A stretch of 64,000 bases of DNA from Shinella sp. CPCC 101442 (GTDB taxonomy: Bacteria; Pseudomonadota; Alphaproteobacteria; Rhizobiales; Rhizobiaceae). The notes under the pieces are model-generated. The model made no database searches and was not told the origin of the DNA. It saw only the letters and a list, made by a program, of their open reading frames with translations. Position numbers and translations under genes: made by a program. The stretch is taken from assembly GCF_024704725.1 (NCBI RefSeq), contig NZ_JALIQS010000007.1:62001-126000 (forward strand). Direction: 5' to 3'. How positions within the stretch are numbered: the stretch's first letter is position 1; each line of letters starts with the position of its first letter. Below, piece by piece: positions 1-64,000 of this stretch.

Positions 1-240
1 GCGCCGATCTTCGAAGAAAAGGTCGTCGATCACCTGCTCGGTGAAATCAAGGTGACGGACAAGACCGTTTCCAAGGAAGACCTGCTCGCCGACGACGAAG
101 ACGGCGACGACAAGGATGCCAAGAAGGCTGCGCCGAAGAAGAAGGCTGCTGCCAAGGCCGAAGCTGCGGAAGGCGACGATGCCGCTCCGAAGAAGAAGGC
201 CTCGGCCAAGAAGAAGGCCGCTGAAGGCGACGCCGAGTAA
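1..240 (+). CDS. tig: Trigger factor, C-terminal end (partial)
   Basis: This is the last 79 codons of a gene that begins before the window; frame 1 is open from base 1 to the TAA at 238-240. The visible part reads as the end of the trigger-factor C-terminal arm (a segment ending [13 protein letters not shown]) followed by an acidic then Lys/Ala-rich low-complexity tail with repeats of the form APKKKA. Trigger factor is the ribosome-associated chaperone and prolyl isomerase that meets nascent chains at the exit tunnel. The Lys/Ala tail is typical of rhizobial orthologues. The identification rests on the tail and the short conserved segment only, because the ribosome-binding and PPIase domains lie outside the window. 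Confidence 0.85.
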
Positions 241-265
241 TCGGTTCGGATCCTCTCGAATTTGG

Positions 266-293
266 AAAAGGCCGCCCAATAGGCGGCCTTTTT
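266..293 (+). terminator. Rho-independent terminator of tig
   Basis: The stem AAGGCCGCC / GGCGGCCTT with a short AATA-type loop is followed by a T-run. It begins 26 bases after the tig stop and faces the convergent gene at 347-988. Confidence 0.85.
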
Positions 294-346
294 CGTTCCA
301 CGATAGCTGAAAATGCCGCATCGCCCTATGGCGAACGGCGCCGTGG

Positions 347-988
347 CTATCCTGCGTATAGTGCTTCGACCACTGCGGTCTGTGTCTCCGTCGCCGTAAG
401 CTGACCGAAGAAGCCTTCAGCACGGGACTGTCGGCAGGCCTGAGCCAGGGCGTCGTCATCGAGGTCAAATACCGAATCGTAGGCGGGCACGCGGGCGGCG
501 GCGGCAGTCAACAGCGTTGCGGCGCGGGCACTGGTGAAAGAGGGGGTCCATTCGCCGGCTTCCGTTCTTGTCCGCCGGGCGCCGAGGGTGAGAGCGAGGG
601 CTCTCTGGTCCCAAACCAGGCCGGCCAGGCGCTTTGATTTTTCCGCAAGGCTTTCCCGCGCGGCGGGGGCAGGGAGGAGTCCATCGGTCATGGCAAGGAT
701 GGATGTGCTGCCTTCGGGGCAACCGCACTCCGCTTCCGCGACACAAAGCAATGTGGCGAGGCGCTGGAGATCTGCACCGGTGCGGTAGCCACGCAGCGCG
801 ATCATGGACGCACTGGCGGCGAGGGCCATTTGAAGCGTTGCGATGTCCGAGTCGGTCTCGACCATGACGATGGCGCCACGGATGTCCGTTTCGCCGATCC
901 GCCCGGAGGGAATGAGCACGCCGTGCCGCGCAAGGGGGATCGGCTGGTCAGGGGCGAGAGCGAGCAGGGCGCGGGGAAGCGGTGTCAT
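347..988 (-). CDS. Degenerate HpcH/HpaI aldolase / citrate-lyase-beta-like protein
   Basis: The product is 213 residues. Its C-terminal half follows the CitE pattern: a KSKRLAGLVWD segment where CitE has its (G)AED loop, a GEWTPSF segment, an ATLLTAAAARVPAYDSVFD segment, and a C-terminal GFFGQ...TETQ segment matching the GF-GK-IHP-Q end of CitE-like lyases. CitE-type enzymes are usually near 280-300 residues. Here the N-terminal strands are shortened and the metal-binding acidic residues are missing: the IET-type strand reads AMTDG and the AED loop reads VWDQR. It is therefore probably a non-catalytic member of the fold. It is convergent with tig. Its function is not known to me. Confidence 0.6.
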   Translation of the reverse strand: MTPLPRALLALAPDQPIPLARHGVLIPSGRIGETDIRGAIVMVETDSDIATLQMALAASASMIALRGYRTGADLQRLATLLCVAEAECGCPEGSTSILAMTDGLLPAPAARESLAEKSKRLAGLVWDQRALALTLGARRTRTEAGEWTPSFTSARAATLLTAAAARVPAYDSVFDLDDDALAQACRQSRAEGFFGQLTATETQTAVVEALYAG

Positions 989-1116
989 GGCTTTTCATAG
1001 GACTTTGCGGCCGCTTCTGGCAATGACCGGTCCGTTAATGGACATGGTGAACCAATCTTAAACACTTTGGCGATAGCGTGGTTTCAATCGCGTATTGCAG
1101 GCGTTTGGGGCGTCCA

Positions 1117-2244
1117 TTGATCGTTCATGCTTTTCTCCGTTGGGTCGAGACCGCCCGGGCCGCCGACAGGGCGAAGGCCGCCAGTGTGCTGGCAAAGGCT
1201 TATGCAAAGCTGCGTATTGCGCCCGATGATCGCCGCGCCGCCGAAATGGCCATGATCTTCCTGCTCGACGATCCCGCGCCGAAGGTGCGGCTGGCTCTGG
1301 CGGAGGCGCTGGCCGAATGCGAAGACGTGCCGCGCGCCGTCATCCTGCCGCTGGCTGAAGACCAGCCGGAAATCGCCGCCCATATCATCTTGTCTTCGTC
1401 ACTGCTGACGGATGCCGATCTCGTCGATCTCGCCGCCAAGGGCAGCGCGGTGACGCGCATGCTGATCGCAAACCGCGCCTATATCTCGCGCGCCGTGTCG
1501 GCAGCGATGGCGGAGATCGGCGATGTGCCGGATGTTTTGGCGCTGCTGGAAAACGAAGGTGCCGTGCTTTCGCGCCGCAGCCTGACCCGCATTGCCGACC
1601 GCCTCGGCGAGGACGCCGAAATCCGCGCCCTGCTGCTCGACCGCGACGATCTTCCGAGCGATGCGCGGCATACCCTGGTCGAGAAGGTCGGCACGGCATT
1701 GGCCGGATTCGGGCTTATCCAGGCGGCCATCGGCGAGAACCGGGTCGAGCGCGTCACGCGCGAAGCCTGTGACGTTGCGACGATCGGCATGGTTGGTGAG
1801 GTCAATGCCGCAGAAATGCCTGACATGGTGGAGCATCTGCGCCTGACGGGGCGTCTTACGCCCGTCTTCCTGATGCACGCGCTGTGCACCGGCCGCGTCG
1901 AGTTCTTTGCCACGGCGATCGCCAATCTTTCGGGACAGGCCGAGCGGCGGGTCCGCTCCATCCTTTCCGACGGTCGCGAGGCGGCCGTGCGAGCGCTCTA
2001 CGAAACGGCCGGGCTTGGCCGGGACATCAGTGCGCTCTTTGCCGAGGCGACCATGCTGTGGCGGCGCGAGGCGAAGGGCGGGCAGAGCGATCTTTCCGTG
2101 TCCGAACTGCTTTTGTCGCAGGCACGCTCGGCCGGCAATTCGGCCTGCCAGTCGATGCTGGAACTGGTCGAGCGGCTGGCAATCGCCGAACAGCGCCAGA
2201 CGGCGCGCAGCTATGCGCTCATCGCTTCGCGTGAAGCCGCCTAA
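1117..2244 (+). CDS. DUF2336 domain-containing protein
   Basis: An all-helical protein of about 375 residues that fits the alphaproteobacterial DUF2336 family: an N-terminal VHAFLRWVETARAADRA-type segment, HEAT-like helical pairs (DDPAPKVRLALAEALAE), and no catalytic motifs. The frame is open from a GTG at 1078, but the TTG at 1117 has a GGGG sequence seven bases upstream and starts exactly where the conserved family sequence starts, so I prefer it. Members are cytoplasmic and have no firmly established biochemical role. It stands alone, convergent with the lipoprotein-like gene 2250-2681 with only five bases between the stops. Confidence 0.7.
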   Translation: MIVHAFLRWVETARAADRAKAASVLAKAYAKLRIAPDDRRAAEMAMIFLLDDPAPKVRLALAEALAECEDVPRAVILPLAEDQPEIAAHIILSSSLLTDADLVDLAAKGSAVTRMLIANRAYISRAVSAAMAEIGDVPDVLALLENEGAVLSRRSLTRIADRLGEDAEIRALLLDRDDLPSDARHTLVEKVGTALAGFGLIQAAIGENRVERVTREACDVATIGMVGEVNAAEMPDMVEHLRLTGRLTPVFLMHALCTGRVEFFATAIANLSGQAERRVRSILSDGREAAVRALYETAGLGRDISALFAEATMLWRREAKGGQSDLSVSELLLSQARSAGNSACQSMLELVERLAIAEQRQTARSYALIASREAA

Positions 2245-2249
2245 CGCCC

Positions 2250-2681
2250 CTAGTCGACGAACCGCTTGATGACCCAGCTATAGCCGTCCTCGGCATAGCG
2301 CACCGGCTTCACAACCGCAGCCTTGAGCGACGCGGTATCCGGAATGGCCTTCTTCACGAAATTCAGCGTGCGGGTCGCAAGACCCTGTCGCGCCTCGGCC
2401 GTTTCGGCGGGGACGGGGACTTCGGCCTGCGTGGCCGTTTCCGCCGGCTTTGCCTCGGGCGCGGGTTTGGCGACATCGGCGGTCATGCGATCTCCGGAGC
2501 TTTCGCAGACGGCGACGATGACGGGATAGTTCTTGTCCTGATGGCGATTGATGTAGGTCTCTGCCTGCGCGTCGCACAGCGCCACGGTCTGCCAGCTTTT
2601 TGGCACCGTATCGATATAATGGCACTGGGTCGCGCTGTCGTCGCAGCCCATGATCGTCATGACGATGAGAGCAGCTTTCAT
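2250..2681 (-). CDS. Conserved rhizobial secreted or lipoprotein-like protein
   Basis: The product is 143 residues. It starts with a short hydrophobic stretch (MKAALIVMTIMG) followed directly by Cys-Asp, so it may be a small lipoprotein, although the lipobox is not canonical. The N-terminal half carries several Cys residues (CHYID, ALCDAQ, VAVCES) that could form disulfides. It is followed by a Pro/Ala/Glu-rich linker at about residues 70-100 and a conserved basic C-terminus ending YSWVIKRFVD. I recognise it only as a hypothetical protein of the Rhizobiaceae type and assign no function. Confidence 0.55.
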   Translation of the reverse strand: MKAALIVMTIMGCDDSATQCHYIDTVPKSWQTVALCDAQAETYINRHQDKNYPVIVAVCESSGDRMTADVAKPAPEAKPAETATQAEVPVPAETAEARQGLATRTLNFVKKAIPDTASLKAAVVKPVRYAEDGYSWVIKRFVD

Positions 2682-2763
2682 GGCTGTCCTTTCCGGTTCC
2701 GTGCCGCCGGTTAGAGGCCGGCATTACCGCGAAAATAAGGCGTTCAGCTCGGCCGCAACCCCG

Positions 2764-4827
2764 TCAGATATCCAGGTTGTCGGCAAAGACCGCGCGGTCC
2801 TGGATGAAGCGGAAGCGGGCTTCCGGCTTGGTCCCCATGAGGTCGTCCACGGCAGTGCGCGTGCCTTCGAAATCGACATCGTCGATGGCGACCTTCAGAA
2901 GCGTGCGCTTCTTCGGGTCCATCGTCGTTTCCTTCAACTGCGCCGGCAGCATCTCGCCGAGACCTTTGAAACGGCCGATTTCCACCTTGCCGCGACTGTT
3001 GAACTCGGTGCGCATGAGTTCCTCACGGTGTTCGTCATCGCGCGCATAGAGCGTCTTGCCGCCCTGGCTGAGGCGATAGAGCGGCGGGACGGCGAGATAG
3101 AGATGGCCGCCGCGGATGAGGTCGGGCATCTCCTGGTAGAAGAAGGTGATGAGCAATGATGCAATGTGGGCGCCATCGACGTCGGCATCCGTCATGACCA
3201 CGACGCGCTCGTAGCGAAGGTCCTCTTCGCGGTATTTCGTGCGCGTGCCGCAGCCGAGTGCCTGCACGAGATCGGAAATCTGCTGGTTGGCGCTGAGCTT
3301 TTCACGGCCGGCGCTGGCGACGTTGAGGATTTTTCCACGCAGCGGCAGAATGGCCTGGTTGGCGCGATTGCGCGCCTGCTTGGCCGAGCCGCCGGCCGAA
3401 TCGCCTTCCACGATGAAGAGTTCGGCGCCCTCGGCGGAATTCTGCGAGCAGTCGGCAAGCTTGCCCGGCAGGCGCAGCTTGCGTACGGCGGTCTTGCGGC
3501 TGACTTCCTTCTCCTTGCGGCGGCGCATGCGCTCTTCCGCACGCTCGATCACCCATTCGAGAAGCTTGGCGGCTTCGCCCGGATTGTCGGCGAGATAGTG
3601 GTCGAAGGGATCGCGCAAAGCGTTTTCGACGATGCGCTGGGCCTCGACGCTGGCGAGCTTGTCCTTCGTCTGGCCGACGAATTCCGGTTCGCGGATGAAG
3701 ACCGAGAGCATGCCGACCGCCGAGATCATCACGTCGTCGGTGGTGATGGCGGCGGCGCGTTTGTTCTGCGTCAGTTCGGCATAGGCCTTGAGGCCCTTGG
3801 TGAGCGCGATGCGCAGGCCAGCCTCGTGCGTGCCGCCATCGGCCGTCGGAATGGTGTTGCAATAGGAATGGATCAGCGAATCGCCGCCGTACCAGGTAAC
3901 GGCCCATTCCAGCGAACCGTGGCCGCCGGACTTTTCGCTCTTGCCCGCAAAAATCTCGCGGGTGACGGTGTAGTCCTTGCCGAGCGTCGCCTGCAGGTAG
4001 TCCTTCAGGCCGCCGGGGAAGTGGAACACGGCCTTTTCCGGTGTTTCCGAGCCCTCGGGCAACAGCGACGGGTCGCAGCTCCAACGGATTTCGACGCCGC
4101 CGAACAGGTAGGCCTTGGAGCGGGCCATGCGGAAGACACGGCCGGGATCGAAACGCGCATGGGCGCCGAAAATTTCCGGGTCCGGATGGAAACGCACCTT
4201 CGTGCCGCGACGATTGTGAACGTCGCCGAGTTCTTCGAGGCCGCCGACCGGCTTGCCGCGCGAAAAGCGCTGGCGATAGAGTTTCTTGTTGCGCGCGACC
4301 TCGACTTCCAGCTCGTCGGAGAGCGCGTTGACGACGGACACGCCGACGCCGTGCAGACCGCCCGAGGTCTCATAGGCCTTGCCGTCGAACTTGCCGCCGG
4401 CATGCAGCACGGTGAGGATGACCTCGAGGGTGGATTTGCCCGGCATCTGGGGATGGTTTTCCACCGGTATGCCGCGACCATTGTCCGTAACGGTCAAAAA
4501 ACCCTCGGCGTCGAGATTGACGTCGATGAAATTGGCGTGGCCGGCCACGGCCTCGTCCATCGAGTTGTCGATGACTTCGGCGAAGAGATGGTGCAGGGCC
4601 TTCTCGTCCGTACCGCCGATATACATGCCGGGACGCATGCGCACCGGCTCGAGGCCTTCCAGAACACGGATCGCGGACGCGTCGTAGCCACCCGAGCCTT
4701 CGCTCAACGGCTGGCGCGGCTCGCGGGCCGGTTCGGCGGCGGCAACGGGCTTTTCAACCGGCTTGGCCGGCTGGCGCTCGGGCTCGGAGGGTATTTTGGC
4801 GAAGAGGTCGTTGCTGTCGTCTTGCAT
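2764..4827 (-). CDS. parE: DNA topoisomerase IV subunit B
   Basis: The 687-residue product has the whole GHKL-transducer-TOPRIM architecture. Visible motifs are the ATP site (IDNSMDEA, DNGRGIPV, and the glycine-rich GGLHGVGVSVVNALS), the TOPRIM start (FIVEGDSAGGSAKQ) and the metal-binding DADVDGAHI. The C-terminal MLPAQLKETTMDP separates it from GyrB, which has a MNPEQLWETTMDP-type sequence. It pairs with ParC, not present here, to decatenate sister chromosomes. The frame runs upstream to 5004, but those 59 codons are not family-like. The ATG at 4827 (MQDDSNDLFAKI) begins the usual low-complexity N-terminus, so I start there. A long antisense frame across this gene is a GC-bias shadow. Confidence 0.95.
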   Translation of the reverse strand: MQDDSNDLFAKIPSEPERQPAKPVEKPVAAAEPAREPRQPLSEGSGGYDASAIRVLEGLEPVRMRPGMYIGGTDEKALHHLFAEVIDNSMDEAVAGHANFIDVNLDAEGFLTVTDNGRGIPVENHPQMPGKSTLEVILTVLHAGGKFDGKAYETSGGLHGVGVSVVNALSDELEVEVARNKKLYRQRFSRGKPVGGLEELGDVHNRRGTKVRFHPDPEIFGAHARFDPGRVFRMARSKAYLFGGVEIRWSCDPSLLPEGSETPEKAVFHFPGGLKDYLQATLGKDYTVTREIFAGKSEKSGGHGSLEWAVTWYGGDSLIHSYCNTIPTADGGTHEAGLRIALTKGLKAYAELTQNKRAAAITTDDVMISAVGMLSVFIREPEFVGQTKDKLASVEAQRIVENALRDPFDHYLADNPGEAAKLLEWVIERAEERMRRRKEKEVSRKTAVRKLRLPGKLADCSQNSAEGAELFIVEGDSAGGSAKQARNRANQAILPLRGKILNVASAGREKLSANQQISDLVQALGCGTRTKYREEDLRYERVVVMTDADVDGAHIASLLITFFYQEMPDLIRGGHLYLAVPPLYRLSQGGKTLYARDDEHREELMRTEFNSRGKVEIGRFKGLGEMLPAQLKETTMDPKKRTLLKVAIDDVDFEGTRTAVDDLMGTKPEARFRFIQDRAVFADNLDI

Positions 4828-5123
4828 GGGCTGTTCAGAGTTTGTTCCGTTTGCCGGTTTTTCCCGTCGATCCGCAGGGATCGACGTTCGGCGCAAAAGG
4901 GATGGTCGGCGAATCACTTGCAACTCTGCCAGATTCCGGGGAATTTCGCGATGGCAGCACGGCAATGTCAGGCTTGCGCCGGACGGTCGTCCTGTATCGT
5001 TCATGCCGCTTCACTGCGGCGCCCCCGTGTCTGTCGGTCGTCAAGCCGCGCCAACCGTTGCGCAAGGATTGCGTTGCAGGCGGGTGGATGGCAAGTATCG
5101 CCAGCCCGAAGGAGCGTCCGTTC

Positions 5124-6008
5124 ATGCGTCAGTCCACAGTTCATTGCCTGAAACGGCTGGTTTTCGCCGCTCTCTTCGCCGGCCTGACCGTTCAGGATGC
5201 GGCAGCTCTAACGCTCCAGCCGTGGAAGGATGAGCTTTTCGCCTATGGCACGGTGGTCGAAACGACGGATGACGGTGCGCTGAGCGTCGTCGATTACCAG
5301 GAACTGCGCGACATCAACGGGCGCGATCAGGTGCCGGAACGCCGGGCGAAATCCAGCTACGTCTCGACGGGCGTGAAGAAGGCGCAGCAGAACATGACGG
5401 TCGATACGCCGGCCGGGCCGATCGACGTGACGATGATCGGCAAGGGTGAGGGGGCCGCCTTCACGGTCATCTTCGTCCATGGCCGTGGCGGCGACCGGCG
5501 GCTTGGCAGCAACGACTGGAGTTTCGGGGGCAATTTCAATCGGCTGAAGAACCTCACCGTGCGCGGCGGCGGCGTCTACTACGCCCCGAGCGTGCCGTCC
5601 TTCGACGATGCGGGTGCTGCGCGCATTTCGGGCCTCATTCTACGCGCCAAGGCGCTGTCGCCGGATGCGCCGGTCATCCTTGCCTGCGCCTCCATGGGCA
5701 GCTTCATCTGCGCGCGTGTGGCGCGCGATACGGCGGCCGTCGAAAGCCTCTCGGGCATGGTGCTGATGGGCGGGGCGGCGGATGGCGATTATGCCAAGAC
5801 ACCGGCCTTCAAGGCGAAGCTGCCGGTTTTCTTCACCCATGGCGACAGCGACAGCGTCTATTCGGCGAACGACCAGATCGCGGTCTTTCGCAAGCTGCGC
5901 AAGGCCGGTGTGCCCGCCCGCTTCGTGCTGTTCCAGACGGGGGGGCACGGCACGCCGGTGCGCATGACCGACTGGCGGGAAACGCTCAACTGGCTCTTTG
6001 CTCAATAG
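5124..6008 (+). CDS. Secreted alpha/beta hydrolase
   Basis: The 294-residue product starts with a signal peptide (RLVFAALFAGLTVQDAAA). An alpha/beta-hydrolase core follows: an oxyanion-loop HGRGGD at the end of the first strand, a nucleophile elbow reading ACASMGS (the first Gly of GxSxG is replaced by Ala), a LPVFFTHGDSDSVY acid strand and a C-terminal GGHGTP carrying the catalytic His. The ATG at 5124 is chosen because an AAGGAG lies 11 bases upstream and the signal peptide begins there; the frame itself is open from 4842. Its stop lies four bases from the convergent gene 6013-6621. The substrate cannot be read from sequence. Confidence 0.75.
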   Translation: MRQSTVHCLKRLVFAALFAGLTVQDAAALTLQPWKDELFAYGTVVETTDDGALSVVDYQELRDINGRDQVPERRAKSSYVSTGVKKAQQNMTVDTPAGPIDVTMIGKGEGAAFTVIFVHGRGGDRRLGSNDWSFGGNFNRLKNLTVRGGGVYYAPSVPSFDDAGAARISGLILRAKALSPDAPVILACASMGSFICARVARDTAAVESLSGMVLMGGAADGDYAKTPAFKAKLPVFFTHGDSDSVYSANDQIAVFRKLRKAGVPARFVLFQTGGHGTPVRMTDWRETLNWLFAQ

Positions 6009-6012
6009 GATA

Positions 6013-6621
6013 TTACGAGCGCAAAAGCACCTTCGTCGAATCGAGTGCGGCGGCGATCTGCTGGTAATGGCCGGCGCGTTTGTCCGAATTCTGGACGGCG
6101 CGCAGCAATTGCGTTTCTGCTTCCTCGATCACCTGCCGCGCTTGTGCCATCGCCTTGCCCAGCTTTTCGCGCTTTGCAGCGGCATAAATCTTCGTCTGCC
6201 GGAGCCGGGGATTGGCTCTTGAGCGCTGTTGCGGCGCTTTCCGGTCGACGATGCCGGCCTGGATGCGACCAAGCTTGCTGGAGGCGCGGCTGATGATCTG
6301 GCGTGCCTCGGAATAGGCTGGCCCCGCAGGAATGCGCTGGGCGATATCCGCCAAGCGCTGGCGCAGGCAATCGATGCGATAGGCTGGATCGTAGCTGCCG
6401 CATTCGGCGCGCGCGCCGTTGATATTTTTTACGATTGAGGATGTGAGATAGTCCGTCGGCACAGCAACGGTAGCAGAAACGGCGCTGCTGCCGATGTCTC
6501 CGTTCGAGCTGTCGCCATTCCCGGGACTTGTCTGCCCCCGGACATCGGGCACGACGGCAAGGGCGAGCGCACCCGCGAGCAACGCCGCATGGATCGAACG
6601 CAGATGAGCCGACTTGATCAT
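6013..6621 (-). CDS. Secreted helical protein downstream of caspase-fold gene
   Basis: The 202-residue product begins with a signal peptide (hydrophobic AALLAGALALAVVP before RGQ). The mature part has a conserved-looking Cys pair (CGSYDPAYRIDCLRQRL) and long charged helices towards the C-terminus that could form a coiled coil (KREKLGKAMAQARQVIEEAE). It lies 29 bases downstream of the caspase-fold gene 6651-8228 on the same strand, so the two are probably co-transcribed. I do not recognise the family; function unknown. Linkage to the caspase-fold gene is the only hint of a role. Confidence 0.6.
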   Translation of the reverse strand: MIKSAHLRSIHAALLAGALALAVVPDVRGQTSPGNGDSSNGDIGSSAVSATVAVPTDYLTSSIVKNINGARAECGSYDPAYRIDCLRQRLADIAQRIPAGPAYSEARQIISRASSKLGRIQAGIVDRKAPQQRSRANPRLRQTKIYAAAKREKLGKAMAQARQVIEEAETQLLRAVQNSDKRAGHYQQIAAALDSTKVLLRS

Positions 6622-6650
6622 GCCTTCCTCCTCTTTCCTGTCCCGTTTGA

Positions 6651-8228
6651 CTATTCCGTCTGGCCGAAGGCGATGCGCATGCTGCGCTGGGTGCCAGCGC
6701 CGATATCGCCGTCGATGGTGCCCTTGTAGAACTTGTTGCGGCTGAGTTCGGCCTGAAGCGCCCGGCGCGTTTCAGGTTTGAACATGGTCGGCCGCGTCGA
6801 GAGCTGCTGGAGAACGTCGTCGACGCCAGAGCGTAATGCCTGGTAGAGATAGCTGGCTGCGTCCTGCGGGGTCTTGCCCGGCACCAGCCCGTCATCGATG
6901 AGGGCCGCGACGTTGAACATCGCTTGGGGATGGCGCAGGTCCGCGGCGCGGATGAAAAGCCCGACGGCCTTCTTCGGATCGCGCGGCAAGCCTTCAGCCC
7001 CCTGGTAATAGAGGAAGCCGAGGTCGTTGATCGCATCGGCGAAGCCGAGATCGGCGGCGCGCTGGTAGAATTTGATCGCTTCCGGCACGTTCTGTGCCGT
7101 GCCGATCCCCTTTTCGTGGAGCTTGCCGAGTTCGAACATTGCCTCCGCGTCGCCGGCATCGGCGGCCTTGCGGAAGAACGCGAGGGCTTTCTCCGGCTGG
7201 AATTTCTCCCTATCGGGCGTCAGTGCCATGTAGGCAAGGCCGAGCAGGGCGCGCGTATTGCCCTCTTCGGCAAGGGCGGCGAGTTGCACTTCCTGCTCGG
7301 GTTTCAGTGCCTGCCATTGCGAGGCCTTGTCTGCCATATCGGCGACGGCGGCATCCCCGCCGGCAAGGAAATAGGGTGCGCCGGACAGGGAGCCGTAAAA
7401 GTGCGGCTGCTGGCGGTTGGCGGTGAGCGACATCACGCGGTCGCGCACCTGGCGGAAGACCAGGCCGATCTCGACATTCGGCCGGGGCAGGCTTTCGAGG
7501 ATGGCAGTGGCGAACGGACTGTGCTCGCCATCGCCATCGAGCGCCACCTTGCCACCCTCGGCCGCATAGATCACCAACATGCCCTGCGAAGGATCGGGTG
7601 CCACAAGTCCGTCACCGCTGAGCTTTGCGCCGTCGGCCGCGATCGCGCCGGCAAGCGCGGGGAAGGGGTTGTTGCGGCAGGAATCGAGAATGACGATGCG
7701 CAGTTTTCGCGCCCGCTCGACGCTGCGCAGGACGGACGTGAGGCTAATGGCCTGCGCCGGGATCGTGGCTGGGTCGTCGACCTTGATATCGACGGGCACG
7801 AGATAGTTTTCACCCGCGGCCTCCACACCATGGCCGGCGTAGTAGACGAGGGCGATATCCGCAGTCTCCACCTTGCGCGAGAAGGCGTCGACGGTCTCCC
7901 GCATCTGGATGAGGGGGATGTCGATAGCAAGATCCACCGTGAAGCCAAGGCGCTGCAGCATGTCGGCAACGGCGCGCGCGTCGGAGGCGGTATTCTTCAA
8001 AGGCGAGATTGACGTATAGGCGGACATGCCGACAACAAGCGCCATGCGCTTGAACGATGCGGCGGGCACCGTCAGCGTATCGCCGGCGGTGATCTTTTCC
8101 ACCTCCGTCTTGATGCCCATCAGGCCGCGCGTCTGGCCGCCGGCAGAGGCCGAATCCTGCGCGGCGGCGCTGCCGGCCGAAAGCAGCACCGTCAGGATAA
8201 GGAAGATGCCCAGTCTCGAGGGAAGCAT
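6651..8228 (-). CDS. Secreted caspase-fold protein with Sel1 repeats and C-terminal peptidoglycan-binding-like segment
   Basis: The 525-residue product has a signal peptide at residues 1-24. A Peptidase_C14 domain spans about 65-310, with the catalytic dyad visible as YYAGHG (His133) and ILDSCRNNPF (Cys184). Three Sel1-like repeats follow at about 345-450 (RKAADAGDAEAMFELGKLHE, QRAADLGFADAINDLGFLY and a third). The end (RRALQAELSRNKFYKGTIDG) resembles a PGBD-type peptidoglycan-binding helix pair. I use the ATG at 8228 (AGGGG five bases upstream) over a GTG at 8249. Bacterial caspase homologues of this kind cleave after Arg/Lys in characterised cases; the substrate here is unknown. It is divergent from tpiA and upstream of 6013-6621. 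Confidence 0.85.
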   Translation of the reverse strand: MLPSRLGIFLILTVLLSAGSAAAQDSASAGGQTRGLMGIKTEVEKITAGDTLTVPAASFKRMALVVGMSAYTSISPLKNTASDARAVADMLQRLGFTVDLAIDIPLIQMRETVDAFSRKVETADIALVYYAGHGVEAAGENYLVPVDIKVDDPATIPAQAISLTSVLRSVERARKLRIVILDSCRNNPFPALAGAIAADGAKLSGDGLVAPDPSQGMLVIYAAEGGKVALDGDGEHSPFATAILESLPRPNVEIGLVFRQVRDRVMSLTANRQQPHFYGSLSGAPYFLAGGDAAVADMADKASQWQALKPEQEVQLAALAEEGNTRALLGLAYMALTPDREKFQPEKALAFFRKAADAGDAEAMFELGKLHEKGIGTAQNVPEAIKFYQRAADLGFADAINDLGFLYYQGAEGLPRDPKKAVGLFIRAADLRHPQAMFNVAALIDDGLVPGKTPQDAASYLYQALRSGVDDVLQQLSTRPTMFKPETRRALQAELSRNKFYKGTIDGDIGAGTQRSMRIAFGQTE

Positions 8229-8385
8229 ATGCCCCTTCGCCTTCCTCACACGCAGATCGCGGTATCAGCTGTCACGGATCAGATCCCATGAATATTCGGA
8301 TTCGCGCGGTCACATGCCGGCTTTTCTTGGGGGCTTCGATTTGCTACGCCGCAAGCCGAGAAAAGTTCAGGGATAGGGAGGCCTC

Positions 8386-9156
8386 ATGACACCGGACGTA
8401 ACCCCACTTGTTGCCGGAAACTGGAAGATGAACGGCACGCGCGCATCGCTCGACCAGATCAAGGCGATGGCCGAAGGCGTCATGGGACCGCTTTCCGACA
8501 AGGTCGAGACGCTGATCTGCCCGCCGGCGACGCTGCTTTACGTGGCGACCGCGCTCTGCACCGACAGCCCGCTGCAGATCGGCGCGCAGGATTGCCATGA
8601 AAAGGCATCCGGCGCCCATACCGGCGATGTCTCGGCCGAAATGATCGCCGACTGCTTCGGCACCCACGTCATCGTCGGCCATTCCGAGCGCCGCACCGAC
8701 CACAAGGAAAACGATGCGCTGGTGCGCGCCAAGGCGGAGATCGCCTTCGAAAACGACCTCGTCGCCATCATCTGCATCGGCGAGACCGGAGACGAGCGCA
8801 AGGCCGGCAAGACGCTGGAGGTGCTGAAGACGCAGCTCGACGGCTCCGTGCCGGACGGCGCGACGGCGGAAAACACGGTCATCGCCTATGAGCCCGTCTG
8901 GGCGATCGGCACCGGCCTGACGCCGACGGCTGACGATGTGGAAGAGGCGCATGCCTTCATGCGTGCGGAGCTCAAGGCCCGTTTTGCCGGTGAAGGCGCA
9001 AAAATGCGCATTCTCTACGGCGGCTCGGTCAAGCCGGGCAATGCCAGGGAGTTGATGGGCGTCGCCAATGTCGATGGCGCGCTGATCGGCGGCGCGAGCT
9101 TGAAATCCGACGACTTCCTCGCCATCTTCCGCGCATACGAAGCGCTGACGGCCTGA
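8386..9156 (+). CDS. tpiA: Triosephosphate isomerase
   Basis: The 256-residue product has the normal length of the family. It shows the N-terminal substrate lysine (GNWKMNG), the catalytic His region (VIVGHSERR), the catalytic Glu loop ([11 protein letters not shown]) and the phosphate-gripping C-terminal GGSVKPGN. It interconverts dihydroxyacetone phosphate and glyceraldehyde-3-phosphate. GGGAGG lies just upstream of the ATG. It is followed by secG and pyrG on the same strand, a common alphaproteobacterial order. Confidence 0.97.
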
Positions 9157-9285
9157 ACCACGCGCTGATCGTCCGCCTGCCCGAAAAGGGCGGGTGGATT
9201 GTCGGCTAGGGCTTGGAATGGCGCACGGCTTGGTATATTGAGCCGCAAACCTGAATTTTGGGCCGTCTGGCCGGGATCCTTAAAC

Positions 9286-9792
9286 ATGCAGACCATCTTG
9301 CTCGTCATCTATCTCATGGTCGTCGTCGCGCTCATTGGCGTCGTGCTGATCCAGCGCTCGGAAGGCGGCGGCCTCGGCATCGGCGGCGGCTCCGGCTTCA
9401 TGTCGGCGCGCGGCACGGCCAATGCCCTGACGCGCACCACGGCAATCCTCGCGACGCTGTTCTTCGTGCTGGCACTCGGCATGGGCATCATCGCCCGCTG
9501 GGAATCGCAGCCGACCGACATTCTCGACCGCATCCCCGGCACGACCGGCACGGGCGGCGTTCTCGACGCGCTTGGCGGTGCGGAGAAGCCGGCTGAAGGC
9601 AGCCAGCAGAACCAGGGTACCGAGACCAACTCGAACACCACCAACCAGACGCCCGCGACGACCGGCACCGATGCCGTTCCGACCGAAGGCGGCGCTGCAA
9701 CCGGCACCGGCACCACGACGACGGGGACCGGTACGACGGGTGGCGCGACGACGGGCACGGGCGGCAACGCCGGCGTCCCGAGCGGCCAATAA
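9286..9792 (+). CDS. secG: Preprotein translocase subunit SecG
   Basis: The 168-residue product begins with a transmembrane helix (MQTILLVIYLMVVVALIGVVL). The conserved SecG loop follows (IQRSEGGGLGIGGGSGFMSARG, with NALTRTT next), then a second helix (TTAILATLFFVLALGMGII). The C-terminal 90 residues are a Thr/Gly/Asn-rich low-complexity tail of the type seen in rhizobial SecG. It acts with SecYE in the inner membrane. The frame is open from 9199, but the ATG at 9286 is where homology begins. Confidence 0.93.
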   Translation: MQTILLVIYLMVVVALIGVVLIQRSEGGGLGIGGGSGFMSARGTANALTRTTAILATLFFVLALGMGIIARWESQPTDILDRIPGTTGTGGVLDALGGAEKPAEGSQQNQGTETNSNTTNQTPATTGTDAVPTEGGAATGTGTTTTGTGTTGGATTGTGGNAGVPSGQ

Positions 9793-9814
9793 GCCGCAAA
9801 AGAAAAAACAAATC

Positions 9815-9846
9815 GGCCGGTTGGGTCACACCAACCGGCCTTCTTC
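9815..9846 (+). terminator. Rho-independent terminator after secG
   Basis: The stem GGCCGGTTGG / CCAACCGGCC with a short loop is followed by TTCTTCT. It lies about 20 bases after the secG stop. Confidence 0.8.
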
Positions 9847-9853
9847 TGTGTAA

Positions 9854-11566
<1,713 letters not shown>

Positions 11567-11582
11567 CCATTTCCTTCCTGAA

Positions 11583-11616
11583 AAAAAAGCCCGGCAGCGA
11601 TGCCGGGCTTTTTCTT
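11583..11616. terminator. Bidirectional terminator between pyrG and gltA
   Basis: AGCCCGGCA - GCGA - TGCCGGGCT is flanked by A-runs on the left and T-runs on the right, so it can serve pyrG on the plus strand and gltA on the minus strand. Confidence 0.88.
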
Positions 11617-11632
11617 TTCGGGTTCTTTGCGC

Positions 11633-12922
<1,290 letters not shown>

Positions 12923-13227
12923 GACGATCCTCCGTTGTTTCGAATGGTGGCACGCAGTTGTGCCGCACCCATGAACATGCTCGTTTTGCTAGCCCATTTA
13001 CGGCGCCCTGCCAAGCGATACCAAAGGCAAATTGTGCACTGCGGAAATAGGCTTTCCGGCAACGCAATATCTACCGTTTGCGCGAAGTTGCAAGCAACCT
13101 TTGAGAGTGCTCGCCATAATGCGGAGGTGGCATCCTTTCTGTCTCGCTTAGTATTTTTCGCGCCTACTTTTGATTGAAGATTTTCCTCCTGAATTGCACT
13201 ATGGTGGCGTGAAGCGGGGCCGGAACC
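12923..13227. other. Intergenic region gltA / comEC
   Basis: About 305 bases between two divergent genes. It must hold the gltA promoter on the minus strand and the comEC promoter on the plus strand. It is more A/T-rich near 13010-13200 than the flanking genes. I see no convincing gene, strong hairpin or repeat in it. Confidence 0.5.
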
Positions 13228-15765
13228 ATGGCCGGGGTGGACGAAGCGGAGAGACGCAACGCGGTGCGCGAGGCCGAAGCCTGGCGGACGCCGTCTGACG
13301 CGCGACTGCCGGCGACGGCTCCCGACGATCCGCCAAAGCGTGGCGCGCCACTTGCCGTTCTGCGCCGGCTTGCGGGGCGGCTGCGGCACGCTTTCATCCC
13401 CCGGCAAGACACGGCGGCCGCCTGGGCGGCCGAACGCCAGCATGGCCACTTCTTCCTTTTCGTGCCGGTCTTCCTTGGCGTGGGGGCGGCGCTCTGGTTT
13501 GCGGCTGCGTCCGATCCGTCTGTCTTTGCGCTTGTTCTCGTCGCCTGCGCGACGTTCTGGCCTGCCTGGCGTTTGCGGCACCGGGAGGATTGGCTGGCGC
13601 TGGCCGCAGGCGGCGCGTTTCTCGTGCCCGTCGGCATGCTTCTCGCGGGTATCGAGACCGCACGGCTCGACACCGTCCTGCTCGACGCTCCCGTGACCAC
13701 CCAGATCACAGGCCGCGTGCTCGCGCGCGAAAGCGATGAGCGCGGCGCAATCCGCTACCGCATAGTATTGGAGGCTACACGCGAGCCCGTCTTGAAGCGC
13801 GCGCCGCGCGTGGTGACCGTCCTTGCCCGCAGCCGGCACGAGCCGATCCCGATCGGCGGCGGTATTGCTGGTCGCGCGCGGCTTAGTCCACCGTCAGGCC
13901 CAGCGCTGGCCGGCCTCAACGATTTTGCGTTCGATGCCTACTTTGCCGGCAACGGAGCGGTTGGATATTTCTACAAGGCGCCGGAAAGGGTGGAGACGGC
14001 GGCGGCTGGTCTGGAGGAGCGAATCCGGCAGGAAATTGCGACCTGGAGAAACAACCTGACCGAGCATATACGCGGCAGGATCGATGGCGATGCCGGAGCG
14101 ATAGCGGCCGCTCTGGTGACCGCCGAGCAGCGCGCGATCAGCGAGGAGACCGTGGAGGCGATGCGGCAGGCGGGGCTGGCGCATGTGCTGGCCATTTCGG
14201 GGTTGAACATGGTGTTGGCAGCCGGCACCTTTCTCGTTGGCGCACGTATGCTGATGGCGCTGATCCCCGGCTTTGTCGAGCACTATCCGGCGAAGAAAAT
14301 CGCCGCCGCCGGGGCTCTGGTCATGGTGACGCTTTATATTCTGGTTTCGGGTGGGGCGATTTCGGCGGTGCGTTCGTGGATCATGATCTGCGTCATGCTC
14401 GTCGCCGTCCTGTTCGGCCGCGCGGCGATCAGCCTGCGCAACGTCGCCATATCGGCAGTCCTCATCCTGCTGGTCACGCCGTCGGCCATCACCAATCCTG
14501 GATTCCAGATGTCCTATGCCGCGACGCTCGGGCTCGTCGCCGGCTATGCGGCCTGGCGCGAGCGCCCCGTGCGGCACGAGGGCCGGGGAGGGGCGATCCG
14601 TGGCCTTGGCGGTTCCGCTGGCCGTTTCCTTGGCGGATTGACGCTTTCCTCGCTGATCGGCGGCTTTTCGACGCTTATTTATTCGGTGGGCCATTTCAAC
14701 CGGATTCCGGCCTATGGGTTGGCAGGCAACTTGCTCTCCATGCCCGTCATCAGCGCCGTCGTCATGCCTTTCGGCCTTGCCGCCGTGCTGCTGATGCCTT
14801 TCGGGCTCGATGCCATCCCCTTCGCCATCATGGGCAAGGGGATCGAGTGGATGATCGCGCTGTCGGCCTGGGTCGCAAGCTGGAACGGCGAGATCGTCAC
14901 CGGCCGTATCCCCGCCGTGGCCTTCCTGCTCATCGGCCTGGGCGGCGGGCTTGTCTGCATCCTGCGAACACGCCTTCGCCACGCCGGCACGTTGCTCGTG
15001 CTGCTCGGCACCGCCATCGCATTCTGGCCGGGCGATCCCGTCGGCCCCGAGGTTCTGATTTCCGAGGACGGCCGCCTCGTCGCCGTGTTGCGCGACGGGC
15101 GCGTTGCGACGAACCGCGTCCGCCCGCCGGATTTCGTCTACGCACAATGGCGAAGAGCTTTACGGCTGGGCGAGCACGTCAAGCCGGATATGAGAAAGAC
15201 CACTGGACTGACACTTGAAGAGGGCGGAGCGGTTGTCGAAAACGCAGAAAAGCGGAAACCGCCGCGGCGTCGGGCGAACCGGGAAAAGGCCAATGCGGCA
15301 ATGTCGTCCGCGCTCGACGCGGCAACACGACAGGCCGGTTTCATCTGCGAGGCAAAGGCTTTCTGCGCTGCTGTTTCACCGAGCGGCTGGCGCATCGTCA
15401 CGCTTGAGGATGTCGCGTTCCTCGGCATTGCCTGCGATGCCGCAGACCTTGTCGTCACGCAGGTGCCGCTTCGGATCGCGACCTGCCGTTCCGGCGCAAG
15501 GCTCGTGACGGCTCGTCATCTTCGACGAACCGGCGCTTTGGAAATCAGGCCCGGTGCAGACGGGGCCGCAACAAACCGTCTCCAGGCCAGCATCACCCCG
15601 GCCATTGACACGCTGGACCGACCCTGGTCCCGGCACCGTCTCTATGACTGGCGGACAGGCACCTATGCGGAGAACGAGGCCGAACGAGAGCGTGCCAGCG
15701 AAGGACGCCAAGGCCGGGCCGGGGACGCAGGCGAAACCGCCCATTCGCCGCAATCCCTGAATTGA
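13228..15765 (+). CDS. comEC: ComEC/Rec2-family membrane protein
   Basis: The 845-residue product has an N-terminal soluble stretch, a DUF4131-like OB-type region (about 120-260), and a competence domain with many membrane helices (about 290-600). The competence core LAHVLAISGLNMVLAAG is clear. ComEC proteins form the inner-membrane DNA channel in transformation. The C-terminal third (about 610-845) has no HxHxDH motif, so the metallo-beta-lactamase nuclease domain of Gram-positive ComEC is absent or unrecognisable. It lies between divergent gltA and convergent lexA. Whether it acts in natural transformation here is unknown. Confidence 0.85.
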   Translation: MAGVDEAERRNAVREAEAWRTPSDARLPATAPDDPPKRGAPLAVLRRLAGRLRHAFIPRQDTAAAWAAERQHGHFFLFVPVFLGVGAALWFAAASDPSVFALVLVACATFWPAWRLRHREDWLALAAGGAFLVPVGMLLAGIETARLDTVLLDAPVTTQITGRVLARESDERGAIRYRIVLEATREPVLKRAPRVVTVLARSRHEPIPIGGGIAGRARLSPPSGPALAGLNDFAFDAYFAGNGAVGYFYKAPERVETAAAGLEERIRQEIATWRNNLTEHIRGRIDGDAGAIAAALVTAEQRAISEETVEAMRQAGLAHVLAISGLNMVLAAGTFLVGARMLMALIPGFVEHYPAKKIAAAGALVMVTLYILVSGGAISAVRSWIMICVMLVAVLFGRAAISLRNVAISAVLILLVTPSAITNPGFQMSYAATLGLVAGYAAWRERPVRHEGRGGAIRGLGGSAGRFLGGLTLSSLIGGFSTLIYSVGHFNRIPAYGLAGNLLSMPVISAVVMPFGLAAVLLMPFGLDAIPFAIMGKGIEWMIALSAWVASWNGEIVTGRIPAVAFLLIGLGGGLVCILRTRLRHAGTLLVLLGTAIAFWPGDPVGPEVLISEDGRLVAVLRDGRVATNRVRPPDFVYAQWRRALRLGEHVKPDMRKTTGLTLEEGGAVVENAEKRKPPRRRANREKANAAMSSALDAATRQAGFICEAKAFCAAVSPSGWRIVTLEDVAFLGIACDAADLVVTQVPLRIATCRSGARLVTARHLRRTGALEIRPGADGAATNRLQASITPAIDTLDRPWSRHRLYDWRTGTYAENEAERERASEGRQGRAGDAGETAHSPQSLN

Positions 15766-15877
15766 TCATCTATCGCGGCAATCAAATCCAAATTCTCCGC
15801 TTTGGATATTCGTTCGTCCCAAGTGCAGCCCCGGGGCGGCAAAAAAGACCCAAGAGGCAACCATGTCCCCTCGGTAA

Positions 15878-16606
15878 TCAGTGGTAGCGGCGGATAAGGC
15901 CAACCAGCTTGCCCTGGATCTTCACGCGGTCCGGTCCGAAGATACGCGTCTCATAGGCAGGGTTTGCTGCTTCCAGCGCGATGGAGGCGCCTTTTCGGCG
16001 GAAGCGTTTCAGCGTGGCTTCTTCATCGTCGACGAGTGCGACGACGATTTCGCCGGGGCTGGCGGTGCTGGTATTGCGGATGATGACGGTGTCGCCGTCG
16101 AAAATGCCGGCCTCGATCATCGAGTCGCCCTTGACCTCCAGCGCATAGTGGTCGCCGCTGCCGATCATTTCGGCCGGAACGGTGATATCGTGCGTGTTGT
16201 TCTGAATGGCCGAAATCGGCACGCCGGCCGCGATTCGGCCCATGACGGGCACGGATACGGAGGAAGACATGATGTCCGCTTGCGGCGTGGTGACACGTTG
16301 CGGGGGCGTTGAGGGGAGCGGCTGCTTGCCTCGGCTGCCTTCGATGACGGCGGGCGAGAAGCCCCGGCGCGGTTGCAGGCTCGGCGAATAGGCTTCAGGA
16401 AGCTTGATGACCTCCAGGGCACGCGCCCGGTTCGGCAAACGGCGGATGAAGCCGCGCTCTTCCAGGGCCGTGATAAGGCGATGGATGCCGGATTTGGAGG
16501 CGAGATCAAGCGCATCCTTCATTTCGTCGAAAGACGGCGGAATACCGGATTCCTTCATACGCTCGTGAATGAACAGGAGCAGTTCCTGTTGTTTGCGCGT
16601 CAGCAT
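15878..16606 (-). CDS. lexA: LexA repressor
   Basis: The 242-residue product begins with the winged-helix DNA-binding domain ([17 protein letters not shown], then [20 protein letters not shown]). A long linker follows, then the S24 autoprotease domain: the cleavage-site-like [13 protein letters not shown] region, the catalytic Ser in KGDSMIEAG and the catalytic Lys in EATLKRFRR. The length fits the alphaproteobacterial LexA class, which has an extended linker. It represses the SOS regulon. A perfect GTTC-N7-GTTC operator lies about 50 bases upstream of the ATG, consistent with autoregulation. Confidence 0.96.
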
Positions 16607-16911
16607 GGTCTCTCCACCGAGAATCGTGAAACAAATCCAGAACGGACACTATATGTTCCATATGTGTTCTGCAAGTGGCTTCTGAAGTAATCGACGCGTT
16701 GGACATGTGATTGCCGAACCTACCGGTCACAGAGTAACGATCGGCAGCAAAAATTGCTGCCTTCGCCGTCGAACAGCAGATTTTTCCATTCACGCGATAA
16801 ATCATTTTCCAGTGCATCGCTCGGTGAAAAAACGATTCCTCTGGTTTGGCTTCACGTTTTGCACAAGACCGAGGCCGGCCGCCGGCCTCAATCGCTCTTC
16901 TATCCCGGCAC
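16607..16911. other. Intergenic region upstream of lexA
   Basis: About 305 bases. It contains the lexA SOS box near 16655-16669 and, on the other side, the end of the serralysin gene. No further gene or clear terminator is visible between 16690 and 16911. The stretch has more A/T than its neighbours. Confidence 0.5.
16655..16669 (-). promoter_or_regulatory. SOS box (LexA operator)
   Basis: The plus strand reads GTTC-CATATGT-GTTC, an exact match to the alphaproteobacterial LexA operator GTTC-N7-GTTC. It sits 49-63 bases upstream of the lexA start codon, as expected for lexA autorepression. Confidence 0.88.
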
Positions 16912-18828
16912 TCAAAGAATGAGGTCGGTCGCATCCAGGCTGGCTTTGGTGAACTGCTTCAGGATGAGGACGTCCACGCTGGACAGGCGGATTTCGAGAT
17001 CGGCGCCCACCTGCACGGCCTTGCTGAGAACGGAGCTCGCTGACGAAAAATTATAGGACTGGAGATCGATGTCATCGACATTGTTCTGGAAGTCGGTGAT
17101 CGTGTCGCGTCCGTAGCCGCTTGCAAAAACGAAGATGTCGCCGGCACTCCCGCCGGTCAGCGTGTCGTTGCCTGTGTAACCGGCAATCCTGTTCAAGCCT
17201 GCATTGCCTATCAGTTTGTCGCCAAAGGCGCTGCCGAAAAGGTTTTCAATCGAGGAATACGTGTCACCGCTCGCCTCGTTGGTATTGACGCCGGCATTTG
17301 CCAGGCTTGCCGTTACACCTATCGTCGCCAGCGAATAGTTCGCCGTGTCGGTGCCGAAACCACCGATCAGTGTGTCGCCGCCTGTACCGCCATTCAGCGT
17401 ATCGTTTCCTGTTCCGCCATCAAGGGTATCCGCGCCGTCACCGCCCCTGAGATTGTTATCTCCGGTACTACCGACCAGTCTGTCCACGAAGTTGGTACCC
17501 GTGAGGTTCTCAATGGACGAATAGGTGTCGGCCGCAGCGTCGTTGGTATTGCTGGAGGGTGTGGCAAGATTGGCGACTACACCCTTCGTGGCATTTGAAT
17601 ACGACGCGGTATCCGTGCCGGCGCCACCGATCAAGGTGTCCGCCGCCGCCCCCCCGAGCAACGTGTCGTTGCCATTGCCCCCGTCGAGCTGATCTGCACC
17701 CGCGCCCCCGTTAAGGGTATCGTTGCCATCAAGGCCGAAAAGTGCATCTGCGCCGTTATTGCCGGAGATGCTGTTGACAGCCTGGTTACCACGGATCGTG
17801 TCGTTGCCGCTGCCGCCCGTTGCGTTTTCGATGAGCGAGCGAAGATCGCCCTTGAAGAGCAGCGCGTTGAAAATGTTACCACGCGCGAAACCGCCATTTG
17901 GTCCACCGCTGAGATAGGCGAGCTGTGCGGCGTCAAAGACGGAGTGTTCCCCTGGGCGGAGATCGATTTTGACACCGTTTGTATAGGCGCTGAGATCGTA
18001 GGTATCATTGCCGCCTCCGTCCCAGAGCGTCGCGAAAATGCGATTTTCACCAGGGGCGATGGCGAGTTCGCCATTGACGAGCGTATCGCCGCTGCCCGGT
18101 GTCCATTTGTAGACGGTGGCGCCGGAATTGGTGGAGTAGTCGGCGCCGTACATGTGCTGGAGAGCCGCGATATCGGCCATCATAAATGTCTGCGGCGCAC
18201 CGAATTCTTCATAGGAGTAGTAACCGTTTGTGTCGCCGATATAGGTCCGATAGCTCATGACCGTGAATTCGATGCTGTTGGTAGCATCGGGCATTTTGCC
18301 GTAGACGAGATCCTCCTGCGCATGCTTGAGGCCCAGAGCATGCCCTAGCTCGTGGATCAGCGTGTGCCAGGCGTAGTTACCGGCCACCGGTTTGCGCAGA
18401 TCATAGATCGTGCCCGCATCGGCAGTTCCGAACCAGATATCGCCGTCGTCGGCACTATCGCTATTGATGACATTGCCGGGAAAATCGGCAACTTCCGCCG
18501 TGCCTGGCACGCTGGACTGCGCAAAGCGAAATGTTGCGTTGGTCGAATTTCCCACGGTGAAGTTTAGATTTGTAAATCCTTCAACAGAAAAACCATCGTT
18601 TGCTTTCCCACCGAAGGACGTTTCCATTGCGAAGAGGGCGGTGTTCTTTTGCGCGTAGGAAATAGTGCTGAAGCCGCTATTGTATTTCGAATAGCTGTAA
18701 TCGGTTACCACTGTGGGGAAGGCGTATGTAACCGTGGACGCGCTCCAGCCCTTTCCGACAAGGAGTGAATCGACAAAGATTGAACCCGTAGCATTGATGT
18801 TTTTTGTAGTCGTTGCTGAACCCGACAT
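16912..18828 (-). CDS. Serralysin-type M10 metalloprotease with RTX repeats
   Basis: The 638-residue product has no Sec signal peptide. A zinc-protease domain carries HELGHALGLKH at about residues 159-169 and the Met-turn MSYRTY near 191. The second half is RTX beta-roll: many GGxGxDxLx nonapeptides (GGSGNDTIRG, GLDGNDTLNG, GGNGNDTLLG). They are arranged as two related modules, each opening GTDTA(S/N)YS and containing DTYSSIENL. The C-terminus (DATDLIL) suits a type I secretion signal. Such proteases are exported by an ABC/HlyD/TolC machine and fold on extracellular Ca2+. No secretion genes lie nearby. The ATG at 18828 is chosen for the upstream GGAGGG; the frame runs to 18858. Confidence 0.9.
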   Translation of the reverse strand: MSGSATTTKNINATGSIFVDSLLVGKGWSASTVTYAFPTVVTDYSYSKYNSGFSTISYAQKNTALFAMETSFGGKANDGFSVEGFTNLNFTVGNSTNATFRFAQSSVPGTAEVADFPGNVINSDSADDGDIWFGTADAGTIYDLRKPVAGNYAWHTLIHELGHALGLKHAQEDLVYGKMPDATNSIEFTVMSYRTYIGDTNGYYSYEEFGAPQTFMMADIAALQHMYGADYSTNSGATVYKWTPGSGDTLVNGELAIAPGENRIFATLWDGGGNDTYDLSAYTNGVKIDLRPGEHSVFDAAQLAYLSGGPNGGFARGNIFNALLFKGDLRSLIENATGGSGNDTIRGNQAVNSISGNNGADALFGLDGNDTLNGGAGADQLDGGNGNDTLLGGAAADTLIGGAGTDTASYSNATKGVVANLATPSSNTNDAAADTYSSIENLTGTNFVDRLVGSTGDNNLRGGDGADTLDGGTGNDTLNGGTGGDTLIGGFGTDTANYSLATIGVTASLANAGVNTNEASGDTYSSIENLFGSAFGDKLIGNAGLNRIAGYTGNDTLTGGSAGDIFVFASGYGRDTITDFQNNVDDIDLQSYNFSSASSVLSKAVQVGADLEIRLSSVDVLILKQFTKASLDATDLIL

Positions 18829-18946
18829 GTTTCCCTCCGGATTTTGGCTGGGCGCCACTGGTGACGCAAAGAGAGCGGCTTCCCAAAAAATGCCTCAGTA
18901 CCAATACACTATCACGGCAACCACCTCTAAGACGCGCGGGATCGCT

Positions 18947-19219
18947 ATGCTATTCGCAGTTTATTTTGCATTGTCTGCCGCATACAGTCCGAACTTCTCC
19001 GGCTCCGTGTTGAACGCCAGGGATGCATCCGCACATCGACAGACAGTTGTGAGAGTGGTCATGCAGAAGCCAGGCGATCCGGAAAAGGCTATCGAATCCG
19101 AGTATGAAACGCTCAAAGGCCGGGGAACGCGAGAGGCATTGGAGCTTTTCATTGCAAGGCATCCAGATCACCCGCTTGCGGCAAAGGCAAAGGAGGAAAT
19201 GAAGCGTTTGAACGACTGA
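18947..19219 (+). CDS. Small secreted protein divergent from the metalloprotease
   Basis: About 90 residues. It starts with a hydrophobic segment (MLFAVYFALSAAYS), then a basic stretch and a charged helical C-terminus reading IESEYETLKGRGTREALELF followed by IARHPDHPLAAKAKEEM. That end resembles TPR/YbgF-like helical tails. The start is uncertain: the frame is open from 18713, with another ATG at 18890 (MPQYQY). The 18947 ATG gives a plausible signal sequence. It is divergent from the metalloprotease. No function is assigned. Confidence 0.45.
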   Translation: MLFAVYFALSAAYSPNFSGSVLNARDASAHRQTVVRVVMQKPGDPEKAIESEYETLKGRGTREALELFIARHPDHPLAAKAKEEMKRLND

Positions 19220-19453
19220 ACATCATCCGGCACAACGGGAAGATGTGTGTAATCCTCTCGTATGTCTTTTATTCTATTGTTATTTTAGCACGCCTGCGCG
19301 GTTTTCGGCGCCTTCTTCACATCCTCTCCCAAAAGCACCCGAATAAAGCCGTCAGCCGACCCGTCGATAGGAGGATTGCGGTTGACGAACATCATGGGCC
19401 TTGCCAGCATGCCCTGAAATTCGGACCGTCCAGTTTGCATTTGGGGGCACACG

Positions 19454-20713
19454 TTGACTGCGGGTTCCATCGTCGCGACACTTCTGATCGTCTTTGCTGG
19501 CCTTCTGGCCGTGCCGGCCGTCAGCCATACCAATGCGGGCACGACTTTTTCGCTGATGGCCTCGTCCATGGCCTTCGTCGCCATGGGGATCGCGCAATTC
19601 ATGGCAACGCGCCCGCCCTTCGTCGAAAGGCTTTTCGGCGGGCTCGACCGCATCTATCAATTCCACCGCAAGATCGGCATTGCCGTCCTCTGTCTTATCC
19701 TCTTCCATTATTTCGTTGCGCCGGATTTCCAGGGCCTTTCGGTGACGAGCGGTCTCAATCAGCTCGCCAAGACGATGGGGGAGTGGGCGTTCTACGGTTT
19801 CGTCTTCCTGCTCGTCTTGAGCCTTGTGAAGGTCATTCCGAAGACGCGCTTTCAGGTTCCTTACCAATACTGGCGTATCACGCACCGCTTCATCGGCCTG
19901 CTCTTCGTGCTTGTCGCCTTCCATCAGATGTTCATCAAGCGGCCCTATGACGGCACGGCGTTTCTGGCGACCTATCTCAACATTTTCGCTCTGATCGGCA
20001 TCGTGAGCTATGCCTATACGCAGCTGCTGCCGTGGCTGCGCACACGCCGCTACGAGGTGGTGAATGTCGAGCGGCACGATGGCGCGACCATCATTTCGGC
20101 GCGGCCGATCAACCGCAAGCTCAGGGCGATGCCCGGCCAGTTCGGTTTCTTCCGGGTCAACAAGCCGGGCCTGCGCGAGCCGCATCCCTTTACCATTGCC
20201 GGTATCGAGGACGATGGTTCGGTTCGCTTCGCAATCAAGCCGCTCGGCGACTACACGAAAGCGTTGCGTGAGGGCGTGGCGGTCGGCGATGCGCTGACGC
20301 TTGAAGGCGGCTATGGCCATTTCAATCACAAGCGCGGCGGCAAGAAGCAGATCTGGCTTGCCGGCGGCATCGGCGTCACGCCGTTCCTCGCCATGGCGAG
20401 CCGGCTGAAGGGCGACGAGGGGCAGGACATCCACATGGTCTACTGCGTGCGCGACAGCGCCGAGGCGATCGGCCTCGACACGTTTCGCACCCAGGCGGAA
20501 AAACTTGGGAATTTCAGCTTCGTTCTGCACAACTCGACGACCGATGGGCGTTTCGATGCCTCGAAGCTTGTCGCGGGTACCAGCATGAACCCGGCCGAAG
20601 CCGACCTGTGGTTTTGTGGTCCGCCGCCTTTGCGGCTGGCCATCGAAAAGGGACTGAGGGAGCTCGGCAAGGCGCCGCAGCGCGTGGAGTTCGAGCGTTT
20701 CGAATTTCGCTAG
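19454..20713 (+). CDS. Ferric-reductase-like flavocytochrome
   Basis: The 419-residue product combines an N-terminal membrane domain of about six helices with a ferredoxin-NADP reductase-type C-terminus. The membrane part has the paired His expected for haem ligands (YQFHRKIG, LILFHYF, ITHRFIG, VAFHQMF). The reductase part has an FAD-binding EPHPFTIAG and an NAD-binding LAGGIGVTPFLAMAS, ending near WFCGPPPLR. It should move electrons from NAD(P)H across the inner membrane. The start is a TTG preceded by GGGGG six bases upstream; no ATG fits. It lies about 120 bases before the cytochrome gene at 20833, separated by a repeat. Confidence 0.8.
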   Translation: MTAGSIVATLLIVFAGLLAVPAVSHTNAGTTFSLMASSMAFVAMGIAQFMATRPPFVERLFGGLDRIYQFHRKIGIAVLCLILFHYFVAPDFQGLSVTSGLNQLAKTMGEWAFYGFVFLLVLSLVKVIPKTRFQVPYQYWRITHRFIGLLFVLVAFHQMFIKRPYDGTAFLATYLNIFALIGIVSYAYTQLLPWLRTRRYEVVNVERHDGATIISARPINRKLRAMPGQFGFFRVNKPGLREPHPFTIAGIEDDGSVRFAIKPLGDYTKALREGVAVGDALTLEGGYGHFNHKRGGKKQIWLAGGIGVTPFLAMASRLKGDEGQDIHMVYCVRDSAEAIGLDTFRTQAEKLGNFSFVLHNSTTDGRFDASKLVAGTSMNPAEADLWFCGPPPLRLAIEKGLRELGKAPQRVEFERFEFR

Positions 20714-20749
20714 AGCAGGCCCTGCATAGAATTGCGTGAATGAAATCGG

Positions 20750-20783
20750 GCGTCTTCGCGTTTCTAAGAAAAGCGGGAATGCT
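20750..20783 (+). repeat. Dispersed repeat, copy A
   Basis: A 34-base sequence containing CGCGTTTCTAAGAAAAGCGG. It matches the reverse complement of 24156-24189 at 29 of 34 positions. It lies between the flavocytochrome gene and the cytochrome c gene. Confidence 0.65.
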
Positions 20784-20832
20784 TGGAATTTACAGCCGGT
20801 CTACCGGCCTCTTGGAGCGAAGGGAACAAGCC

Positions 20833-23800
20833 ATGCGCGTGTTCAAGACATCACTTCTGCGACCGGTTTCCCGCTTTGCAGCGGCGCTCGGTCTGACCAT
20901 GGCGGTGTTCTGTCCCGCCGGCGCGTTCGCAATCGACCAGTTCGCAGCCGATGCCTACGGCACCTACCAGGCGAATGCGGACAACGGCAAGATCCTGTTC
21001 GGCGCGGCCGGCTGTGGCGCCTGTCATGGCTCGGGCGACAACATGGAACTGCTGTCCGGCGGCATGGAAATGCAGACGGCGATCGGCAAATTCTTCGCGC
21101 CGAACATTTCGGCCCATCCGAACGGCATCGGCGGCTGGTCCAATGCGGACTTCCTGAATGCCGTGATGGTGGGTCTCAAGAAGGACGGCGACAACCTCTA
21201 CCCGGTCATGCCCTACACGTCCTATGGCGGCATGAAGCCGGAGGACGTGCTTGATATCAAAGCCTATATCGAGACGCTGCCGCAGACGGATGCCGCGTCG
21301 AAGGAACACGAGATCGCCTTCCCCTTCAGCCGCCAGACGACGATCACGCTCTGGAAGCGCAGCCATTTCACCGTGCAGGCCTATCAGCCGCGCGAGGAAA
21401 CGCAGATGGAGCGCGGCCGCTACCTCGTGGAAAATGTTGGTGGCTGCGGCGATTGCCACACCCCGCGCACCACGACCTACGGCCTCGATCTTGCCCGTGC
21501 CTATGAGGGCGAGAAGGGCCTGACCGGCGCGGTGGCGCCCGATATTACCAAGGCACGCATGGCCGGCCTTGCTTCACATGAAGTCTTTACCAAGGGCCTG
21601 ATCGAAGAGAGCAAGAAGCTCTCCGGTTCTCCGCTCTCCGATCCTGTCATGCGTCGCATCGCACAGGGCCTTTCCGCTCTGTCGGACGAGGACAAGCAGG
21701 CCATGTACGCGTTCCTTTCCGACCGTGAAGTGAAGGTGATCCCGGTCGAGACCAGCACGGCGCCGGTCTGCAGCGAGGCGACTGCCGAAAGCGCGCTGAA
21801 CGTCGGCGGCGGCAATGCCGAGCTTGCCTCCGCAGCCGATGCCTTCATCGGCAAATATTGCCGCAACTGCCATGGCCCGGGTGAGAGCTCGCAGGGCTCC
21901 TTCCCGTCGGGAGACCTTGCCTCGATTGCCGCAAACCCGGCCTTCGTGACCCCCGGAGATGCCTCCAAGTCGCTGCTCTACACCAGTGTCACCAGCGGCC
22001 GCATGCCGCTCGGCAAGCGCCCGGCCGACGCAGAGGTGCAAGGCCTTGCGGACTGGATCAACTCGCTCAACCAGGCGGAGATTCCGACAGCGGTTTCAGC
22101 CACCAAGGTGAAGCGCTCACGCCCGATGCTGAAATATCTCGATTTTGTCGAACTCGCGCTGCAGGACGTCTCCAAGGTCGACGAGCACGACCAGCCCTTC
22201 ATGCGTTATTTCAGCTATCGCGACCAATATAACGGCATGATGAGTTGCGAGACGCACGAAACCTTCCTGAAGCGCATGAAGGTCCTCGCCGGTGGTTTCA
22301 AGAAGCTCTTGAACTCGCTGTCCTATGGGCCGGAACTCGTCCTTCCCGAGGAAGTGGAAGGCTCCGACGGCCTGCTCGTTCGTGTCGATCTGCGCGACCT
22401 CGAATGGAGCCAGGAAGACTACGACTTCCTGATCAACGAGTATTTCTATGGCGTCGAGCCGGCAAGCAATGCTCAGTTGCACGCCCTTGCCAAGGCGACG
22501 CAGAGCCAGCTTCCGATCATGCGTGTCGACTGGTTCATGAGCAACGGCGCCCGGCCGAAGGTCTATAACCGCCTCATGAAGCTGCCGACCAATATCATCG
22601 AGTTGGAGACGCGCTTCGGGGTGAACGTCAACCAGAACATCGAACGCCGCCGCATCGTGCGCGCCGGTTTCGCCGATGGTTCCTCCGGCGTTTCCGATCA
22701 CAACCGCATGCTCGAACGGCACGACATGCCCTTCGGCGGCTACTACTGGAAGTCCTATGACTTTGCAGGCGACCTTGGCCGCCAGGTCCTGAAGCGCTTT
22801 CCCGCAGGTCCCGATGGTGTCAAGCTGAAGGCCGGCCTGGAACCCTTCGAACACGACGGCGGTGAAATGATCTTCTCGCTTCCGAACGGCATGCAGGGCT
22901 ACTACCTGTCGACCAACAAGGGCGACCAGCTCGACATCGGCCCGACGGCGATCGTCTCCTTCCGCAAGCGGCCGATCGGCAAGGGGGTCGAGATCATCAA
23001 CGCACGCTCCTGCTTCGATTGCCATTTCGACGGCATTCTCTCCAAGCGGGACCAGCTGCGCGAGCATATCGAAACATCCACGCTGTTCTCCAAGGATCAG
23101 CAGGACGAGCTGCTCGCCGTCTACGTGCCGCAGGAGGAACTGAACGAGGTCTACAAGCGCGACACCGACCGTTTCGTCGGCGCACTCGATCGCCTCGGCA
23201 TCACGGAAGCGACGGCCGGCGGCGGCAAGACGGGCCTGAAAGCGCCCGGCGGCGCTGAGATCTTCACCTACTTCGCCGACCAGTATGAGGACGAGTTGAA
23301 TTTCGAGCAGCTGGCGGCCGAGTTCGACATGACGCCGGAAGAGTTTTCGTCCGACATCCGTCGCCTTACCGACGTCAATGCCCTGCGCATCGGCCTCGAC
23401 TGGGTTGCGACACTGGAAGCCGGCGCCACGATCCCGCGCACCGAGGTGGAGGAACAATATGCCTTCATGTTGCAGCCGCTCGTACAGCTTGACCCGTTGA
23501 AGCGCGGCGTCAACGCGGACGCCGCTGCCGTGCAATCGTCGCAGGGTCAGGTGGCGAATACGGACCAGCATGCCACCCAGACCAATACCGACACGGCCTA
23601 TGTCGCGCCCGCCTATAAGCAGGAAGACAAGGCGCAAGCAGATAAGGTGAAGCTGGCGCTGCGCGTGCCGACGACCAGTGCAAAGGTCGGCGACTACCTC
23701 AGTTTCGAGCTCAGTACGAACCACAGCTGCGAACTGCAGGTGATGTATGTCGAAGACACCGGCAATGTCGAAATCATCCCGGACGTGATGATCGGCAACA

Positions 23801-24069
23801 CGATGCTGAATGCCGGCGAAAGCCGCCTTATTCCGCAGCCGGGTTCTGGTAACCTGACCTTCGATTCGCCGTCGCCCGGTGAAACGATGATCGCCCTTTG
23901 CCGCATCGGCGGGCTCGGCGACCAGAAGATGACGGCGGAAAAGGCCAAGCAGCTGGTGGCATCCTCCAAGCTGCCGCCGACACGCGGTCTGGCGGTCGAC
24001 CTCGCCAGACAGGCCGAGCAGGACAATGGCGCGAGCGGTCTCCAGATGGTGACGTTCGAAATCAAGTGA
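20833..24069 (+). CDS. Secreted tetra-CxxCH cytochrome c with C-terminal DUF4384-like domain
   Basis: The 1078-residue product starts with a signal peptide (LGLTMAVFCPAGAFA) and carries four CxxCH haem motifs: CGACH at 61, CGDCH at 205, CRNCH at 343 and CFDCH at 727. The first two lie in mono-haem cytochrome c domains, the third in a PSD1-like domain. The fourth sits in a large module (about 435-760) of a kind also seen in cytochrome-like proteins of planctomycetes. The C-terminus (about 965-1065; VGDYLSFELSTNHSCELQVM) fits DUF4384. It should be periplasmic and needs c-type maturation. The ATG at 20833 is chosen for the signal peptide and the upstream GAAGGGA. It heads the caspase cluster. 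Confidence 0.82.
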   Translation: MRVFKTSLLRPVSRFAAALGLTMAVFCPAGAFAIDQFAADAYGTYQANADNGKILFGAAGCGACHGSGDNMELLSGGMEMQTAIGKFFAPNISAHPNGIGGWSNADFLNAVMVGLKKDGDNLYPVMPYTSYGGMKPEDVLDIKAYIETLPQTDAASKEHEIAFPFSRQTTITLWKRSHFTVQAYQPREETQMERGRYLVENVGGCGDCHTPRTTTYGLDLARAYEGEKGLTGAVAPDITKARMAGLASHEVFTKGLIEESKKLSGSPLSDPVMRRIAQGLSALSDEDKQAMYAFLSDREVKVIPVETSTAPVCSEATAESALNVGGGNAELASAADAFIGKYCRNCHGPGESSQGSFPSGDLASIAANPAFVTPGDASKSLLYTSVTSGRMPLGKRPADAEVQGLADWINSLNQAEIPTAVSATKVKRSRPMLKYLDFVELALQDVSKVDEHDQPFMRYFSYRDQYNGMMSCETHETFLKRMKVLAGGFKKLLNSLSYGPELVLPEEVEGSDGLLVRVDLRDLEWSQEDYDFLINEYFYGVEPASNAQLHALAKATQSQLPIMRVDWFMSNGARPKVYNRLMKLPTNIIELETRFGVNVNQNIERRRIVRAGFADGSSGVSDHNRMLERHDMPFGGYYWKSYDFAGDLGRQVLKRFPAGPDGVKLKAGLEPFEHDGGEMIFSLPNGMQGYYLSTNKGDQLDIGPTAIVSFRKRPIGKGVEIINARSCFDCHFDGILSKRDQLREHIETSTLFSKDQQDELLAVYVPQEELNEVYKRDTDRFVGALDRLGITEATAGGGKTGLKAPGGAEIFTYFADQYEDELNFEQLAAEFDMTPEEFSSDIRRLTDVNALRIGLDWVATLEAGATIPRTEVEEQYAFMLQPLVQLDPLKRGVNADAAAVQSSQGQVANTDQHATQTNTDTAYVAPAYKQEDKAQADKVKLALRVPTTSAKVGDYLSFELSTNHSCELQVMYVEDTGNVEIIPDVMIGNTMLNAGESRLIPQPGSGNLTFDSPSPGETMIALCRIGGLGDQKMTAEKAKQLVASSKLPPTRGLAVDLARQAEQDNGASGLQMVTFEIK

Positions 24070-24070
24070 C

Positions 24071-24110
24071 AACAGGGGCAGGGGCCTGCGGTCCCCTGCC
24101 TGTTCGTTTC
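24071..24110 (+). terminator. Hairpin between the cytochrome and OmpA genes
   Basis: ACAGGGGCAGGGG - CCTGCGGT - CCCCTGCCTGT forms a strong stem with a two-base bulge, followed by TCGTTTC. It begins just after the cytochrome stop. It could end most transcripts or act as an attenuator or 3' end protector inside an operon. Confidence 0.6.
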
Positions 24111-24136
24111 AAGAGTATACGAGGGCTGGACCGACA

Positions 24137-25132
24137 ATGCTGATGCGATCTCTGGAGCATTTCCGCTTTTCCTTGAAACGCGAAAGCGCTCCATCCGTTT
24201 GTTTTGGTGCGGCTTCCGGCGCAAAAAAGCTTTGCTCTCTCGCTGGGACGGCCTTGGCGGCGACGCTCTTCGTATTGGCTGGCGCGGCACCGGCCGCCGC
24301 GGCTTGCGACGCCTTTACCGGTGTCATCGAGGCGTTCAATGCGGGTGACGAGCAGAAGGCCCAATCCTTCGCCGAAGCCGCGGGCACCGCCAATTGCAGC
24401 GCCGACGAGCGCACGCTGGTCGGCCGTGTGGCCGCGCTCACCACCTTCAACCGCATTGCCACCGCGGTTGGAAATGGCGGCAGGCTTGCCGACCATCAGG
24501 CGGATCTTGAAATGCTCCAGAAGAAGTTCGGCGGTCCCTGGCAGGTCTTCGATGCGTTGGGCGATCTCGCCCGCGAGCGCAAGGACTATGAGGAAGCGGC
24601 CAAGCTCTACCAGATCGCCCTGGAGGACGGCTCCAACACGACGCTGACACCGGACTGGATGGCGCCCGACGAGCAATATATCCTTCGCCTGGATCGGCTT
24701 GCCGGCGAAATGCGCCTTGCGGCACCTCGTCCCGTCAAGCTCGCCATGCGCGGCGGCTGCAAGATCTCCTTCCGCGGTGTGAAGATCAAGAAGAAGTCGA
24801 CACCGGTGCGCTATGTCTTCGGCACGGCCGATTTCACGCCCGAAGGTGTCGAGGCCGCAAAAGACCTGGCGGAATGCCTGAGGGCGGTCAAACCCGCCGC
24901 GATCAAGCTGATCGGCCATACCGACCCGGTCGGCTCGACATATGCAAACTACAAGCTGTCGCTCGCCCGCGCCGATACGCTGAAGACCTATCTCTACGAT
25001 GCCGGCTATGCGGGCACGGTCACGACGATCGGCAAGGGTGAAGACGAGCCCTTCAAGCCGGACGATGCCAGCGCCTATGACACGGACACCCTGAACCAGC
25101 TGAACCGCCGCGTGGAGGTGGACGTGCAATGA
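24137..25132 (+). CDS. Exported OmpA-family protein
   Basis: The 331-residue product has a hydrophobic signal core (ALAATLFVLAGAAPAAAA) at about 38-56. A helical TPR-like region (about 60-190; DALGDLARERKDYEEAAKLYQ) follows, then a C-terminal OmpA/MotB domain (about 225-331) with IKLIGHTDPVGSTYANYKLS and LNRRVEV. The OmpA domain normally binds diaminopimelate in peptidoglycan. The n-region is unusually long because residues about 5-18 are encoded by a dispersed repeat (24156-24189). The stop overlaps the next start (ATGA), so it is translationally coupled to the first caspase gene. There is no beta-barrel. Confidence 0.82.
   Translation: MLMRSLEHFRFSLKRESAPSVCFGAASGAKKLCSLAGTALAATLFVLAGAAPAAAACDAFTGVIEAFNAGDEQKAQSFAEAAGTANCSADERTLVGRVAALTTFNRIATAVGNGGRLADHQADLEMLQKKFGGPWQVFDALGDLARERKDYEEAAKLYQIALEDGSNTTLTPDWMAPDEQYILRLDRLAGEMRLAAPRPVKLAMRGGCKISFRGVKIKKKSTPVRYVFGTADFTPEGVEAAKDLAECLRAVKPAAIKLIGHTDPVGSTYANYKLSLARADTLKTYLYDAGYAGTVTTIGKGEDEPFKPDDASAYDTDTLNQLNRRVEVDVQ
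24156..24189 (-). repeat. Dispersed repeat, copy B, inside the OmpA gene
   Basis: The reverse complement matches 20750-20783 at 29 of 34 positions. It lies inside the first 18 codons of the OmpA-family gene and is inverted relative to copy A. The two copies bracket the cytochrome c gene. Confidence 0.65.
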
Positions 25133-26697
25133 GAACGCTGCTGCCCCGTCTGCTGGCGCTTACGCTCTCGGCCGCTTTTCCGCTGCCTGCCCTCGCGGCG
25201 CAAACCTATGCGCTCGTCGTGGGCGTGGATCAGTACCCGAACGATGTCAGTCTTGACGGCGCCGTGCGCGATGCCGAGGATGTCTATAGGTCGATGAATG
25301 CCGCCGGCTTCAAGGCGAGGAAGTTCACCAATGCGGAGGCCCGCAAGGACGATATTCGCAAGGCCTGGACGGACATGGTGGCCGAAGCGGCTTCCGGCGA
25401 TACGATCATCTTCACCTATGCCGGCCACGGTGCACAGATGCCGGAGCTTATCGAGGGCGACGAAGCCGACGGGCTCGACGAGTTCCTCCAGTTGCCGGGT
25501 TTCGACCGCAACCGCTACGAGGAAACGTCGAGGGAGATCATCGTCGACAATGAGATGAATGCCTGGTTTGCGGAAGCCGAAGGCAAGGGCGTGCATGTGC
25601 TCTTCGTGTCCGACAGCTGCTTTTCCGGCGGCATGAGCCGTTCGATCAAGGGAAAGTCGCGGCTGGCGCCCGCCGTGACGGTCAAACTCGCACCACCTTC
25701 GCAGGAAGCGCTGTCTGGCGCGGACCTCAAGGAGATCAATTTCAAGCAGGTGACGGTGCTTGCCGCCTCGCTGGAAAGCCAGCCGACGCCGGAGGTCATC
25801 ATCGACGGCGAGCCGCGCGGCGCGCTCAGCTGGAGCTTTGCCCGCGCCGTGGAAGGCAGCGCCGACCGCGACGGCAACGGCATCATCACGCGCATCGAGC
25901 TTGAAGACTATATCTTCAGCAATGTGAAGAACCGTTCCGAGGCGTTGCAGGTGCCGAACTTCATGCCACAGGTGGCCCGCTCGGAGAGCGAGGTCGTCGT
26001 GACGCTGACACGCGGCATTCCGGTCGCCACCGGTGACACCACGACAACGACGAATGACGCCGGCACGACGCCGAAAACCATAAAGACCGTCCGGGACCTT
26101 GGCTGGACGGGCAATATCGCCCTGCAGATCGACGGCCAAGCCGATCGGCCGAACAGTGCTGACGGCGCTGGTACGCCCTTCCGGTGGGATGTGGCGGCCG
26201 GCACCTTCTATACGCCCAACGGCGATGTCGCGGCGGAAAATGTCGGCCCGGAGCGTATCCAGTCGGTCGTCGATAAATACGTGCTGCTCGATTTCCTCAA
26301 AGCGATGGCAAGCCAGAATCCCGGCACCGTCTCGCTGACGCCGGTGAAGGATATCTATGCCGCCGGCCAGCGCCTGCGTTTCGACGCACCGCCCGGCCGG
26401 TATCCGAACATGCTGGTCTTCAACCTTGCCAATACCGGCGAGGTGCAGTTCCTCGACATGCAGGCCGCGGGCACGAACAGCTCGGAATTCAAGCTGACGG
26501 ATGTCGAGATCGTCAAACCCTTCGGTGCCGACCACCTCATCACGATCTGGACCGGCGAGCCGGTCGACGCCATCGGCGCCGTGCTTTCCGACAAGAACGT
26601 GACGGCCGCCGCCTTGTTGCAGGCGCTCTCGACGCGGCTCGATGGCAAGGAGGCGAGCGTGGCCATCCAACCTCTCTATACGCGGGAAACGCTCTGA
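25129..26697 (+). CDS. Secreted caspase-fold protease with EF-hand
   Basis: The 522-residue product has a signal peptide (residues 1-24) and a Peptidase_C14 domain from about 26. The dyad is His100 (TYAGHG) and Cys164 (VSDSCFSGG). A canonical 12-residue EF-hand loop lies at 246-257: DRDGNGIITRIE, with D1, D3, N5, G6 and E12 all present. The remaining 260 residues form a second domain with no motif I recognise. It starts within the OmpA stop (ATGA) and ends TGATG into the next caspase gene, so the three are one translational unit. Known bacterial metacaspases need Ca2+ and cut after basic residues; that specificity is only inferred here. Confidence 0.85.
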   Translation: MRTLLPRLLALTLSAAFPLPALAAQTYALVVGVDQYPNDVSLDGAVRDAEDVYRSMNAAGFKARKFTNAEARKDDIRKAWTDMVAEAASGDTIIFTYAGHGAQMPELIEGDEADGLDEFLQLPGFDRNRYEETSREIIVDNEMNAWFAEAEGKGVHVLFVSDSCFSGGMSRSIKGKSRLAPAVTVKLAPPSQEALSGADLKEINFKQVTVLAASLESQPTPEVIIDGEPRGALSWSFARAVEGSADRDGNGIITRIELEDYIFSNVKNRSEALQVPNFMPQVARSESEVVVTLTRGIPVATGDTTTTTNDAGTTPKTIKTVRDLGWTGNIALQIDGQADRPNSADGAGTPFRWDVAAGTFYTPNGDVAAENVGPERIQSVVDKYVLLDFLKAMASQNPGTVSLTPVKDIYAAGQRLRFDAPPGRYPNMLVFNLANTGEVQFLDMQAAGTNSSEFKLTDVEIVKPFGADHLITIWTGEPVDAIGAVLSDKNVTAAALLQALSTRLDGKEASVAIQPLYTRETL

Positions 26698-28226
26698 TGA
26701 TCCGTTACGCCGCAGCACTGCTCCTTTCCCTCTCCCTGTTTTCCGCGGTCGAGGCCGCCGACCGGGCGCTCCTCGTCGGCATCGGCACCTATGCGTCGCT
26801 GCCTGAAAAGATGTTCCTCGAAGGGCCGAAGAACGACGTCCCTCTCATCGAGAAACTCCTGAAGGAAAAGCAGGGCTATGCGGCCGATTCGATCCGCGTG
26901 CTGCTCGACAAGGATGCGAGCCGCGCCGCCATTCTCGCCAGCATCGACGAATGGCTGATCAAGGGCACACAGCCGGGTGATCGGGTCTATTTCTACTTCT
27001 CCGGCCACGGTTTGCAGGTGAAGGATGCCAGTGGCGATGAAGAGGACGGCCTCGACGAGGCGCTTTCGACCTATGATATCGCTGCCGGCGACGGTGACTG
27101 GACGAATGTCATTCTCGACGACGAAATCGACGCGATGCTCGAACAGTTGAAGGGCCGCGCCGTCTCCATCGTCGTCGATGCCTGCCACTCCGGCACCATC
27201 TCGCGTTCTCTTTCCACCAAGGTGGCCGATGTGATGGAGAGCGCGCGCTTCCTGCCTCGGCCGTTCGCCAAGCCGGTGGAGGCGGTGAAAATGCGCGGTC
27301 TGCGCATCGATGTCGCTGTGGTGGACAAGCCCGAGATCGTCAAGCAGAACGGCGTGGAAGCCTGGAGTGCCGCCTCGTCCTACCAGGTCGCCTGGGACGA
27401 CACGCGCCTGCCGCCGGAAGAGCGCCACGGCGTCTTCACGCTCTCCTATGTCAACGGCCACGAGATTTCCGCTGCCGACAGCAACGGTAACGGCATCGTC
27501 TCGAATGCCGAGCTTCTGGAATATGTGAAGAAGCAATCACAGGCCTATTGCGCCGGCCAGACCCAATGCCAGGGCCTCGATCCGCAGCTCGAGGTGAACT
27601 ACGCGCTGCTCGGTGCCGCCGCCGTGACTCCGGCAGCGGGCGACACGACCAGCGGCGACACGCAGCAGCAGAGTACGGACTACGGCAAGGTCGAGCAGGT
27701 CAAGGTCGAGAACACCCAGCAGACGGCCTATGTCGCGGCGGATCCGGTGGATGCGGTCAGCGATATCCTCGGCAAGCCGCAGACCGGCGATGTGCAAGTC
27801 TCGCTCTCTTCCGACCACCTGAAAACCGGCGACCCCTTCCGCATCACGGTGGCAAGCAGCACCGGTGGGCACCTCATCCTCTACGACGTCGACAAGGACG
27901 GCAAGGCGACGCAGATATTCCCGAACGAGGCGGCGAAAAAGATCACTCCGCTCACCGCCAACACTCCGCTCACGATTCCGGATGACTATTACGGCTTCGA
28001 TTTTGAAGCCGACGGACCGAGTGAAAATGTTCTCGTCGCCATCGTCGTCGCCGACGATATCGACCTGACCAAGGTCGCGCCCAACGACTACGGCCTGCAG
28101 AAGGAACTCGACGCCCGCACCACCATCGCCGACATCGCCGGGACGCTGAAGCAAACCTGGACGCGTGATATGGAAAATCGCAGCGTGAACTGGTCGCTGG
28201 GGCTGCTGAAATACACGGTTTATTGA
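26697..28226 (+). CDS. Secreted caspase-fold protease with EF-hand and DUF4384-like domain
   Basis: The 509-residue product has a signal peptide (residues 1-20) and a Peptidase_C14 domain with His104 (YFSGHG) and Cys163 (VVDACHSG). A canonical EF-hand loop lies at 261-272 (DSNGNGIVSNAE). A Gln/Thr-rich linker at about 310-345 leads to a DUF4384-like domain (about 360-465; VQVSLSSDHLKTGDPFRITV, then HLILYDVDKDGKATQIFPN). The start overlaps the preceding stop (TGATG). It is the last gene of the cluster. It is paralogous in layout to the preceding protein, but the two share little sequence outside the core motifs, so this is not a recent tandem duplication. Confidence 0.87.
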   Translation: MIRYAAALLLSLSLFSAVEAADRALLVGIGTYASLPEKMFLEGPKNDVPLIEKLLKEKQGYAADSIRVLLDKDASRAAILASIDEWLIKGTQPGDRVYFYFSGHGLQVKDASGDEEDGLDEALSTYDIAAGDGDWTNVILDDEIDAMLEQLKGRAVSIVVDACHSGTISRSLSTKVADVMESARFLPRPFAKPVEAVKMRGLRIDVAVVDKPEIVKQNGVEAWSAASSYQVAWDDTRLPPEERHGVFTLSYVNGHEISAADSNGNGIVSNAELLEYVKKQSQAYCAGQTQCQGLDPQLEVNYALLGAAAVTPAAGDTTSGDTQQQSTDYGKVEQVKVENTQQTAYVAADPVDAVSDILGKPQTGDVQVSLSSDHLKTGDPFRITVASSTGGHLILYDVDKDGKATQIFPNEAAKKITPLTANTPLTIPDDYYGFDFEADGPSENVLVAIVVADDIDLTKVAPNDYGLQKELDARTTIADIAGTLKQTWTRDMENRSVNWSLGLLKYTVY

Positions 28227-28230
28227 GCAA

Positions 28231-28270
28231 GGCGGCTGCGCGCTTTCGACAACAGGGCCCGGCAGCCGCC
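28231..28270 (+). repeat. Inverted repeat after the caspase cluster
   Basis: GGCGGCTGC and GCAGCCGCC form a perfect nine-base stem with a 22-base loop just after the last caspase stop. No T-run follows directly, so it is at best a weak or factor-dependent terminator. Confidence 0.4.
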
Positions 28271-28309
28271 AGGTCACGACAAAAGCTGTTTTTCTACGCA
28301 TTTTCCGGG

Positions 28310-28338
28310 TTGACCCGACGGAACCTCATGCATATGTT
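28310..28338 (+). promoter_or_regulatory. Sigma-70-type promoter of tRNA-Lys
   Basis: TTGACC (28310-28315) is followed by a 17-base spacer and TATGTT (28333-28338). The -10 element ends 35 bases before the tRNA. Confidence 0.6.
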
Positions 28339-28373
28339 CCGCCCACTTCCGCGGGGCGCCTTGCACCGCTCGG

Positions 28374-28449
28374 GAGCGTGTAGCTCAGCCGGTAGAGCAA
28401 CTGACTTTTAATCAGTAGGTCCAGGGTTCGAATCCCTGCGCGCTCACCA
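28374..28449 (+). tRNA. tRNA-Lys (anticodon TTT)
   Basis: The acceptor stem GAGCGTG pairs with CGCGCTC, and the D-arm AGCTCAGCCGGTAGAGC is normal. The anticodon stem ACTGA/TCAGT encloses CTTTTAA (anticodon TTT), and the T-arm carries GGTTCGAATCC. The discriminator A and CCA are encoded. Confidence 0.96.
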
Positions 28450-28453
28450 CCGA

Positions 28454-28488
28454 CCACCGTTGTCAGACAGGGTAGCGGTGGATTTTTG
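28454..28488 (+). terminator. Probable terminator of tRNA-Lys
   Basis: CCACCG and CGGTGG form a six-base stem around a 16-base loop, followed by ATTTTTG, five bases after the tRNA 3' end. Confidence 0.55.
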
Positions 28489-28675
28489 AAGACGACCTCT
28501 CAGCCGATATGATGGCAGCACCTGCGAATGCGGGATTGTGTCCAAGACATTTCGCCGCGTTCTCCAAAAGGTGATTGGCAGGAGGGGGGCGGCGGGGCTA
28601 TCAGATGGCACCCACGGAGGGGGGCGGCCCGTGTTTGCCATCGGTCACCTCTTCAGGACGTCTCGGAGTAGCCCC

Positions 28676-29425
28676 TTGTCGATTGCCGATATTTCTCTTT
28701 GGAGTGCGCTTCTGGCGGGAGCGCTCTCGTTCCTTTCGCCCTGCGTGCTGCCGCTCGTGCCACCCTATCTCTGTTACATGGCGGGCATTTCGGTGGATCA
28801 GTTCCGCGGCGGGGAAGCGGCGGCGGTGCGGCGGGATACGCGCGGGGCGGTGCTGCTTGCGGCGTTCTTCTTCACGCTGGGCTTTGCGACCGTCTTCGTG
28901 GCGCTCGGGGCGGGGGCTTCAACCATCGGCATGGTGCTGCGGCGGCATCTCGACCTGCTCGCCCAGATCGGTGGCGTCATCATCATCCTGATGGGCCTGC
29001 ATTTTCTCGGGCTGCTGCGCATCGGGCTTTTCGCCCGTGAGGCGCGGTTCCAGGGCGGCGGCAAGCCCGCGACAGCGTCGGGCGCCTACATCATGGGCCT
29101 TGCCTTCGCCTTTGGCTGGACGCCGTGCATCGGGCCGGTGCTGGGGGCGATCCTGGGGATTGCCGCGGCGCGCGAGACGGTGGGCGACGGAGCGGCCCTG
29201 CTGGCCGTCTATTCGCTCGGCCTTGCGGTTCCGTTCTGGATCGCGGCCGGCTTTTCCGGGGCTTTCATGCGCTTCCTCGTGCGGTTCCGCCGCCATCTCG
29301 GCGCGGTGGAGAAGGTCATGGGGGTGCTGCTGATCCTCACCGGCCTCGCCTTCATTTTCGGTTACATCAGCGCCGTCGCCATCTGGTTCCAGCAAACGTT
29401 TCCCATTCTCTCGCAAATCGGCTAG
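28676..29425 (+). CDS. ccdA: CcdA/DsbD-family cytochrome c biogenesis membrane protein
   Basis: The 249-residue product has six predicted membrane helices and the two redox Cys of the family, in SFLSPCVLPLVPPY and GWTPCIGPVLG. CcdA moves electrons from cytoplasmic thioredoxin to periplasmic thiol proteins and is needed for haem attachment to c-type cytochromes. The frame is open from 28538, but the TTG at 28676 (SIADISLWSALLAGAL) matches the family start and has CGGAG eight bases upstream. It lies close to the multiheme cytochrome gene, though tRNA-Lys separates the two. Confidence 0.87.
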   Translation: MSIADISLWSALLAGALSFLSPCVLPLVPPYLCYMAGISVDQFRGGEAAAVRRDTRGAVLLAAFFFTLGFATVFVALGAGASTIGMVLRRHLDLLAQIGGVIIILMGLHFLGLLRIGLFAREARFQGGGKPATASGAYIMGLAFAFGWTPCIGPVLGAILGIAAARETVGDGAALLAVYSLGLAVPFWIAAGFSGAFMRFLVRFRRHLGAVEKVMGVLLILTGLAFIFGYISAVAIWFQQTFPILSQIG

Positions 29426-29469
29426 TCGGGATATCATTCTCGGAAGAGAGCGGGAGCAGGCTTCGGCTC

Positions 29470-30432
29470 ATGGCTGACATCATCGGACTGGTTCTGCCGT
29501 TCTTCGGCATGATCCTCTTGGGATATGTGGTCGCGAGGATCACGAAACAGCCGGTCGATGCACTTGGCTGGCTCAATACGTTCATCATCTACATCGCGCT
29601 GCCGGCGCTGTTCTACAAGCTGGTGGCGAGGACGCCGATCGAGCAATTGACGCGCGTCGATTTCATCATCGCCAATATCAGCGCGACCTATCTCGTCTTC
29701 GGTCTGATCTTCGCGGTTGGGCTCTGCCTCCGGCGCGCGACGATCGGTGAGGCGACGGTGCAGGGACTGGCAGCGGCCTATGGCAATATCGGCTATATGG
29801 GACCGGGGCTGGCGCTGCTGGCCTTCGGCGAGCCGGCGGCGGTGCCGGTTGCGCTGGTCTTCTGCTTCGAGAACATGCTGCATTTCATGGTGGCCCCCGC
29901 GCTGATGGCGATGGGCGGTGGGGAAAAGCAGGCTCCGTTGCAGATTGCTGCCGGCGTGGCGAAGAAAATCGTCACGCATCCCTTTATCATCGCGACGGCC
30001 GCAGGTTTCGTCGCGGCTTTTGCATGCTTCGAGGCCCCGGCGCCGTTGCAGCGCCTGATCGACTATCTGGCCCAGGCGGCCGCACCTTGCGCGCTTTTTG
30101 CCATGGGGGTGACACTGGCGCTACGCCCGCTGAAGCGCGTGCCCGTTGAAATCGGCTACATCGTGCCGGCAAAACTTCTGCTGCTGCCGGTGACGATGTA
30201 TCTGGTACTCGGGCTTGCCGGCAATTTCGATGCGGTTTGGGTTTTTACCGCCGTGCTGCTTGCCGCCCTGCCGACGGCGACCAATGTGTTCGTCATTGGC
30301 CAGCAATACGGCGTCTGGCAGGAGCGGGCGTCCGCGACCATCCTCATCACGACGGTGCTGTCGGTCGCGACGGTGACGATCCTGCTCTATCTCATCAAGT
30401 CAGGCCTGCTTGCGGGCGACCCGTTCCCTTAG
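29470..30432 (+). CDS. AEC-family transporter (auxin efflux carrier-like)
   Basis: The 320-residue product is a ten-helix membrane protein in two halves. The first half has the family-typical LNTFIIYIALPALFY and the GNIGYMGPGLALLAFG segment. The second ends with ALLAALPTATNVFVIGQQYG. Members are secondary transporters, often of organic acids; the substrate is not readable here. The ATG at 29470 is 45 bases after ccdA. Its last 33 bases overlap the 3' end of the convergent UbiH-like gene. Confidence 0.82.
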   Translation: MADIIGLVLPFFGMILLGYVVARITKQPVDALGWLNTFIIYIALPALFYKLVARTPIEQLTRVDFIIANISATYLVFGLIFAVGLCLRRATIGEATVQGLAAAYGNIGYMGPGLALLAFGEPAAVPVALVFCFENMLHFMVAPALMAMGGGEKQAPLQIAAGVAKKIVTHPFIIATAAGFVAAFACFEAPAPLQRLIDYLAQAAAPCALFAMGVTLALRPLKRVPVEIGYIVPAKLLLLPVTMYLVLGLAGNFDAVWVFTAVLLAALPTATNVFVIGQQYGVWQERASATILITTVLSVATVTILLYLIKSGLLAGDPFP

Positions 30433-31608
30433 CGTATCGCGAAACGCCTTGAACGATCCGCCCGGCTCGATGCCCTCTCGCATGACGATGCTGCGCAGCG
30501 GGCCGAGCGCTGACAGGAGATGCAGCCCCGCCGAGCGCAGGAACTGCACGGGCAGGAAATCCGACAGCAGCGAGCGGTTGAGCAGATCGACGCTCAGCGT
30601 GCGCGAGCGGATATCCGCCTGGCGCTTGCGGTCGAAACGGTCGCCGATGCCGTCATAGGCGGTGGGCTCGGCTGTTTGCAGCAGGTCCTTCAAGGCCATG
30701 ATGTCGCGCAGGCTGAGATTGAGGCCCTGGGCGCCGATCGGCGGGAAGGCGTGCGCGGCCTCGCCGACCAGCGCGACGCGGCCCTTGCCGAAGCGATCAG
30801 CCGTCATGCCAGACAGGGGAAAGTTCTGTGCGCCGCCTTCGACGGTGACCTTGCCGAGCATGGATTGCATACGCGTTTCGACGGCTTGGCCGAGAGCGGA
30901 TTCGGAAAGGCCGCACAGGCGTGTCGCCTCCCGCGGTGGCAGCACCCAGACCAGACTGGAGCGGCGACCCGGCAGCGGAACCTGGGTGAAGGGGCCGCTT
31001 TCCGTATGGAATTCCGTCGAGACATTGCCGTGTGGCCGGTCGTGCGAAAAATTCAAAACGAGTGCTGCCTGCGGATAGGACCAGGTGCGTACGCCTATGC
31101 CGGCACTCTCTCGGATCTTTGATTTCCGGCCATCCGCGCCGACAACGAGGCGGGCGAGCACGCGCTCGCCATCGTCGAGCACCAGCTCTACGCCGTTTTC
31201 GAAGCTGCTGGCGACAGTCACGCCGTTGGCCACGCGCACGATGTTGCCATTGGCGGCAATGCGGGCATCGAGCGCTTCGATGAAGGGGGCGTTGGGAATG
31301 TTGTAACCGAAGGCGTTCAGGCCGACCTCGCCGGAGCGGAAGGCAACGGGCGGCGCGCGCAGGAGGCGGGCCGTGCCGTCGAGGATCTGCATCGTTTCGA
31401 GGGCCGCGGCCTGCGGGGCGATGTCGTCCCAGAGGCCGAGCGTCTTCAGAAAGGCGATGGATTGGTCCATCAGCGCCGTGGTGCGGCCATCGGCGGCACG
31501 CGCGGGCGGGGCGATCAGCGCAACGCTGCGGCCCGAATCGGACAGCGCAAGCGCCGCAAGGCTGCCGGCAAGGCCGGCGCCGACGATCGCAATATCGAAT
31601 TCCCTCAT
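30400..31608 (-). CDS. UbiH/COQ6-family FAD-dependent monooxygenase
   Basis: The 402-residue product has an N-terminal FAD-binding GxGxxG (IAIVGAGLAGSLAAL), a middle GADGRKSKIRE, and the C-terminal FAD motif GRVALVGEAAHAFPPIGAQG followed by LNLSLRD. This set is diagnostic of the aromatic hydroxylases of ubiquinone biosynthesis (UbiH/UbiF/VisC). Which ring position it hydroxylates cannot be told. The ATG at 31608 (MREFD) has GAGG upstream; seven further codons are open. It overlaps the end of the AEC gene. Confidence 0.85.
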   Translation of the reverse strand: MREFDIAIVGAGLAGSLAALALSDSGRSVALIAPPARAADGRTTALMDQSIAFLKTLGLWDDIAPQAAALETMQILDGTARLLRAPPVAFRSGEVGLNAFGYNIPNAPFIEALDARIAANGNIVRVANGVTVASSFENGVELVLDDGERVLARLVVGADGRKSKIRESAGIGVRTWSYPQAALVLNFSHDRPHGNVSTEFHTESGPFTQVPLPGRRSSLVWVLPPREATRLCGLSESALGQAVETRMQSMLGKVTVEGGAQNFPLSGMTADRFGKGRVALVGEAAHAFPPIGAQGLNLSLRDIMALKDLLQTAEPTAYDGIGDRFDRKRQADIRSRTLSVDLLNRSLLSDFLPVQFLRSAGLHLLSALGPLRSIVMREGIEPGGSFKAFRDTLRERVARKQA

Positions 31609-31857
31609 GGCCAACCTCGCAAGGGGCACGCGTTACCCACAGATTTGCAGTGCTTCTACTCCATGAGAACTAGGCCGGCAAAGAGGCAATTTCCATGGGA
31701 TGAATCCGCGCAGGCCGCCGAAGCGCTTGACGGACAACCGATTTTCGCTGGAAGTGCCGGGCAATCAATGCATATTACCTGACGTGACGGCACAAGAGGG
31801 CGTGTTCGGCGGATCGCGGCCGAGATCAAAGCCCCAAGGGATGGACAGCGAACGGCA

Positions 31858-32580
31858 ATGAAGTTCTTCAACTACAAGCGCGTGCCCTACGCGGAAATCC
31901 GCGCCTTTTCCGTTCATATGCTGACGGCGTCCGGCTCGTTCCTGGCTTTTCTCGGCGTCGTGGCGGCGGCGGAGCATCGTTTCGTCGATATGTTCTGGTG
32001 GCTCGGGTTGGCGCTTCTCGTCGATGGCATCGATGGCCCGATCGCGCGAAAAGTGCGCGTCAAGGAAGTTCTTCCCAACTGGTCCGGCGACACGCTGGAC
32101 AATGTCATCGACTACGTGACCTATGTGCTGCTGCCCGCCTTTGCGCTTTACCAGAGCGGCATGATCGGCGAGCCTTGGTCCTTCGTGGCCGCGGGCGCCA
32201 TCGTGGTGTCGAGCGCCATCTACTATGCAGACATGGGCATGAAGACGGACGAATATTTCTTCTCCGGCTTCCCGGTCGTCTGGAACATGGTGGTGTTCAC
32301 GCTCTTCGTCATCAAGGCGAGCGAGCTGACGGCGTCGATCATCGTCTTCGTCTCCGTCTTCCTGACGTTCATGCCCATCAACTTCCTGCATCCGGTGCGT
32401 GTTCAGCGGCTGCGGCCGCTCAATCTCGGCATCTTCTTCGTCTGGTCTCTTCTCAGCGGCTATGCGTTGCTCCTGCATTTCGATACGCCGGACTGGGTGG
32501 TCTGGGGCGTCGTGGCGACGGGGCTCTATCTCTACGGCGTCGGCGCGGTGCTGCAGGCTTTTCCAAAACTCGGCCGGTAA
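31858..32580 (+). CDS. pcs: Phosphatidylcholine synthase
   Basis: The 240-residue product is a CDP-alcohol phosphatidyltransferase with about eight membrane helices. The catalytic pattern is visible: Asp59-Gly60, Ala63-Arg64, Gly77, Asp81 and Asp85. The spacing between AR and G is longer than the general family consensus, as is usual in Pcs. The enzyme condenses choline with CDP-diacylglycerol to make phosphatidylcholine, a rhizobial membrane lipid. It is followed 21 bases later by the quinone oxidoreductase gene, so the two may be co-transcribed. Confidence 0.92.
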   Translation: MKFFNYKRVPYAEIRAFSVHMLTASGSFLAFLGVVAAAEHRFVDMFWWLGLALLVDGIDGPIARKVRVKEVLPNWSGDTLDNVIDYVTYVLLPAFALYQSGMIGEPWSFVAAGAIVVSSAIYYADMGMKTDEYFFSGFPVVWNMVVFTLFVIKASELTASIIVFVSVFLTFMPINFLHPVRVQRLRPLNLGIFFVWSLLSGYALLLHFDTPDWVVWGVVATGLYLYGVGAVLQAFPKLGR

Positions 32581-32601
32581 CAGACTATCGGGAGAACTGA
32601 C

Positions 32602-33573
32602 ATGACCAAGGCGATCGTCATCCGCACTCTCGGCGGACCTGAGGTTCTGAAGCTCGAGGACGTCGCGCTTGGCGCCCCCGGACCGGGCGAAGTCCAGATC
32701 CGTCAGGCGGCGATCGGCCTCAACTTCATAGACGTCTATTTCCGTACCGGCCTCTACAAGGCCGAGCCGCCGTTCATACCCGGTAAAGAAGGTGCGGGCA
32801 CGATCACCGCTCTTGGCGAGGGCGTGACGGATTTCGCAATCGGCGAGCGCGTCGCCTATGCCTCGGCGGACGGCGCCTATGCGACCGAGCGCAATGTCGC
32901 GACCAAACATCTCGTGAAGGTGCCGGACGGTATTTCGCTGGAAACGGCGGCGGCGATGATGCTGAAGGGCATGACGGCGCAATATCTGCTGCTTCAGACC
33001 TATCCTGTGAAGCCCGGCAGCGTGATCCTGTTTCATGCCGCCGCCGGCGGCGTCGGCCTGATTGCCGGACAATGGGCCAAGGCGCTCGGCGCGACCGTCA
33101 TCGGCACCGCCGGTTCGCAGGCGAAGATCGATCTGGCGCTGGCACATGGCTATGACCATGTCATCGATTACGGCAAGGACGATTTCGTTGCCCGCGTCCG
33201 CGACCTGACAAACGGGGCAGGCGTCGACGTCGTCTACGATTCCGTCGGCAAGGATACGTTCCCGCAGTCGCTGGACTGCTTGAAGCCGCGCGGCCTCTTC
33301 GTCAGTTTCGGCAATTCCTCCGGCCCGGTCGAGGCGTTCAACATGGGCCTGCTCGCGCAGAAGGGGTCGCTTTACGCCACCCGACCCACGCTGTTTGCCT
33401 ATATTGCGACGCGCGCCGCACTCGATGCATGTGCAAACTCGCTCTTTGATGTTGTGCAGAGCAACAAAGTGCGTATCAATATTAATCAGACTTATTCGTT
33501 GGCGGATGCCGGGCAGGCGCACACGGATCTGGAAGCAAGAAAAACGAGTGGAACGACGTTGCTCATTCCCTGA
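32602..33573 (+). CDS. NADPH:quinone oxidoreductase (zinc-free MDR family)
   Basis: The 323-residue product has the QOR layout: an N-terminal GroES-like domain (GLNFIDVYFRTGLY, IPGKEGAGTI) and a Rossmann domain with AAAGGVGLIAGQWAKALGA. No zinc-binding Cys/His set is seen. Such enzymes reduce quinones with NADPH in one-electron steps. GGGAG lies upstream of the ATG. The C-terminus (TYSLADAGQAHTDLEARKT) is normal for the family. Confidence 0.9.
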   Translation: MTKAIVIRTLGGPEVLKLEDVALGAPGPGEVQIRQAAIGLNFIDVYFRTGLYKAEPPFIPGKEGAGTITALGEGVTDFAIGERVAYASADGAYATERNVATKHLVKVPDGISLETAAAMMLKGMTAQYLLLQTYPVKPGSVILFHAAAGGVGLIAGQWAKALGATVIGTAGSQAKIDLALAHGYDHVIDYGKDDFVARVRDLTNGAGVDVVYDSVGKDTFPQSLDCLKPRGLFVSFGNSSGPVEAFNMGLLAQKGSLYATRPTLFAYIATRAALDACANSLFDVVQSNKVRININQTYSLADAGQAHTDLEARKTSGTTLLIP

Positions 33574-33623
33574 AACGACCCGAACGGGCGCAGGGGATCG
33601 AGATCGCAGGAAAGAGGGGAAGC

Positions 33624-35195
33624 GTGTCAGCCGTTGGAGCGTCCGAGGGCAGCCCGTTGCTGGCTGTCCGCAACCTGACAAAGCTGTTCGGGTCTTTTGC
33701 CGCATGCAACGGCATCGACCTCGACATCAAATCCGGTGAAATCCACGCCCTTCTGGGCGAGAATGGTGCCGGCAAATCCACCCTCGTCAAAATGCTCTTC
33801 GGTGTTCTCGCACCCACCAGCGGCCAGATCCTCTGGAAGGGCGAAGCTGTGCGCATAGCAAGCCCCGGAGCCGCGCGCCGCATCGGCATCGGCATGGTCT
33901 TCCAGCATTTTTCGCTGTTCGAGGCGCTGACGGTGGCGGAAAACATCGCGCTGTCGCTGAGCCCGGGCATTTCGCTTTCCAAGGTCGCGGAAGAGGCCTC
34001 GCGTCTCTCCCATCTCTACGGCCTGCCGCTCGATCCGAACGCGCATGTCGCCGATCTCTCGGTCGGCGAGCGCCAGCGCATCGAGATCGTGCGCGCGCTG
34101 TTGCAGAACCCGGAACTCATCATCCTCGACGAACCCACCTCGGTGCTGACGCCGCAGGAAGCCGACCGTCTGTTCGAGACGCTCGCCAAGCTGAAATCCG
34201 AGGGACGCTCGGTGCTCTATATCAGCCATCGGCTGGAGGAAGTGCAGCGCATCTGCGACCGGGCGACCGTGCTGCGCCACGGCAAGGTCACCGGTGCTTG
34301 CGATCCGCGCAAGGAGACACCCGCCTCCCTGGCGCGCATGATGGTAGGCAGCGATGTCGCCTCGGTGAGCGCCGCTGGCACCAACACCAAAGGTGACGTG
34401 CTGCTCGAGGCCCGGCACCTCACCGTGCCGTCGCGCACGCCCTTTGCGGTTGCGCTCAAGAATGTTTGTCTCAAGGTCCGCAGCGGCGAGGTTCTGGCGA
34501 TCGCGGGCGTTGCCGGTAACGGGCAGGGCGAGCTTTTCGACGCGCTCTCGGGCGAGTATCCGGTGGTGGATCCGACTGCGGTTTCCATCCGTGGCAAGGC
34601 GGCCGGCAATCTCGGCATTACCGCGCGCCGCCTGATGGGCGCCGGCTTCGTGCCGGAAGAGCGCCATGGCCACGCCGCCGTGACGACCCTGCCGCTGTCC
34701 GACAATCTCGTCCTGGCGCGCAGCCAGTCCGACCGTAAGACCTTTCTGGCCGGCGGCCTGCTCGGCATCATCAGGCAGGCTGTGGTGCGCATCGCATCCA
34801 AGCGCATTTCCGAGACGATGGACGTGCGCAAGAGCGGCGAGAACCCGGCGGCCGGTTCGCTCTCTGGCGGCAATCTGCAAAAATACATCGTCGGCCGCGA
34901 ACTGGACCGCCAGCCCGCGGTGCTGATCGTCAACCAGCCGACCTGGGGTGTCGATGCCGGGGCGGCAAGCCGCATTCGCCAGGCGCTTGTCGATCTCGCC
35001 AAATCCGGCTCGGCGGTGCTCGTCATCAGCCAGGACCTCGATGAAATCTTCGAGGTCGCCACCGAGATCGCCGTCATCAGCGAAGGGCGGCTTTCGGATT
35101 CGTATCCGGCTCACGACCTGACGCGGGAGAAGATCGGTCTCCTGATGGGCGGCATGTACGGCAAGACGGAAGGCGAGGTGGCCCATGCGCATTGA
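33624..35195 (+). CDS. Nucleoside-type ABC transporter, ATP-binding protein
   Basis: The 523-residue product has two fused ATPase domains, as in the sugar and BMP-linked (NupO/YufO) transporters. The first has Walker A GENGAGKSTLVKM, signature LSVGERQRIEI and Walker B LIILDEPTSVLT. The second has a degenerate Walker A (GVAGNGQGEL) and signature SLSGGNLQKYIVGREL, normal for this subfamily. It starts at a GTG after GAGGGGAAGC. It overlaps the first permease by 11 bases. With the next three genes it makes a complete importer for purine nucleosides or related compounds; the exact substrate is inferred from the family. Confidence 0.9.
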   Translation: MSAVGASEGSPLLAVRNLTKLFGSFAACNGIDLDIKSGEIHALLGENGAGKSTLVKMLFGVLAPTSGQILWKGEAVRIASPGAARRIGIGMVFQHFSLFEALTVAENIALSLSPGISLSKVAEEASRLSHLYGLPLDPNAHVADLSVGERQRIEIVRALLQNPELIILDEPTSVLTPQEADRLFETLAKLKSEGRSVLYISHRLEEVQRICDRATVLRHGKVTGACDPRKETPASLARMMVGSDVASVSAAGTNTKGDVLLEARHLTVPSRTPFAVALKNVCLKVRSGEVLAIAGVAGNGQGELFDALSGEYPVVDPTAVSIRGKAAGNLGITARRLMGAGFVPEERHGHAAVTTLPLSDNLVLARSQSDRKTFLAGGLLGIIRQAVVRIASKRISETMDVRKSGENPAAGSLSGGNLQKYIVGRELDRQPAVLIVNQPTWGVDAGAASRIRQALVDLAKSGSAVLVISQDLDEIFEVATEIAVISEGRLSDSYPAHDLTREKIGLLMGGMYGKTEGEVAHAH

Positions 35196-36279
35196 ACTTG
35201 AAAAGCGCGCCAATCCATCGACGCTCTATTCCATCGTCTCGCCCTTTCTTGCGCTGGCGCTGACCGTGGTCGCCGGTGGGATCATGTTCGCGCTGCTCGG
35301 CAAGGATCCAGGTGCGGCGCTCTACAGCTTCTTCATCGAGCCGTTGCTCGACGTCTGGTCGCTGCACGAGATCGCCATCAAGGCCGCGCCGCTTATCCTG
35401 ATCGGCGCGGGCCTGTCGGTCTGCTATCGCTCGAACAACTGGAACATCGGCGCCGAGGGCCAGTTCATCGCCGGCGCGATTGCCGGGTCCATCGTGCCGG
35501 TCGTCTTCCATGAATGGCATTCCTCGCTGGTCCTGCCGCTGATGCTGATCTTCGGCATGATCGGCGGCGCGCTCTATGCCGCCATCCCCGCCTTTCTCAA
35601 GGCGCATATGAACACCAACGAGATCCTGACGAGCCTGATGCTGGTCTATATCGCGCAGCTCTTCCTCGACTGGCTGGTGCGCGGCCCCTGGCGCAGCCCG
35701 GATGCCTACAATTTCCCGGTCACGCGGGATTTCGCGCCAGAGGCCATCCTGCCCGAACTCATCTCGTCGGGCCGCGCCAATCTCGGCTTCGCGCTGGCCA
35801 TTGTCGCGGCTGTCGGTCTCTGGATCATGATGCGCTATACGCTCAAGGGCTTCGAGATCACCGTGCTCGGCCAGTCGGAGCGGGCAGGGCGTTTTGCCGG
35901 TTTCTCTTCCAAGCGCATGATCTGGTTCTCGATGCTGCTTTCCGGCGGCCTTGCCGGTCTTGCCGGCATTGCAGAAGTCAGCGGCACCATCGGCAAGCTC
36001 CAGCCGGTTATCTCGCCCGGCTATGGTTTCACCGCCATCATCGTCGCCTTCCTCGGGCGCCTCAATCCGCTCGGAATCATCGCGGCTGGTCTGTTCCTCG
36101 CCCTGACCTATGTGGGTGGAGAAGCGGTACAGCTGACGCTCAGCGTCTCCGACAAGGTCACCCGCGTCTTCCAGGGCCTGCTGCTCTTCTTCGTGCTCTC
36201 CTGCGATACGCTCATCCAGTACAAGATCCGGCTGGTCTTCGCCCGCCTCGGCCAGTCCAATGAAGGGGGCGCGCACTGA
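35185..36279 (+). CDS. Nucleoside-type ABC transporter permease 1
   Basis: The 364-residue product is a multi-helix BPD_transp_2 permease. It carries NWNIGAEGQFIAGAI, the family's EAA-like cytoplasmic region, and NTNEILTSLMLVYI. The second half has SGGLAGLAGIAEVSG and GFTAIIVAFLGRLNPLG. It starts inside the ATPase gene and ends TGATG into permease 2. It pairs with permease 2 as a heterodimer in the inner membrane. Confidence 0.92.
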   Translation: MRIELEKRANPSTLYSIVSPFLALALTVVAGGIMFALLGKDPGAALYSFFIEPLLDVWSLHEIAIKAAPLILIGAGLSVCYRSNNWNIGAEGQFIAGAIAGSIVPVVFHEWHSSLVLPLMLIFGMIGGALYAAIPAFLKAHMNTNEILTSLMLVYIAQLFLDWLVRGPWRSPDAYNFPVTRDFAPEAILPELISSGRANLGFALAIVAAVGLWIMMRYTLKGFEITVLGQSERAGRFAGFSSKRMIWFSMLLSGGLAGLAGIAEVSGTIGKLQPVISPGYGFTAIIVAFLGRLNPLGIIAAGLFLALTYVGGEAVQLTLSVSDKVTRVFQGLLLFFVLSCDTLIQYKIRLVFARLGQSNEGGAH

Positions 36280-37199
36280 TGGGTATCGTCGAAGCGATCC
36301 TCCTCACCGTCATCACCGCGGCGACGCCACTGGTACTCGCGTCCATCGGCGAACTCGTGACGGAACGCTCGGGCGTTCTCAATCTCGGCGTCGAGGGCAT
36401 GATGGTGATGGGCGCAGCCATCGCCTTTGCCGCCACGCAGATTACCGGTTCGCCCTATATCGGCATCCTTGCAGGCATTGCCGGCGGCGCGCTGTTCTCG
36501 CTGCTTTTCGGTTTCCTGACGCTGACGCTCGTCGCCAATCAGGTGGCGACAGGTCTGGCGCTGACCATTCTCGGCCTCGGCATTTCCGGCCAGATCGGCG
36601 AGCCCTATGTCGGCATGTCCGGCACCAAGCTGCAACCGATCGTCATTCCGCTCCTGTCGGACATTCCGTTCCTCGGCCCGCTGCTCTTCAAGCAGGATAT
36701 CATCTTCTACGTGTCGATCGCGCTGGTGATCGGCGTCAACTGGTTCCTGTTCAAGAGCCGCGCGGGCCTGAAGATCCGCGCCATCGGCGACAACCATGGC
36801 TCGGCGCACGCGCTCGGCATCCATGTCATCCGCACGCGCTACCTCGCCGTAATGTTCGGTGGCGCCTGTGCGGGCCTTGCCGGCGCGCAGCTCTCACTGG
36901 TCTATACGCCGCAATGGGTGGAGAACATGTCGGCGGGGCGCGGCTGGATTGCGCTCGCGCTCGTCGTCTTTGCCTCCTGGCGCCCCTGGCGGGTGCTGGC
37001 GGGCGGCTATCTCTTCGGCGCGGTATCGATCAGCCAGCTCCACGCGCAGGCCTTCGGCATCGGTATTCCGTCGCAGTTCCTGTCGGCGCTTCCCTACATC
37101 GCCACGGTTGTCGTACTCATCCTGATATCGCATAACAGGCGCATGACGCAGATCAACACGCCAGCCTGCCTTGGCAAGCCGTTCGTGCCCGATCGCTGA
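36279..37199 (+). CDS. Nucleoside-type ABC transporter permease 2
   Basis: The 306-residue permease of the same family has the hallmark LTERSGVLNLGVEGMMVMGA-type N-terminus and VANQVATGLALTILG. It also has the cytoplasmic loop DNHGSAHALGIHVIRTRYLAV. The ATG overlaps the permease 1 stop. The substrate-binding gene follows after 51 bases. Confidence 0.92.
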   Translation: MGIVEAILLTVITAATPLVLASIGELVTERSGVLNLGVEGMMVMGAAIAFAATQITGSPYIGILAGIAGGALFSLLFGFLTLTLVANQVATGLALTILGLGISGQIGEPYVGMSGTKLQPIVIPLLSDIPFLGPLLFKQDIIFYVSIALVIGVNWFLFKSRAGLKIRAIGDNHGSAHALGIHVIRTRYLAVMFGGACAGLAGAQLSLVYTPQWVENMSAGRGWIALALVVFASWRPWRVLAGGYLFGAVSISQLHAQAFGIGIPSQFLSALPYIATVVVLILISHNRRMTQINTPACLGKPFVPDR

Positions 37200-37250
37200 A
37201 AAGAACAAGAAGACGGGAAACAACCACTCCTATTAACCACAGAGGATAAA

Positions 37251-38321
37251 ATGAAGAAAATCATTCTCGCTCTCGCAACATCGGCCGCCGTGCTGGGTTT
37301 CGCCGCCGCTGCCAGCGCACAGGACAAGACGAAGATCTGCTTCATCTATGTCGGCTCCAAGACCGACGGCGGCTGGACCCAGGCGCACGATATCGGCCGC
37401 CAGGCGCTGCAGGCCGAATTCGGCGACAAGATCGAAACGCCGTTCCTCGAAAGCGTGCCGGAAGGCCCGGATGCCGAGCGCGCGATCGAGCGCATGGCCC
37501 GTTCCGGCTGCGCTGCCGTCTTCACCACGTCGTTCGGCTTCATGGATGCCACGGTCAAGGTCGCGGAAAAATTCCCGGACGTGAAGTTCGAGCACGCCAC
37601 CGGCTTCAAGTCGGCTCCGAACGTCGCGACTTACAACTCGCGCTTCTATGAAGGCCGTTACATTCAGGGCATCATCGCCGCCAAGATGTCCCAGAAGGGC
37701 GTCGCCGGCTATATCGCTTCCTTCCCGATCCCGGAAGTCGTGATGGGCATCAACGCCTTCGTACATGGCGCCCAGTCGGTGAACCCGGACTTCAAGGTCA
37801 AGGTCATCTGGGCCAACACCTGGTTCGATCCGGGCAAGGAAGCCGATGCGGCCAAGGCGCTGATCGACCAGGGCGTCGACATCCTGACCCAGCACACCGA
37901 CACGACCGCGCCGATGCAGGTAGCCGCCGAACGTGGCATCAAGGCCTTCGGCCAGGCTTCGGACATGATCAAGGCTGGTCCGGAAACACAGCTGACCGCG
38001 ATCGTCGACACCTGGGGCGCCTATTACATCAAGCGCACCAAGGCCGTTCTCGACGGCACCTGGAAGTCCGAGCAGGTCTGGGACGGCCTGAAGGACGGCA
38101 TCCTGACCATGGCGCCCTACACCAACATGCCTGACGACGTGAAGAAGCTGGCGGAAGAAACCGAAGCGAAGATTCGCTCCGGCGAACTGCACCCCTTCAC
38201 CGGTCTGATCAAGAAGCAGGACGGTTCCGACTGGCTGGCTGATGGCGCCGTGTCCGACGACGGCACGCTGCTTGGCATGAACTTCTACATCGCCGGCGTT
38301 GACGACCAGCTGCCGAAGTAA
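37251..38321 (+). CDS. BMP-family nucleoside-binding lipoprotein-like protein
   Basis: The 356-residue product has a cleavable signal peptide (ATSAAVLGFAAAASA before QDKT). There is no lipobox Cys, so it is a soluble periplasmic binding protein. The Bmp/PnrA pattern is present: YVGSKTDGGWTQAHDIGRQA, FTTSFGFMDAT, GRYIQGIIAAKMS and TDTTAPMQVA. AGAGGATAAA precedes the ATG. It lies at the end of the operon, followed by a terminator. The 51-base spacer may carry its own translation or transcription signals, since binding proteins are usually made in excess. Confidence 0.92.
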   Translation: MKKIILALATSAAVLGFAAAASAQDKTKICFIYVGSKTDGGWTQAHDIGRQALQAEFGDKIETPFLESVPEGPDAERAIERMARSGCAAVFTTSFGFMDATVKVAEKFPDVKFEHATGFKSAPNVATYNSRFYEGRYIQGIIAAKMSQKGVAGYIASFPIPEVVMGINAFVHGAQSVNPDFKVKVIWANTWFDPGKEADAAKALIDQGVDILTQHTDTTAPMQVAAERGIKAFGQASDMIKAGPETQLTAIVDTWGAYYIKRTKAVLDGTWKSEQVWDGLKDGILTMAPYTNMPDDVKKLAEETEAKIRSGELHPFTGLIKKQDGSDWLADGAVSDDGTLLGMNFYIAGVDDQLPK

Positions 38322-38345
38322 GTGGTCGCATACCAAATCGATACG

Positions 38346-38376
38346 AAAGGCGCCCTCTAGGGCGCCTTTTTCGTTT
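38346..38376 (+). terminator. Rho-independent terminator of the nucleoside ABC operon
   Basis: AAAGGCGCCC - TCTA - GGGCGCCTTTTTCG lies 25 bases after the binding-protein stop. Confidence 0.88.
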
Positions 38377-38483
38377 GCGAAGGATGTGTGACGCGTTCAG
38401 GCTTTGCGGAATCGGCGCGTGGCTCTATACCTGCCGGATGTTCCGCATCTAAAGGGGTGATGCGGAGCGGAGGAGGGGACTTT

Positions 38484-39227
38484 TTGCGCAAAGGTTTGCT
38501 TGAGACGGTCATCAGCGGCGTGAGCACGCGCACCAGCCATGCGCAGGTGGTCAATGCGCTGGGACGGTCCATCATCGCGGGTGAATATCCCGTGGGATCG
38601 ACGCTGCCGGGCGATGCGGAGCTGGCTGCGCGCTTCAAGGTGTCGCGCACGGTTCTGCGCGAAGCCATGAAGACACTTGCGGCAAAGGGCCTCGTCGTGC
38701 CGCGCGCGCGCATCGGCACGCGCGTAACGCCCAACATCCAGTGGAACCTCTTCGACAGCGATATCCTCACCTGGTATTTCGCCGTCGGCGTCAACGAGGA
38801 TTTTCTGCTGCACCTTTCCGAAGTGCGCCTTGCCTTCGAGCCCCATGCCGCCGCACTGGCCGCAAGGCATGCCTCGGAGGCCGATATCAGCCAGATGATG
38901 CGCCTTGCCGTCGCCATGGGCGACCCCGAGCATACGGCCGAAACGCTTGCCATGGCGGATCTGAAATTCCACCTCTCGGTGCTGGAGGCCTCGCGCAATC
39001 CTTTCCTGCGCACCGTCGGCAGCCTGATCGAGGCTGGCCTTGTCGGAGTCTTCAAGCTCAGCTCGCCGGCTGCGGATCGCGGCAAGATCGGCGATGTCGC
39101 GGCCACCCACATCCGCATCGTCGAGGAGATCGACAAGCGGGACGAGGACGGCGCGCGCCGCGCCATGGAAAATGTCATCCGGGTCGGCCGCGAGCGCGTC
39201 GTACAGGCGTTGCGCGAAGAAAAATAG
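38484..39227 (+). CDS. GntR/FadR-family transcriptional regulator
   Basis: About 247 residues. An N-terminal winged helix (VVNALGRSIIAGEYPVGSTL, then LAARFKVSRTVLREAMKTL) is followed by an FCD ligand domain with metal-type His residues (FEPHAAALAA, LKFHLSVLEA, ATHIRIVEEI). The linker WNLFDSDILTWYF is typical of the DgoR-like, sugar-acid-responsive branch. I choose the TTG at 38484 because AGGAGGGG lies five bases upstream; an in-frame ATG at 38460 and an opening at 38388 are alternatives. No obvious target operon is adjacent, since the upstream ABC operon is closed by a terminator. Confidence 0.82.
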   Translation: MRKGLLETVISGVSTRTSHAQVVNALGRSIIAGEYPVGSTLPGDAELAARFKVSRTVLREAMKTLAAKGLVVPRARIGTRVTPNIQWNLFDSDILTWYFAVGVNEDFLLHLSEVRLAFEPHAAALAARHASEADISQMMRLAVAMGDPEHTAETLAMADLKFHLSVLEASRNPFLRTVGSLIEAGLVGVFKLSSPAADRGKIGDVAATHIRIVEEIDKRDEDGARRAMENVIRVGRERVVQALREEK

Positions 39228-39290
39228 CCCGTTTCAGGTGTTGTTCCCTCGCGCGGGAGCGCCCTTGTCGTTGGGCTGGTCGTTTGCTGT

Positions 39291-41078
39291 TCAGGGGGCG
39301 GTCAGATTGAGTTCACCCTGCCTCTCCGCATCCGCAGTTGGCTTGTGCGTTGCCTCCCCTGCAAGCAGCGTGTCGGCCATCGCCGCGGCGAGTTGGTCCT
39401 TTGCGATCACAATATGATTGGCGCCGAACTGGCGCAGGTGGTCGGCTTCCGCCTGCGACGTGGCGCGCGCCACGATGGAAAGGGCACCATTTGCCCCGCG
39501 CGCCTGCTCGATCAGCGTGCCCGAGGCAAAGGCATCGGGAATGGCGGTGACGAACCAGCGTGCCGCGGCAATGTTGGCCTGCGCGAGCACGCCGCGACTG
39601 CCGGCCGGCTCGCCGATCGCTTCGATGCCTGCCTCTCGCAGAGCCTCTGCGACACCGGCCCGTTCCTCGATGACCAGCAGTGGAACGCCTGCGGCTCGTA
39701 ACCGCTCGACGATGCGCTTTCCGACGCGGCCATAACCGACGACGACCGCGTGGTCGGTGAGGGTGGTGGGCTCGGGAGCGGCTTCCGTGAAGGTCGGTTC
39801 TTCGGCCTGCGGTGCGGCATCGCCGCTCTCCGCAGGGTCCGGCGCGACCGCCGGTGCTTCCAGCTTCGCCCCGTAGTGATCGACGGCCATGAAAAGCAGC
39901 GGATTGACGAGAATGGAAAACAGCGCGCCGGCAACGATGAGGTCCTGCGCTACGGGGGGCAGAAGGTTGAGCCCAACACCGAGCACGACGAGGATGAAGG
40001 AGAACTCGCCGATCTGGGCAAGGCTCGCGGCGATCGTCAGTGCGATCGTCCGCGGATAACCGAAAGTCTTGACGATAAGGTAAGCGACGGCCGACTTGAC
40101 GAAGACGATAGTGAAGATCGTCGCGAAGATGGCGAGCGGACGTTCGAGCAGGTTGACCGGATCGAACAGCATGCCGACCGAGACGAAGAACAGCACCGCA
40201 AAGGCATCGCGCAGTGGCAGCGTTTCGCGCGCCGCCTGCTGGCTGAGCTGCGATTCCGCCAGAACCATGCCGGCGAAGAATGCGCCGAGCGCGAAGGAAA
40301 CCCCGAAAAGTTTCGCCGATCCGTAAGCGACACCCAACGCAATGGCCAGCACCGAAAGGCGGAAGAGTTCGCGCGACCCTGTATGGGCGACATAATGCAG
40401 GATCATCGGAATGACCTTGCGGCCGACGATGAGCATCAGCGCTATGAAGGCCGACACCTTGAGTGCCGTAACGCCGACCGCCGTCCAGACTTCGCCGAGA
40501 CCCAGTGCCCTCGTGAGGTCAGGATCGACATTGGCCGTCTGCGCCGTACCGCCCAGCATGCCGGCGAGCGGTGGCAGCAGCACGAGCGCCAGCACCATGA
40601 CGAGGTCTTCGACGATCAGCCAGCCGACGGCAATGCGCCCTTTCTCCGTCTCCACCATGCGCCGTTCCTGCAGCGCGCGCAAAAGCACAACGGTACTGGC
40701 AACCGACAGCGACAGGCCGAAGACCAATCCGCTGCCGGCGGACCAGCCCATGGCAAGGCCAAGCAGGAGGCCGAAAACCGTCGCCACCGCTATTTGCCCG
40801 ATCGCGCCGGGAATGGCGATGGCGCGGACGGAGAGAAGATCCTTCAGGGAAAAATGCAGGCCGACGCCGAACATCAAAAGGATAACGCCGATCTCCGCCA
40901 GTTCGTTCGCCAGGCTCTGGTCTGCGACAAAGCCCGGCGTGAAGGGGCCGATGATCACGCCGGCGAGAAGATAACCGGCGATCGGCGGGAGGCGAAAGCG
41001 ATGCGCGACGAGCCCCGCGACAAAAGCGAGACAGATGCCGGCGACCAGCGTTGCGATCAGTGGTGTCGCATGAGGCAA
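39291..41078 (-). CDS. ybaL: CPA2-family K+/H+ antiporter with RCK domain, YbaL-type
   Basis: The 595-residue product has twelve or so membrane helices (LPPIAGYLLAGVIIGPFTPGF, LLMFGVGLHFSLKDLL, the helix with GWLIVEDLVMVLAL). A cytoplasmic TrkA-N domain follows with VVVGYGRVGKRIVERL and a Rossmann fold. The closest named relative is YbaL of the KefB-like monovalent cation:proton antiporters. It probably helps K+ or pH homeostasis. It begins at an ATG with no strong ribosome-binding site visible and is transcribed alone. Confidence 0.87.
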   Translation of the reverse strand: MPHATPLIATLVAGICLAFVAGLVAHRFRLPPIAGYLLAGVIIGPFTPGFVADQSLANELAEIGVILLMFGVGLHFSLKDLLSVRAIAIPGAIGQIAVATVFGLLLGLAMGWSAGSGLVFGLSLSVASTVVLLRALQERRMVETEKGRIAVGWLIVEDLVMVLALVLLPPLAGMLGGTAQTANVDPDLTRALGLGEVWTAVGVTALKVSAFIALMLIVGRKVIPMILHYVAHTGSRELFRLSVLAIALGVAYGSAKLFGVSFALGAFFAGMVLAESQLSQQAARETLPLRDAFAVLFFVSVGMLFDPVNLLERPLAIFATIFTIVFVKSAVAYLIVKTFGYPRTIALTIAASLAQIGEFSFILVVLGVGLNLLPPVAQDLIVAGALFSILVNPLLFMAVDHYGAKLEAPAVAPDPAESGDAAPQAEEPTFTEAAPEPTTLTDHAVVVGYGRVGKRIVERLRAAGVPLLVIEERAGVAEALREAGIEAIGEPAGSRGVLAQANIAAARWFVTAIPDAFASGTLIEQARGANGALSIVARATSQAEADHLRQFGANHIVIAKDQLAAAMADTLLAGEATHKPTADAERQGELNLTAP

Positions 41079-41155
41079 GCGTGTCTATCCTGATTCCGTG
41101 GGAATTCAAGGGGATAGGGTAGGGTGGTCGCCGGGTCTCCGCAAGGCGAAAATGA

Positions 41156-41503
41156 TCAGTCGTCGTTGCTGGCGTTAAGGTCTTCCGGGCGCTTGCCCTC
41201 ATCCGTATTGCGGATCGCAAGTTGCGCCGCGCCCATCGACTGGTAAAGGTTGAACAGCGATTCGCTTGCTTTTGCGGCCAGCCGGAACCATTCGCTGTTA
41301 CCAGCAATCGCCGGATGATGGAGCAACTGGTCATCGACGAGGTCGAGCACGATGGAGGTGGTATGCACTGCCTCGTGGAAGCCAAAGGAGCCGGAGGAAT
41401 AGTGGCCGAGCAGGTCCGGCGGCGTCATGGCGCGCTCTGCGGCCAGGATGTCGAGTTGCTTCAGCCGCTCTTCTTCGAGTTCGATGTCGGTGCTTTCAAG
41501 CAT
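41156..41503 (-). CDS. Conserved small rhizobial protein
   Basis: The 115-residue product is soluble and mostly helical with no signal peptide, and has a conserved-looking core (GHYSSGSFGFHEAVHTTSIV). The ATG at 41503 is chosen for the GGAGGCGG just upstream; the frame is open further, to 41596. I recognise it only as a hypothetical protein of Rhizobiaceae. It lies between the antiporter gene and the DUF992 gene on the same strand. Confidence 0.6.
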   Translation of the reverse strand: MLESTDIELEEERLKQLDILAAERAMTPPDLLGHYSSGSFGFHEAVHTTSIVLDLVDDQLLHHPAIAGNSEWFRLAAKASESLFNLYQSMGAAQLAIRNTDEGKRPEDLNASNDD

Positions 41504-41593
41504 GTCCGCCTCCGTTGCAGTGCCTCTCCCAGACCTACCCGATTCGGACACGCCGGTGGATCGGAGATCCGGCCCAAGGCGGTTTATTTTGAA

Positions 41594-41627
41594 CAAGGCC
41601 GGACGGTTGAACCGCCCGGCCTTTGTT
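41594..41627 (-). terminator. Terminator of the DUF992 gene
   Basis: On the minus strand AAGGCCGGGCGGTT - CAA - CCGTCCGGCCTT is followed by GTTC. It is a strong stem two bases from the DUF992 stop, with a poor T-run. Confidence 0.6.
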
Positions 41628-41629
41628 TC

Positions 41630-42157
41630 TCAGCCCTGGGGCGTCAAAGTCACGGAGGTGCCGGTCGCGGCAATGTTCAGGCCGATCTGGCCGCTGATGC
41701 TGACCGTCTGCAGCTGGATCGAGCCCGAGGTGCCGCCGATGAGCAGGTTCGTTCCGATGCCCACGCCAACGGTCGCTTCGGCCGTCGCGCCCTGATAAAG
41801 ACCGCCGAGCGAACCTTCATGGTAGCCGGCCGTCGGGGCGAAGACTGCCCACACGATGCGGCCCTGCGTGGTGAAGCCGACATCGACGCCCATCTTGCGG
41901 ATCACGCCGCTGTAGACATCCTGCCGGCCGCGGGTTGACTTGAAGACGCAGTCGATGGACTTCGCCGAACCGAGGACATAGCCGAGGCCGCCGCCCACAT
42001 CGCAGGTCAGCATGCCGATCTTGATGCCGTCGCGATCGCCACCGCGTTCGACATAGACGGGCTCCCGATCGCGGGAGGCCATGTCGGCCGCGCCGGCCGT
42101 CGATGCCACCGCCTGCGCCAGGGTAAGGGCGAAAACCGCTCCAAGCTTCTTGTTCAT
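41630..42157 (-). CDS. DUF992 secreted protein
   Basis: The 175-residue product has a signal peptide (AVFALTLAQAVASTAGA). The mature domain is glycine-rich and beta-type, and opens IKIGMLTCDVGGGLGYVLGS, with a second Cys in KSIDCVFKS that probably makes a disulfide. That is the DUF992 pattern. The ATG at 42157 has GGAGAG upstream. DUF992 proteins are widespread in Rhizobiales and have no established function. Confidence 0.82.
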   Translation of the reverse strand: MNKKLGAVFALTLAQAVASTAGAADMASRDREPVYVERGGDRDGIKIGMLTCDVGGGLGYVLGSAKSIDCVFKSTRGRQDVYSGVIRKMGVDVGFTTQGRIVWAVFAPTAGYHEGSLGGLYQGATAEATVGVGIGTNLLIGGTSGSIQLQTVSISGQIGLNIAATGTSVTLTPQG

Positions 42158-42305
42158 CTGTGCTCTCCTTCTCGTTCTGCTGGCACGATAACGGCGAATC
42201 CGGTGCATTGGTTCCCGGTCGCCTGTCATCTGATGGCGAAGATCGTGGCGGAGTAGGGGCAGCAGGCGCCGCAGCGACAGGAAGAGGAGCGCCGTCGCTT
42301 TCCGG

Positions 42306-42518
42306 TCACACACCGTTGATCGTGGGCAGGTGCATCATGACCTCGTCACGGCGCGCTTCATCGAGGGAGGCGATCTTCTCGTTCCAGAATGCCTGGGCCT
42401 CCTGCGTCCCATGAACCCATTGCCGGGTACTGACCGTGTTGTCGTCGATCGCCGCAAGCCGTCCGCCGCCGAGACGGAGATATTCTGCGGCAAGTTTTGC
42501 GGTCGGTGTCGTTTCCAT
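42306..42518 (-). CDS. Conserved small rhizobial protein
   Basis: The 70-residue product is soluble and charged, and opens METTPTAKLAAEYLRLGGGR. A GGAGG lies eight to ten bases before the ATG. No domain is recognised. It stands upstream of DUF992 on the same strand with a gap of about 150 bases. Confidence 0.55.
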   Translation of the reverse strand: METTPTAKLAAEYLRLGGGRLAAIDDNTVSTRQWVHGTQEAQAFWNEKIASLDEARRDEVMMHLPTINGV

Positions 42519-42587
42519 GCTCAGCCTCCGTTGGTGTGGTAGGCGGAAACCGGGGAGGCGGCGCGATTGTTCCGCGCAGCAACAGGC

Positions 42588-42623
42588 AACAAAAAAGGCC
42601 GGGGCGAAAACGCACCGACCTTC
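42588..42623 (-). terminator. Rho-independent terminator downstream of tRNA-Ser
   Basis: On the minus strand AAGGTCGGTGCG - TTTT - CGCCCCGGCCTT is followed by TTTTGTTGC. The only minus-strand gene upstream of it is tRNA-Ser, about 235 bases away, so that transcript appears long. Confidence 0.65.
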
Positions 42624-42857
42624 CTCATCATCACCTATTCACCAGTGCCAGTACATCCGTGGTCAAGGGCATCAGGTGATGGCGGCCATTGCGAGCGGCA
42701 GAGGCTTTCCAGCGCTCTCAAGCAATTACCGATGACGGGGATATAGGAGGGGATTGTGGTCAAATCAAGGTTGCGTCGCACAATTCCATGTTCTGACATT
42801 CGCGCTGCGTCTCGGACCGGCGTTGCCGAACCAAATGTATCGGGTATGGGAGAGCAT

Positions 42858-42947
42858 TGGCGGAAGAGGTGGGATTCGAACCCACGGTACGGTTTCCCGC
42901 ACGCCGGTTTTCAAGACCGGTTCCTTAAACCACTCGGACACTCTTCC
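42858..42947 (-). tRNA. tRNA-Ser (anticodon TGA)
   Basis: On the minus strand GGAAGAG pairs with CTCTTCC. The anticodon stem CCGGT/ACCGG encloses CTTGAAA (anticodon TGA). A long class II variable arm (GTGCGGGAAACCGTAC) and a T-arm with GGTTCGAATCC follow. The discriminator G and CCA are encoded. Confidence 0.95.
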
Positions 42948-43194
42948 ATCGTTCGAGGCGGTGTTTTCCCGGTTTTGGAAAAGCCGTAAAGCCGCGCTTG
43001 CGGTTCATCCCCTCGACGTTGCGGCTTTTTAGCAGCTTTGATGGCATCGTCAACGACGAGATGCCTCTATTTAGAGAGGGCGCCGGGCCTCAGTGCAACT
43101 TTTCCCGACTTGTTGCTGACGCATTGTGATCGTAGCTTCATGAGGCACCCGAAAGCAATGTTGCGGGATGGATGCGAGCAGGGGAGGCAGCAAG

Positions 43195-43410
43195 ATGGAC
43201 GTGCTTCGAGACCCCACGCATATCGGCATGTTTGAACCGCAGGATCTCGATATCCTGCAGTGTGTTTTCGTTCGTTTGACCTCCGTCCAGGCGCCCACGC
43301 TCGATGAGATGCGCGCGCGCGCGCTGGCGCGGTCGATCATCACGTTGTACCGCCATGGTGTGCGTGATCCCGATCAGTTGTTCGATGTCCTGCAGGTGCG
43401 GGCGTCCTGA
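43195..43410 (+). CDS. Conserved small rhizobial protein
   Basis: The 71-residue product is soluble and opens MDVLRDPTHIGMFEPQDLDI, with a helical C-terminus (RARALARSIITLYRHGVRDP). The ATG at 43195 has GGGGAGG eight bases upstream; an earlier ATG at 43168 has none. I recognise it only as a hypothetical protein of Rhizobiaceae. Confidence 0.6.
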   Translation: MDVLRDPTHIGMFEPQDLDILQCVFVRLTSVQAPTLDEMRARALARSIITLYRHGVRDPDQLFDVLQVRAS

Positions 43411-43423
43411 CGGGGTTTTCCTG

Positions 43424-43452
43424 CGGGGAGGCGCATCGACGTCGCCTCCCGT
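43424..43452 (+). terminator. Hairpin after the small gene 43195-43410
   Basis: GGGAGGCG and CGCCTCCC form a perfect eight-base stem around a nine-base loop. No T-run follows, so termination is only possible. Confidence 0.35.
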
Positions 43453-43631
43453 GCCATGAATTAACCAAGCGGAAACCATAAATCACCGAAGCTGGCCTTC
43501 GGATTCCCAATCATTCGCAATTTTGCCATGTTACTGGCATGATTAACGTACTGTTATTTACTGAGTGGCATTGACGGCTAACTTGCAGGGGCAAGGCAGT
43601 TGGCTGGCGCACCGTCGGGGACAATAGCGGC

Positions 43632-44651
43632 GTGGGACATAATACTATCTCGAAGAATGCGACCCGGTTCGGCTTGGGCTTGAGGTTGCTGACAATTCCG
43701 TTGGTCTGCGCCGGCCTCGCCGCCTGCGCGACGACCACCCCGGCACCGAAGAAAAAAGTCCGCAGCAAGGAGTTTTTTTCTGAGTCCGAATACGGCGTGA
43801 AAGCAAGTCCGCGCGTCATCGAGGACGGGCAGGCCGTGCCGAAGGGCGGCGGTCGCTACCAGCTCGGCAAGGCCTATCAGGTCCGCGGCAAATGGTACAA
43901 GCCGAAGGAAGAGCCGGGCTACAACAAGACCGGCCTTGCCTCCTGGTACGGCTCGGCGTTCCACGGCCGTCGGACGGCGAATGGCGAAGTCTATGACCGC
44001 TATCATCTTTCCGCCGCCCACCCGACCTTTCCGCTTCCAAGCTATGCGCGCGTCACCAATATGGAGAACGGCACGTCCGTCATCGTGCGCGTCAACGACC
44101 GTGGCCCCTTCCACGAGGGCCGCGTTATCGACGTGTCTTCCAAAACGGCCGACCTGCTCGACATGAAGCGCACGGGCACGGCCAAGGTGCGCGTGCAATA
44201 TGTCGGCAAGGCTCCGCTCGAGGGCAACGACACACCTTATCTCATGGCATCCTACGTCACGAAGGGCTCGCGTGTTCCTGTCGTGGATCCGGGTGGCCAG
44301 ATCGCAACGGGCGTGATGGTGGCCTCCGCCGACAGCCGGTCCCTGCCGGGCGTCGGGGCCGAGGAGAATGTGCTGAAGGTCCCGGATCAAAGCACGATGA
44401 CGGCACTCAACAAGACGCAGGCCACGTCGGATGCGTTCCAGGCCATGGAAGCGCAGTTCGCGTTGCTGCCGGAAATCGGTCCGTTGCCGATGGAACGGCC
44501 GAACTACGTGCCGCAGCTTTCCGCCGAGCCGAGCTATGCGGCCGCCTATGCGGATGAACGCGTGCGCGATGCCGCCGGTGCCTTCGATGCCATCCTGACA
44601 CTCGACGGCCAGCTGACGCCGCTCTCCGCGCTTCCCGACAACGCAGGCTGA
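43632..44651 (+). CDS. rlpA: RlpA-family septal lytic transglycosylase lipoprotein
   Basis: The 339-residue product has a lipobox (CAGLAAC, Cys at about residue 32), so it is a lipoprotein. A double-psi beta-barrel domain follows (about 95-195) with GLASWYGSAFHGRRTANGE, the catalytic Asp in VNDRGPFHEGRVIDVS, and LPSYARVTN. No SPOR domain is seen at the C-terminus, which is a less conserved extension. RlpA trims denuded glycan strands at the septum. It starts at a GTG. The carboxypeptidase homologue lies 70 bases downstream. Confidence 0.87.
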   Translation: MGHNTISKNATRFGLGLRLLTIPLVCAGLAACATTTPAPKKKVRSKEFFSESEYGVKASPRVIEDGQAVPKGGGRYQLGKAYQVRGKWYKPKEEPGYNKTGLASWYGSAFHGRRTANGEVYDRYHLSAAHPTFPLPSYARVTNMENGTSVIVRVNDRGPFHEGRVIDVSSKTADLLDMKRTGTAKVRVQYVGKAPLEGNDTPYLMASYVTKGSRVPVVDPGGQIATGVMVASADSRSLPGVGAEENVLKVPDQSTMTALNKTQATSDAFQAMEAQFALLPEIGPLPMERPNYVPQLSAEPSYAAAYADERVRDAAGAFDAILTLDGQLTPLSALPDNAG

Positions 44652-44721
44652 TGGCCTGCGGCATCACAGCCGTTTGCGCAACGCCGACAGCTGTGGGAGT
44701 GTGACGACATCCGGAGTCGCC

Positions 44722-45885
44722 ATGCATCGCAGCCTGTTCGTTTTTCTCTTTGTTTTTCTGTCCCTGCCGAACCTCGCGCATGCCCAGTCGGCAGCGCCGC
44801 AGGCGGGTTTTGACGTCAAGGCCAAGCAGGTCTACCTGATCGAGGCCGAGACCGGCACGGTGCTCTTCGCCCGCGCGGAAGATGAACTGGTGCCGGCCGC
44901 CTCGCTCGCCAAGTTGATGACGATGGCGACGGCCTTCAAGGCGCTTGCCGGCGGTGAGATCACGCTCGAAACCCAGTATCCCGTCACCGAGCATGCCTGG
45001 CGCACCGGCGGCGCGCCGTCGCGCACCTCCACCATGTTTGCCGCGCTGAAATCCAATGTGAGGGTGGAGGACCTTGTGCGCGGCGTGACGGTGCAGTTCG
45101 CCAACGATGCCTGCATTGTCCTGGCCGAAGGCATGGCAGGCTCGGAAACGGCCTTCGTCGAGCGCATGAACAGGGAGGCGCGGGACCTCGGCCTGCAAAA
45201 ATCCACCTTCGCCAATGCGACCGGCCTGCCGAACCCGGCCAACAAGGTGACGATGCGTGAGATGGTATTGCTCGCCAGGCACCTGCAGACCACCTATCCG
45301 GAGCGCATGGGCTACTATGCCGAGCCGGAATTCGAATGGAACAAGATCAAGCAGCGTAACCGCAATCCGCTGCTCGCGCTCAACATCGGCGTGACGGGCT
45401 TCGTCACCGGGTTTTCGGAGGAGGGCGGTTACTCCATCGTCGCGGCCGTCAACAGGGACGGCAAACATCTGCTGCTGGCCATGGGCGGCATGGAAAGCGA
45501 AAAGGCGCGCATCGAGGAATCGCGGCGCATCATCGAATGGGCGCTTTCGTCGTTCGAGCGGCGCACCCTGTTCAAGCAAGGCGAGGCGATTGCCGATGCA
45601 TCCGTCTATGGCGGCGATGCATCGACAGTGCCGCTGGTTGCCGGCGAGCAGGTGGATGTGTTCCTGCCGAAGGACAATTCGCAACGGCTTGTTGCGCGCG
45701 TCGTCTATACGTGGCCGATCCGCGCGCCGGTCGAGCCGGACAAGGCGGTCGGGACGCTGAAGATCTGGAACGACAAGCAGCTCTTGCGCGAGGTGCCGGT
45801 GAAGACGGCCGGTACGGTGGGCGAGGGCACGTTGCATGCCCGGGCGGTCGATGCGCTGATCGAACTCTTCTTCTTCTGGATATGA
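44722..45885 (+). CDS. D-alanyl-D-alanine carboxypeptidase homologue with altered active-site motifs
   Basis: The 387-residue product has a signal peptide (residues 1-22), a peptidase S11 domain and a C-terminal PBP5-like domain (about 270-370). The first motif is intact: Ser61-Leu-Ala-Lys64. The second, normally SxN, reads Phe126-Ala-Asn128, and the third, normally KTG, reads Val228-Thr-Gly230. The surroundings (NDACIVLAEG, RNRNPLLALNIG) are otherwise typical of rhizobial DacF-like enzymes. The C-terminus ends IELFFFWI and may be a membrane anchor. The ATG at 44722 has CCGGAG upstream. It follows rlpA and may be co-transcribed with it. Confidence 0.85.
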   Translation: MHRSLFVFLFVFLSLPNLAHAQSAAPQAGFDVKAKQVYLIEAETGTVLFARAEDELVPAASLAKLMTMATAFKALAGGEITLETQYPVTEHAWRTGGAPSRTSTMFAALKSNVRVEDLVRGVTVQFANDACIVLAEGMAGSETAFVERMNREARDLGLQKSTFANATGLPNPANKVTMREMVLLARHLQTTYPERMGYYAEPEFEWNKIKQRNRNPLLALNIGVTGFVTGFSEEGGYSIVAAVNRDGKHLLLAMGGMESEKARIEESRRIIEWALSSFERRTLFKQGEAIADASVYGGDASTVPLVAGEQVDVFLPKDNSQRLVARVVYTWPIRAPVEPDKAVGTLKIWNDKQLLREVPVKTAGTVGEGTLHARAVDALIELFFFWI

Positions 45886-46028
45886 CTTCTTTGGTTGGGA
45901 TGCGGCGGGGCGGCCCGAAAAGCGTTTCGCCGGCCGGAAACATCGGTTAGTAGTGGTCCGACTCGTCTCCGCCTCGGCGGATATCGTCGGAAGGGCTGCG
46001 AAAGCAGCCACTGGAACGGAAACAGGAT

Positions 46029-46718
46029 TTGTCGGCCGCACCCGGTTTGTTTGTCACGTTTGAAGGCGGCGAAGGCGCTGGAAAGTCGACCCAGATCCGG
46101 CTTCTGGCGGAAGCGTTGCGTGCACGCGGCCTCACCGTGTTGATGACGCGCGAGCCCGGCGGCTCCAGGGGGGCGGAAGCCGTGCGCCACGTTCTCCTGT
46201 CCGGCGCTGCAGAGGCCTACGGTATCCGCATGGAGGCCATTCTCTTCGCGGCTGCGCGTAGCGACCATGTCGAAGAGGTCATCCGCCCCGCGCTGACGAC
46301 CGGCACGGTGGTGCTCTGCGACCGCTTCATGGATTCGTCGCGGGTCTACCAGGGCATAACAGGCAATCTGGAGCAGCCGTTCGTCGAAGCGCTGGAACGC
46401 GTGGCGATCAACGGTGTGACGCCCGACTGCACCATCATCTTCGACCTCCCCGCGGCAATCGGCCTGGAACGTGCGCGAAAACGCAGCGCCGGCCCGGGCG
46501 AAAGCGAACAGCCCGACCGCTTCGAGAAGGAAGAGCTGGAGACGCACGAAAAGCGCCGCGAGGCCTTTCTGGACATTGCCGAACATGAACCGCTGCGCTG
46601 CCGCGTGGTGGACGCGACGTTGACGCCGGAAGCGATCGCCGCGCAGGTGCTCGCCATCGTCGATCCGCTGCTACCGATCAATGCGCATGGCCATCCCGAT
46701 CCGGAGCACGTCTCGTGA
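46029..46718 (+). CDS. tmk: Thymidylate kinase
   Basis: The 229-residue product has the P-loop [12 protein letters not shown], the [11 protein letters not shown] phosphate-binding segment, the [10 protein letters not shown] motif (DRX) and a LID region ([18 protein letters not shown]). It phosphorylates dTMP to dTDP. The start is a TTG giving [14 protein letters not shown]; no nearer ATG fits. The stop overlaps the holB start (GTGA). Confidence 0.95.
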
Positions 46719-47746
46719 GCGACGATCGTCCCGGCATTCTTGACGGCGCCGTGCACCCGGCCGAACAGACGAAACTGTTCGGCCATGCCGAGGCGCAGGA
46801 TTTTTTGGCGCGATCCTACCGATCCGGCAAGGGGCATCATGCCATCCTGATCGAGGGGCAGGAGGGCATCGGCAAGGCGACACTTGCGTTCCGCTTTGCC
46901 AACCACGTCCTCCACCATCCCGAGCCTGCGGAGGCGCCGGAGCACATTGCCGATCCATCGCCCGCCTCGCCGATCACCCGCCAGCTCGTCGCCGGCGCGT
47001 CGCACAACCTGCTCCATCTGACACGGCCCGTCGACGAGAAGAGCGGCAAGGTGAAGTCGGCGATCACGGTGGACGAGGTGCGCAGGGCAGGGAAATTCCT
47101 GGCGCAGACCTCCGGCACCGGCAACTGGCGCATCGTCATCATCGACCCCGCGGACGACCTCAACCGCAATGCCGCCAACGCAATCCTGAAAATCCTCGAG
47201 GAGCCGCCGAAGCGCTCGCTCTTCCTGGTGCTGACCCACGCTCCAGGCAAGCTGCTGCCGACCATCCGTTCGCGCTGCCTGCCGCTTGCGTTGGCGCCGC
47301 TGTCGGAAGACGAGCTCGCAGCCGCGCTCGACAGCCTTGGCGCGACACCGAGCGGACCGCGGGCAGGGGACGTATTATCCGCCGCGCATGGCAGCGTCTC
47401 GGAAGCCCTGAAGCTCACGAACTACGGTGGTTTCGACATCGTGGAAGCCTTCCGCACGATCGTGGAAGCGCCCGCCGAACCGCCGCGCCGCGACGTGCAC
47501 AAACTTGCCGACGTGTTGTCGGCCAAGGACAGCGAGACGGTCTTCTCCTTCTTCTGCCAGCACGCCACCGATTTCGTCACTGCCGCCGCCCGAAGCGCCG
47601 CCCTTGCCGGCGACATTTCCCGCGCCGACCGTCTCGCCCAGCTTTCCTCGCAACTCGGCGAGCGCATCGCCATCGCGCAGGGCTACAACCTCGATCGCAA
47701 GCAGACGATCATCAGCGTGCTCGACGACATCAGGGCCTCGCTTTAA
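46715..47746 (+). CDS. holB: DNA polymerase III subunit delta'
   Basis: The 343-residue product is an AAA+ clamp-loader subunit with the P-loop [12 protein letters not shown], the strand [20 protein letters not shown] (sensor region) and SRC motif in [10 protein letters not shown]. The four-Cys zinc module of E. coli delta' is not evident. It works with DnaX and delta to load the beta clamp. It is translationally coupled to tmk, the usual alphaproteobacterial arrangement, and precedes metG. Confidence 0.93.
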
Positions 47747-47826
47747 ATCAACTTGCTGTTTCCCTCTGCGCCCGCATGGTCTAATACCTTGCGGCATTGC
47801 ACAACCGAAGACAGAACGCACCCGCC

Positions 47827-49377
47827 ATGACCGATACGAACCGCTTCTACATCACGACCGCCATTTCCTATCCGAACGGCAAGCCGCATATCGGCCATGC
47901 CTACGAGCTGATCGCGACGGATGCCATGGCGCGCTACCAGCGGCTCGACGGGCGCGATGTGTTCTTCCTGACCGGCACGGATGAGCATGGCCAGAAGATG
48001 CAGCAGACGGCACGCAAGGAAGGCATTACGCCGCGTGAGCTCGCAGACAGAAATTCTGCCGAATTCAAGCAGATGGCCGTTCTTCTTAATGCATCGAACG
48101 ACGACTTCATCCGCACGACCGAAGAGCGTCATTACGAAGCCTGTGCCGAAATCTGGCGCCGCATGGAAGCCAATGGCGACATCTACAAGGGTGGTTATGC
48201 CGGCTGGTACTCCGTGCGTGACGAAGCCTACTACCAGGAAAACGAGACGGAAAAGCGCGACGACGGCGTGCGCTACGGCCCGCAGGGCACACCCGTCGAG
48301 TGGGTCGAGGAGGAGAGCTACTTCTTCCGTCTGTCGGATTATCAGGACAGGCTGCTGAAGCACTACGAGGACAATCCCGATTTCATCGGTCCGGCCGAAC
48401 GCCGCAACGAGGTGGTCTCCTTCGTCAAGTCGGGCCTGAAGGATCTCTCGGTCTCACGCACGACTTTCGACTGGGGCATTCCGGTTCCGGGCGATCCGGC
48501 CCATGTCATGTATGTCTGGGTCGACGCGCTGACGAACTATGTCACCGCGACCGGCTACCTTACGGACCCCGAGGGGCCGCGGGCAAAATACTGGCCGGCG
48601 AACATCCACATCATCGGCAAGGACATCATTCGCTTCCATGCCGTCTACTGGCCGGCCTTCTTGATGTCGGCCGGCGTGCCGCTGCCGGAGCGAGTCTTCG
48701 CCCACGGCTTCCTGCTCAACAAGGGCGAGAAGATGTCGAAGTCGCTCGGCAACGTGGTCGATCCGGTCAATCTCGTGAACCATTTCGGCCTCGACCCGAT
48801 CCGCTATTTCTTCCTGCGCGAAGTCTCCTTTGGCCAGGACGGCAGCTATAGCGAGGAGGGTATCGCCATCCGCATCAACTCCGATCTCGCCAACGGCATC
48901 GGCAACCTCGCGAGCCGTTCGCTGTCGATGATCGTCAAGAACTGCGACGGCAAGGTGCCGGAGTGCGGCGAACTCTCGGACGCCGACCGCGCGATGCTTG
49001 CCTCGGTCGATGCGCTGCATGCGATCACCCGCGAGGAAATGGGCAAGCAGCAGATCCACAAGGCGCTGGCGGCGATCATCGCGGTCGTTTCGGAGGCCGA
49101 CCGCTACTTTGCCGGCGAGGCGCCGTGGGCGCTGAAAAAGACCGACCCCGTGCGCATGGGCACCGTGCTCTATGTCACCGCGGAAGTGGTGCGTCAGATC
49201 GCGATCCTGCTGCAGCCCTACATGCCGCAATCGAGCCGCAAGCTGCTCGACCTCGTCGCAGCGCCTGTCGAAAATCGCGATTTCTCGGCGCTCGGCGCGG
49301 CGGGCCGCCTCGTTGCGGGAACGCCGCTGGAAGCACCGACCCCGGTCTTCCCGCGCTATGTCGCCCCCGAGGCTTGA
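47827..49377 (+). CDS. metG: Methionyl-tRNA synthetase
   Basis: The 516-residue product has the HIGH motif in [11 protein letters not shown] and KMSKS in [10 protein letters not shown], with TDEHGQKM between. There is no C-terminal tRNA-binding EMAP-like domain. It is the short form, lacking the four-Cys knuckle pairs, seen in many alphaproteobacteria. The ATG at 47827 starts the family sequence ([17 protein letters not shown]). It is followed seven bases later by tatD. Confidence 0.95.
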
Positions 49378-49384
49378 TGCCGCG

Positions 49385-50164
49385 ATGCTGATCGACACCC
49401 ATTGCCATCTGGATTTTCCGGATTTCGCCGTGGAGCGCGACGATATCGTCGCGCGGGCACACGCGGCCGGCGTCAGGCAGATGATCACCATCTCGACGCG
49501 GGTGAAAAAGTTCCCGGAGATCCTGGCGATCGCCGAAAGCTATCCCTCTGTCTTCTGCTCGGTGGGCACGCATCCGCACAATGCGGATGAGGAGCTGGAC
49601 ATCACCGTGGCGGAGCTGGTGGCGCTTTCGAAGCATCCGCTCGTCGTGGCGATCGGGGAGGCGGGTCTCGACTACTTCTACGACAATGCACCACGCGAGG
49701 CGCAGGCGATCGGCCTCACCAACCATATTGCCGCCGCCCGGGAAACCGGCCTGCCGCTCGTCATCCACAGCCGTTCTGCGGATGAGGATATGGCGGCGAT
49801 CCTGAGCGATGAGACGGAGAAGGGCGCCTTCCCCTTCCTGTTGCACTGTTTCTCTTCCGGCCCGGAGCTCGCCCGCATCGGTGTCGAACTCGGCGGCTAC
49901 GTCTCCTTCTCGGGCATCCTCACTTTCCCGAAATCCGAGGAGTTGCGCGAGATCGCCAGGACCGTGCCGTTGGAGCGCATGCTGGTCGAGACCGATGCAC
50001 CGTATCTTGCGCCGAAACCGTTCCGGGGCAAGCGCAACGAACCGGCCTATGTCGCCCATACCGCGGCGGTGCTTGCGGAAACAGTCGGCGTCAGCGTCGA
50101 GGAGATCGCCCGCATCACCACGGAAAACGCCTTCCGCATCTTCTCGAAGATGCCACGGGTGTAG
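49385..50164 (+). CDS. TatD-family metal-dependent DNase
   Basis: The 259-residue TIM-barrel hydrolase has the metal-binding DTHCHLDF at the start, GEAGLDYFYD (Glu), VIHSRSADEDM (His), LHCFSSGPE (His) and VETDAPYLAP (Asp). This is the complete TatD ligand set. TatD enzymes are 3'-5' exonucleases or AP-site nucleases. It sits between metG and the MBL-fold gene with small gaps, so all are probably one operon. Confidence 0.92.
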   Translation: MLIDTHCHLDFPDFAVERDDIVARAHAAGVRQMITISTRVKKFPEILAIAESYPSVFCSVGTHPHNADEELDITVAELVALSKHPLVVAIGEAGLDYFYDNAPREAQAIGLTNHIAAARETGLPLVIHSRSADEDMAAILSDETEKGAFPFLLHCFSSGPELARIGVELGGYVSFSGILTFPKSEELREIARTVPLERMLVETDAPYLAPKPFRGKRNEPAYVAHTAAVLAETVGVSVEEIARITTENAFRIFSKMPRV

Positions 50165-50166
50165 CC

Positions 50167-50994
50167 GTGATCTACCGGCGGCGCTTCACCATCCTCGGCT
50201 GCGGTTCTTCGCCCGGCACGCCGCGCATCACCGGCGATTGGGGCGCCTGCGATCCCGCCAACCCGAAAAACCGCCGTACCCGCGCCGCCTTCCTCGTGGA
50301 ACAGTTCGGGCCGGACGGCGTGACGACTGTCGTCATCGATACGGGCCCGGATTTTCGCGTGCAGATGATCGCGGCCGGCGTCGAAGACATTGACGCGGTG
50401 TTCTACACCCATCCACATGCCGATCATATTCACGGCATTGACGATATCAGGGGCTTCGTGCTGCAGAACCACCGGCAGGTGCCGATCTGGGCCGATGCGC
50501 CGACGATGGAGCGCATCCGCGAAGGTTTCGGCTACTGCCTGAGGACGCCGGAAGGCAGCCTGTATCCGCCGATCGTGACGGAAAACCTGATCGAACCCCG
50601 GGATGCGCCGGTGACGATCCATGGGCGAGGGGGTTCCATTACCTTCCAGCCGCACCTCCAGATCCACGGCTCGATCCATTCGCTGGGCTTCCGCATCGGC
50701 GATATCGCCTATTGCAGCGATGTCAGCGATTTTCCGGAAGAGACCGTGCCGCGACTCCAGAACCTCGACGTACTGATCGTCGATGCGCTGCAGTATCGTT
50801 TCCATTCGAGCCACCTGTCGCTCGGCCAGGCGCTGGAATGGATCGAGCGGCTGAAGCCGGCGCGCGCCATCCTGACCCACATGCATGTGCCGCTCGACTA
50901 CGACACGGTGCAAAAGGAAACGCCGGATCATGTCGAACCGGCGTTTGATGGTCTTCGCTTCGAGATCGAACTTTCGGACGATCAGCTGAAATAA
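50167..50994 (+). CDS. MBL-fold metallohydrolase, PhnP-like
   Basis: The 275-residue product has the metallo-beta-lactamase motif [11 protein letters not shown]. Upstream of it lie the family-typical [20 protein letters not shown] and [10 protein letters not shown], and downstream are CSDVSDFP and [11 protein letters not shown]. The layout resembles PhnP, a cyclic-phosphate diesterase, but no phosphonate genes lie nearby. It starts at a GTG two bases after the tatD stop. Its end overlaps the convergent purC by 13 bases. Confidence 0.85.
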
Positions 50995-51935
50995 GGTTTC
51001 AGGTTTTCGCGGATGCGCTCCAGCACCGTTGCGCCGGACAGGTCCGGCATAAAGGCCTTGCCGGTGATCTGCTCATAGGCCTGGATATAGACCTTGGATG
51101 TCTGCTCGACGAGATCGCGCGGGATTTCCGGGATCGGATCCTTGTAGGGATCGCAGCGCTCGGTGACCCAGGCGCGGACGAAATCCTTGTCGAAGCTTGC
51201 CGGGCGACCGCCCTTGGCAAAGCTTTCCGCGTAGCTTTCGGCAATCCAGTAGCGGCTCGAATCCGGTGTGTGGATTTCGTCGGCCAGCACGATGCAGCCG
51301 TCCTTGTCCGTACCGAATTCATATTTGGTGTCGACCAGGATCAGGCCTCGCTCGGCCGCACGCGCCTGACCGCGTGCAAAAAGCGCCAGTGCATAGCGTG
51401 AAACGATTTCCCATTGTTCAGCGGTCAACAGGCCCTGATCGAGGATCTCCTGGCCGGACAGCGGTTCGTCATGGCCGCCATCGAACGCCTTGCTCGTCGG
51501 CGTGATGATCGGCTCGGGCAATTTCTCGTTGTCGCGCAGGCCATCCGGCAGCGTGATGCCGTACATCTGGCGTTCGCCCTTGCGGTATTTGGTGAGGATC
51601 GAGGTGCTGGTGGTGCCGGCGAGATAGCCGCGCACGACGATTTCCACCGGCAGGATATCGAGCCGCGTGCCGATCACGACATTCGGATCCGGATAGGACC
51701 GGACGTGGTTCGGGCAGATATCGGCGGTTTCCTCGAACCAATAGCGCGCCGTCTGCGTCAGCACTTCGCCCTTGAAGGGAATGGCCGTCAGGATGACGTC
51801 GAAGGCGCTGAGGCGGTCGGTGGCGATGATGATACGGCTGCCATCGGCAAGATCGTAGTTCTCGCGGACCTTGCCATTGTAGCGGTTCGGCAGTTCCGGA
51901 ATATGGGCGTCGGAGAGAATGCGCAGATCGCTCAT
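50982..51935 (-). CDS. purC: SAICAR synthetase
   Basis: The 317-residue product is of the long class I type, close to the yeast and alphaproteobacterial form. It shows the ATP-binding [19 protein letters not shown] and DRLSAFDV, the substrate loop [14 protein letters not shown], and [13 protein letters not shown] with [14 protein letters not shown]. It ligates aspartate to CAIR in purine synthesis. It stands alone, with the divergent GNAT gene upstream. Confidence 0.95.
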
Positions 51936-52246
51936 CGTGGCTGGCTTTCACTGTTGGTTCCGTCTGTCGTTCGCTTACGGCTCCAGACAGTTCCGGGTCA
52001 AGGCACAAACCGGATTTCCAGCGTCTTTCAGGCTTTTGGTAAATCAACTGGTTCCATAATCTATCTTATGTGATTGTTGTATGTAGCCGGGTGGGGGCAA
52101 GTTTGAAGTGCGAATTGCCTCCCTCCATACCGTTATAGCAGCGTGATTTTGGTGATGGGAGTTCGCCGGCCCGGTGTCGACTATGACTGATGATCCATGT
52201 AGCTTGCCACTCCGTTACCCCTTTTGCGTTCACCAGCGATACCGAA
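51936..52246. other. Intergenic region purC / GNAT
   Basis: About 310 bases between divergent genes, so it must hold both promoters. A weak stem GGGGGCAA / TTGCCTCC is visible near 52091-52122. No riboswitch, gene or clear operator is recognised. Confidence 0.45.
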
Positions 52247-52774
52247 ATGACCGACATCCCCGTGCTCGAAACCGACCGCCTTGTCCTGCGCGGTTTTCAA
52301 CCTGACGATCTCGATGCCATGACAGCCATGTGGGCCTTGCCCGAGACCGTGCGCTATATCGGCGGTGTGCCGCTGACGCGCGAACAATCCTGGACCCGCC
52401 TCCTTCGTCATATCGGCATGTGGGCGGTCATGGGCTTCGGCTTCTGGGCGATCACCGACAAGGCCACGGGGCATCTTGTCGGCGAAGCCGGGTTTCATGA
52501 GATGCGCCGGGAAATGATACCGAGCATCGAAAACACGATGGAGGCCGGCTGGGGGCTGCTGCCGGAAATGCATGGCCGCGGCTATGCCAGCGAAGCGCTT
52601 GAGGCGATGTGGGTCTGGGCGGCGGCGAACCATCCCGACATGCCGATCACCTGCATCATCGATCCCCGAAACACCGCGTCGCTCAGCCTCGCCATGCGCC
52701 ACGGTTTTCGATCCTTTGCGCGATCGGTCTATCAGGACTCCGACATTATCGTCCTGAGCCGAGCCTCGTCCTGA
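52247..52774 (+). CDS. GNAT-family N-acetyltransferase (RimJ-like)
   Basis: The 175-residue product opens VLETDRLVLRGFQPDDLDAM, the usual beta-1/alpha-1 of the Acetyltransf_3 branch. It has the acetyl-CoA loop GRGYASEALEAM and DPRNTASLSLAMRHGF near the end. The acceptor is unknown. The ATG at 52247 fits the family start; an in-frame ATG at 52190 would add 19 residues with no homology. A terminator follows. Confidence 0.82.
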   Translation: MTDIPVLETDRLVLRGFQPDDLDAMTAMWALPETVRYIGGVPLTREQSWTRLLRHIGMWAVMGFGFWAITDKATGHLVGEAGFHEMRREMIPSIENTMEAGWGLLPEMHGRGYASEALEAMWVWAAANHPDMPITCIIDPRNTASLSLAMRHGFRSFARSVYQDSDIIVLSRASS

Positions 52775-52793
52775 AAGAAGACGTCTTTCCTCT

Positions 52794-52826
52794 AGATATC
52801 ACGAACAAGTGATATTCGTCTTTTTA
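52794..52826 (+). terminator. Terminator of the GNAT gene
   Basis: GATATCAC - GAACAA - GTGATATTC is followed by GTCTTTTTAATT. The following 100 bases are markedly A/T-rich. Confidence 0.7.
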
Positions 52827-52963
52827 ATTAAAAAAACTTTTCCAATATATTGGTTTTAAATAATTTTATCGCGCATGATTTTGTCTGGATTCCTGTTTTT
52901 CGGCAGCAGCCCTAGGCGACTTCACGTGCTACTCTAACTTCCGTTGAAACGGGAGTGTGCGCC

Positions 52964-53386
52964 ATGAGATTGCCTGCCGCCGTGTTTCTTTGCGTTTCCA
53001 TGCCCTTGTTTTCGCTGGCGACCGCGCGCGCGGAAGAGCCCGTGGACACGGCGCAAGGCATCATCCAGAGCCAGATCGGCGCCTTTCTGAACGACGATGC
53101 GAAGACCGCCTACTCCTTCGCCTCGCCCACCATCCGCGGAAAATTCCCCAATGAGGCCGTCTTCTTCGAGATGGTGAAGAAGGGATATGCGCCGGTTTAC
53201 CGGCCGGGTAATTTCGCCTTCGGCCGCTCCAAGGTCGAGGGCGACATGGTGGTGCAGGAAGTGCTGATCTCGGGGCCTGACGGCAAGGACTGGACGGCGC
53301 TCTATCAACTCCTGAAGCAGCCGGACGGCAGCTACAAGATCAACGGCGTGCACATGGTGCGCGCAGCACCTGGTCCCGAAATCTGA
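52964..53386 (+). CDS. DUF4864 secreted protein
   Basis: The 140-residue product has a signal peptide (VFLCVSMPLFSLATARA). The mature domain opens DTAQGIIQSQIGAFLNDD with AYSFASPTIRGKFPN and later FGRSKVEGDMVVQEVLISG. This is the NTF2-like DUF4864 pattern. The ATG at 52964 is chosen for the upstream GGGAG; a GTG at 52955 is the alternative. Function is unknown. It is convergent with tgt, with 12 bases between the stops. Confidence 0.8.
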   Translation: MRLPAAVFLCVSMPLFSLATARAEEPVDTAQGIIQSQIGAFLNDDAKTAYSFASPTIRGKFPNEAVFFEMVKKGYAPVYRPGNFAFGRSKVEGDMVVQEVLISGPDGKDWTALYQLLKQPDGSYKINGVHMVRAAPGPEI

Positions 53387-53398
53387 CCGCCTGTTTTC

Positions 53399-54529
53399 TC
53401 AGAGAGGGGCGAGATCGCCCCTCGCCCACTCTTCCTGCGTCTGCGCCATGAAGTCGGCGAAGCGGCCTTCCTCGATCGCCTTGCGGATACCGGCCATCAG
53501 GTCCTGGTAGTAGGAGAGATTGTTCCAGGTCAGCAGCATGCCGCCGAGGGATTCGTTGGCGCGGACGAGGTGGTGCAGGTAGGCGCGCGAATAGTCGCGC
53601 GCGGCCGGGCAGTTCGATTCCTCGTCGAGCGGACGCATATCCTCCGCATGGCGGGCATTGCGCAGGTTGATGCGGCCGCGGCGGGTGAAGGCAAGGCCGT
53701 GGCGGCCGGAGCGGGTCGGCATCACGCAGTCGAACATGTCGATGCCGCGCGCGACGGATTTCAGCATGTCGTCCGGCGTGCCGACACCCATCAGGTAGCG
53801 TGGCTTTTCGAAGGGCATGTGCGGGATGGTCGTGTCGATCATGTCAAGCATGACCTCCTGCGGCTCACCGACGGCGAGGCCGCCGATGGCGTAACCCTTG
53901 AGGTTCAGGTCGGTGAGCGCCTGAGCGGAGCGCACACGCAGATGCGGGACATCGCCGCCCTGCACGATGCCGAACATCGCCTTGCCCGGTTGGTCACTAA
54001 AAGCCGCCTTGCAGCGCTCGGCCCAGCGCAGCGACATTTCCATGGCGCGCTCGATTTCCTTGGGCGATGCCGGCAGTGCCACGCATTCGTCGAGCTGCAT
54101 CTGGATATCGCTGCCGAGCAGGCCCTGGATCTCGATGGAGCGCTCCGGCGACATGTGGTGCAGTGCGCCGTCTATATGGCTCTTGAAGGTGACGCCCTGC
54201 TCGTCGAGATTGCGAAGACCGGACAGCGACATGACCTGGAAGCCGCCGCTATCCGTCAGGATCGGATGCGGCCAGCGGATGAGCTCATGCAGGCCGCCTA
54301 GGCGCGCGACGCGCTCCGGGCCGGGACGCAGCATCAGGTGATAGGTGTTGCCGAGGATGATGTCCGCGCCAAGCTCGCGCACCTGGTCGAGATACATCGC
54401 CTTGACCGTCCCCACCGTGCCGACGGGCATGAAGGCCGGCGTGCGGATCGTGCCACGCGGCATGGAAACCTCGCCGCGGCGGGCCTTGCCATCGGTGGCG
54501 AGAAGCTTGAACTGGAAGGTTTCGGTCAT
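53399..54529 (-). CDS. tgt: tRNA-guanine transglycosylase, zinc ligands substituted
   Basis: The 376-residue product has the bacterial TGT core: active-site [10 protein letters not shown] (Asp93 region), [17 protein letters not shown] and the nucleophile region [15 protein letters not shown]. It exchanges guanine-34 for preQ1 in tRNAs of the queuosine pathway. The zinc site is altered: where E. coli has Cys302, Cys304, Cys307 and His333, this protein reads Ser305, Cys307, Ala310 and an Asn near 336. The overall fold motifs are intact, so it may still be active. It overlaps queA by four bases (ATGA). Confidence 0.92.
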
Positions 54530-55587
54530 CGGTGGTCCCGGAAAAGCAGGCTGGAGTCGCCGTAGGAATAGAAGCGGTAGCCGGTCGAGATGGCGTGCGC
54601 ATAGGCGCCGCGCATCGTCTCGAGACCGGAAAAGGCCGAGACGAGCATGAAGAGCGTCGATTTCGGCAGGTGGAAGTTGGTCATCAGCATATCGGCCGTG
54701 CGGAAGCGGTAGCCTGGCGTGATGAAAATGCCGGTGGCACCAGACCATGGCTGGATCGTGCCGTCGTCGTCGGCCGCGCTTTCGAGCAGGCGCAGCGACG
54801 TGGTGCCGACGGAGACGATGCGCCCGCCCCTCGCCTTGACGGCGTTGAGCGCGGCGGCGGTCTCCTCGGAGACATAGCCGATCTCCTCGTGCATCACGTG
54901 CTCGGTCGTGTCGTCGGCCTTGACTGGCAGGAAGGTGCCGGCACCGACATGCAGCGTCACGAAATGGCGTTCCACGCCGAGCGCATCGAGCTTTTCGAAA
55001 AGCGCGTCGGTGAAATGCAGGCCTGCGGTGGGCGCAGCCACAGCGCCTTCCTCGCGGGCATAGATCGTCTGATAGTCCTTCCGGTCCAGTTCGTCCTCAA
55101 GGCGCTTGGAGGCGATATAGGGCGGCAGCGGGATATGGCCGACCAGGGCGATGGCGCGATCGAGATCGGGGCCGGCAGCATCGAAATGCAAGGTGACTTC
55201 GCCGCCCTCGCCCTTCTGTTCGACGATTGCCGAGAGATCGTCACCGAAGGTGATGCGGTCGCCGAGCTTGATACGTTTGCCCGGTTTGGCGAAGGCCTTC
55301 CAACGGTCGCCGGCAATGCGCATGTGCAGTGTGGCGGAAACCTTCTGGTCGCCTGCCCCTTCACGAAGACGGATGCCTTCCAGCTGGGCTGGGATGACGC
55401 GCGTGTCGTTGAAGACCAGTGCGTCGCCGGCCCTCAGCAGCGAAGGCAGATCGCCGACGGTGCGGTCCGTATAGGGCGTGGCGTTGTCCGGCTGCACGAC
55501 GAGCAGCTTCGCGGCTTCCCGCGGCGTCACCGGGCGAAGCGCGATATTCTCTTCCGGCAGATCGAAATCGAAGAGGTCGACACGCAT
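54526..55587 (-). CDS. queA: tRNA preQ1 ribosyltransferase-isomerase
   Basis: The 353-residue product opens [19 protein letters not shown]. It has [15 protein letters not shown], the [18 protein letters not shown] segment, [11 protein letters not shown] and [17 protein letters not shown]. It transfers the ribosyl part of SAM to preQ1-34 in tRNA, giving epoxyqueuosine after tgt has acted. It is translationally coupled to tgt. The start is the ATG at 55587. Confidence 0.95.
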
Positions 55588-55595
55588 GGCAGACC

Positions 55596-56045
55596 TCAGA
55601 GAAAGCGGATCATCAGCGCGCCGGCGACGAGCAGCATCGCGCCACCAACGCGGCCGACGGAGATTTCGCGCACGGCCATGCCGAGGAAACCGATGCGATC
55701 GAGTAGGATGCCGGCAAGCAGTTGGCCGGAAACGGCAAAGGCCATGACGGCAGCTGCACCGATGCGCGGCGTGAGAAAAATGGCGGTCGTGACATAGACC
55801 GTGCCGAGCGCGCCGCCGGCAACATAGAGCCAGAGGTCCGGACCGCGCCAATCCGGCGAGCGGCCTTCGAAGGAGGCGGTGGCGAGAACGACGAAGCCGA
55901 GAATCAACGCCCCCGAAAGGAACGAGACGCAGGCGGCGGCCACCGGCATGCTCAGGCCGCGGCCGAGCATGGCATTGATGGGAGCCTGAATTGCGATGCA
56001 CGCGCCGGCCGCGATGGCGAGCAGCGCCCAGAGGAAAGCAGCCAT
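55596..56045 (-). CDS. DMT-family YdcZ-type membrane protein (DUF606)
   Basis: The 149-residue product is a five-helix half-transporter. It opens [29 protein letters not shown] and has [22 protein letters not shown] and [14 protein letters not shown]. That is the YdcZ (DUF606) pattern, with single-unit proteins that likely dimerise. The ATG at 56045 has AAGGA upstream. Its stop is eight bases before queA, so it probably belongs to the tgt-queA operon. Confidence 0.8.
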
Positions 56046-56069
56046 ATCGCCGGTCCTTGAAAAGCGCAC

Positions 56070-56102
56070 AAACAAAACCGCGCCCGCCGGGGCGGGCGCG
56101 GT
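56070..56102 (-). terminator. Rho-independent terminator of the cytoplasmic cyclophilin gene
   Basis: On the minus strand CCGCGCCCGCC - CC - GGCGGGCGCGG is followed by TTTTGTTTG. It separates the cyclophilin pair from the DMT-queA-tgt group. Confidence 0.88.
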
Positions 56103-56121
56103 CGAAATCGACGGCGTTCTA

Positions 56122-56637
56122 TCAGGCCGCTACGTCGGCGGCAACCTTCAACGACACGATGGTGTCGGGATCGCGCACGGGCTCGCCGCGCTTGATCTTG
56201 TCGATGTTCTCCATGCCTTCGATGACCTGGCCCCAGACGGAATACTGCTTGTTCAGCCACGGGCTATCCGTGAAGCAGATGAAGAACTGCGAGTTGGCGG
56301 AGTTCGGCATCTGGCTGCGGGCCATGGAGCAGGTGCCGCGCACATGGCTCATGTTGGAGAATTCGGCCTTGAGGTCCGGCTTGTCGGAGCCGCCCATGCC
56401 GGCGCGGGCCGGGTTGAAATCCTTGCCGCCGGTCTTGCCGTACTGCACGTCGCCCGTCTGGGCCATGAAGTCCTCGATCACGCGGTGGAAGACGACACCG
56501 TCATAGGCGCCTTCGCGTGCCAGTTCCTTGATGCGTGCGACGTGGCCCGGTGCGAGATCCGGAAGCAGCTGGATGACCACCTTGCCCTTGGTGGTTTCCA
56601 TGATGATTGTGTTTTCCGGATCCTTGATCTCGGCCAT
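56122..56637 (-). CDS. ppiB: Cytoplasmic cyclophilin (peptidyl-prolyl isomerase)
   Basis: The 171-residue product has no signal peptide. It shows VVFHRVIEDFMAQTGD, the active-site Arg, FSNMSHVRGTCSMAR, and NSANSQFFICFTDSPWLNKQ. It is paired with the exported paralogue at 56717-57283. The start is the ATG at 56637 (MAEIKDPENTI) with GGAGA upstream. A strong hairpin separates it from the exported gene, so they may be separately expressed. Confidence 0.92.
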   Translation of the reverse strand: MAEIKDPENTIIMETTKGKVVIQLLPDLAPGHVARIKELAREGAYDGVVFHRVIEDFMAQTGDVQYGKTGGKDFNPARAGMGGSDKPDLKAEFSNMSHVRGTCSMARSQMPNSANSQFFICFTDSPWLNKQYSVWGQVIEGMENIDKIKRGEPVRDPDTIVSLKVAADVAA

Positions 56638-56666
56638 GGTGTCTCTCCTTGAAGTGTGTTGCAAAA

Positions 56667-56708
56667 GGTGTGTCGCCGTTCTGCGATTACAACGGGCGAC
56701 ACACCAAA
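56667..56708 (-). terminator. Rho-independent terminator between the two cyclophilin genes
   Basis: On the minus strand GGTGTGTCGCCCGTT - GTAATCGCAG - AACGGCGACACACC is followed by TTTTGC. It ends the exported cyclophilin transcript. Confidence 0.8.
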
Positions 56709-56716
56709 AAGTGGAA

Positions 56717-57283
56717 TTATTTGCCGACGGTGACCTTTACCATGCGGTCAGGGTCCGTCACCGAACCGTTGTTGGCATCGTCGCCGAGCTTGATTTTGTC
56801 GACGTTCTCCATGCCGGAAACGACCTTGCCGACAACCGTGTACTGGCCGTTCAGGAAATCGCCGGGAGCGAACATGATGAAGAACTGCGAATTGGCGGAG
56901 TTCGGATCCTGCGAACGGGCCATGCCGACCGTGCCGCGCTCGAAGGGAATTTCCGAAAATTCCGCCGGGAGATCCGGCTGGCTGGAGCCGCCCGTGCCGG
57001 CACCCTGCGCCTGATAACCATCGGCCATGTCGCCATACTGCACGTCGCCCGTCTGGGCCATGAAGCCCTTGATCACGCGGTGGAAGGCGACATTGTCATA
57101 TTCGCCGGCGGCGGCCAGCGCCTTGATGCGCTCGGCATGCTTCGGCGCCTTGTCGTTCAGCTCGATGACGACAGGGCCGTCCTTCAGCTGGATCGTGATG
57201 AAATCGGCTGCCTGGGCGACGAAAGCGCTTGTGGCGGATGCCAGGAACAGGGCTCCTGCAAAGGCATTACGGAGAATGTTCAT
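56717..57283 (-). CDS. ppiA: Exported cyclophilin (peptidyl-prolyl isomerase)
   Basis: The 188-residue product has a signal peptide (AGALFLASATSAFVAQA). The cyclophilin domain shows VAFHRVIKGFMAQTGD, FERGTVGMARS and NSANSQFFIMFAPGDFLNGQ. It should act in the periplasm on prolyl bonds of exported proteins. It is the likely partner of coaD upstream, with a 35-base gap. The symbol is by analogy; orthology to E. coli ppiA is not proved. Confidence 0.9.
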   Translation of the reverse strand: MNILRNAFAGALFLASATSAFVAQAADFITIQLKDGPVVIELNDKAPKHAERIKALAAAGEYDNVAFHRVIKGFMAQTGDVQYGDMADGYQAQGAGTGGSSQPDLPAEFSEIPFERGTVGMARSQDPNSANSQFFIMFAPGDFLNGQYTVVGKVVSGMENVDKIKLGDDANNGSVTDPDRMVKVTVGK

Positions 57284-57318
57284 GATAGCTCCCTTGAGGG
57301 GTTCAGGATGATTGGGCT

Positions 57319-57813
57319 TTAGCCCTTCTGGCGGGCCTTGAGGGCCGCAAAGACGGGCGCCGGCACGAAGGCGCTGACATCACCGCCCATGGCCGCGATC
57401 TGGCGGACCAATGTGGCGGTAATGGGCCGCGAGGCGACGCCGGCCGGCAGAAACACGGTCTGCACATCTGGTGCCATCTGGCGATTCATGCCGGCCATCT
57501 GCATTTCATAGTCGAGATCCGTGCCGTCGCGCAGGCCCCGGATAAGGAGGCCCGCATTGTGGGTGCGCGCCGCATCGACCACCAGATTGGAAAAGGAGAC
57601 GACGCTGACGTCCCCTGCCCGCTCCGGCAATGCCCCGGCGATGGAAAGACGGATCAGCTCGGCGCGTTCTTCGAAGGAAAACAGCGGTGTTTTGCCGGGA
57701 TGAATGCCGATCGCGACGATGACCCTGGGGGCGACGTTCAGCGCCTGCACGAGCACATCGATATGGCCGTTGGTTATTGGATCGAAAGAGCCAGGATAAA
57801 AGGCGACTGTCAT
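57319..57813 (-). CDS. coaD: Phosphopantetheine adenylyltransferase
   Basis: The 164-residue product has the nucleotidyltransferase motif [12 protein letters not shown] at the start, [21 protein letters not shown] for the substrate site, and [14 protein letters not shown] near the end. The length is normal. It makes dephospho-CoA from phosphopantetheine and ATP. It is followed by the exported cyclophilin gene. Confidence 0.96.
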
Positions 57814-58061
57814 CGGCAGGGTCCCGTTTGCCGCCTTTTGTCATGGTCCGCCGCAATCTGCAAGGGTGCCGCCCGTCGCATCCCGAACTGTCCCCTGCCA
57901 AGAGGATGAACCCGGCATGAACGGGTCGTTCAAGAGCATTTCAGGTGCGCCATGCATAAATACCTGCATCGAAGTCGGGAACAAAGGTCGCAGTCGCGCA
58001 TTTCCTCGACCGAATACAACGGAACAAGTAACGCGTTTCCTTAGGCTGGAAGGAATACGAA

Positions 58062-58187
58062 ATGGCACTCGCTCTACTTTGCATGACCATGTTCATCGCG
58101 CTTAGCCTTGCAACGATCCATGCGCTTCGCGAAGAGGATCGGCCGGCCGCTTCGAAGCTCGCTGCCCGTGGCAAGTGGCTTCGGTGA
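58062..58187 (+). CDS. Tiny membrane protein 1 (41 residues)
   Basis: A 41-codon reading frame opens MALALLCMTMFIALSLATIH and continues with a charged tail that ends GKWLR. It is one transmembrane helix with a cytoplasmic basic end. An AAGGA lies eight bases before the ATG. Its stop overlaps the next start (GTGA). It is not recognised; support comes from the ribosome site, the helix and the coupling. Confidence 0.5.
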   Translation: MALALLCMTMFIALSLATIHALREEDRPAASKLAARGKWLR

Positions 58188-58348
58188 GCGCGGAAACAAT
58201 CATGGTCGGACTCACCATCCTTTTCACGATCTTCATCAGCGTGGTCTTCACCTTCGACTTCACGCGCACGATCCTCGACATGAAGCGGGATCGCGCGGCC
58301 TTGAAGGCCACCAGGCTGAAAACAGAAGCAGGCGGCTTCGGCGTTTAA
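58184..58348 (+). CDS. Tiny membrane protein 2 (54 residues)
   Basis: A 54-codon frame starts with a GTG overlapping the stop of the preceding tiny gene. It holds one hydrophobic helix (MVGLTILFTIFISVVFTFDF) then a basic helical tail (DMKRDRAALKATRLKTEAGG). An ATG at 58202 is an alternative start. A terminator follows. It is not recognised. Confidence 0.5.
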   Translation: MSAETIMVGLTILFTIFISVVFTFDFTRTILDMKRDRAALKATRLKTEAGGFGV

Positions 58349-58408
58349 CACGCCCCCTTGCCGCCGATCCTGCGGGTGGCCTTTCCTCCGGGCTGCCCGC
58401 AACAAATG

Positions 58409-58447
58409 AAAAGCCGGACGGTCGTTCCCTGCCCGTCCGGCTTTTTC
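58409..58447. terminator. Bidirectional terminator between the tiny genes and gyrA
   Basis: AAGCCGGACGG - TCGTTCCCTG - CCCGTCCGGCTT has a T-run on the plus strand and an AAAA (T-run on minus) on the other side. It can end both the tiny membrane genes and gyrA. Confidence 0.85.
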
Positions 58448-58469
58448 GTGTCTTGAAGATGCGAGGCTG

Positions 58470-61259
58470 TTACGCCTCGCCCTCGCCTGCATCACCGGCC
58501 TCGACTTCGCCTTCGGCAACCGCGGCTTCCGCCTCGCCCTCGGCGTCTTCATCGCCTTCCGGTTCGCTGATGCGCTCGACCGAGACCACCTTCTCGTCCT
58601 TGGCGGTCGAGAAGATCGTGACGCCCTTTGTGGCGCGGCTCGCGATGCGGATGCCGTCGACCGGCACGCGGATCAGCTGGCCGCCGTCGGAGACGAGCAT
58701 CAGCTGGTTCTTCTCCTCGACCGGGAAGGCGGCGACGAGTTCGCCGATCTCGTTGGTCTTGGACGTATCCGTGGCGCGGATGCCCTTGCCGCCGCGGCCG
58801 GAGGTGCGGAAGTCGTAGGAGGACGACCGCTTGCCGAAACCCTTCTGCGAGACGGTCAGGACGAACTGCTCGCGAGCCTTGAGTTCCTGATAACGCTCTT
58901 CCGTGAGATCGCCGACTTCGCCGACCTCCTCGCCAACAAGCGCGATATCCTCCTCGTCGACACCGCTGGCGCGGCGTTCGGTGGCGGAACGCTTGAGATA
59001 GGCGGCGCGTTCCCACGGTTCGGCCTCGACATGGCTGACGATCGTCATCGAGATGATGCGGTCGCCGGCACCCAGGTTGATACCGCGCACACCGACCGAA
59101 TTGCGGCCGGCAAAGACGCGCACGTCATCGACCGGGAAGCGGATGCACTGGCCGAGCGCCGTCGTCATCAGCACGTCGTCCTGCTCGGTGCAGGTTTCGA
59201 CATTGAGGATCTCGTCGCCCTCTTCCTCGAGCTTCATCGCGATCTTGCCGTTGCGGTTGACCTGGACGAAGTCCGACAGCTTGTTGCGGCGAACCGTGCC
59301 GCGGGTCGTCGAGAACATGACGTCGAGGTTTTCCCACGTCGTTTCGTCCTCGGGCAGCGGCATGATGGTGGTGATGCGTTCGCCGGGCTCGATCGGCAGC
59401 ATGTTGATGAGCGCCTTGCCCTTCGACTGCGGCGTACCGATCGGCAGGCGCCAGACCTTCTCCTTGTAGACGATGCCACGCGAGGAGAAGAAGAGAACCG
59501 GCGTGTGCGTGTTGGCGACGAAGAGGCGGGTCGCGAAATCCTCATCCTTCATGGCCATGCCCGAGCGGCCCTTGCCGCCGCGGCGCTGCGCACGATAGGT
59601 CGCAAGCGGCACGCGCTTGACATAACCCGCATGCGACACGGTCACCACCATGTCTTCGCGGGCAATCAGGTCCTCGTCGTCCATATCCGGACCGCCCTCG
59701 ACGATCACGGAACGGCGTGGCGTGCCGAATTCGTCGCGAACGGCGATCAGTTCGTCCTTGACGATGGTCATGATGCGCAGGCGCGACGAGAGGATATCGA
59801 GGTAATCCTTGATCTCCTCGCCGATCTTGTTGAGCTCTTCGTCGATTTCGTCGCGGCCGAGCGCCGTGAGGCGGGCGAGACGCAGTTCGAGGATGGCGCG
59901 GGCCTGCTCTTCGGAAAGATTGTAGGTCTGGTCCTCGTTGATGCGGTGGCGCGGATCGTCGATGAGCTTGATCAGGACATCGACATCCTTGGCCGGCCAG
60001 CGGCGCTCCATCAACTGCTCGCGCGCCGTCTGCGGATCGGGCGCACGGCGGATGAGCGCGATCACCTCGTCGATATTGGCGACGGCGATGGCGAGACCCA
60101 CCAGGACATGGGCGCGGTCGCGCGCCTTGCGCAGCAGATACTTCGTGCGGCGGCTGACGACTTCCTCGCGGAAGGAGACGAAGGCGCGCAGCATGTCGAG
60201 CAGCGTCATCAGTTCCGGCTTGCCGCCGTTCAACGCCACCATGTTGCAGCCAAACGAGGTCTGCAGCGGCGTGTATCGATAGAGCTGGTTCAGGATGACA
60301 TCGGCATTGGCATCGCGCTTCAGCTCGACCACGACGCGATAGCCGTCGCGGTCGGACTCGTCGCGAAGATCGGAAATGCCCTCGATGCGCTTGTCGCGCA
60401 CCAGTTCGGCCATCTTCTCGATCATCGTCGCCTTGTTCACCTGGAAGGGAACTTCCGTGATGATGATCTGCTCGCGGTCGCCGCGCATCGGCTCGATGGC
60501 GGCGCGGCCGCGCATGACGACGGAACCGCGACCTGTCTCATAGGCCTGGCGAATGCCGGCGCGACCGAGGATCAGCGCGCCGGTCGGGAAATCCGGACCC
60601 GGAATGTGCTGCATCAGGTCCAAAAGCTCGATGGCCGGATTGTCGATCAGCGCGATACAGCCGTTGATGACTTCGGAGAGATTGTGCGGCGGAATGTTCG
60701 TCGCCATGCCGACGGCGATGCCACCCGCGCCGTTGACCAGGAGGTTCGGGAATTTTGCGGGAACGACGACCGGCTCGCTCATCGTGCCGTCGTAGTTGTC
60801 GCGGAAGTTGACCGTTTCCTTGTCGAGGTCGTCGAGCAGCGAATGGGCGGCCTTCTCCAGGCGGCATTCCGTGTAACGCTGGGCGGCCGGCGGGTCGCCA
60901 TCGATGGAGCCGAAATTGCCCTGGCCGTCGATCAGCGGCAGGCGAAGCGACCAATCCTGCGCCATGCGGGCCAATGCGTCGTAGATCGCCGAGTCGCCGT
61001 GCGGATGGTATTTACCCATCACGTCACCGGTCACGCGGGCCGACTTCACATACTTCTTGTTCCAGTCGACGCCCATCTCGCTCATCGAGTAGAGGATGCG
61101 CCGGTGCACGGGCTTCAGACCATCACGCACATCGGGCAGCGCGCGGGACACGATCACGCTCATGGCGTAGTCGAGATAGGACCGCTGCATTTCCTCGATG
61201 ATGGAAATCGGCTCAATGCCGGGAGGGTTCTTGCCGCCGGGTGTCGATTGTTCTGTCAA
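58470..61259 (-). CDS. gyrA: DNA gyrase subunit A
   Basis: The 929-residue product has the full breakage-reunion domain and beta-pinwheel. The catalytic Tyr is in [10 protein letters not shown] and the GyrA box is QRRGGKG. The quinolone-resistance region reads [10 protein letters not shown], with Ser and Asp at the positions of E. coli Ser83 and Asp87, so there is no resistance substitution there. The C-terminal tail is acidic ([20 protein letters not shown]). It introduces negative supercoils with GyrB. A 770-codon antisense frame here is a shadow. Confidence 0.97.
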
Positions 61260-61476
61260 TTTCGGTCACGATCGTTGTTCAGAATCAGATGCAATTTTAT
61301 AGCCTACCGAGGCTTGAAGCGCCAATTTTGCCAAGGGTTGTGAACAGGCTTTTCCCAGGAAATCCGCCAATTTGCGCATTTTCATGGCCACCCTTCCCTT
61401 ACGGGGCACGCTCGCCTAACAATGGGGCGACAAGGCCATCAAAAACGGCCGCTCAACGGCGAGGGGAACGCCTGTC

Positions 61477-62103
61477 ATGAACATCGATCTCGTGGTCAAT
61501 GCGCTCACGACGCTTCTCGTGACCATCGATCCGCCCGGCCTCGCGCCCATCTTCCTCGGCCTGACAGTGGGCATGACGCGGCCGCAGCGCAAGCAGGTCG
61601 CACTGCGCGGCTCCATCATCGCCTTCTGCATCCTCGCGGTCTTCGCGCTGACGGGGGCGGGCGTGCTGTCGTTGCTCGGCATCTCCATCGGCGCCTTCCG
61701 CATCGCCGGCGGCCTGCTCCTGTTCTGGATCGCCTTCGAAATGATCTTCGAGCGCCGCAACGAGCGGAAGGAGAAGACGAGCGAAGTGGCCATCACCCGC
61801 GATCACATTCACAACATCGCGGTGTTTCCGCTTGCCCTGCCGCTGATTGCCGGCCCCGGCGCGATCTCGGCAACGATCCTCCTCTCCGGCTCCTTCCCGT
61901 CCGCGCTGGAACGCACCGCCCTTATCGGCGTGCTCGCGCTCTGCATCGGCATCCTCTTCCTGGCGCTCGTCATCGCCGACCGCATCGATCGCTTCCTCGG
62001 CAATACCGGCCGCGCCATCCTCACGCGCCTGCTCGGCGTCATCCTGGCGGCGCTTGCGGTGCAGTTCGTCGTGGACGGGGTAAAGTCGGCCTTCGCGCTC
62101 TGA
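61477..62103 (+). CDS. MarC-family integral membrane protein
   Basis: The 208-residue product has six helices. It shows the MarC hallmarks TIDPPGLAPIFLGLT near the start, FRIAGGLLLFWIAFEM, and FPLALPLIAGPGAISATILL in the middle. The function of MarC proteins is not established; the earlier link to multidrug resistance is not supported. It is divergent from gyrA, as in many rhizobia. Confidence 0.9.
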   Translation: MNIDLVVNALTTLLVTIDPPGLAPIFLGLTVGMTRPQRKQVALRGSIIAFCILAVFALTGAGVLSLLGISIGAFRIAGGLLLFWIAFEMIFERRNERKEKTSEVAITRDHIHNIAVFPLALPLIAGPGAISATILLSGSFPSALERTALIGVLALCIGILFLALVIADRIDRFLGNTGRAILTRLLGVILAALAVQFVVDGVKSAFAL

Positions 62104-62110
62104 TGCGTCT

Positions 62111-62643
62111 CTATGGCAGCGAGAGATAGGCGGGCGGCACGCAATCCGTCAGCCCGACACCATTCTCCGCCTGCCAGAAGACAAATCCATCGGCCTGCAT
62201 GCGGTTTGCCGCAACCGTCAGAACCACGGGCTTCCCATGCCGCTGGCCGACCTTGATGGCCGTCGTGGCATCTGCCGAGAGGTGCACCTTCTGCCGCGTC
62301 TGTGGCAGCAACCCCTCACGCAAGATCGCGTCCTGCGCTGTCACCGCAGTTCCATGAAACAGGATTTCCGGCGGGACCACCGGAGCCAGGCCGAGATCGA
62401 CAGGCACCGAATGCCCCTGCGCGGCCCGGATGCGATGCCCGTCATCGGAAAGCGTGAAGCGCTTCTTGTCGCTTTCGGAAACGACGATCCGCAGGCGCTC
62501 CTCGTCGATATCGTTCCCGGCAAGGCGCACCTTGGCGATTAGCTCCTCCACCGCCACCCAGCCGCCCGGATCGAGCACGATGCCGATCGTTTGCGGCTGT
62601 GCCGAAGCACAAGGCTGAGAAACTTGCGGATATCCTTGCTCAC
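62111..62643 (-). pseudogene. kptA: Frameshifted RNA 2'-phosphotransferase
   Basis: Two frames together make a full KptA/Tpt1. From a GTG at 62643 (with CGGGGAT upstream) the sequence reads SKDIRKFLSLVLRH, then the frame is lost. From about 62597 the next frame continues as IGIVLDPGGWVAVEEL and runs to the end with ILFHGT, KVHLSAD, GQRHGKPVVL and LTDCVPPAYL. The normal sequence at the junction would be CACAAGCCGCAA; the window has CACAGCCGCAA, one base short. The remaining intact frame lacks the N-terminal LRH. The enzyme family transfers 2'-phosphate from RNA to NAD+. This could be a true mutation or a sequencing error. Confidence 0.8.
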
Positions 62644-62965
62644 AATATCCCCGAACTGCACCTGTTGTTGCCGCATATCCGTCCGTGCGGCAGAAACGTG
62701 CAACTGCCCCTATCTATTCGCCGCTCCTCTCGGGATCGCGGCAATCGCCCATGGAGCGAGCCTTTGTATCGATCTCCTTCGCCGAAGAGAAGGCGCTGCC
62801 GGGTGGAGGAGGCGCAGACGGAGACGGAACATCAGCGCGTCTTCGTCTCGGCCCTTGGTGACCGTTTTTGGGTGGGAAGACGGCATGAGCGGCGACATTA
62901 CAGTTCTCTCGCGATGGCCCTGTTTTCAGCACAGTGCCAGAAGGCGCGACATTCCATGCCTGATG
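62644..62965. other. Intergenic region kptA / cupin
   Basis: About 320 bases. Frames across it are short, rich in Arg and Pro, and read like non-coding rhizobial intergenic sequence. One segment (about 62720-62870) resembles what I recall of dispersed rhizobial intergenic sequence, but no second copy is seen in the window. No gene is claimed. Confidence 0.35.
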
Positions 62966-63367
62966 TCAGGGATTTTCCGCAAACCACTTGACGATGGAAG
63001 GCATGTTCTCCTCGAAACCGCCGGGCAGGAAGACGTTGAGCAGGCCGACACGCTCGTCCGTCCGGTTCTCGAAGTCGTGCATCACTTTTGCCGGAATGCG
63101 CACGAAACTGCCGGCCGGCGCCTCCAGCCATTCTTCGCCGGCAAGGATGCTTGCCACGCCCGAAAGAACATAGAACAGCTCGACATTGTCCGCATGGAAA
63201 TGCGCGCCCGGTCCCGATGTCTTCGGCTCCAGCCACCATTCGGAAACGCAGTACCCATTCCCCGTCTCGCCGTGATCGGCCTTGAAGACCGCATTCATGC
63301 GCCCGAGCGGATAGGTTCGCCCCTCGCCCGGTCGGAGGAAAAGCACGTCCGTCTCGGTCTTTTCCAT
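62966..63367 (-). CDS. Cupin-domain protein
   Basis: The 133-residue product is a single-domain cupin. Motif 1 reads GAHFHADNVELFYVLSG and motif 2 reads PAKVMHDFENRTD, with His residues for metal. The start is taken at the ATG at 63367 (MEKTETDV). The function is unknown; small cupins are often isomerases, dioxygenases or sensors. It lies downstream of ssb on the same strand, beyond a terminator. Confidence 0.75.
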   Translation of the reverse strand: MEKTETDVLFLRPGEGRTYPLGRMNAVFKADHGETGNGYCVSEWWLEPKTSGPGAHFHADNVELFYVLSGVASILAGEEWLEAPAGSFVRIPAKVMHDFENRTDERVGLLNVFLPGGFEENMPSIVKWFAENP

Positions 63368-63413
63368 GCGTCTGCCGCGCCTCCCGCACAATCGGCCGTT
63401 ACCGGCCGCACCA

Positions 63414-63444
63414 AAGAAAAAGGCCGGCGTTTTGCCGGCCTTTC
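63414..63444 (-). terminator. Rho-independent terminator of ssb
   Basis: On the minus strand AAAGGCCGGC - AAAAC - GCCGGCCTTTTTC lies just after the ssb stop. Confidence 0.85.
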
Positions 63445-63453
63445 GTCCCGTTC

Positions 63454-63990
63454 TCAGAACGGAATGTCGTCGTCCATGTCGCGTGACAGCGAACCGCCGC
63501 CACCCGAACGGCTGCCACCGCCGCTACTGCTGCCGCCACTGCCGCCTCCCGAAGCGGGGCGTGATCCGTAATCGTCGTAGTTCGGCGCGCCGCCGCCGCC
63601 GAAATCGCTGCCGCCGCGGCTTGCGCCGCCGCCTTCACCGCGACCATCCAGCATGGTCAGCGTCGAGTTGAAGCCCTGCAGCACAATTTCCGTCGAATAC
63701 CGGTCGTTGCCCGTCTGGTCCTGCCACTTGCGGGTCTGCAACGCGCCTTCGATGTAGAGCTTGGCGCCCTTCTTCACATATTGCTCGATGACCTTGCAGA
63801 GTGGCTCGCTGAAGACGACGACAGTGTGCCATTCGGTTTTTTCGCGACGCTCGCCGCTGTTGCGGTCCCGCCAGGATTCCGACGTGGCGATGCGCAGGTT
63901 GGCGATTGGCCGACCGTCCTGCGTGCGCCGGATTTCCGGGTCCGCACCGACGTTCCCGATCAAGATCACCTTGTTGACGCTTCCAGCCAT
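63454..63990 (-). CDS. ssb: Single-stranded DNA-binding protein
   Basis: The 178-residue product has the OB-fold start (MAGSVNKVILIGNVGADPEI), TEWHTVVVFSEPLCKVIEQY and KKGAKLYIEGALQTRKWQD. A long Gly/Ser-rich linker (about 120-165) and the acidic tip DMDDDIPF follow, the docking site for partner proteins. It binds ssDNA in replication and repair. No alphaproteobacterial SOS box is visible in the few bases upstream of the start within the window. Confidence 0.97.
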   Translation of the reverse strand: MAGSVNKVILIGNVGADPEIRRTQDGRPIANLRIATSESWRDRNSGERREKTEWHTVVVFSEPLCKVIEQYVKKGAKLYIEGALQTRKWQDQTGNDRYSTEIVLQGFNSTLTMLDGRGEGGGASRGGSDFGGGGAPNYDDYGSRPASGGGSGGSSSGGGSRSGGGGSLSRDMDDDIPF

Positions 63991-64000
63991 ACCCGTCTTT

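What the first reader, a model, noticed from the sequence alone, without database searches (positions are those of the whole stretch)
20833..28226. Four-gene exported cluster: multiheme cytochrome c-DUF4384, OmpA protein, two EF-hand caspases
Seen: four consecutive same-strand genes. The last three are coupled by ATGA and TGATG overlaps, and all four products carry signal peptides. They encode a 1078-residue protein with four CxxCH motifs, an OmpA peptidoglycan-binding protein, and two caspase-fold proteins with intact His/Cys dyads. Known: bacterial metacaspases are Ca2+-dependent and cut after Arg/Lys. Inference: this is a periplasmic proteolytic module whose activity could be tied to redox or haem state and anchored at the cell wall, perhaps a stress or damage response. 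I know of no named system with these four parts.
Basis: partly seen in the sequence, partly recalled or inferred. Interest (0 to 1): 0.75.

Follow-up and report, generated by a model that had tools for sequence, protein, structure and literature searches.

The report
Envelope electron-transfer and caspase gene module
A soil bacterium carries a conserved set of neighbouring genes that pairs a membrane electron-transfer protein and a multi-haem cytochrome with two caspase-type proteins and a cell-wall anchor, which suggests, but does not prove, that some bacteria wire protein-cutting enzymes to redox state outside the cell membrane.

Summary
The four genes are real, at the stated coordinates, with the stated overlaps, four CxxCH motifs, intact His/Cys dyads and EF-hand loops. 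The neighbourhood is conserved. In 297 family genomes, 17 of 17 with a close cytochrome carry cas1 just downstream on the same strand. Of 43 distinct tetrahaem-cytochrome loci held (not a random set), 36 have NOX directly upstream, 42 an OmpA gene and 35 a caspase within 8 kb (26 of cas1 type). In a second lineage the cytochrome is split, NOX is absent from the cluster, yet OmpA and a caspase pair remain; there cas2 has lost its dyad but keeps the calcium loop. Cytochrome and cas2 (weakly cas1) share DUF4384. Best reading: an outward electron chain feeds a DUF4384 cytochrome docked to a wall-anchored protease/partner caspase pair. That redox state gates the protease is inference. Against: seven loci of one family have the cytochrome, six with OmpA, but neither NOX nor caspase nearby; 15 of 28 other cytochrome loci show no caspase. 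No paper listed in my searches describes the combination.

The parts
19454..20713 (+). NOX-type transmembrane NAD(P)H oxidoreductase (419 aa, TTG start): Ferric_reduct domain, FAD domain, NAD domain; haem-ligand candidates H71/H85 and H144/H157
   Evidence: Pfam; phmmer to SpNOX 8qq7 E=2e-40 and 8qt6 E=1e-40; histidine positions; directly upstream of the tetrahaem cytochrome in 36 of 43 distinct loci held (with L040 and L042 added, see report)
20833..24069 (+). Tetrahaem c-type cytochrome with C-terminal DUF4384 (1078 aa)
   Evidence: AlphaFold model m8bb61aec5116 mean pLDDT 84.6
20962..22065 (+). Three-haem part (residues 44-411), like the cytochrome subunits of membrane-bound fructose/alcohol dehydrogenases; CxxCH at 21013, 21445, 21859
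22120..23502 (+). Middle domain (residues 430-890) with fourth haem motif CFDCH at 23011-23025; no Pfam match in this stretch
   Evidence: no Pfam match in residues 430-890 at E<=0.1; homologues in 36 of 297 order genomes, own included; fold not tested on its own
23644..24066 (+). DUF4384, Ig-like domain of the cytochrome (residues 938-1078)
24137..25132 (+). OmpA-family peptidoglycan-binding protein with a TPR match below cut-off (331 aa; OmpA domain 24812-25126)
   Evidence: Pfam OmpA 1.3e-10
25129..26697 (+). cas1: caspase-fold protease with H100/C164 dyad, EF-hand loop 25864-25899, degenerate DUF4384-like C-terminus 26320-26694
26697..28226 (+). cas2: caspase-fold protein with H104/C163 dyad, EF-hand loop 27477-27512, DUF4384 27819-28043
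   Evidence: Pfam C14 6e-17, DUF4384 2e-13; dyad kept in 23 of 29 rows, changed in 6; one further changed copy in L112

Best explanation
A conserved cell-envelope module of Hyphomicrobiales (Rhizobiales). An inner-membrane NOX homologue takes electrons from NAD(P)H inside and passes them outward through two b haems to a dedicated periplasmic tetrahaem cytochrome c. The cytochrome carries a DUF4384 Ig-like domain that it shares with cas2 (and, weakly, cas1), and docks through it to an OmpA-anchored, calcium-loaded pair of caspase-fold proteins: cas1 is the protease, cas2 its partner or regulator. The redox state of the cytochrome then switches cas1, which cuts periplasmic substrates. Shown here: gene identities, conserved linkage, shared DUF4384, dyad and EF-loop conservation, dyad loss in cas2 of several relatives with low dN/dS in the one double-dead pair tested. 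Inferred: direction of electron flow, docking, redox gating, proteolysis.
For: NOX identity: SpNOX 8qq7 E=2e-40 with the four haem His at the same spacing; SpNOX reduces cytochrome c directly and its authors proposed periplasmic acceptors (PMC5676040, passages). NOX directly upstream of the tetrahaem cytochrome in 36 of 43 distinct loci held. Family sample: 297 genomes, cytochrome in 29, cas1 in 21, both in 17, expected 2.05, P=1.4e-16 without correction for kinship; same contig and strand in 17 of 17, matches 1443-1830 nt apart. Order and phylum samples: caspase within 8 kb at 18 of 38 loci against 0.89 expected. A second lineage with reordered genes (5 loci) keeps cytochrome, OmpA, cas1 and cas2, while the genes that could supply electrons are a dihaem cytochrome and, in 4 of 5, a small monohaem cytochrome instead of NOX. 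DUF4384 on cytochrome and cas2, in two split-type cytochromes scanned and in 120 of 120 listed relatives. EF loop in 59 of 60 cas1/cas2 rows (the miss is a fragment) against 6 of 44 other caspase ORFs in the same loci. Dead cas2 pair L052/L054 dN/dS 0.18.
Against: Seven tetrahaem loci of one family (L043-L049) have neither NOX nor caspase nearby, though their genomes hold 3 to 10 caspases elsewhere. 15 of 28 other cytochrome-family loci have no caspase within 8 kb of held sequence; none of the 28 has an adjacent NOX. 9 of 43 tetrahaem loci have only caspases of another subfamily, in 3 of them one on the opposite strand. In four family genomes cas1 relatives occur without the cytochrome. The cas1 DUF4384 match is weak, and absent against the cytochrome. 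No measured activity, complex or transcript. A terminator-like hairpin lies between cytochrome and OmpA gene, though such hits are no commoner than in shuffles. Cas1-like proteins of L106, L113 and L114 lack the EF pattern (L106 is in the cas1 clade, the other two judged by position).
Confidence: 0.38

Rival explanations
1. The cytochrome is a periplasmic reductase or peroxidase fed by NOX (or by other cytochromes), and the caspases are maturation or quality-control proteases of this envelope complex. They do not respond to its redox state.
For: Middle domain rich in invariant residues with its own haem motif could be enzymatic; the cytochrome persists without caspase in seven loci, six of them with OmpA; MsrQ-MsrP is a precedent for a NOX-like membrane protein feeding a periplasmic enzyme (PMC5676040, passages).
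Against: Does not explain why an EF-hand caspase and a catalytically dead EF-hand partner are both kept; a dead partner suggests signalling or scaffolding. No substrate or active-site chemistry was identified.
Confidence: 0.27
2. The NOX-cytochrome pair makes or removes reactive oxygen at the cell surface, and the caspases are downstream effectors of oxidative or calcium stress, up to cell lysis. The link is functional but not by direct docking.
For: SpNOX makes superoxide (PMC5676040, passages); the four proteins of the finding look exported; a cytochrome c' beside one split-type cluster (L050) could bind NO (recalled).
Against: Shared DUF4384 favours direct contact; no stress regulator was identified and promoter hits are no commoner than in shuffles.
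Confidence: 0.17
3. Neighbours without joint function: a NOX-cytochrome unit and an OmpA-caspase unit that happen to travel together.
For: Each half occurs alone: cytochrome with OmpA but no caspase (six of L043-L049), OmpA-caspase-caspase without cytochrome (L100, L101). Rhizobiaceae loci are related, so counts are not independent.
Against: Linkage persists across several families with reordered genes and a split cytochrome; 18 of 38 against 0.89 expected; the halves share DUF4384.
Confidence: 0.13

Closest known systems
SpNOX and bacterial NOX proteins (Streptococcus pneumoniae)
   Same: Haem-binding membrane domain fused to FAD and NAD domains; four haem histidines with the same spacing; C-terminal aromatic aligned
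   Different: Sits beside a periplasmic tetrahaem cytochrome gene; activity and acceptor unmeasured
Cytochrome subunit of membrane-bound fructose/alcohol dehydrogenase (7w2j, 8jej, 8gy2)
   Same: Residues 44-411: three haem motifs, same fold
   Different: Adds a fourth-haem domain of about 460 residues and DUF4384; no dehydrogenase among the six neighbouring genes scanned
Prokaryotic metacaspases in OmpA operons (Asplund-Samuelsson 2012, PMC3501461; section 13 read, otherwise passages)
   Same: Caspase domain; OmpA in 14 metacaspase operons, multi-metacaspase operons in Alphaproteobacteria
   Different: The word cytochrome does not occur in that paper's held text; section 13 describes no NOX or cytochrome operon
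Alphaproteobacterial pseudo-orthocaspases (Klemencic 2019, PMC6426788; section 13 read, otherwise passages)
   Same: A Gln-Cys class with trypsin domain and C-terminal DUF4384; L100 has exactly this (Gln-Cys dyad; trypsin and DUF4384) beside a cas1 relative
   Different: The window's cas2 has an intact dyad and no trypsin domain; dead cas2 of cytochrome clusters are QS, ES, LG, RC and YC; cytochrome does not occur in the paper's held text
MsrQ-MsrP periplasmic repair system (mentioned in PMC5676040 passages)
   Same: NOX-like membrane haem protein feeding a periplasmic redox partner
   Different: The partner here is a multihaem cytochrome beside caspases, not a molybdopterin enzyme

Membership tests
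Bacterial NOX | Ferric-reductase transmembrane domain fused to FAD and NAD domains | tested here: met
   Ferric_reduct 3e-12, FAD_binding_8 1e-5, NAD_binding_1 1e-5, all over cut-off
Bacterial NOX | Two pairs of haem-ligand histidines | tested here: met
   H71, H85, H144, H157, aligned to SpNOX H69, H83, H129, H142
Bacterial NOX | Superoxide production from NAD(P)H | not testable with these tools
   needs enzymology
Trihaem cytochrome subunit of membrane-bound dehydrogenases | Sequence and fold of three c-haem domains | tested here: met
Trihaem cytochrome subunit of membrane-bound dehydrogenases | Partner dehydrogenase encoded beside it | tested here: not met
   none among six neighbouring genes scanned besides the four; recurrent neighbours are NOX, OmpA and caspases; elsewhere in the genome not looked for
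Peptidase C14 (metacaspase/orthocaspase) | Caspase fold and His/Cys dyad | tested here: met
Peptidase C14 (metacaspase/orthocaspase) | Ca2+-dependent cleavage after Arg/Lys | not testable with these tools
   EF loop present; no assay
Pseudo-orthocaspase | Loss of the catalytic dyad | tested here: not met
   window cas2 H104/C163 intact; 6 of 29 cas2 rows changed, 5 at both residues
OmpA C-terminal peptidoglycan-binding domain | PF00691 match over cut-off | tested here: met
   41.9 bits against 27.2
Known anti-phage caspase systems (PADLOC-DB 2.0.0) | Other cluster proteins match parts of a named system | tested here: not met
   of six proteins scanned, cas1, cas2 and the window's third caspase match only the generic caspase model; NOX, cytochrome and OmpA match nothing

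The most novel reading that the evidence does not exclude
A bacterial cytochrome-c-gated caspase system: a NOX-driven multihaem cytochrome in the periplasm of Alphaproteobacteria controls a calcium-bound caspase and its partner (a pseudocaspase in some relatives), wall-anchored through OmpA. It would be a functional parallel, in the class held to have given rise to mitochondria, of the cytochrome c to caspase link of animal apoptosis. Homology to that pathway as a whole is not claimed.
Probability: 0.27. Interest if true: 0.92.

Novelty: categorically new. Interest (0 to 1): 0.66.

Why it matters
Two open questions become testable in one gene cluster: what bacterial NOX enzymes reduce (Hajjar et al. 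2017 suggested periplasmic acceptors, PMC5676040, passages), and what exported bacterial caspases do. It also supplies a naturally occurring caspase pair in which one member has lost its dyad in several relatives, with a shared domain that could dock them to a cytochrome. The rating 'categorically new' is for the assembly: each part has known relatives, but no paper among those listed by the searches named in the full report describes the combination, and joint function is inferred from gene linkage and shared domains.

Tried and rejected
Anti-phage defence system: PADLOC matched only its generic caspase model; rejected. Dehydrogenase cytochrome subunit: fold right, no partner beside it; rejected as membership. 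Plasmid spread: of 636 plasmid records with a match, one covers at least 80% of the cytochrome (a Neorhizobium plasmid, 39.5% identity); the other 29 listed rows cover 30-40% at the N-terminal cytochrome part, 606 rows were not listed; not pursued. Promoter or terminator signals: hits no commoner than in shuffles. First gene-neighbour table missed the second caspase subfamily because it compared only with cas1 and cas2; corrected with a caspase profile built from 64 genes of these same loci, so that profile is not independent of them, whereas the density used for the expectation comes from Pfam. The cas1 model is poor in the catalytic region (mean pLDDT 63.2); an apparent MALT1 caspase-plus-Ig match over both domains has low TM-scores and was not used. 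A regulatory lead (one caspase gene in the NnrR regulon of Bradyrhizobium, PMC6710368, one passage) was not tied to this family. Literature searches.
Full report
WHAT IS THERE. The window lies in a 6.1-Mb genome of 29 contigs (contig C7:62001-126000) that looks like a Shinella: the closest named cytochromes are Shinella (12 records, 82-95% identity in the best segment). The four genes of the finding are exact: cytochrome 20833-24069, OmpA protein 24137-25132, cas1 25129-26697, cas2 26697-28226, with ATGA and TGATG overlaps. Domain content was confirmed by Pfam. The four CxxCH motifs, both His/Cys dyads and both EF loops are in place. Export is judged from the N-termini by eye only.

THE MISSED FIFTH GENE. 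The gene ending 119 bp before the cytochrome (19454-20713) has Ferric_reduct, FAD and NAD domains. Its best matches among solved structures are 8qt6 (E=1e-40) and 8qq7 (E=2e-40); 8qq7 is the Streptococcus pneumoniae NADPH oxidase SpNOX (PMC11031084, passages; that 8qt6 is SpNOX too is recalled). Its histidines H71, H85, H144 and H157 align with SpNOX H69, H83, H129 and H142, the residues mutated in pairs in PMC5676040 (passages), with the same spacing. [quoted passage not shown]

SAMPLING AND CONSERVATION. Middle-domain homologues: 36 of 297 order genomes including the window's own (E<=1e-10) and 2 of 299 phylum genomes including its own (E<=1e-6). That gives 36 other genomes with 38 loci (L038-L075). 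A caspase lies within 8 kb at 18 of 38, against 0.89 expected from each genome's number of caspase matches and the length of sequence held. In the family sample 29 of 297 genomes carry the middle domain and 21 of 297 carry cas1 at E<=1e-40 (the same draw, judged from shared handles). 17 have both, expected 2.05, hypergeometric P=1.4e-16 without correction for kinship. In all 17 the two lie on one contig and strand, with 1443-1830 nt between the middle-domain match and the cas1 match; in one (G613) cas1 is split between two frames. All 12 cytochrome genomes without such a cas1 have cytochromes of at most 58% identity. I fetched 11 of these 12 (G559 was left out); 9 of the 11 have a caspase-family gene near the cytochrome, G759 and G703 do not. 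The four cas1 genomes without cytochrome have cas1 at 33-46% identity.

GENE ORDER. I held 73 cytochrome loci, the window included (L038-L097, L102-L114). They are not a random set: 21 come from a search for close relatives, 13 were chosen, mostly exceptions. Of the 73, 45 are of the tetrahaem type (one, L107, cut by a contig end); two contigs were held twice (L095 and L103, L097 and L105), leaving 43. The script scored NOX as adjacent in 36 of 45; L040 and L042 were missed because the stop-to-stop cytochrome frame overlaps the NOX gene, and the hits (G215, G277) place NOX directly upstream there. That makes 38 of 45, or 36 of 43 distinct. An OmpA gene lies within 8 kb at 42 of 43 and a caspase at 35 of 43: 26 with a cas1-type protein and 9 with another caspase subfamily only (for example L039 and L097, Pfam). 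cas1 and cas2 rows are both present in 20 of 43, plus L112 with a cas2-like copy outside the row set. All seven loci without NOX belong to one family (L043-L049), whose genomes gave no NOX match at E<=1e-20; these also lack a nearby caspase, as does L095 on a 14.8-kb contig. L047, without OmpA, begins at a contig edge. The other 28 loci (split or shorter cytochromes) have an adjacent NOX in 0, OmpA in 13 and caspase in 13; several end at contig edges. In five of them (L052, L054, L058, L062, L064) the order is dihaem cytochrome, cas1, cas2, middle-domain cytochrome, OmpA, with a small monohaem cytochrome gene first in four (not found in L058). Pfam was run on one small cytochrome, that of L050, and calls it cytochrome c'; the others cluster with it. 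So the genes that could supply electrons differ while cytochrome, OmpA and caspases stay together. L100, without the cytochrome, has an OmpA protein bearing DUF4384, a caspase of the cas1 clade, and a trypsin-caspase-DUF4384 protein with a Gln-Cys dyad.

HOW IT PROBABLY WORKS. Steps shown: identities, linkage, shared domain, conserved calcium loop, cas2 kept after dyad loss. Steps inferred: NOX exports electrons to the cytochrome; DUF4384 domains bring cytochrome and caspases together on an OmpA anchor; haem state switches cas1. The argument for a redox input is that two different possible electron donors, NOX in one lineage and a dihaem cytochrome in another, sit beside the same cytochrome-OmpA-caspase core. 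The argument against is that the cytochrome survives without caspases nearby in one family, and that 15 of 28 other loci show no caspase.

WHAT IS KNOWN. Asplund-Samuelsson 2012 (PMC3501461; section 13 read, otherwise passages) lists OmpA in 14 metacaspase operons and alphaproteobacterial operons with several metacaspases; the word cytochrome does not occur in its held text. Klemencic 2019 (PMC6426788; section 13 read, otherwise passages) describes Rhizobiales pseudo-orthocaspases, one class with trypsin domain, Gln-Cys dyad and DUF4384; cytochrome does not occur. Hajjar 2017 (PMC5676040; passages) has no occurrence of neighbor, operon or caspase. PMC11031084 was seen in passages and PMC6710368 in one passage; other papers only in search listings. 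None of the papers listed joins NOX, cytochrome and bacterial caspase by its title or start of abstract; several of these listings show only part of the hits (20 of 375, 15 of 82, 12 of 31, 15 of 35), and the library lacks most subscription journals.

Noticed in passing
window 6651-8249 (-): A third caspase-family gene in the window: Peptidase_C14 with Sel1 repeats and a peptidoglycan-binding match below cut-off; the genome has five caspase-family matches in all.
   Followed up: no
window 28538-29425 (+): The next gene downstream has a DsbD/CcdA-type cytochrome c biogenesis membrane domain; its family (f19) sits beside the cluster in several Shinella loci but not in all Rhizobiaceae loci.
   Followed up: partly
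window 16912-18858 (-): Serralysin-like M10 metalloprotease with RTX calcium repeats; its family (f6) recurs on the opposite strand near the cluster in many of the Rhizobiaceae loci.
   Followed up: no
L068, L069: Second copies of the middle-domain protein with no CxxCH motif, each with a dihaem cytochrome gene upstream.
   Followed up: no
L080 cas1; G613 cas1 (L112): cas1 is split between frames, from real decay or sequencing error; left as found.
   Followed up: no
L090 and L112 cas2: The dyad His of cas2 is Arg in L090 and Tyr in L112 while the Cys stays, which looks like separate losses from the double-dead lineage.
   Followed up: partly
P0097: A relative of the cytochrome whose precomputed domains include a formylglycine-generating-enzyme-type domain (PF03781).
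   Followed up: no
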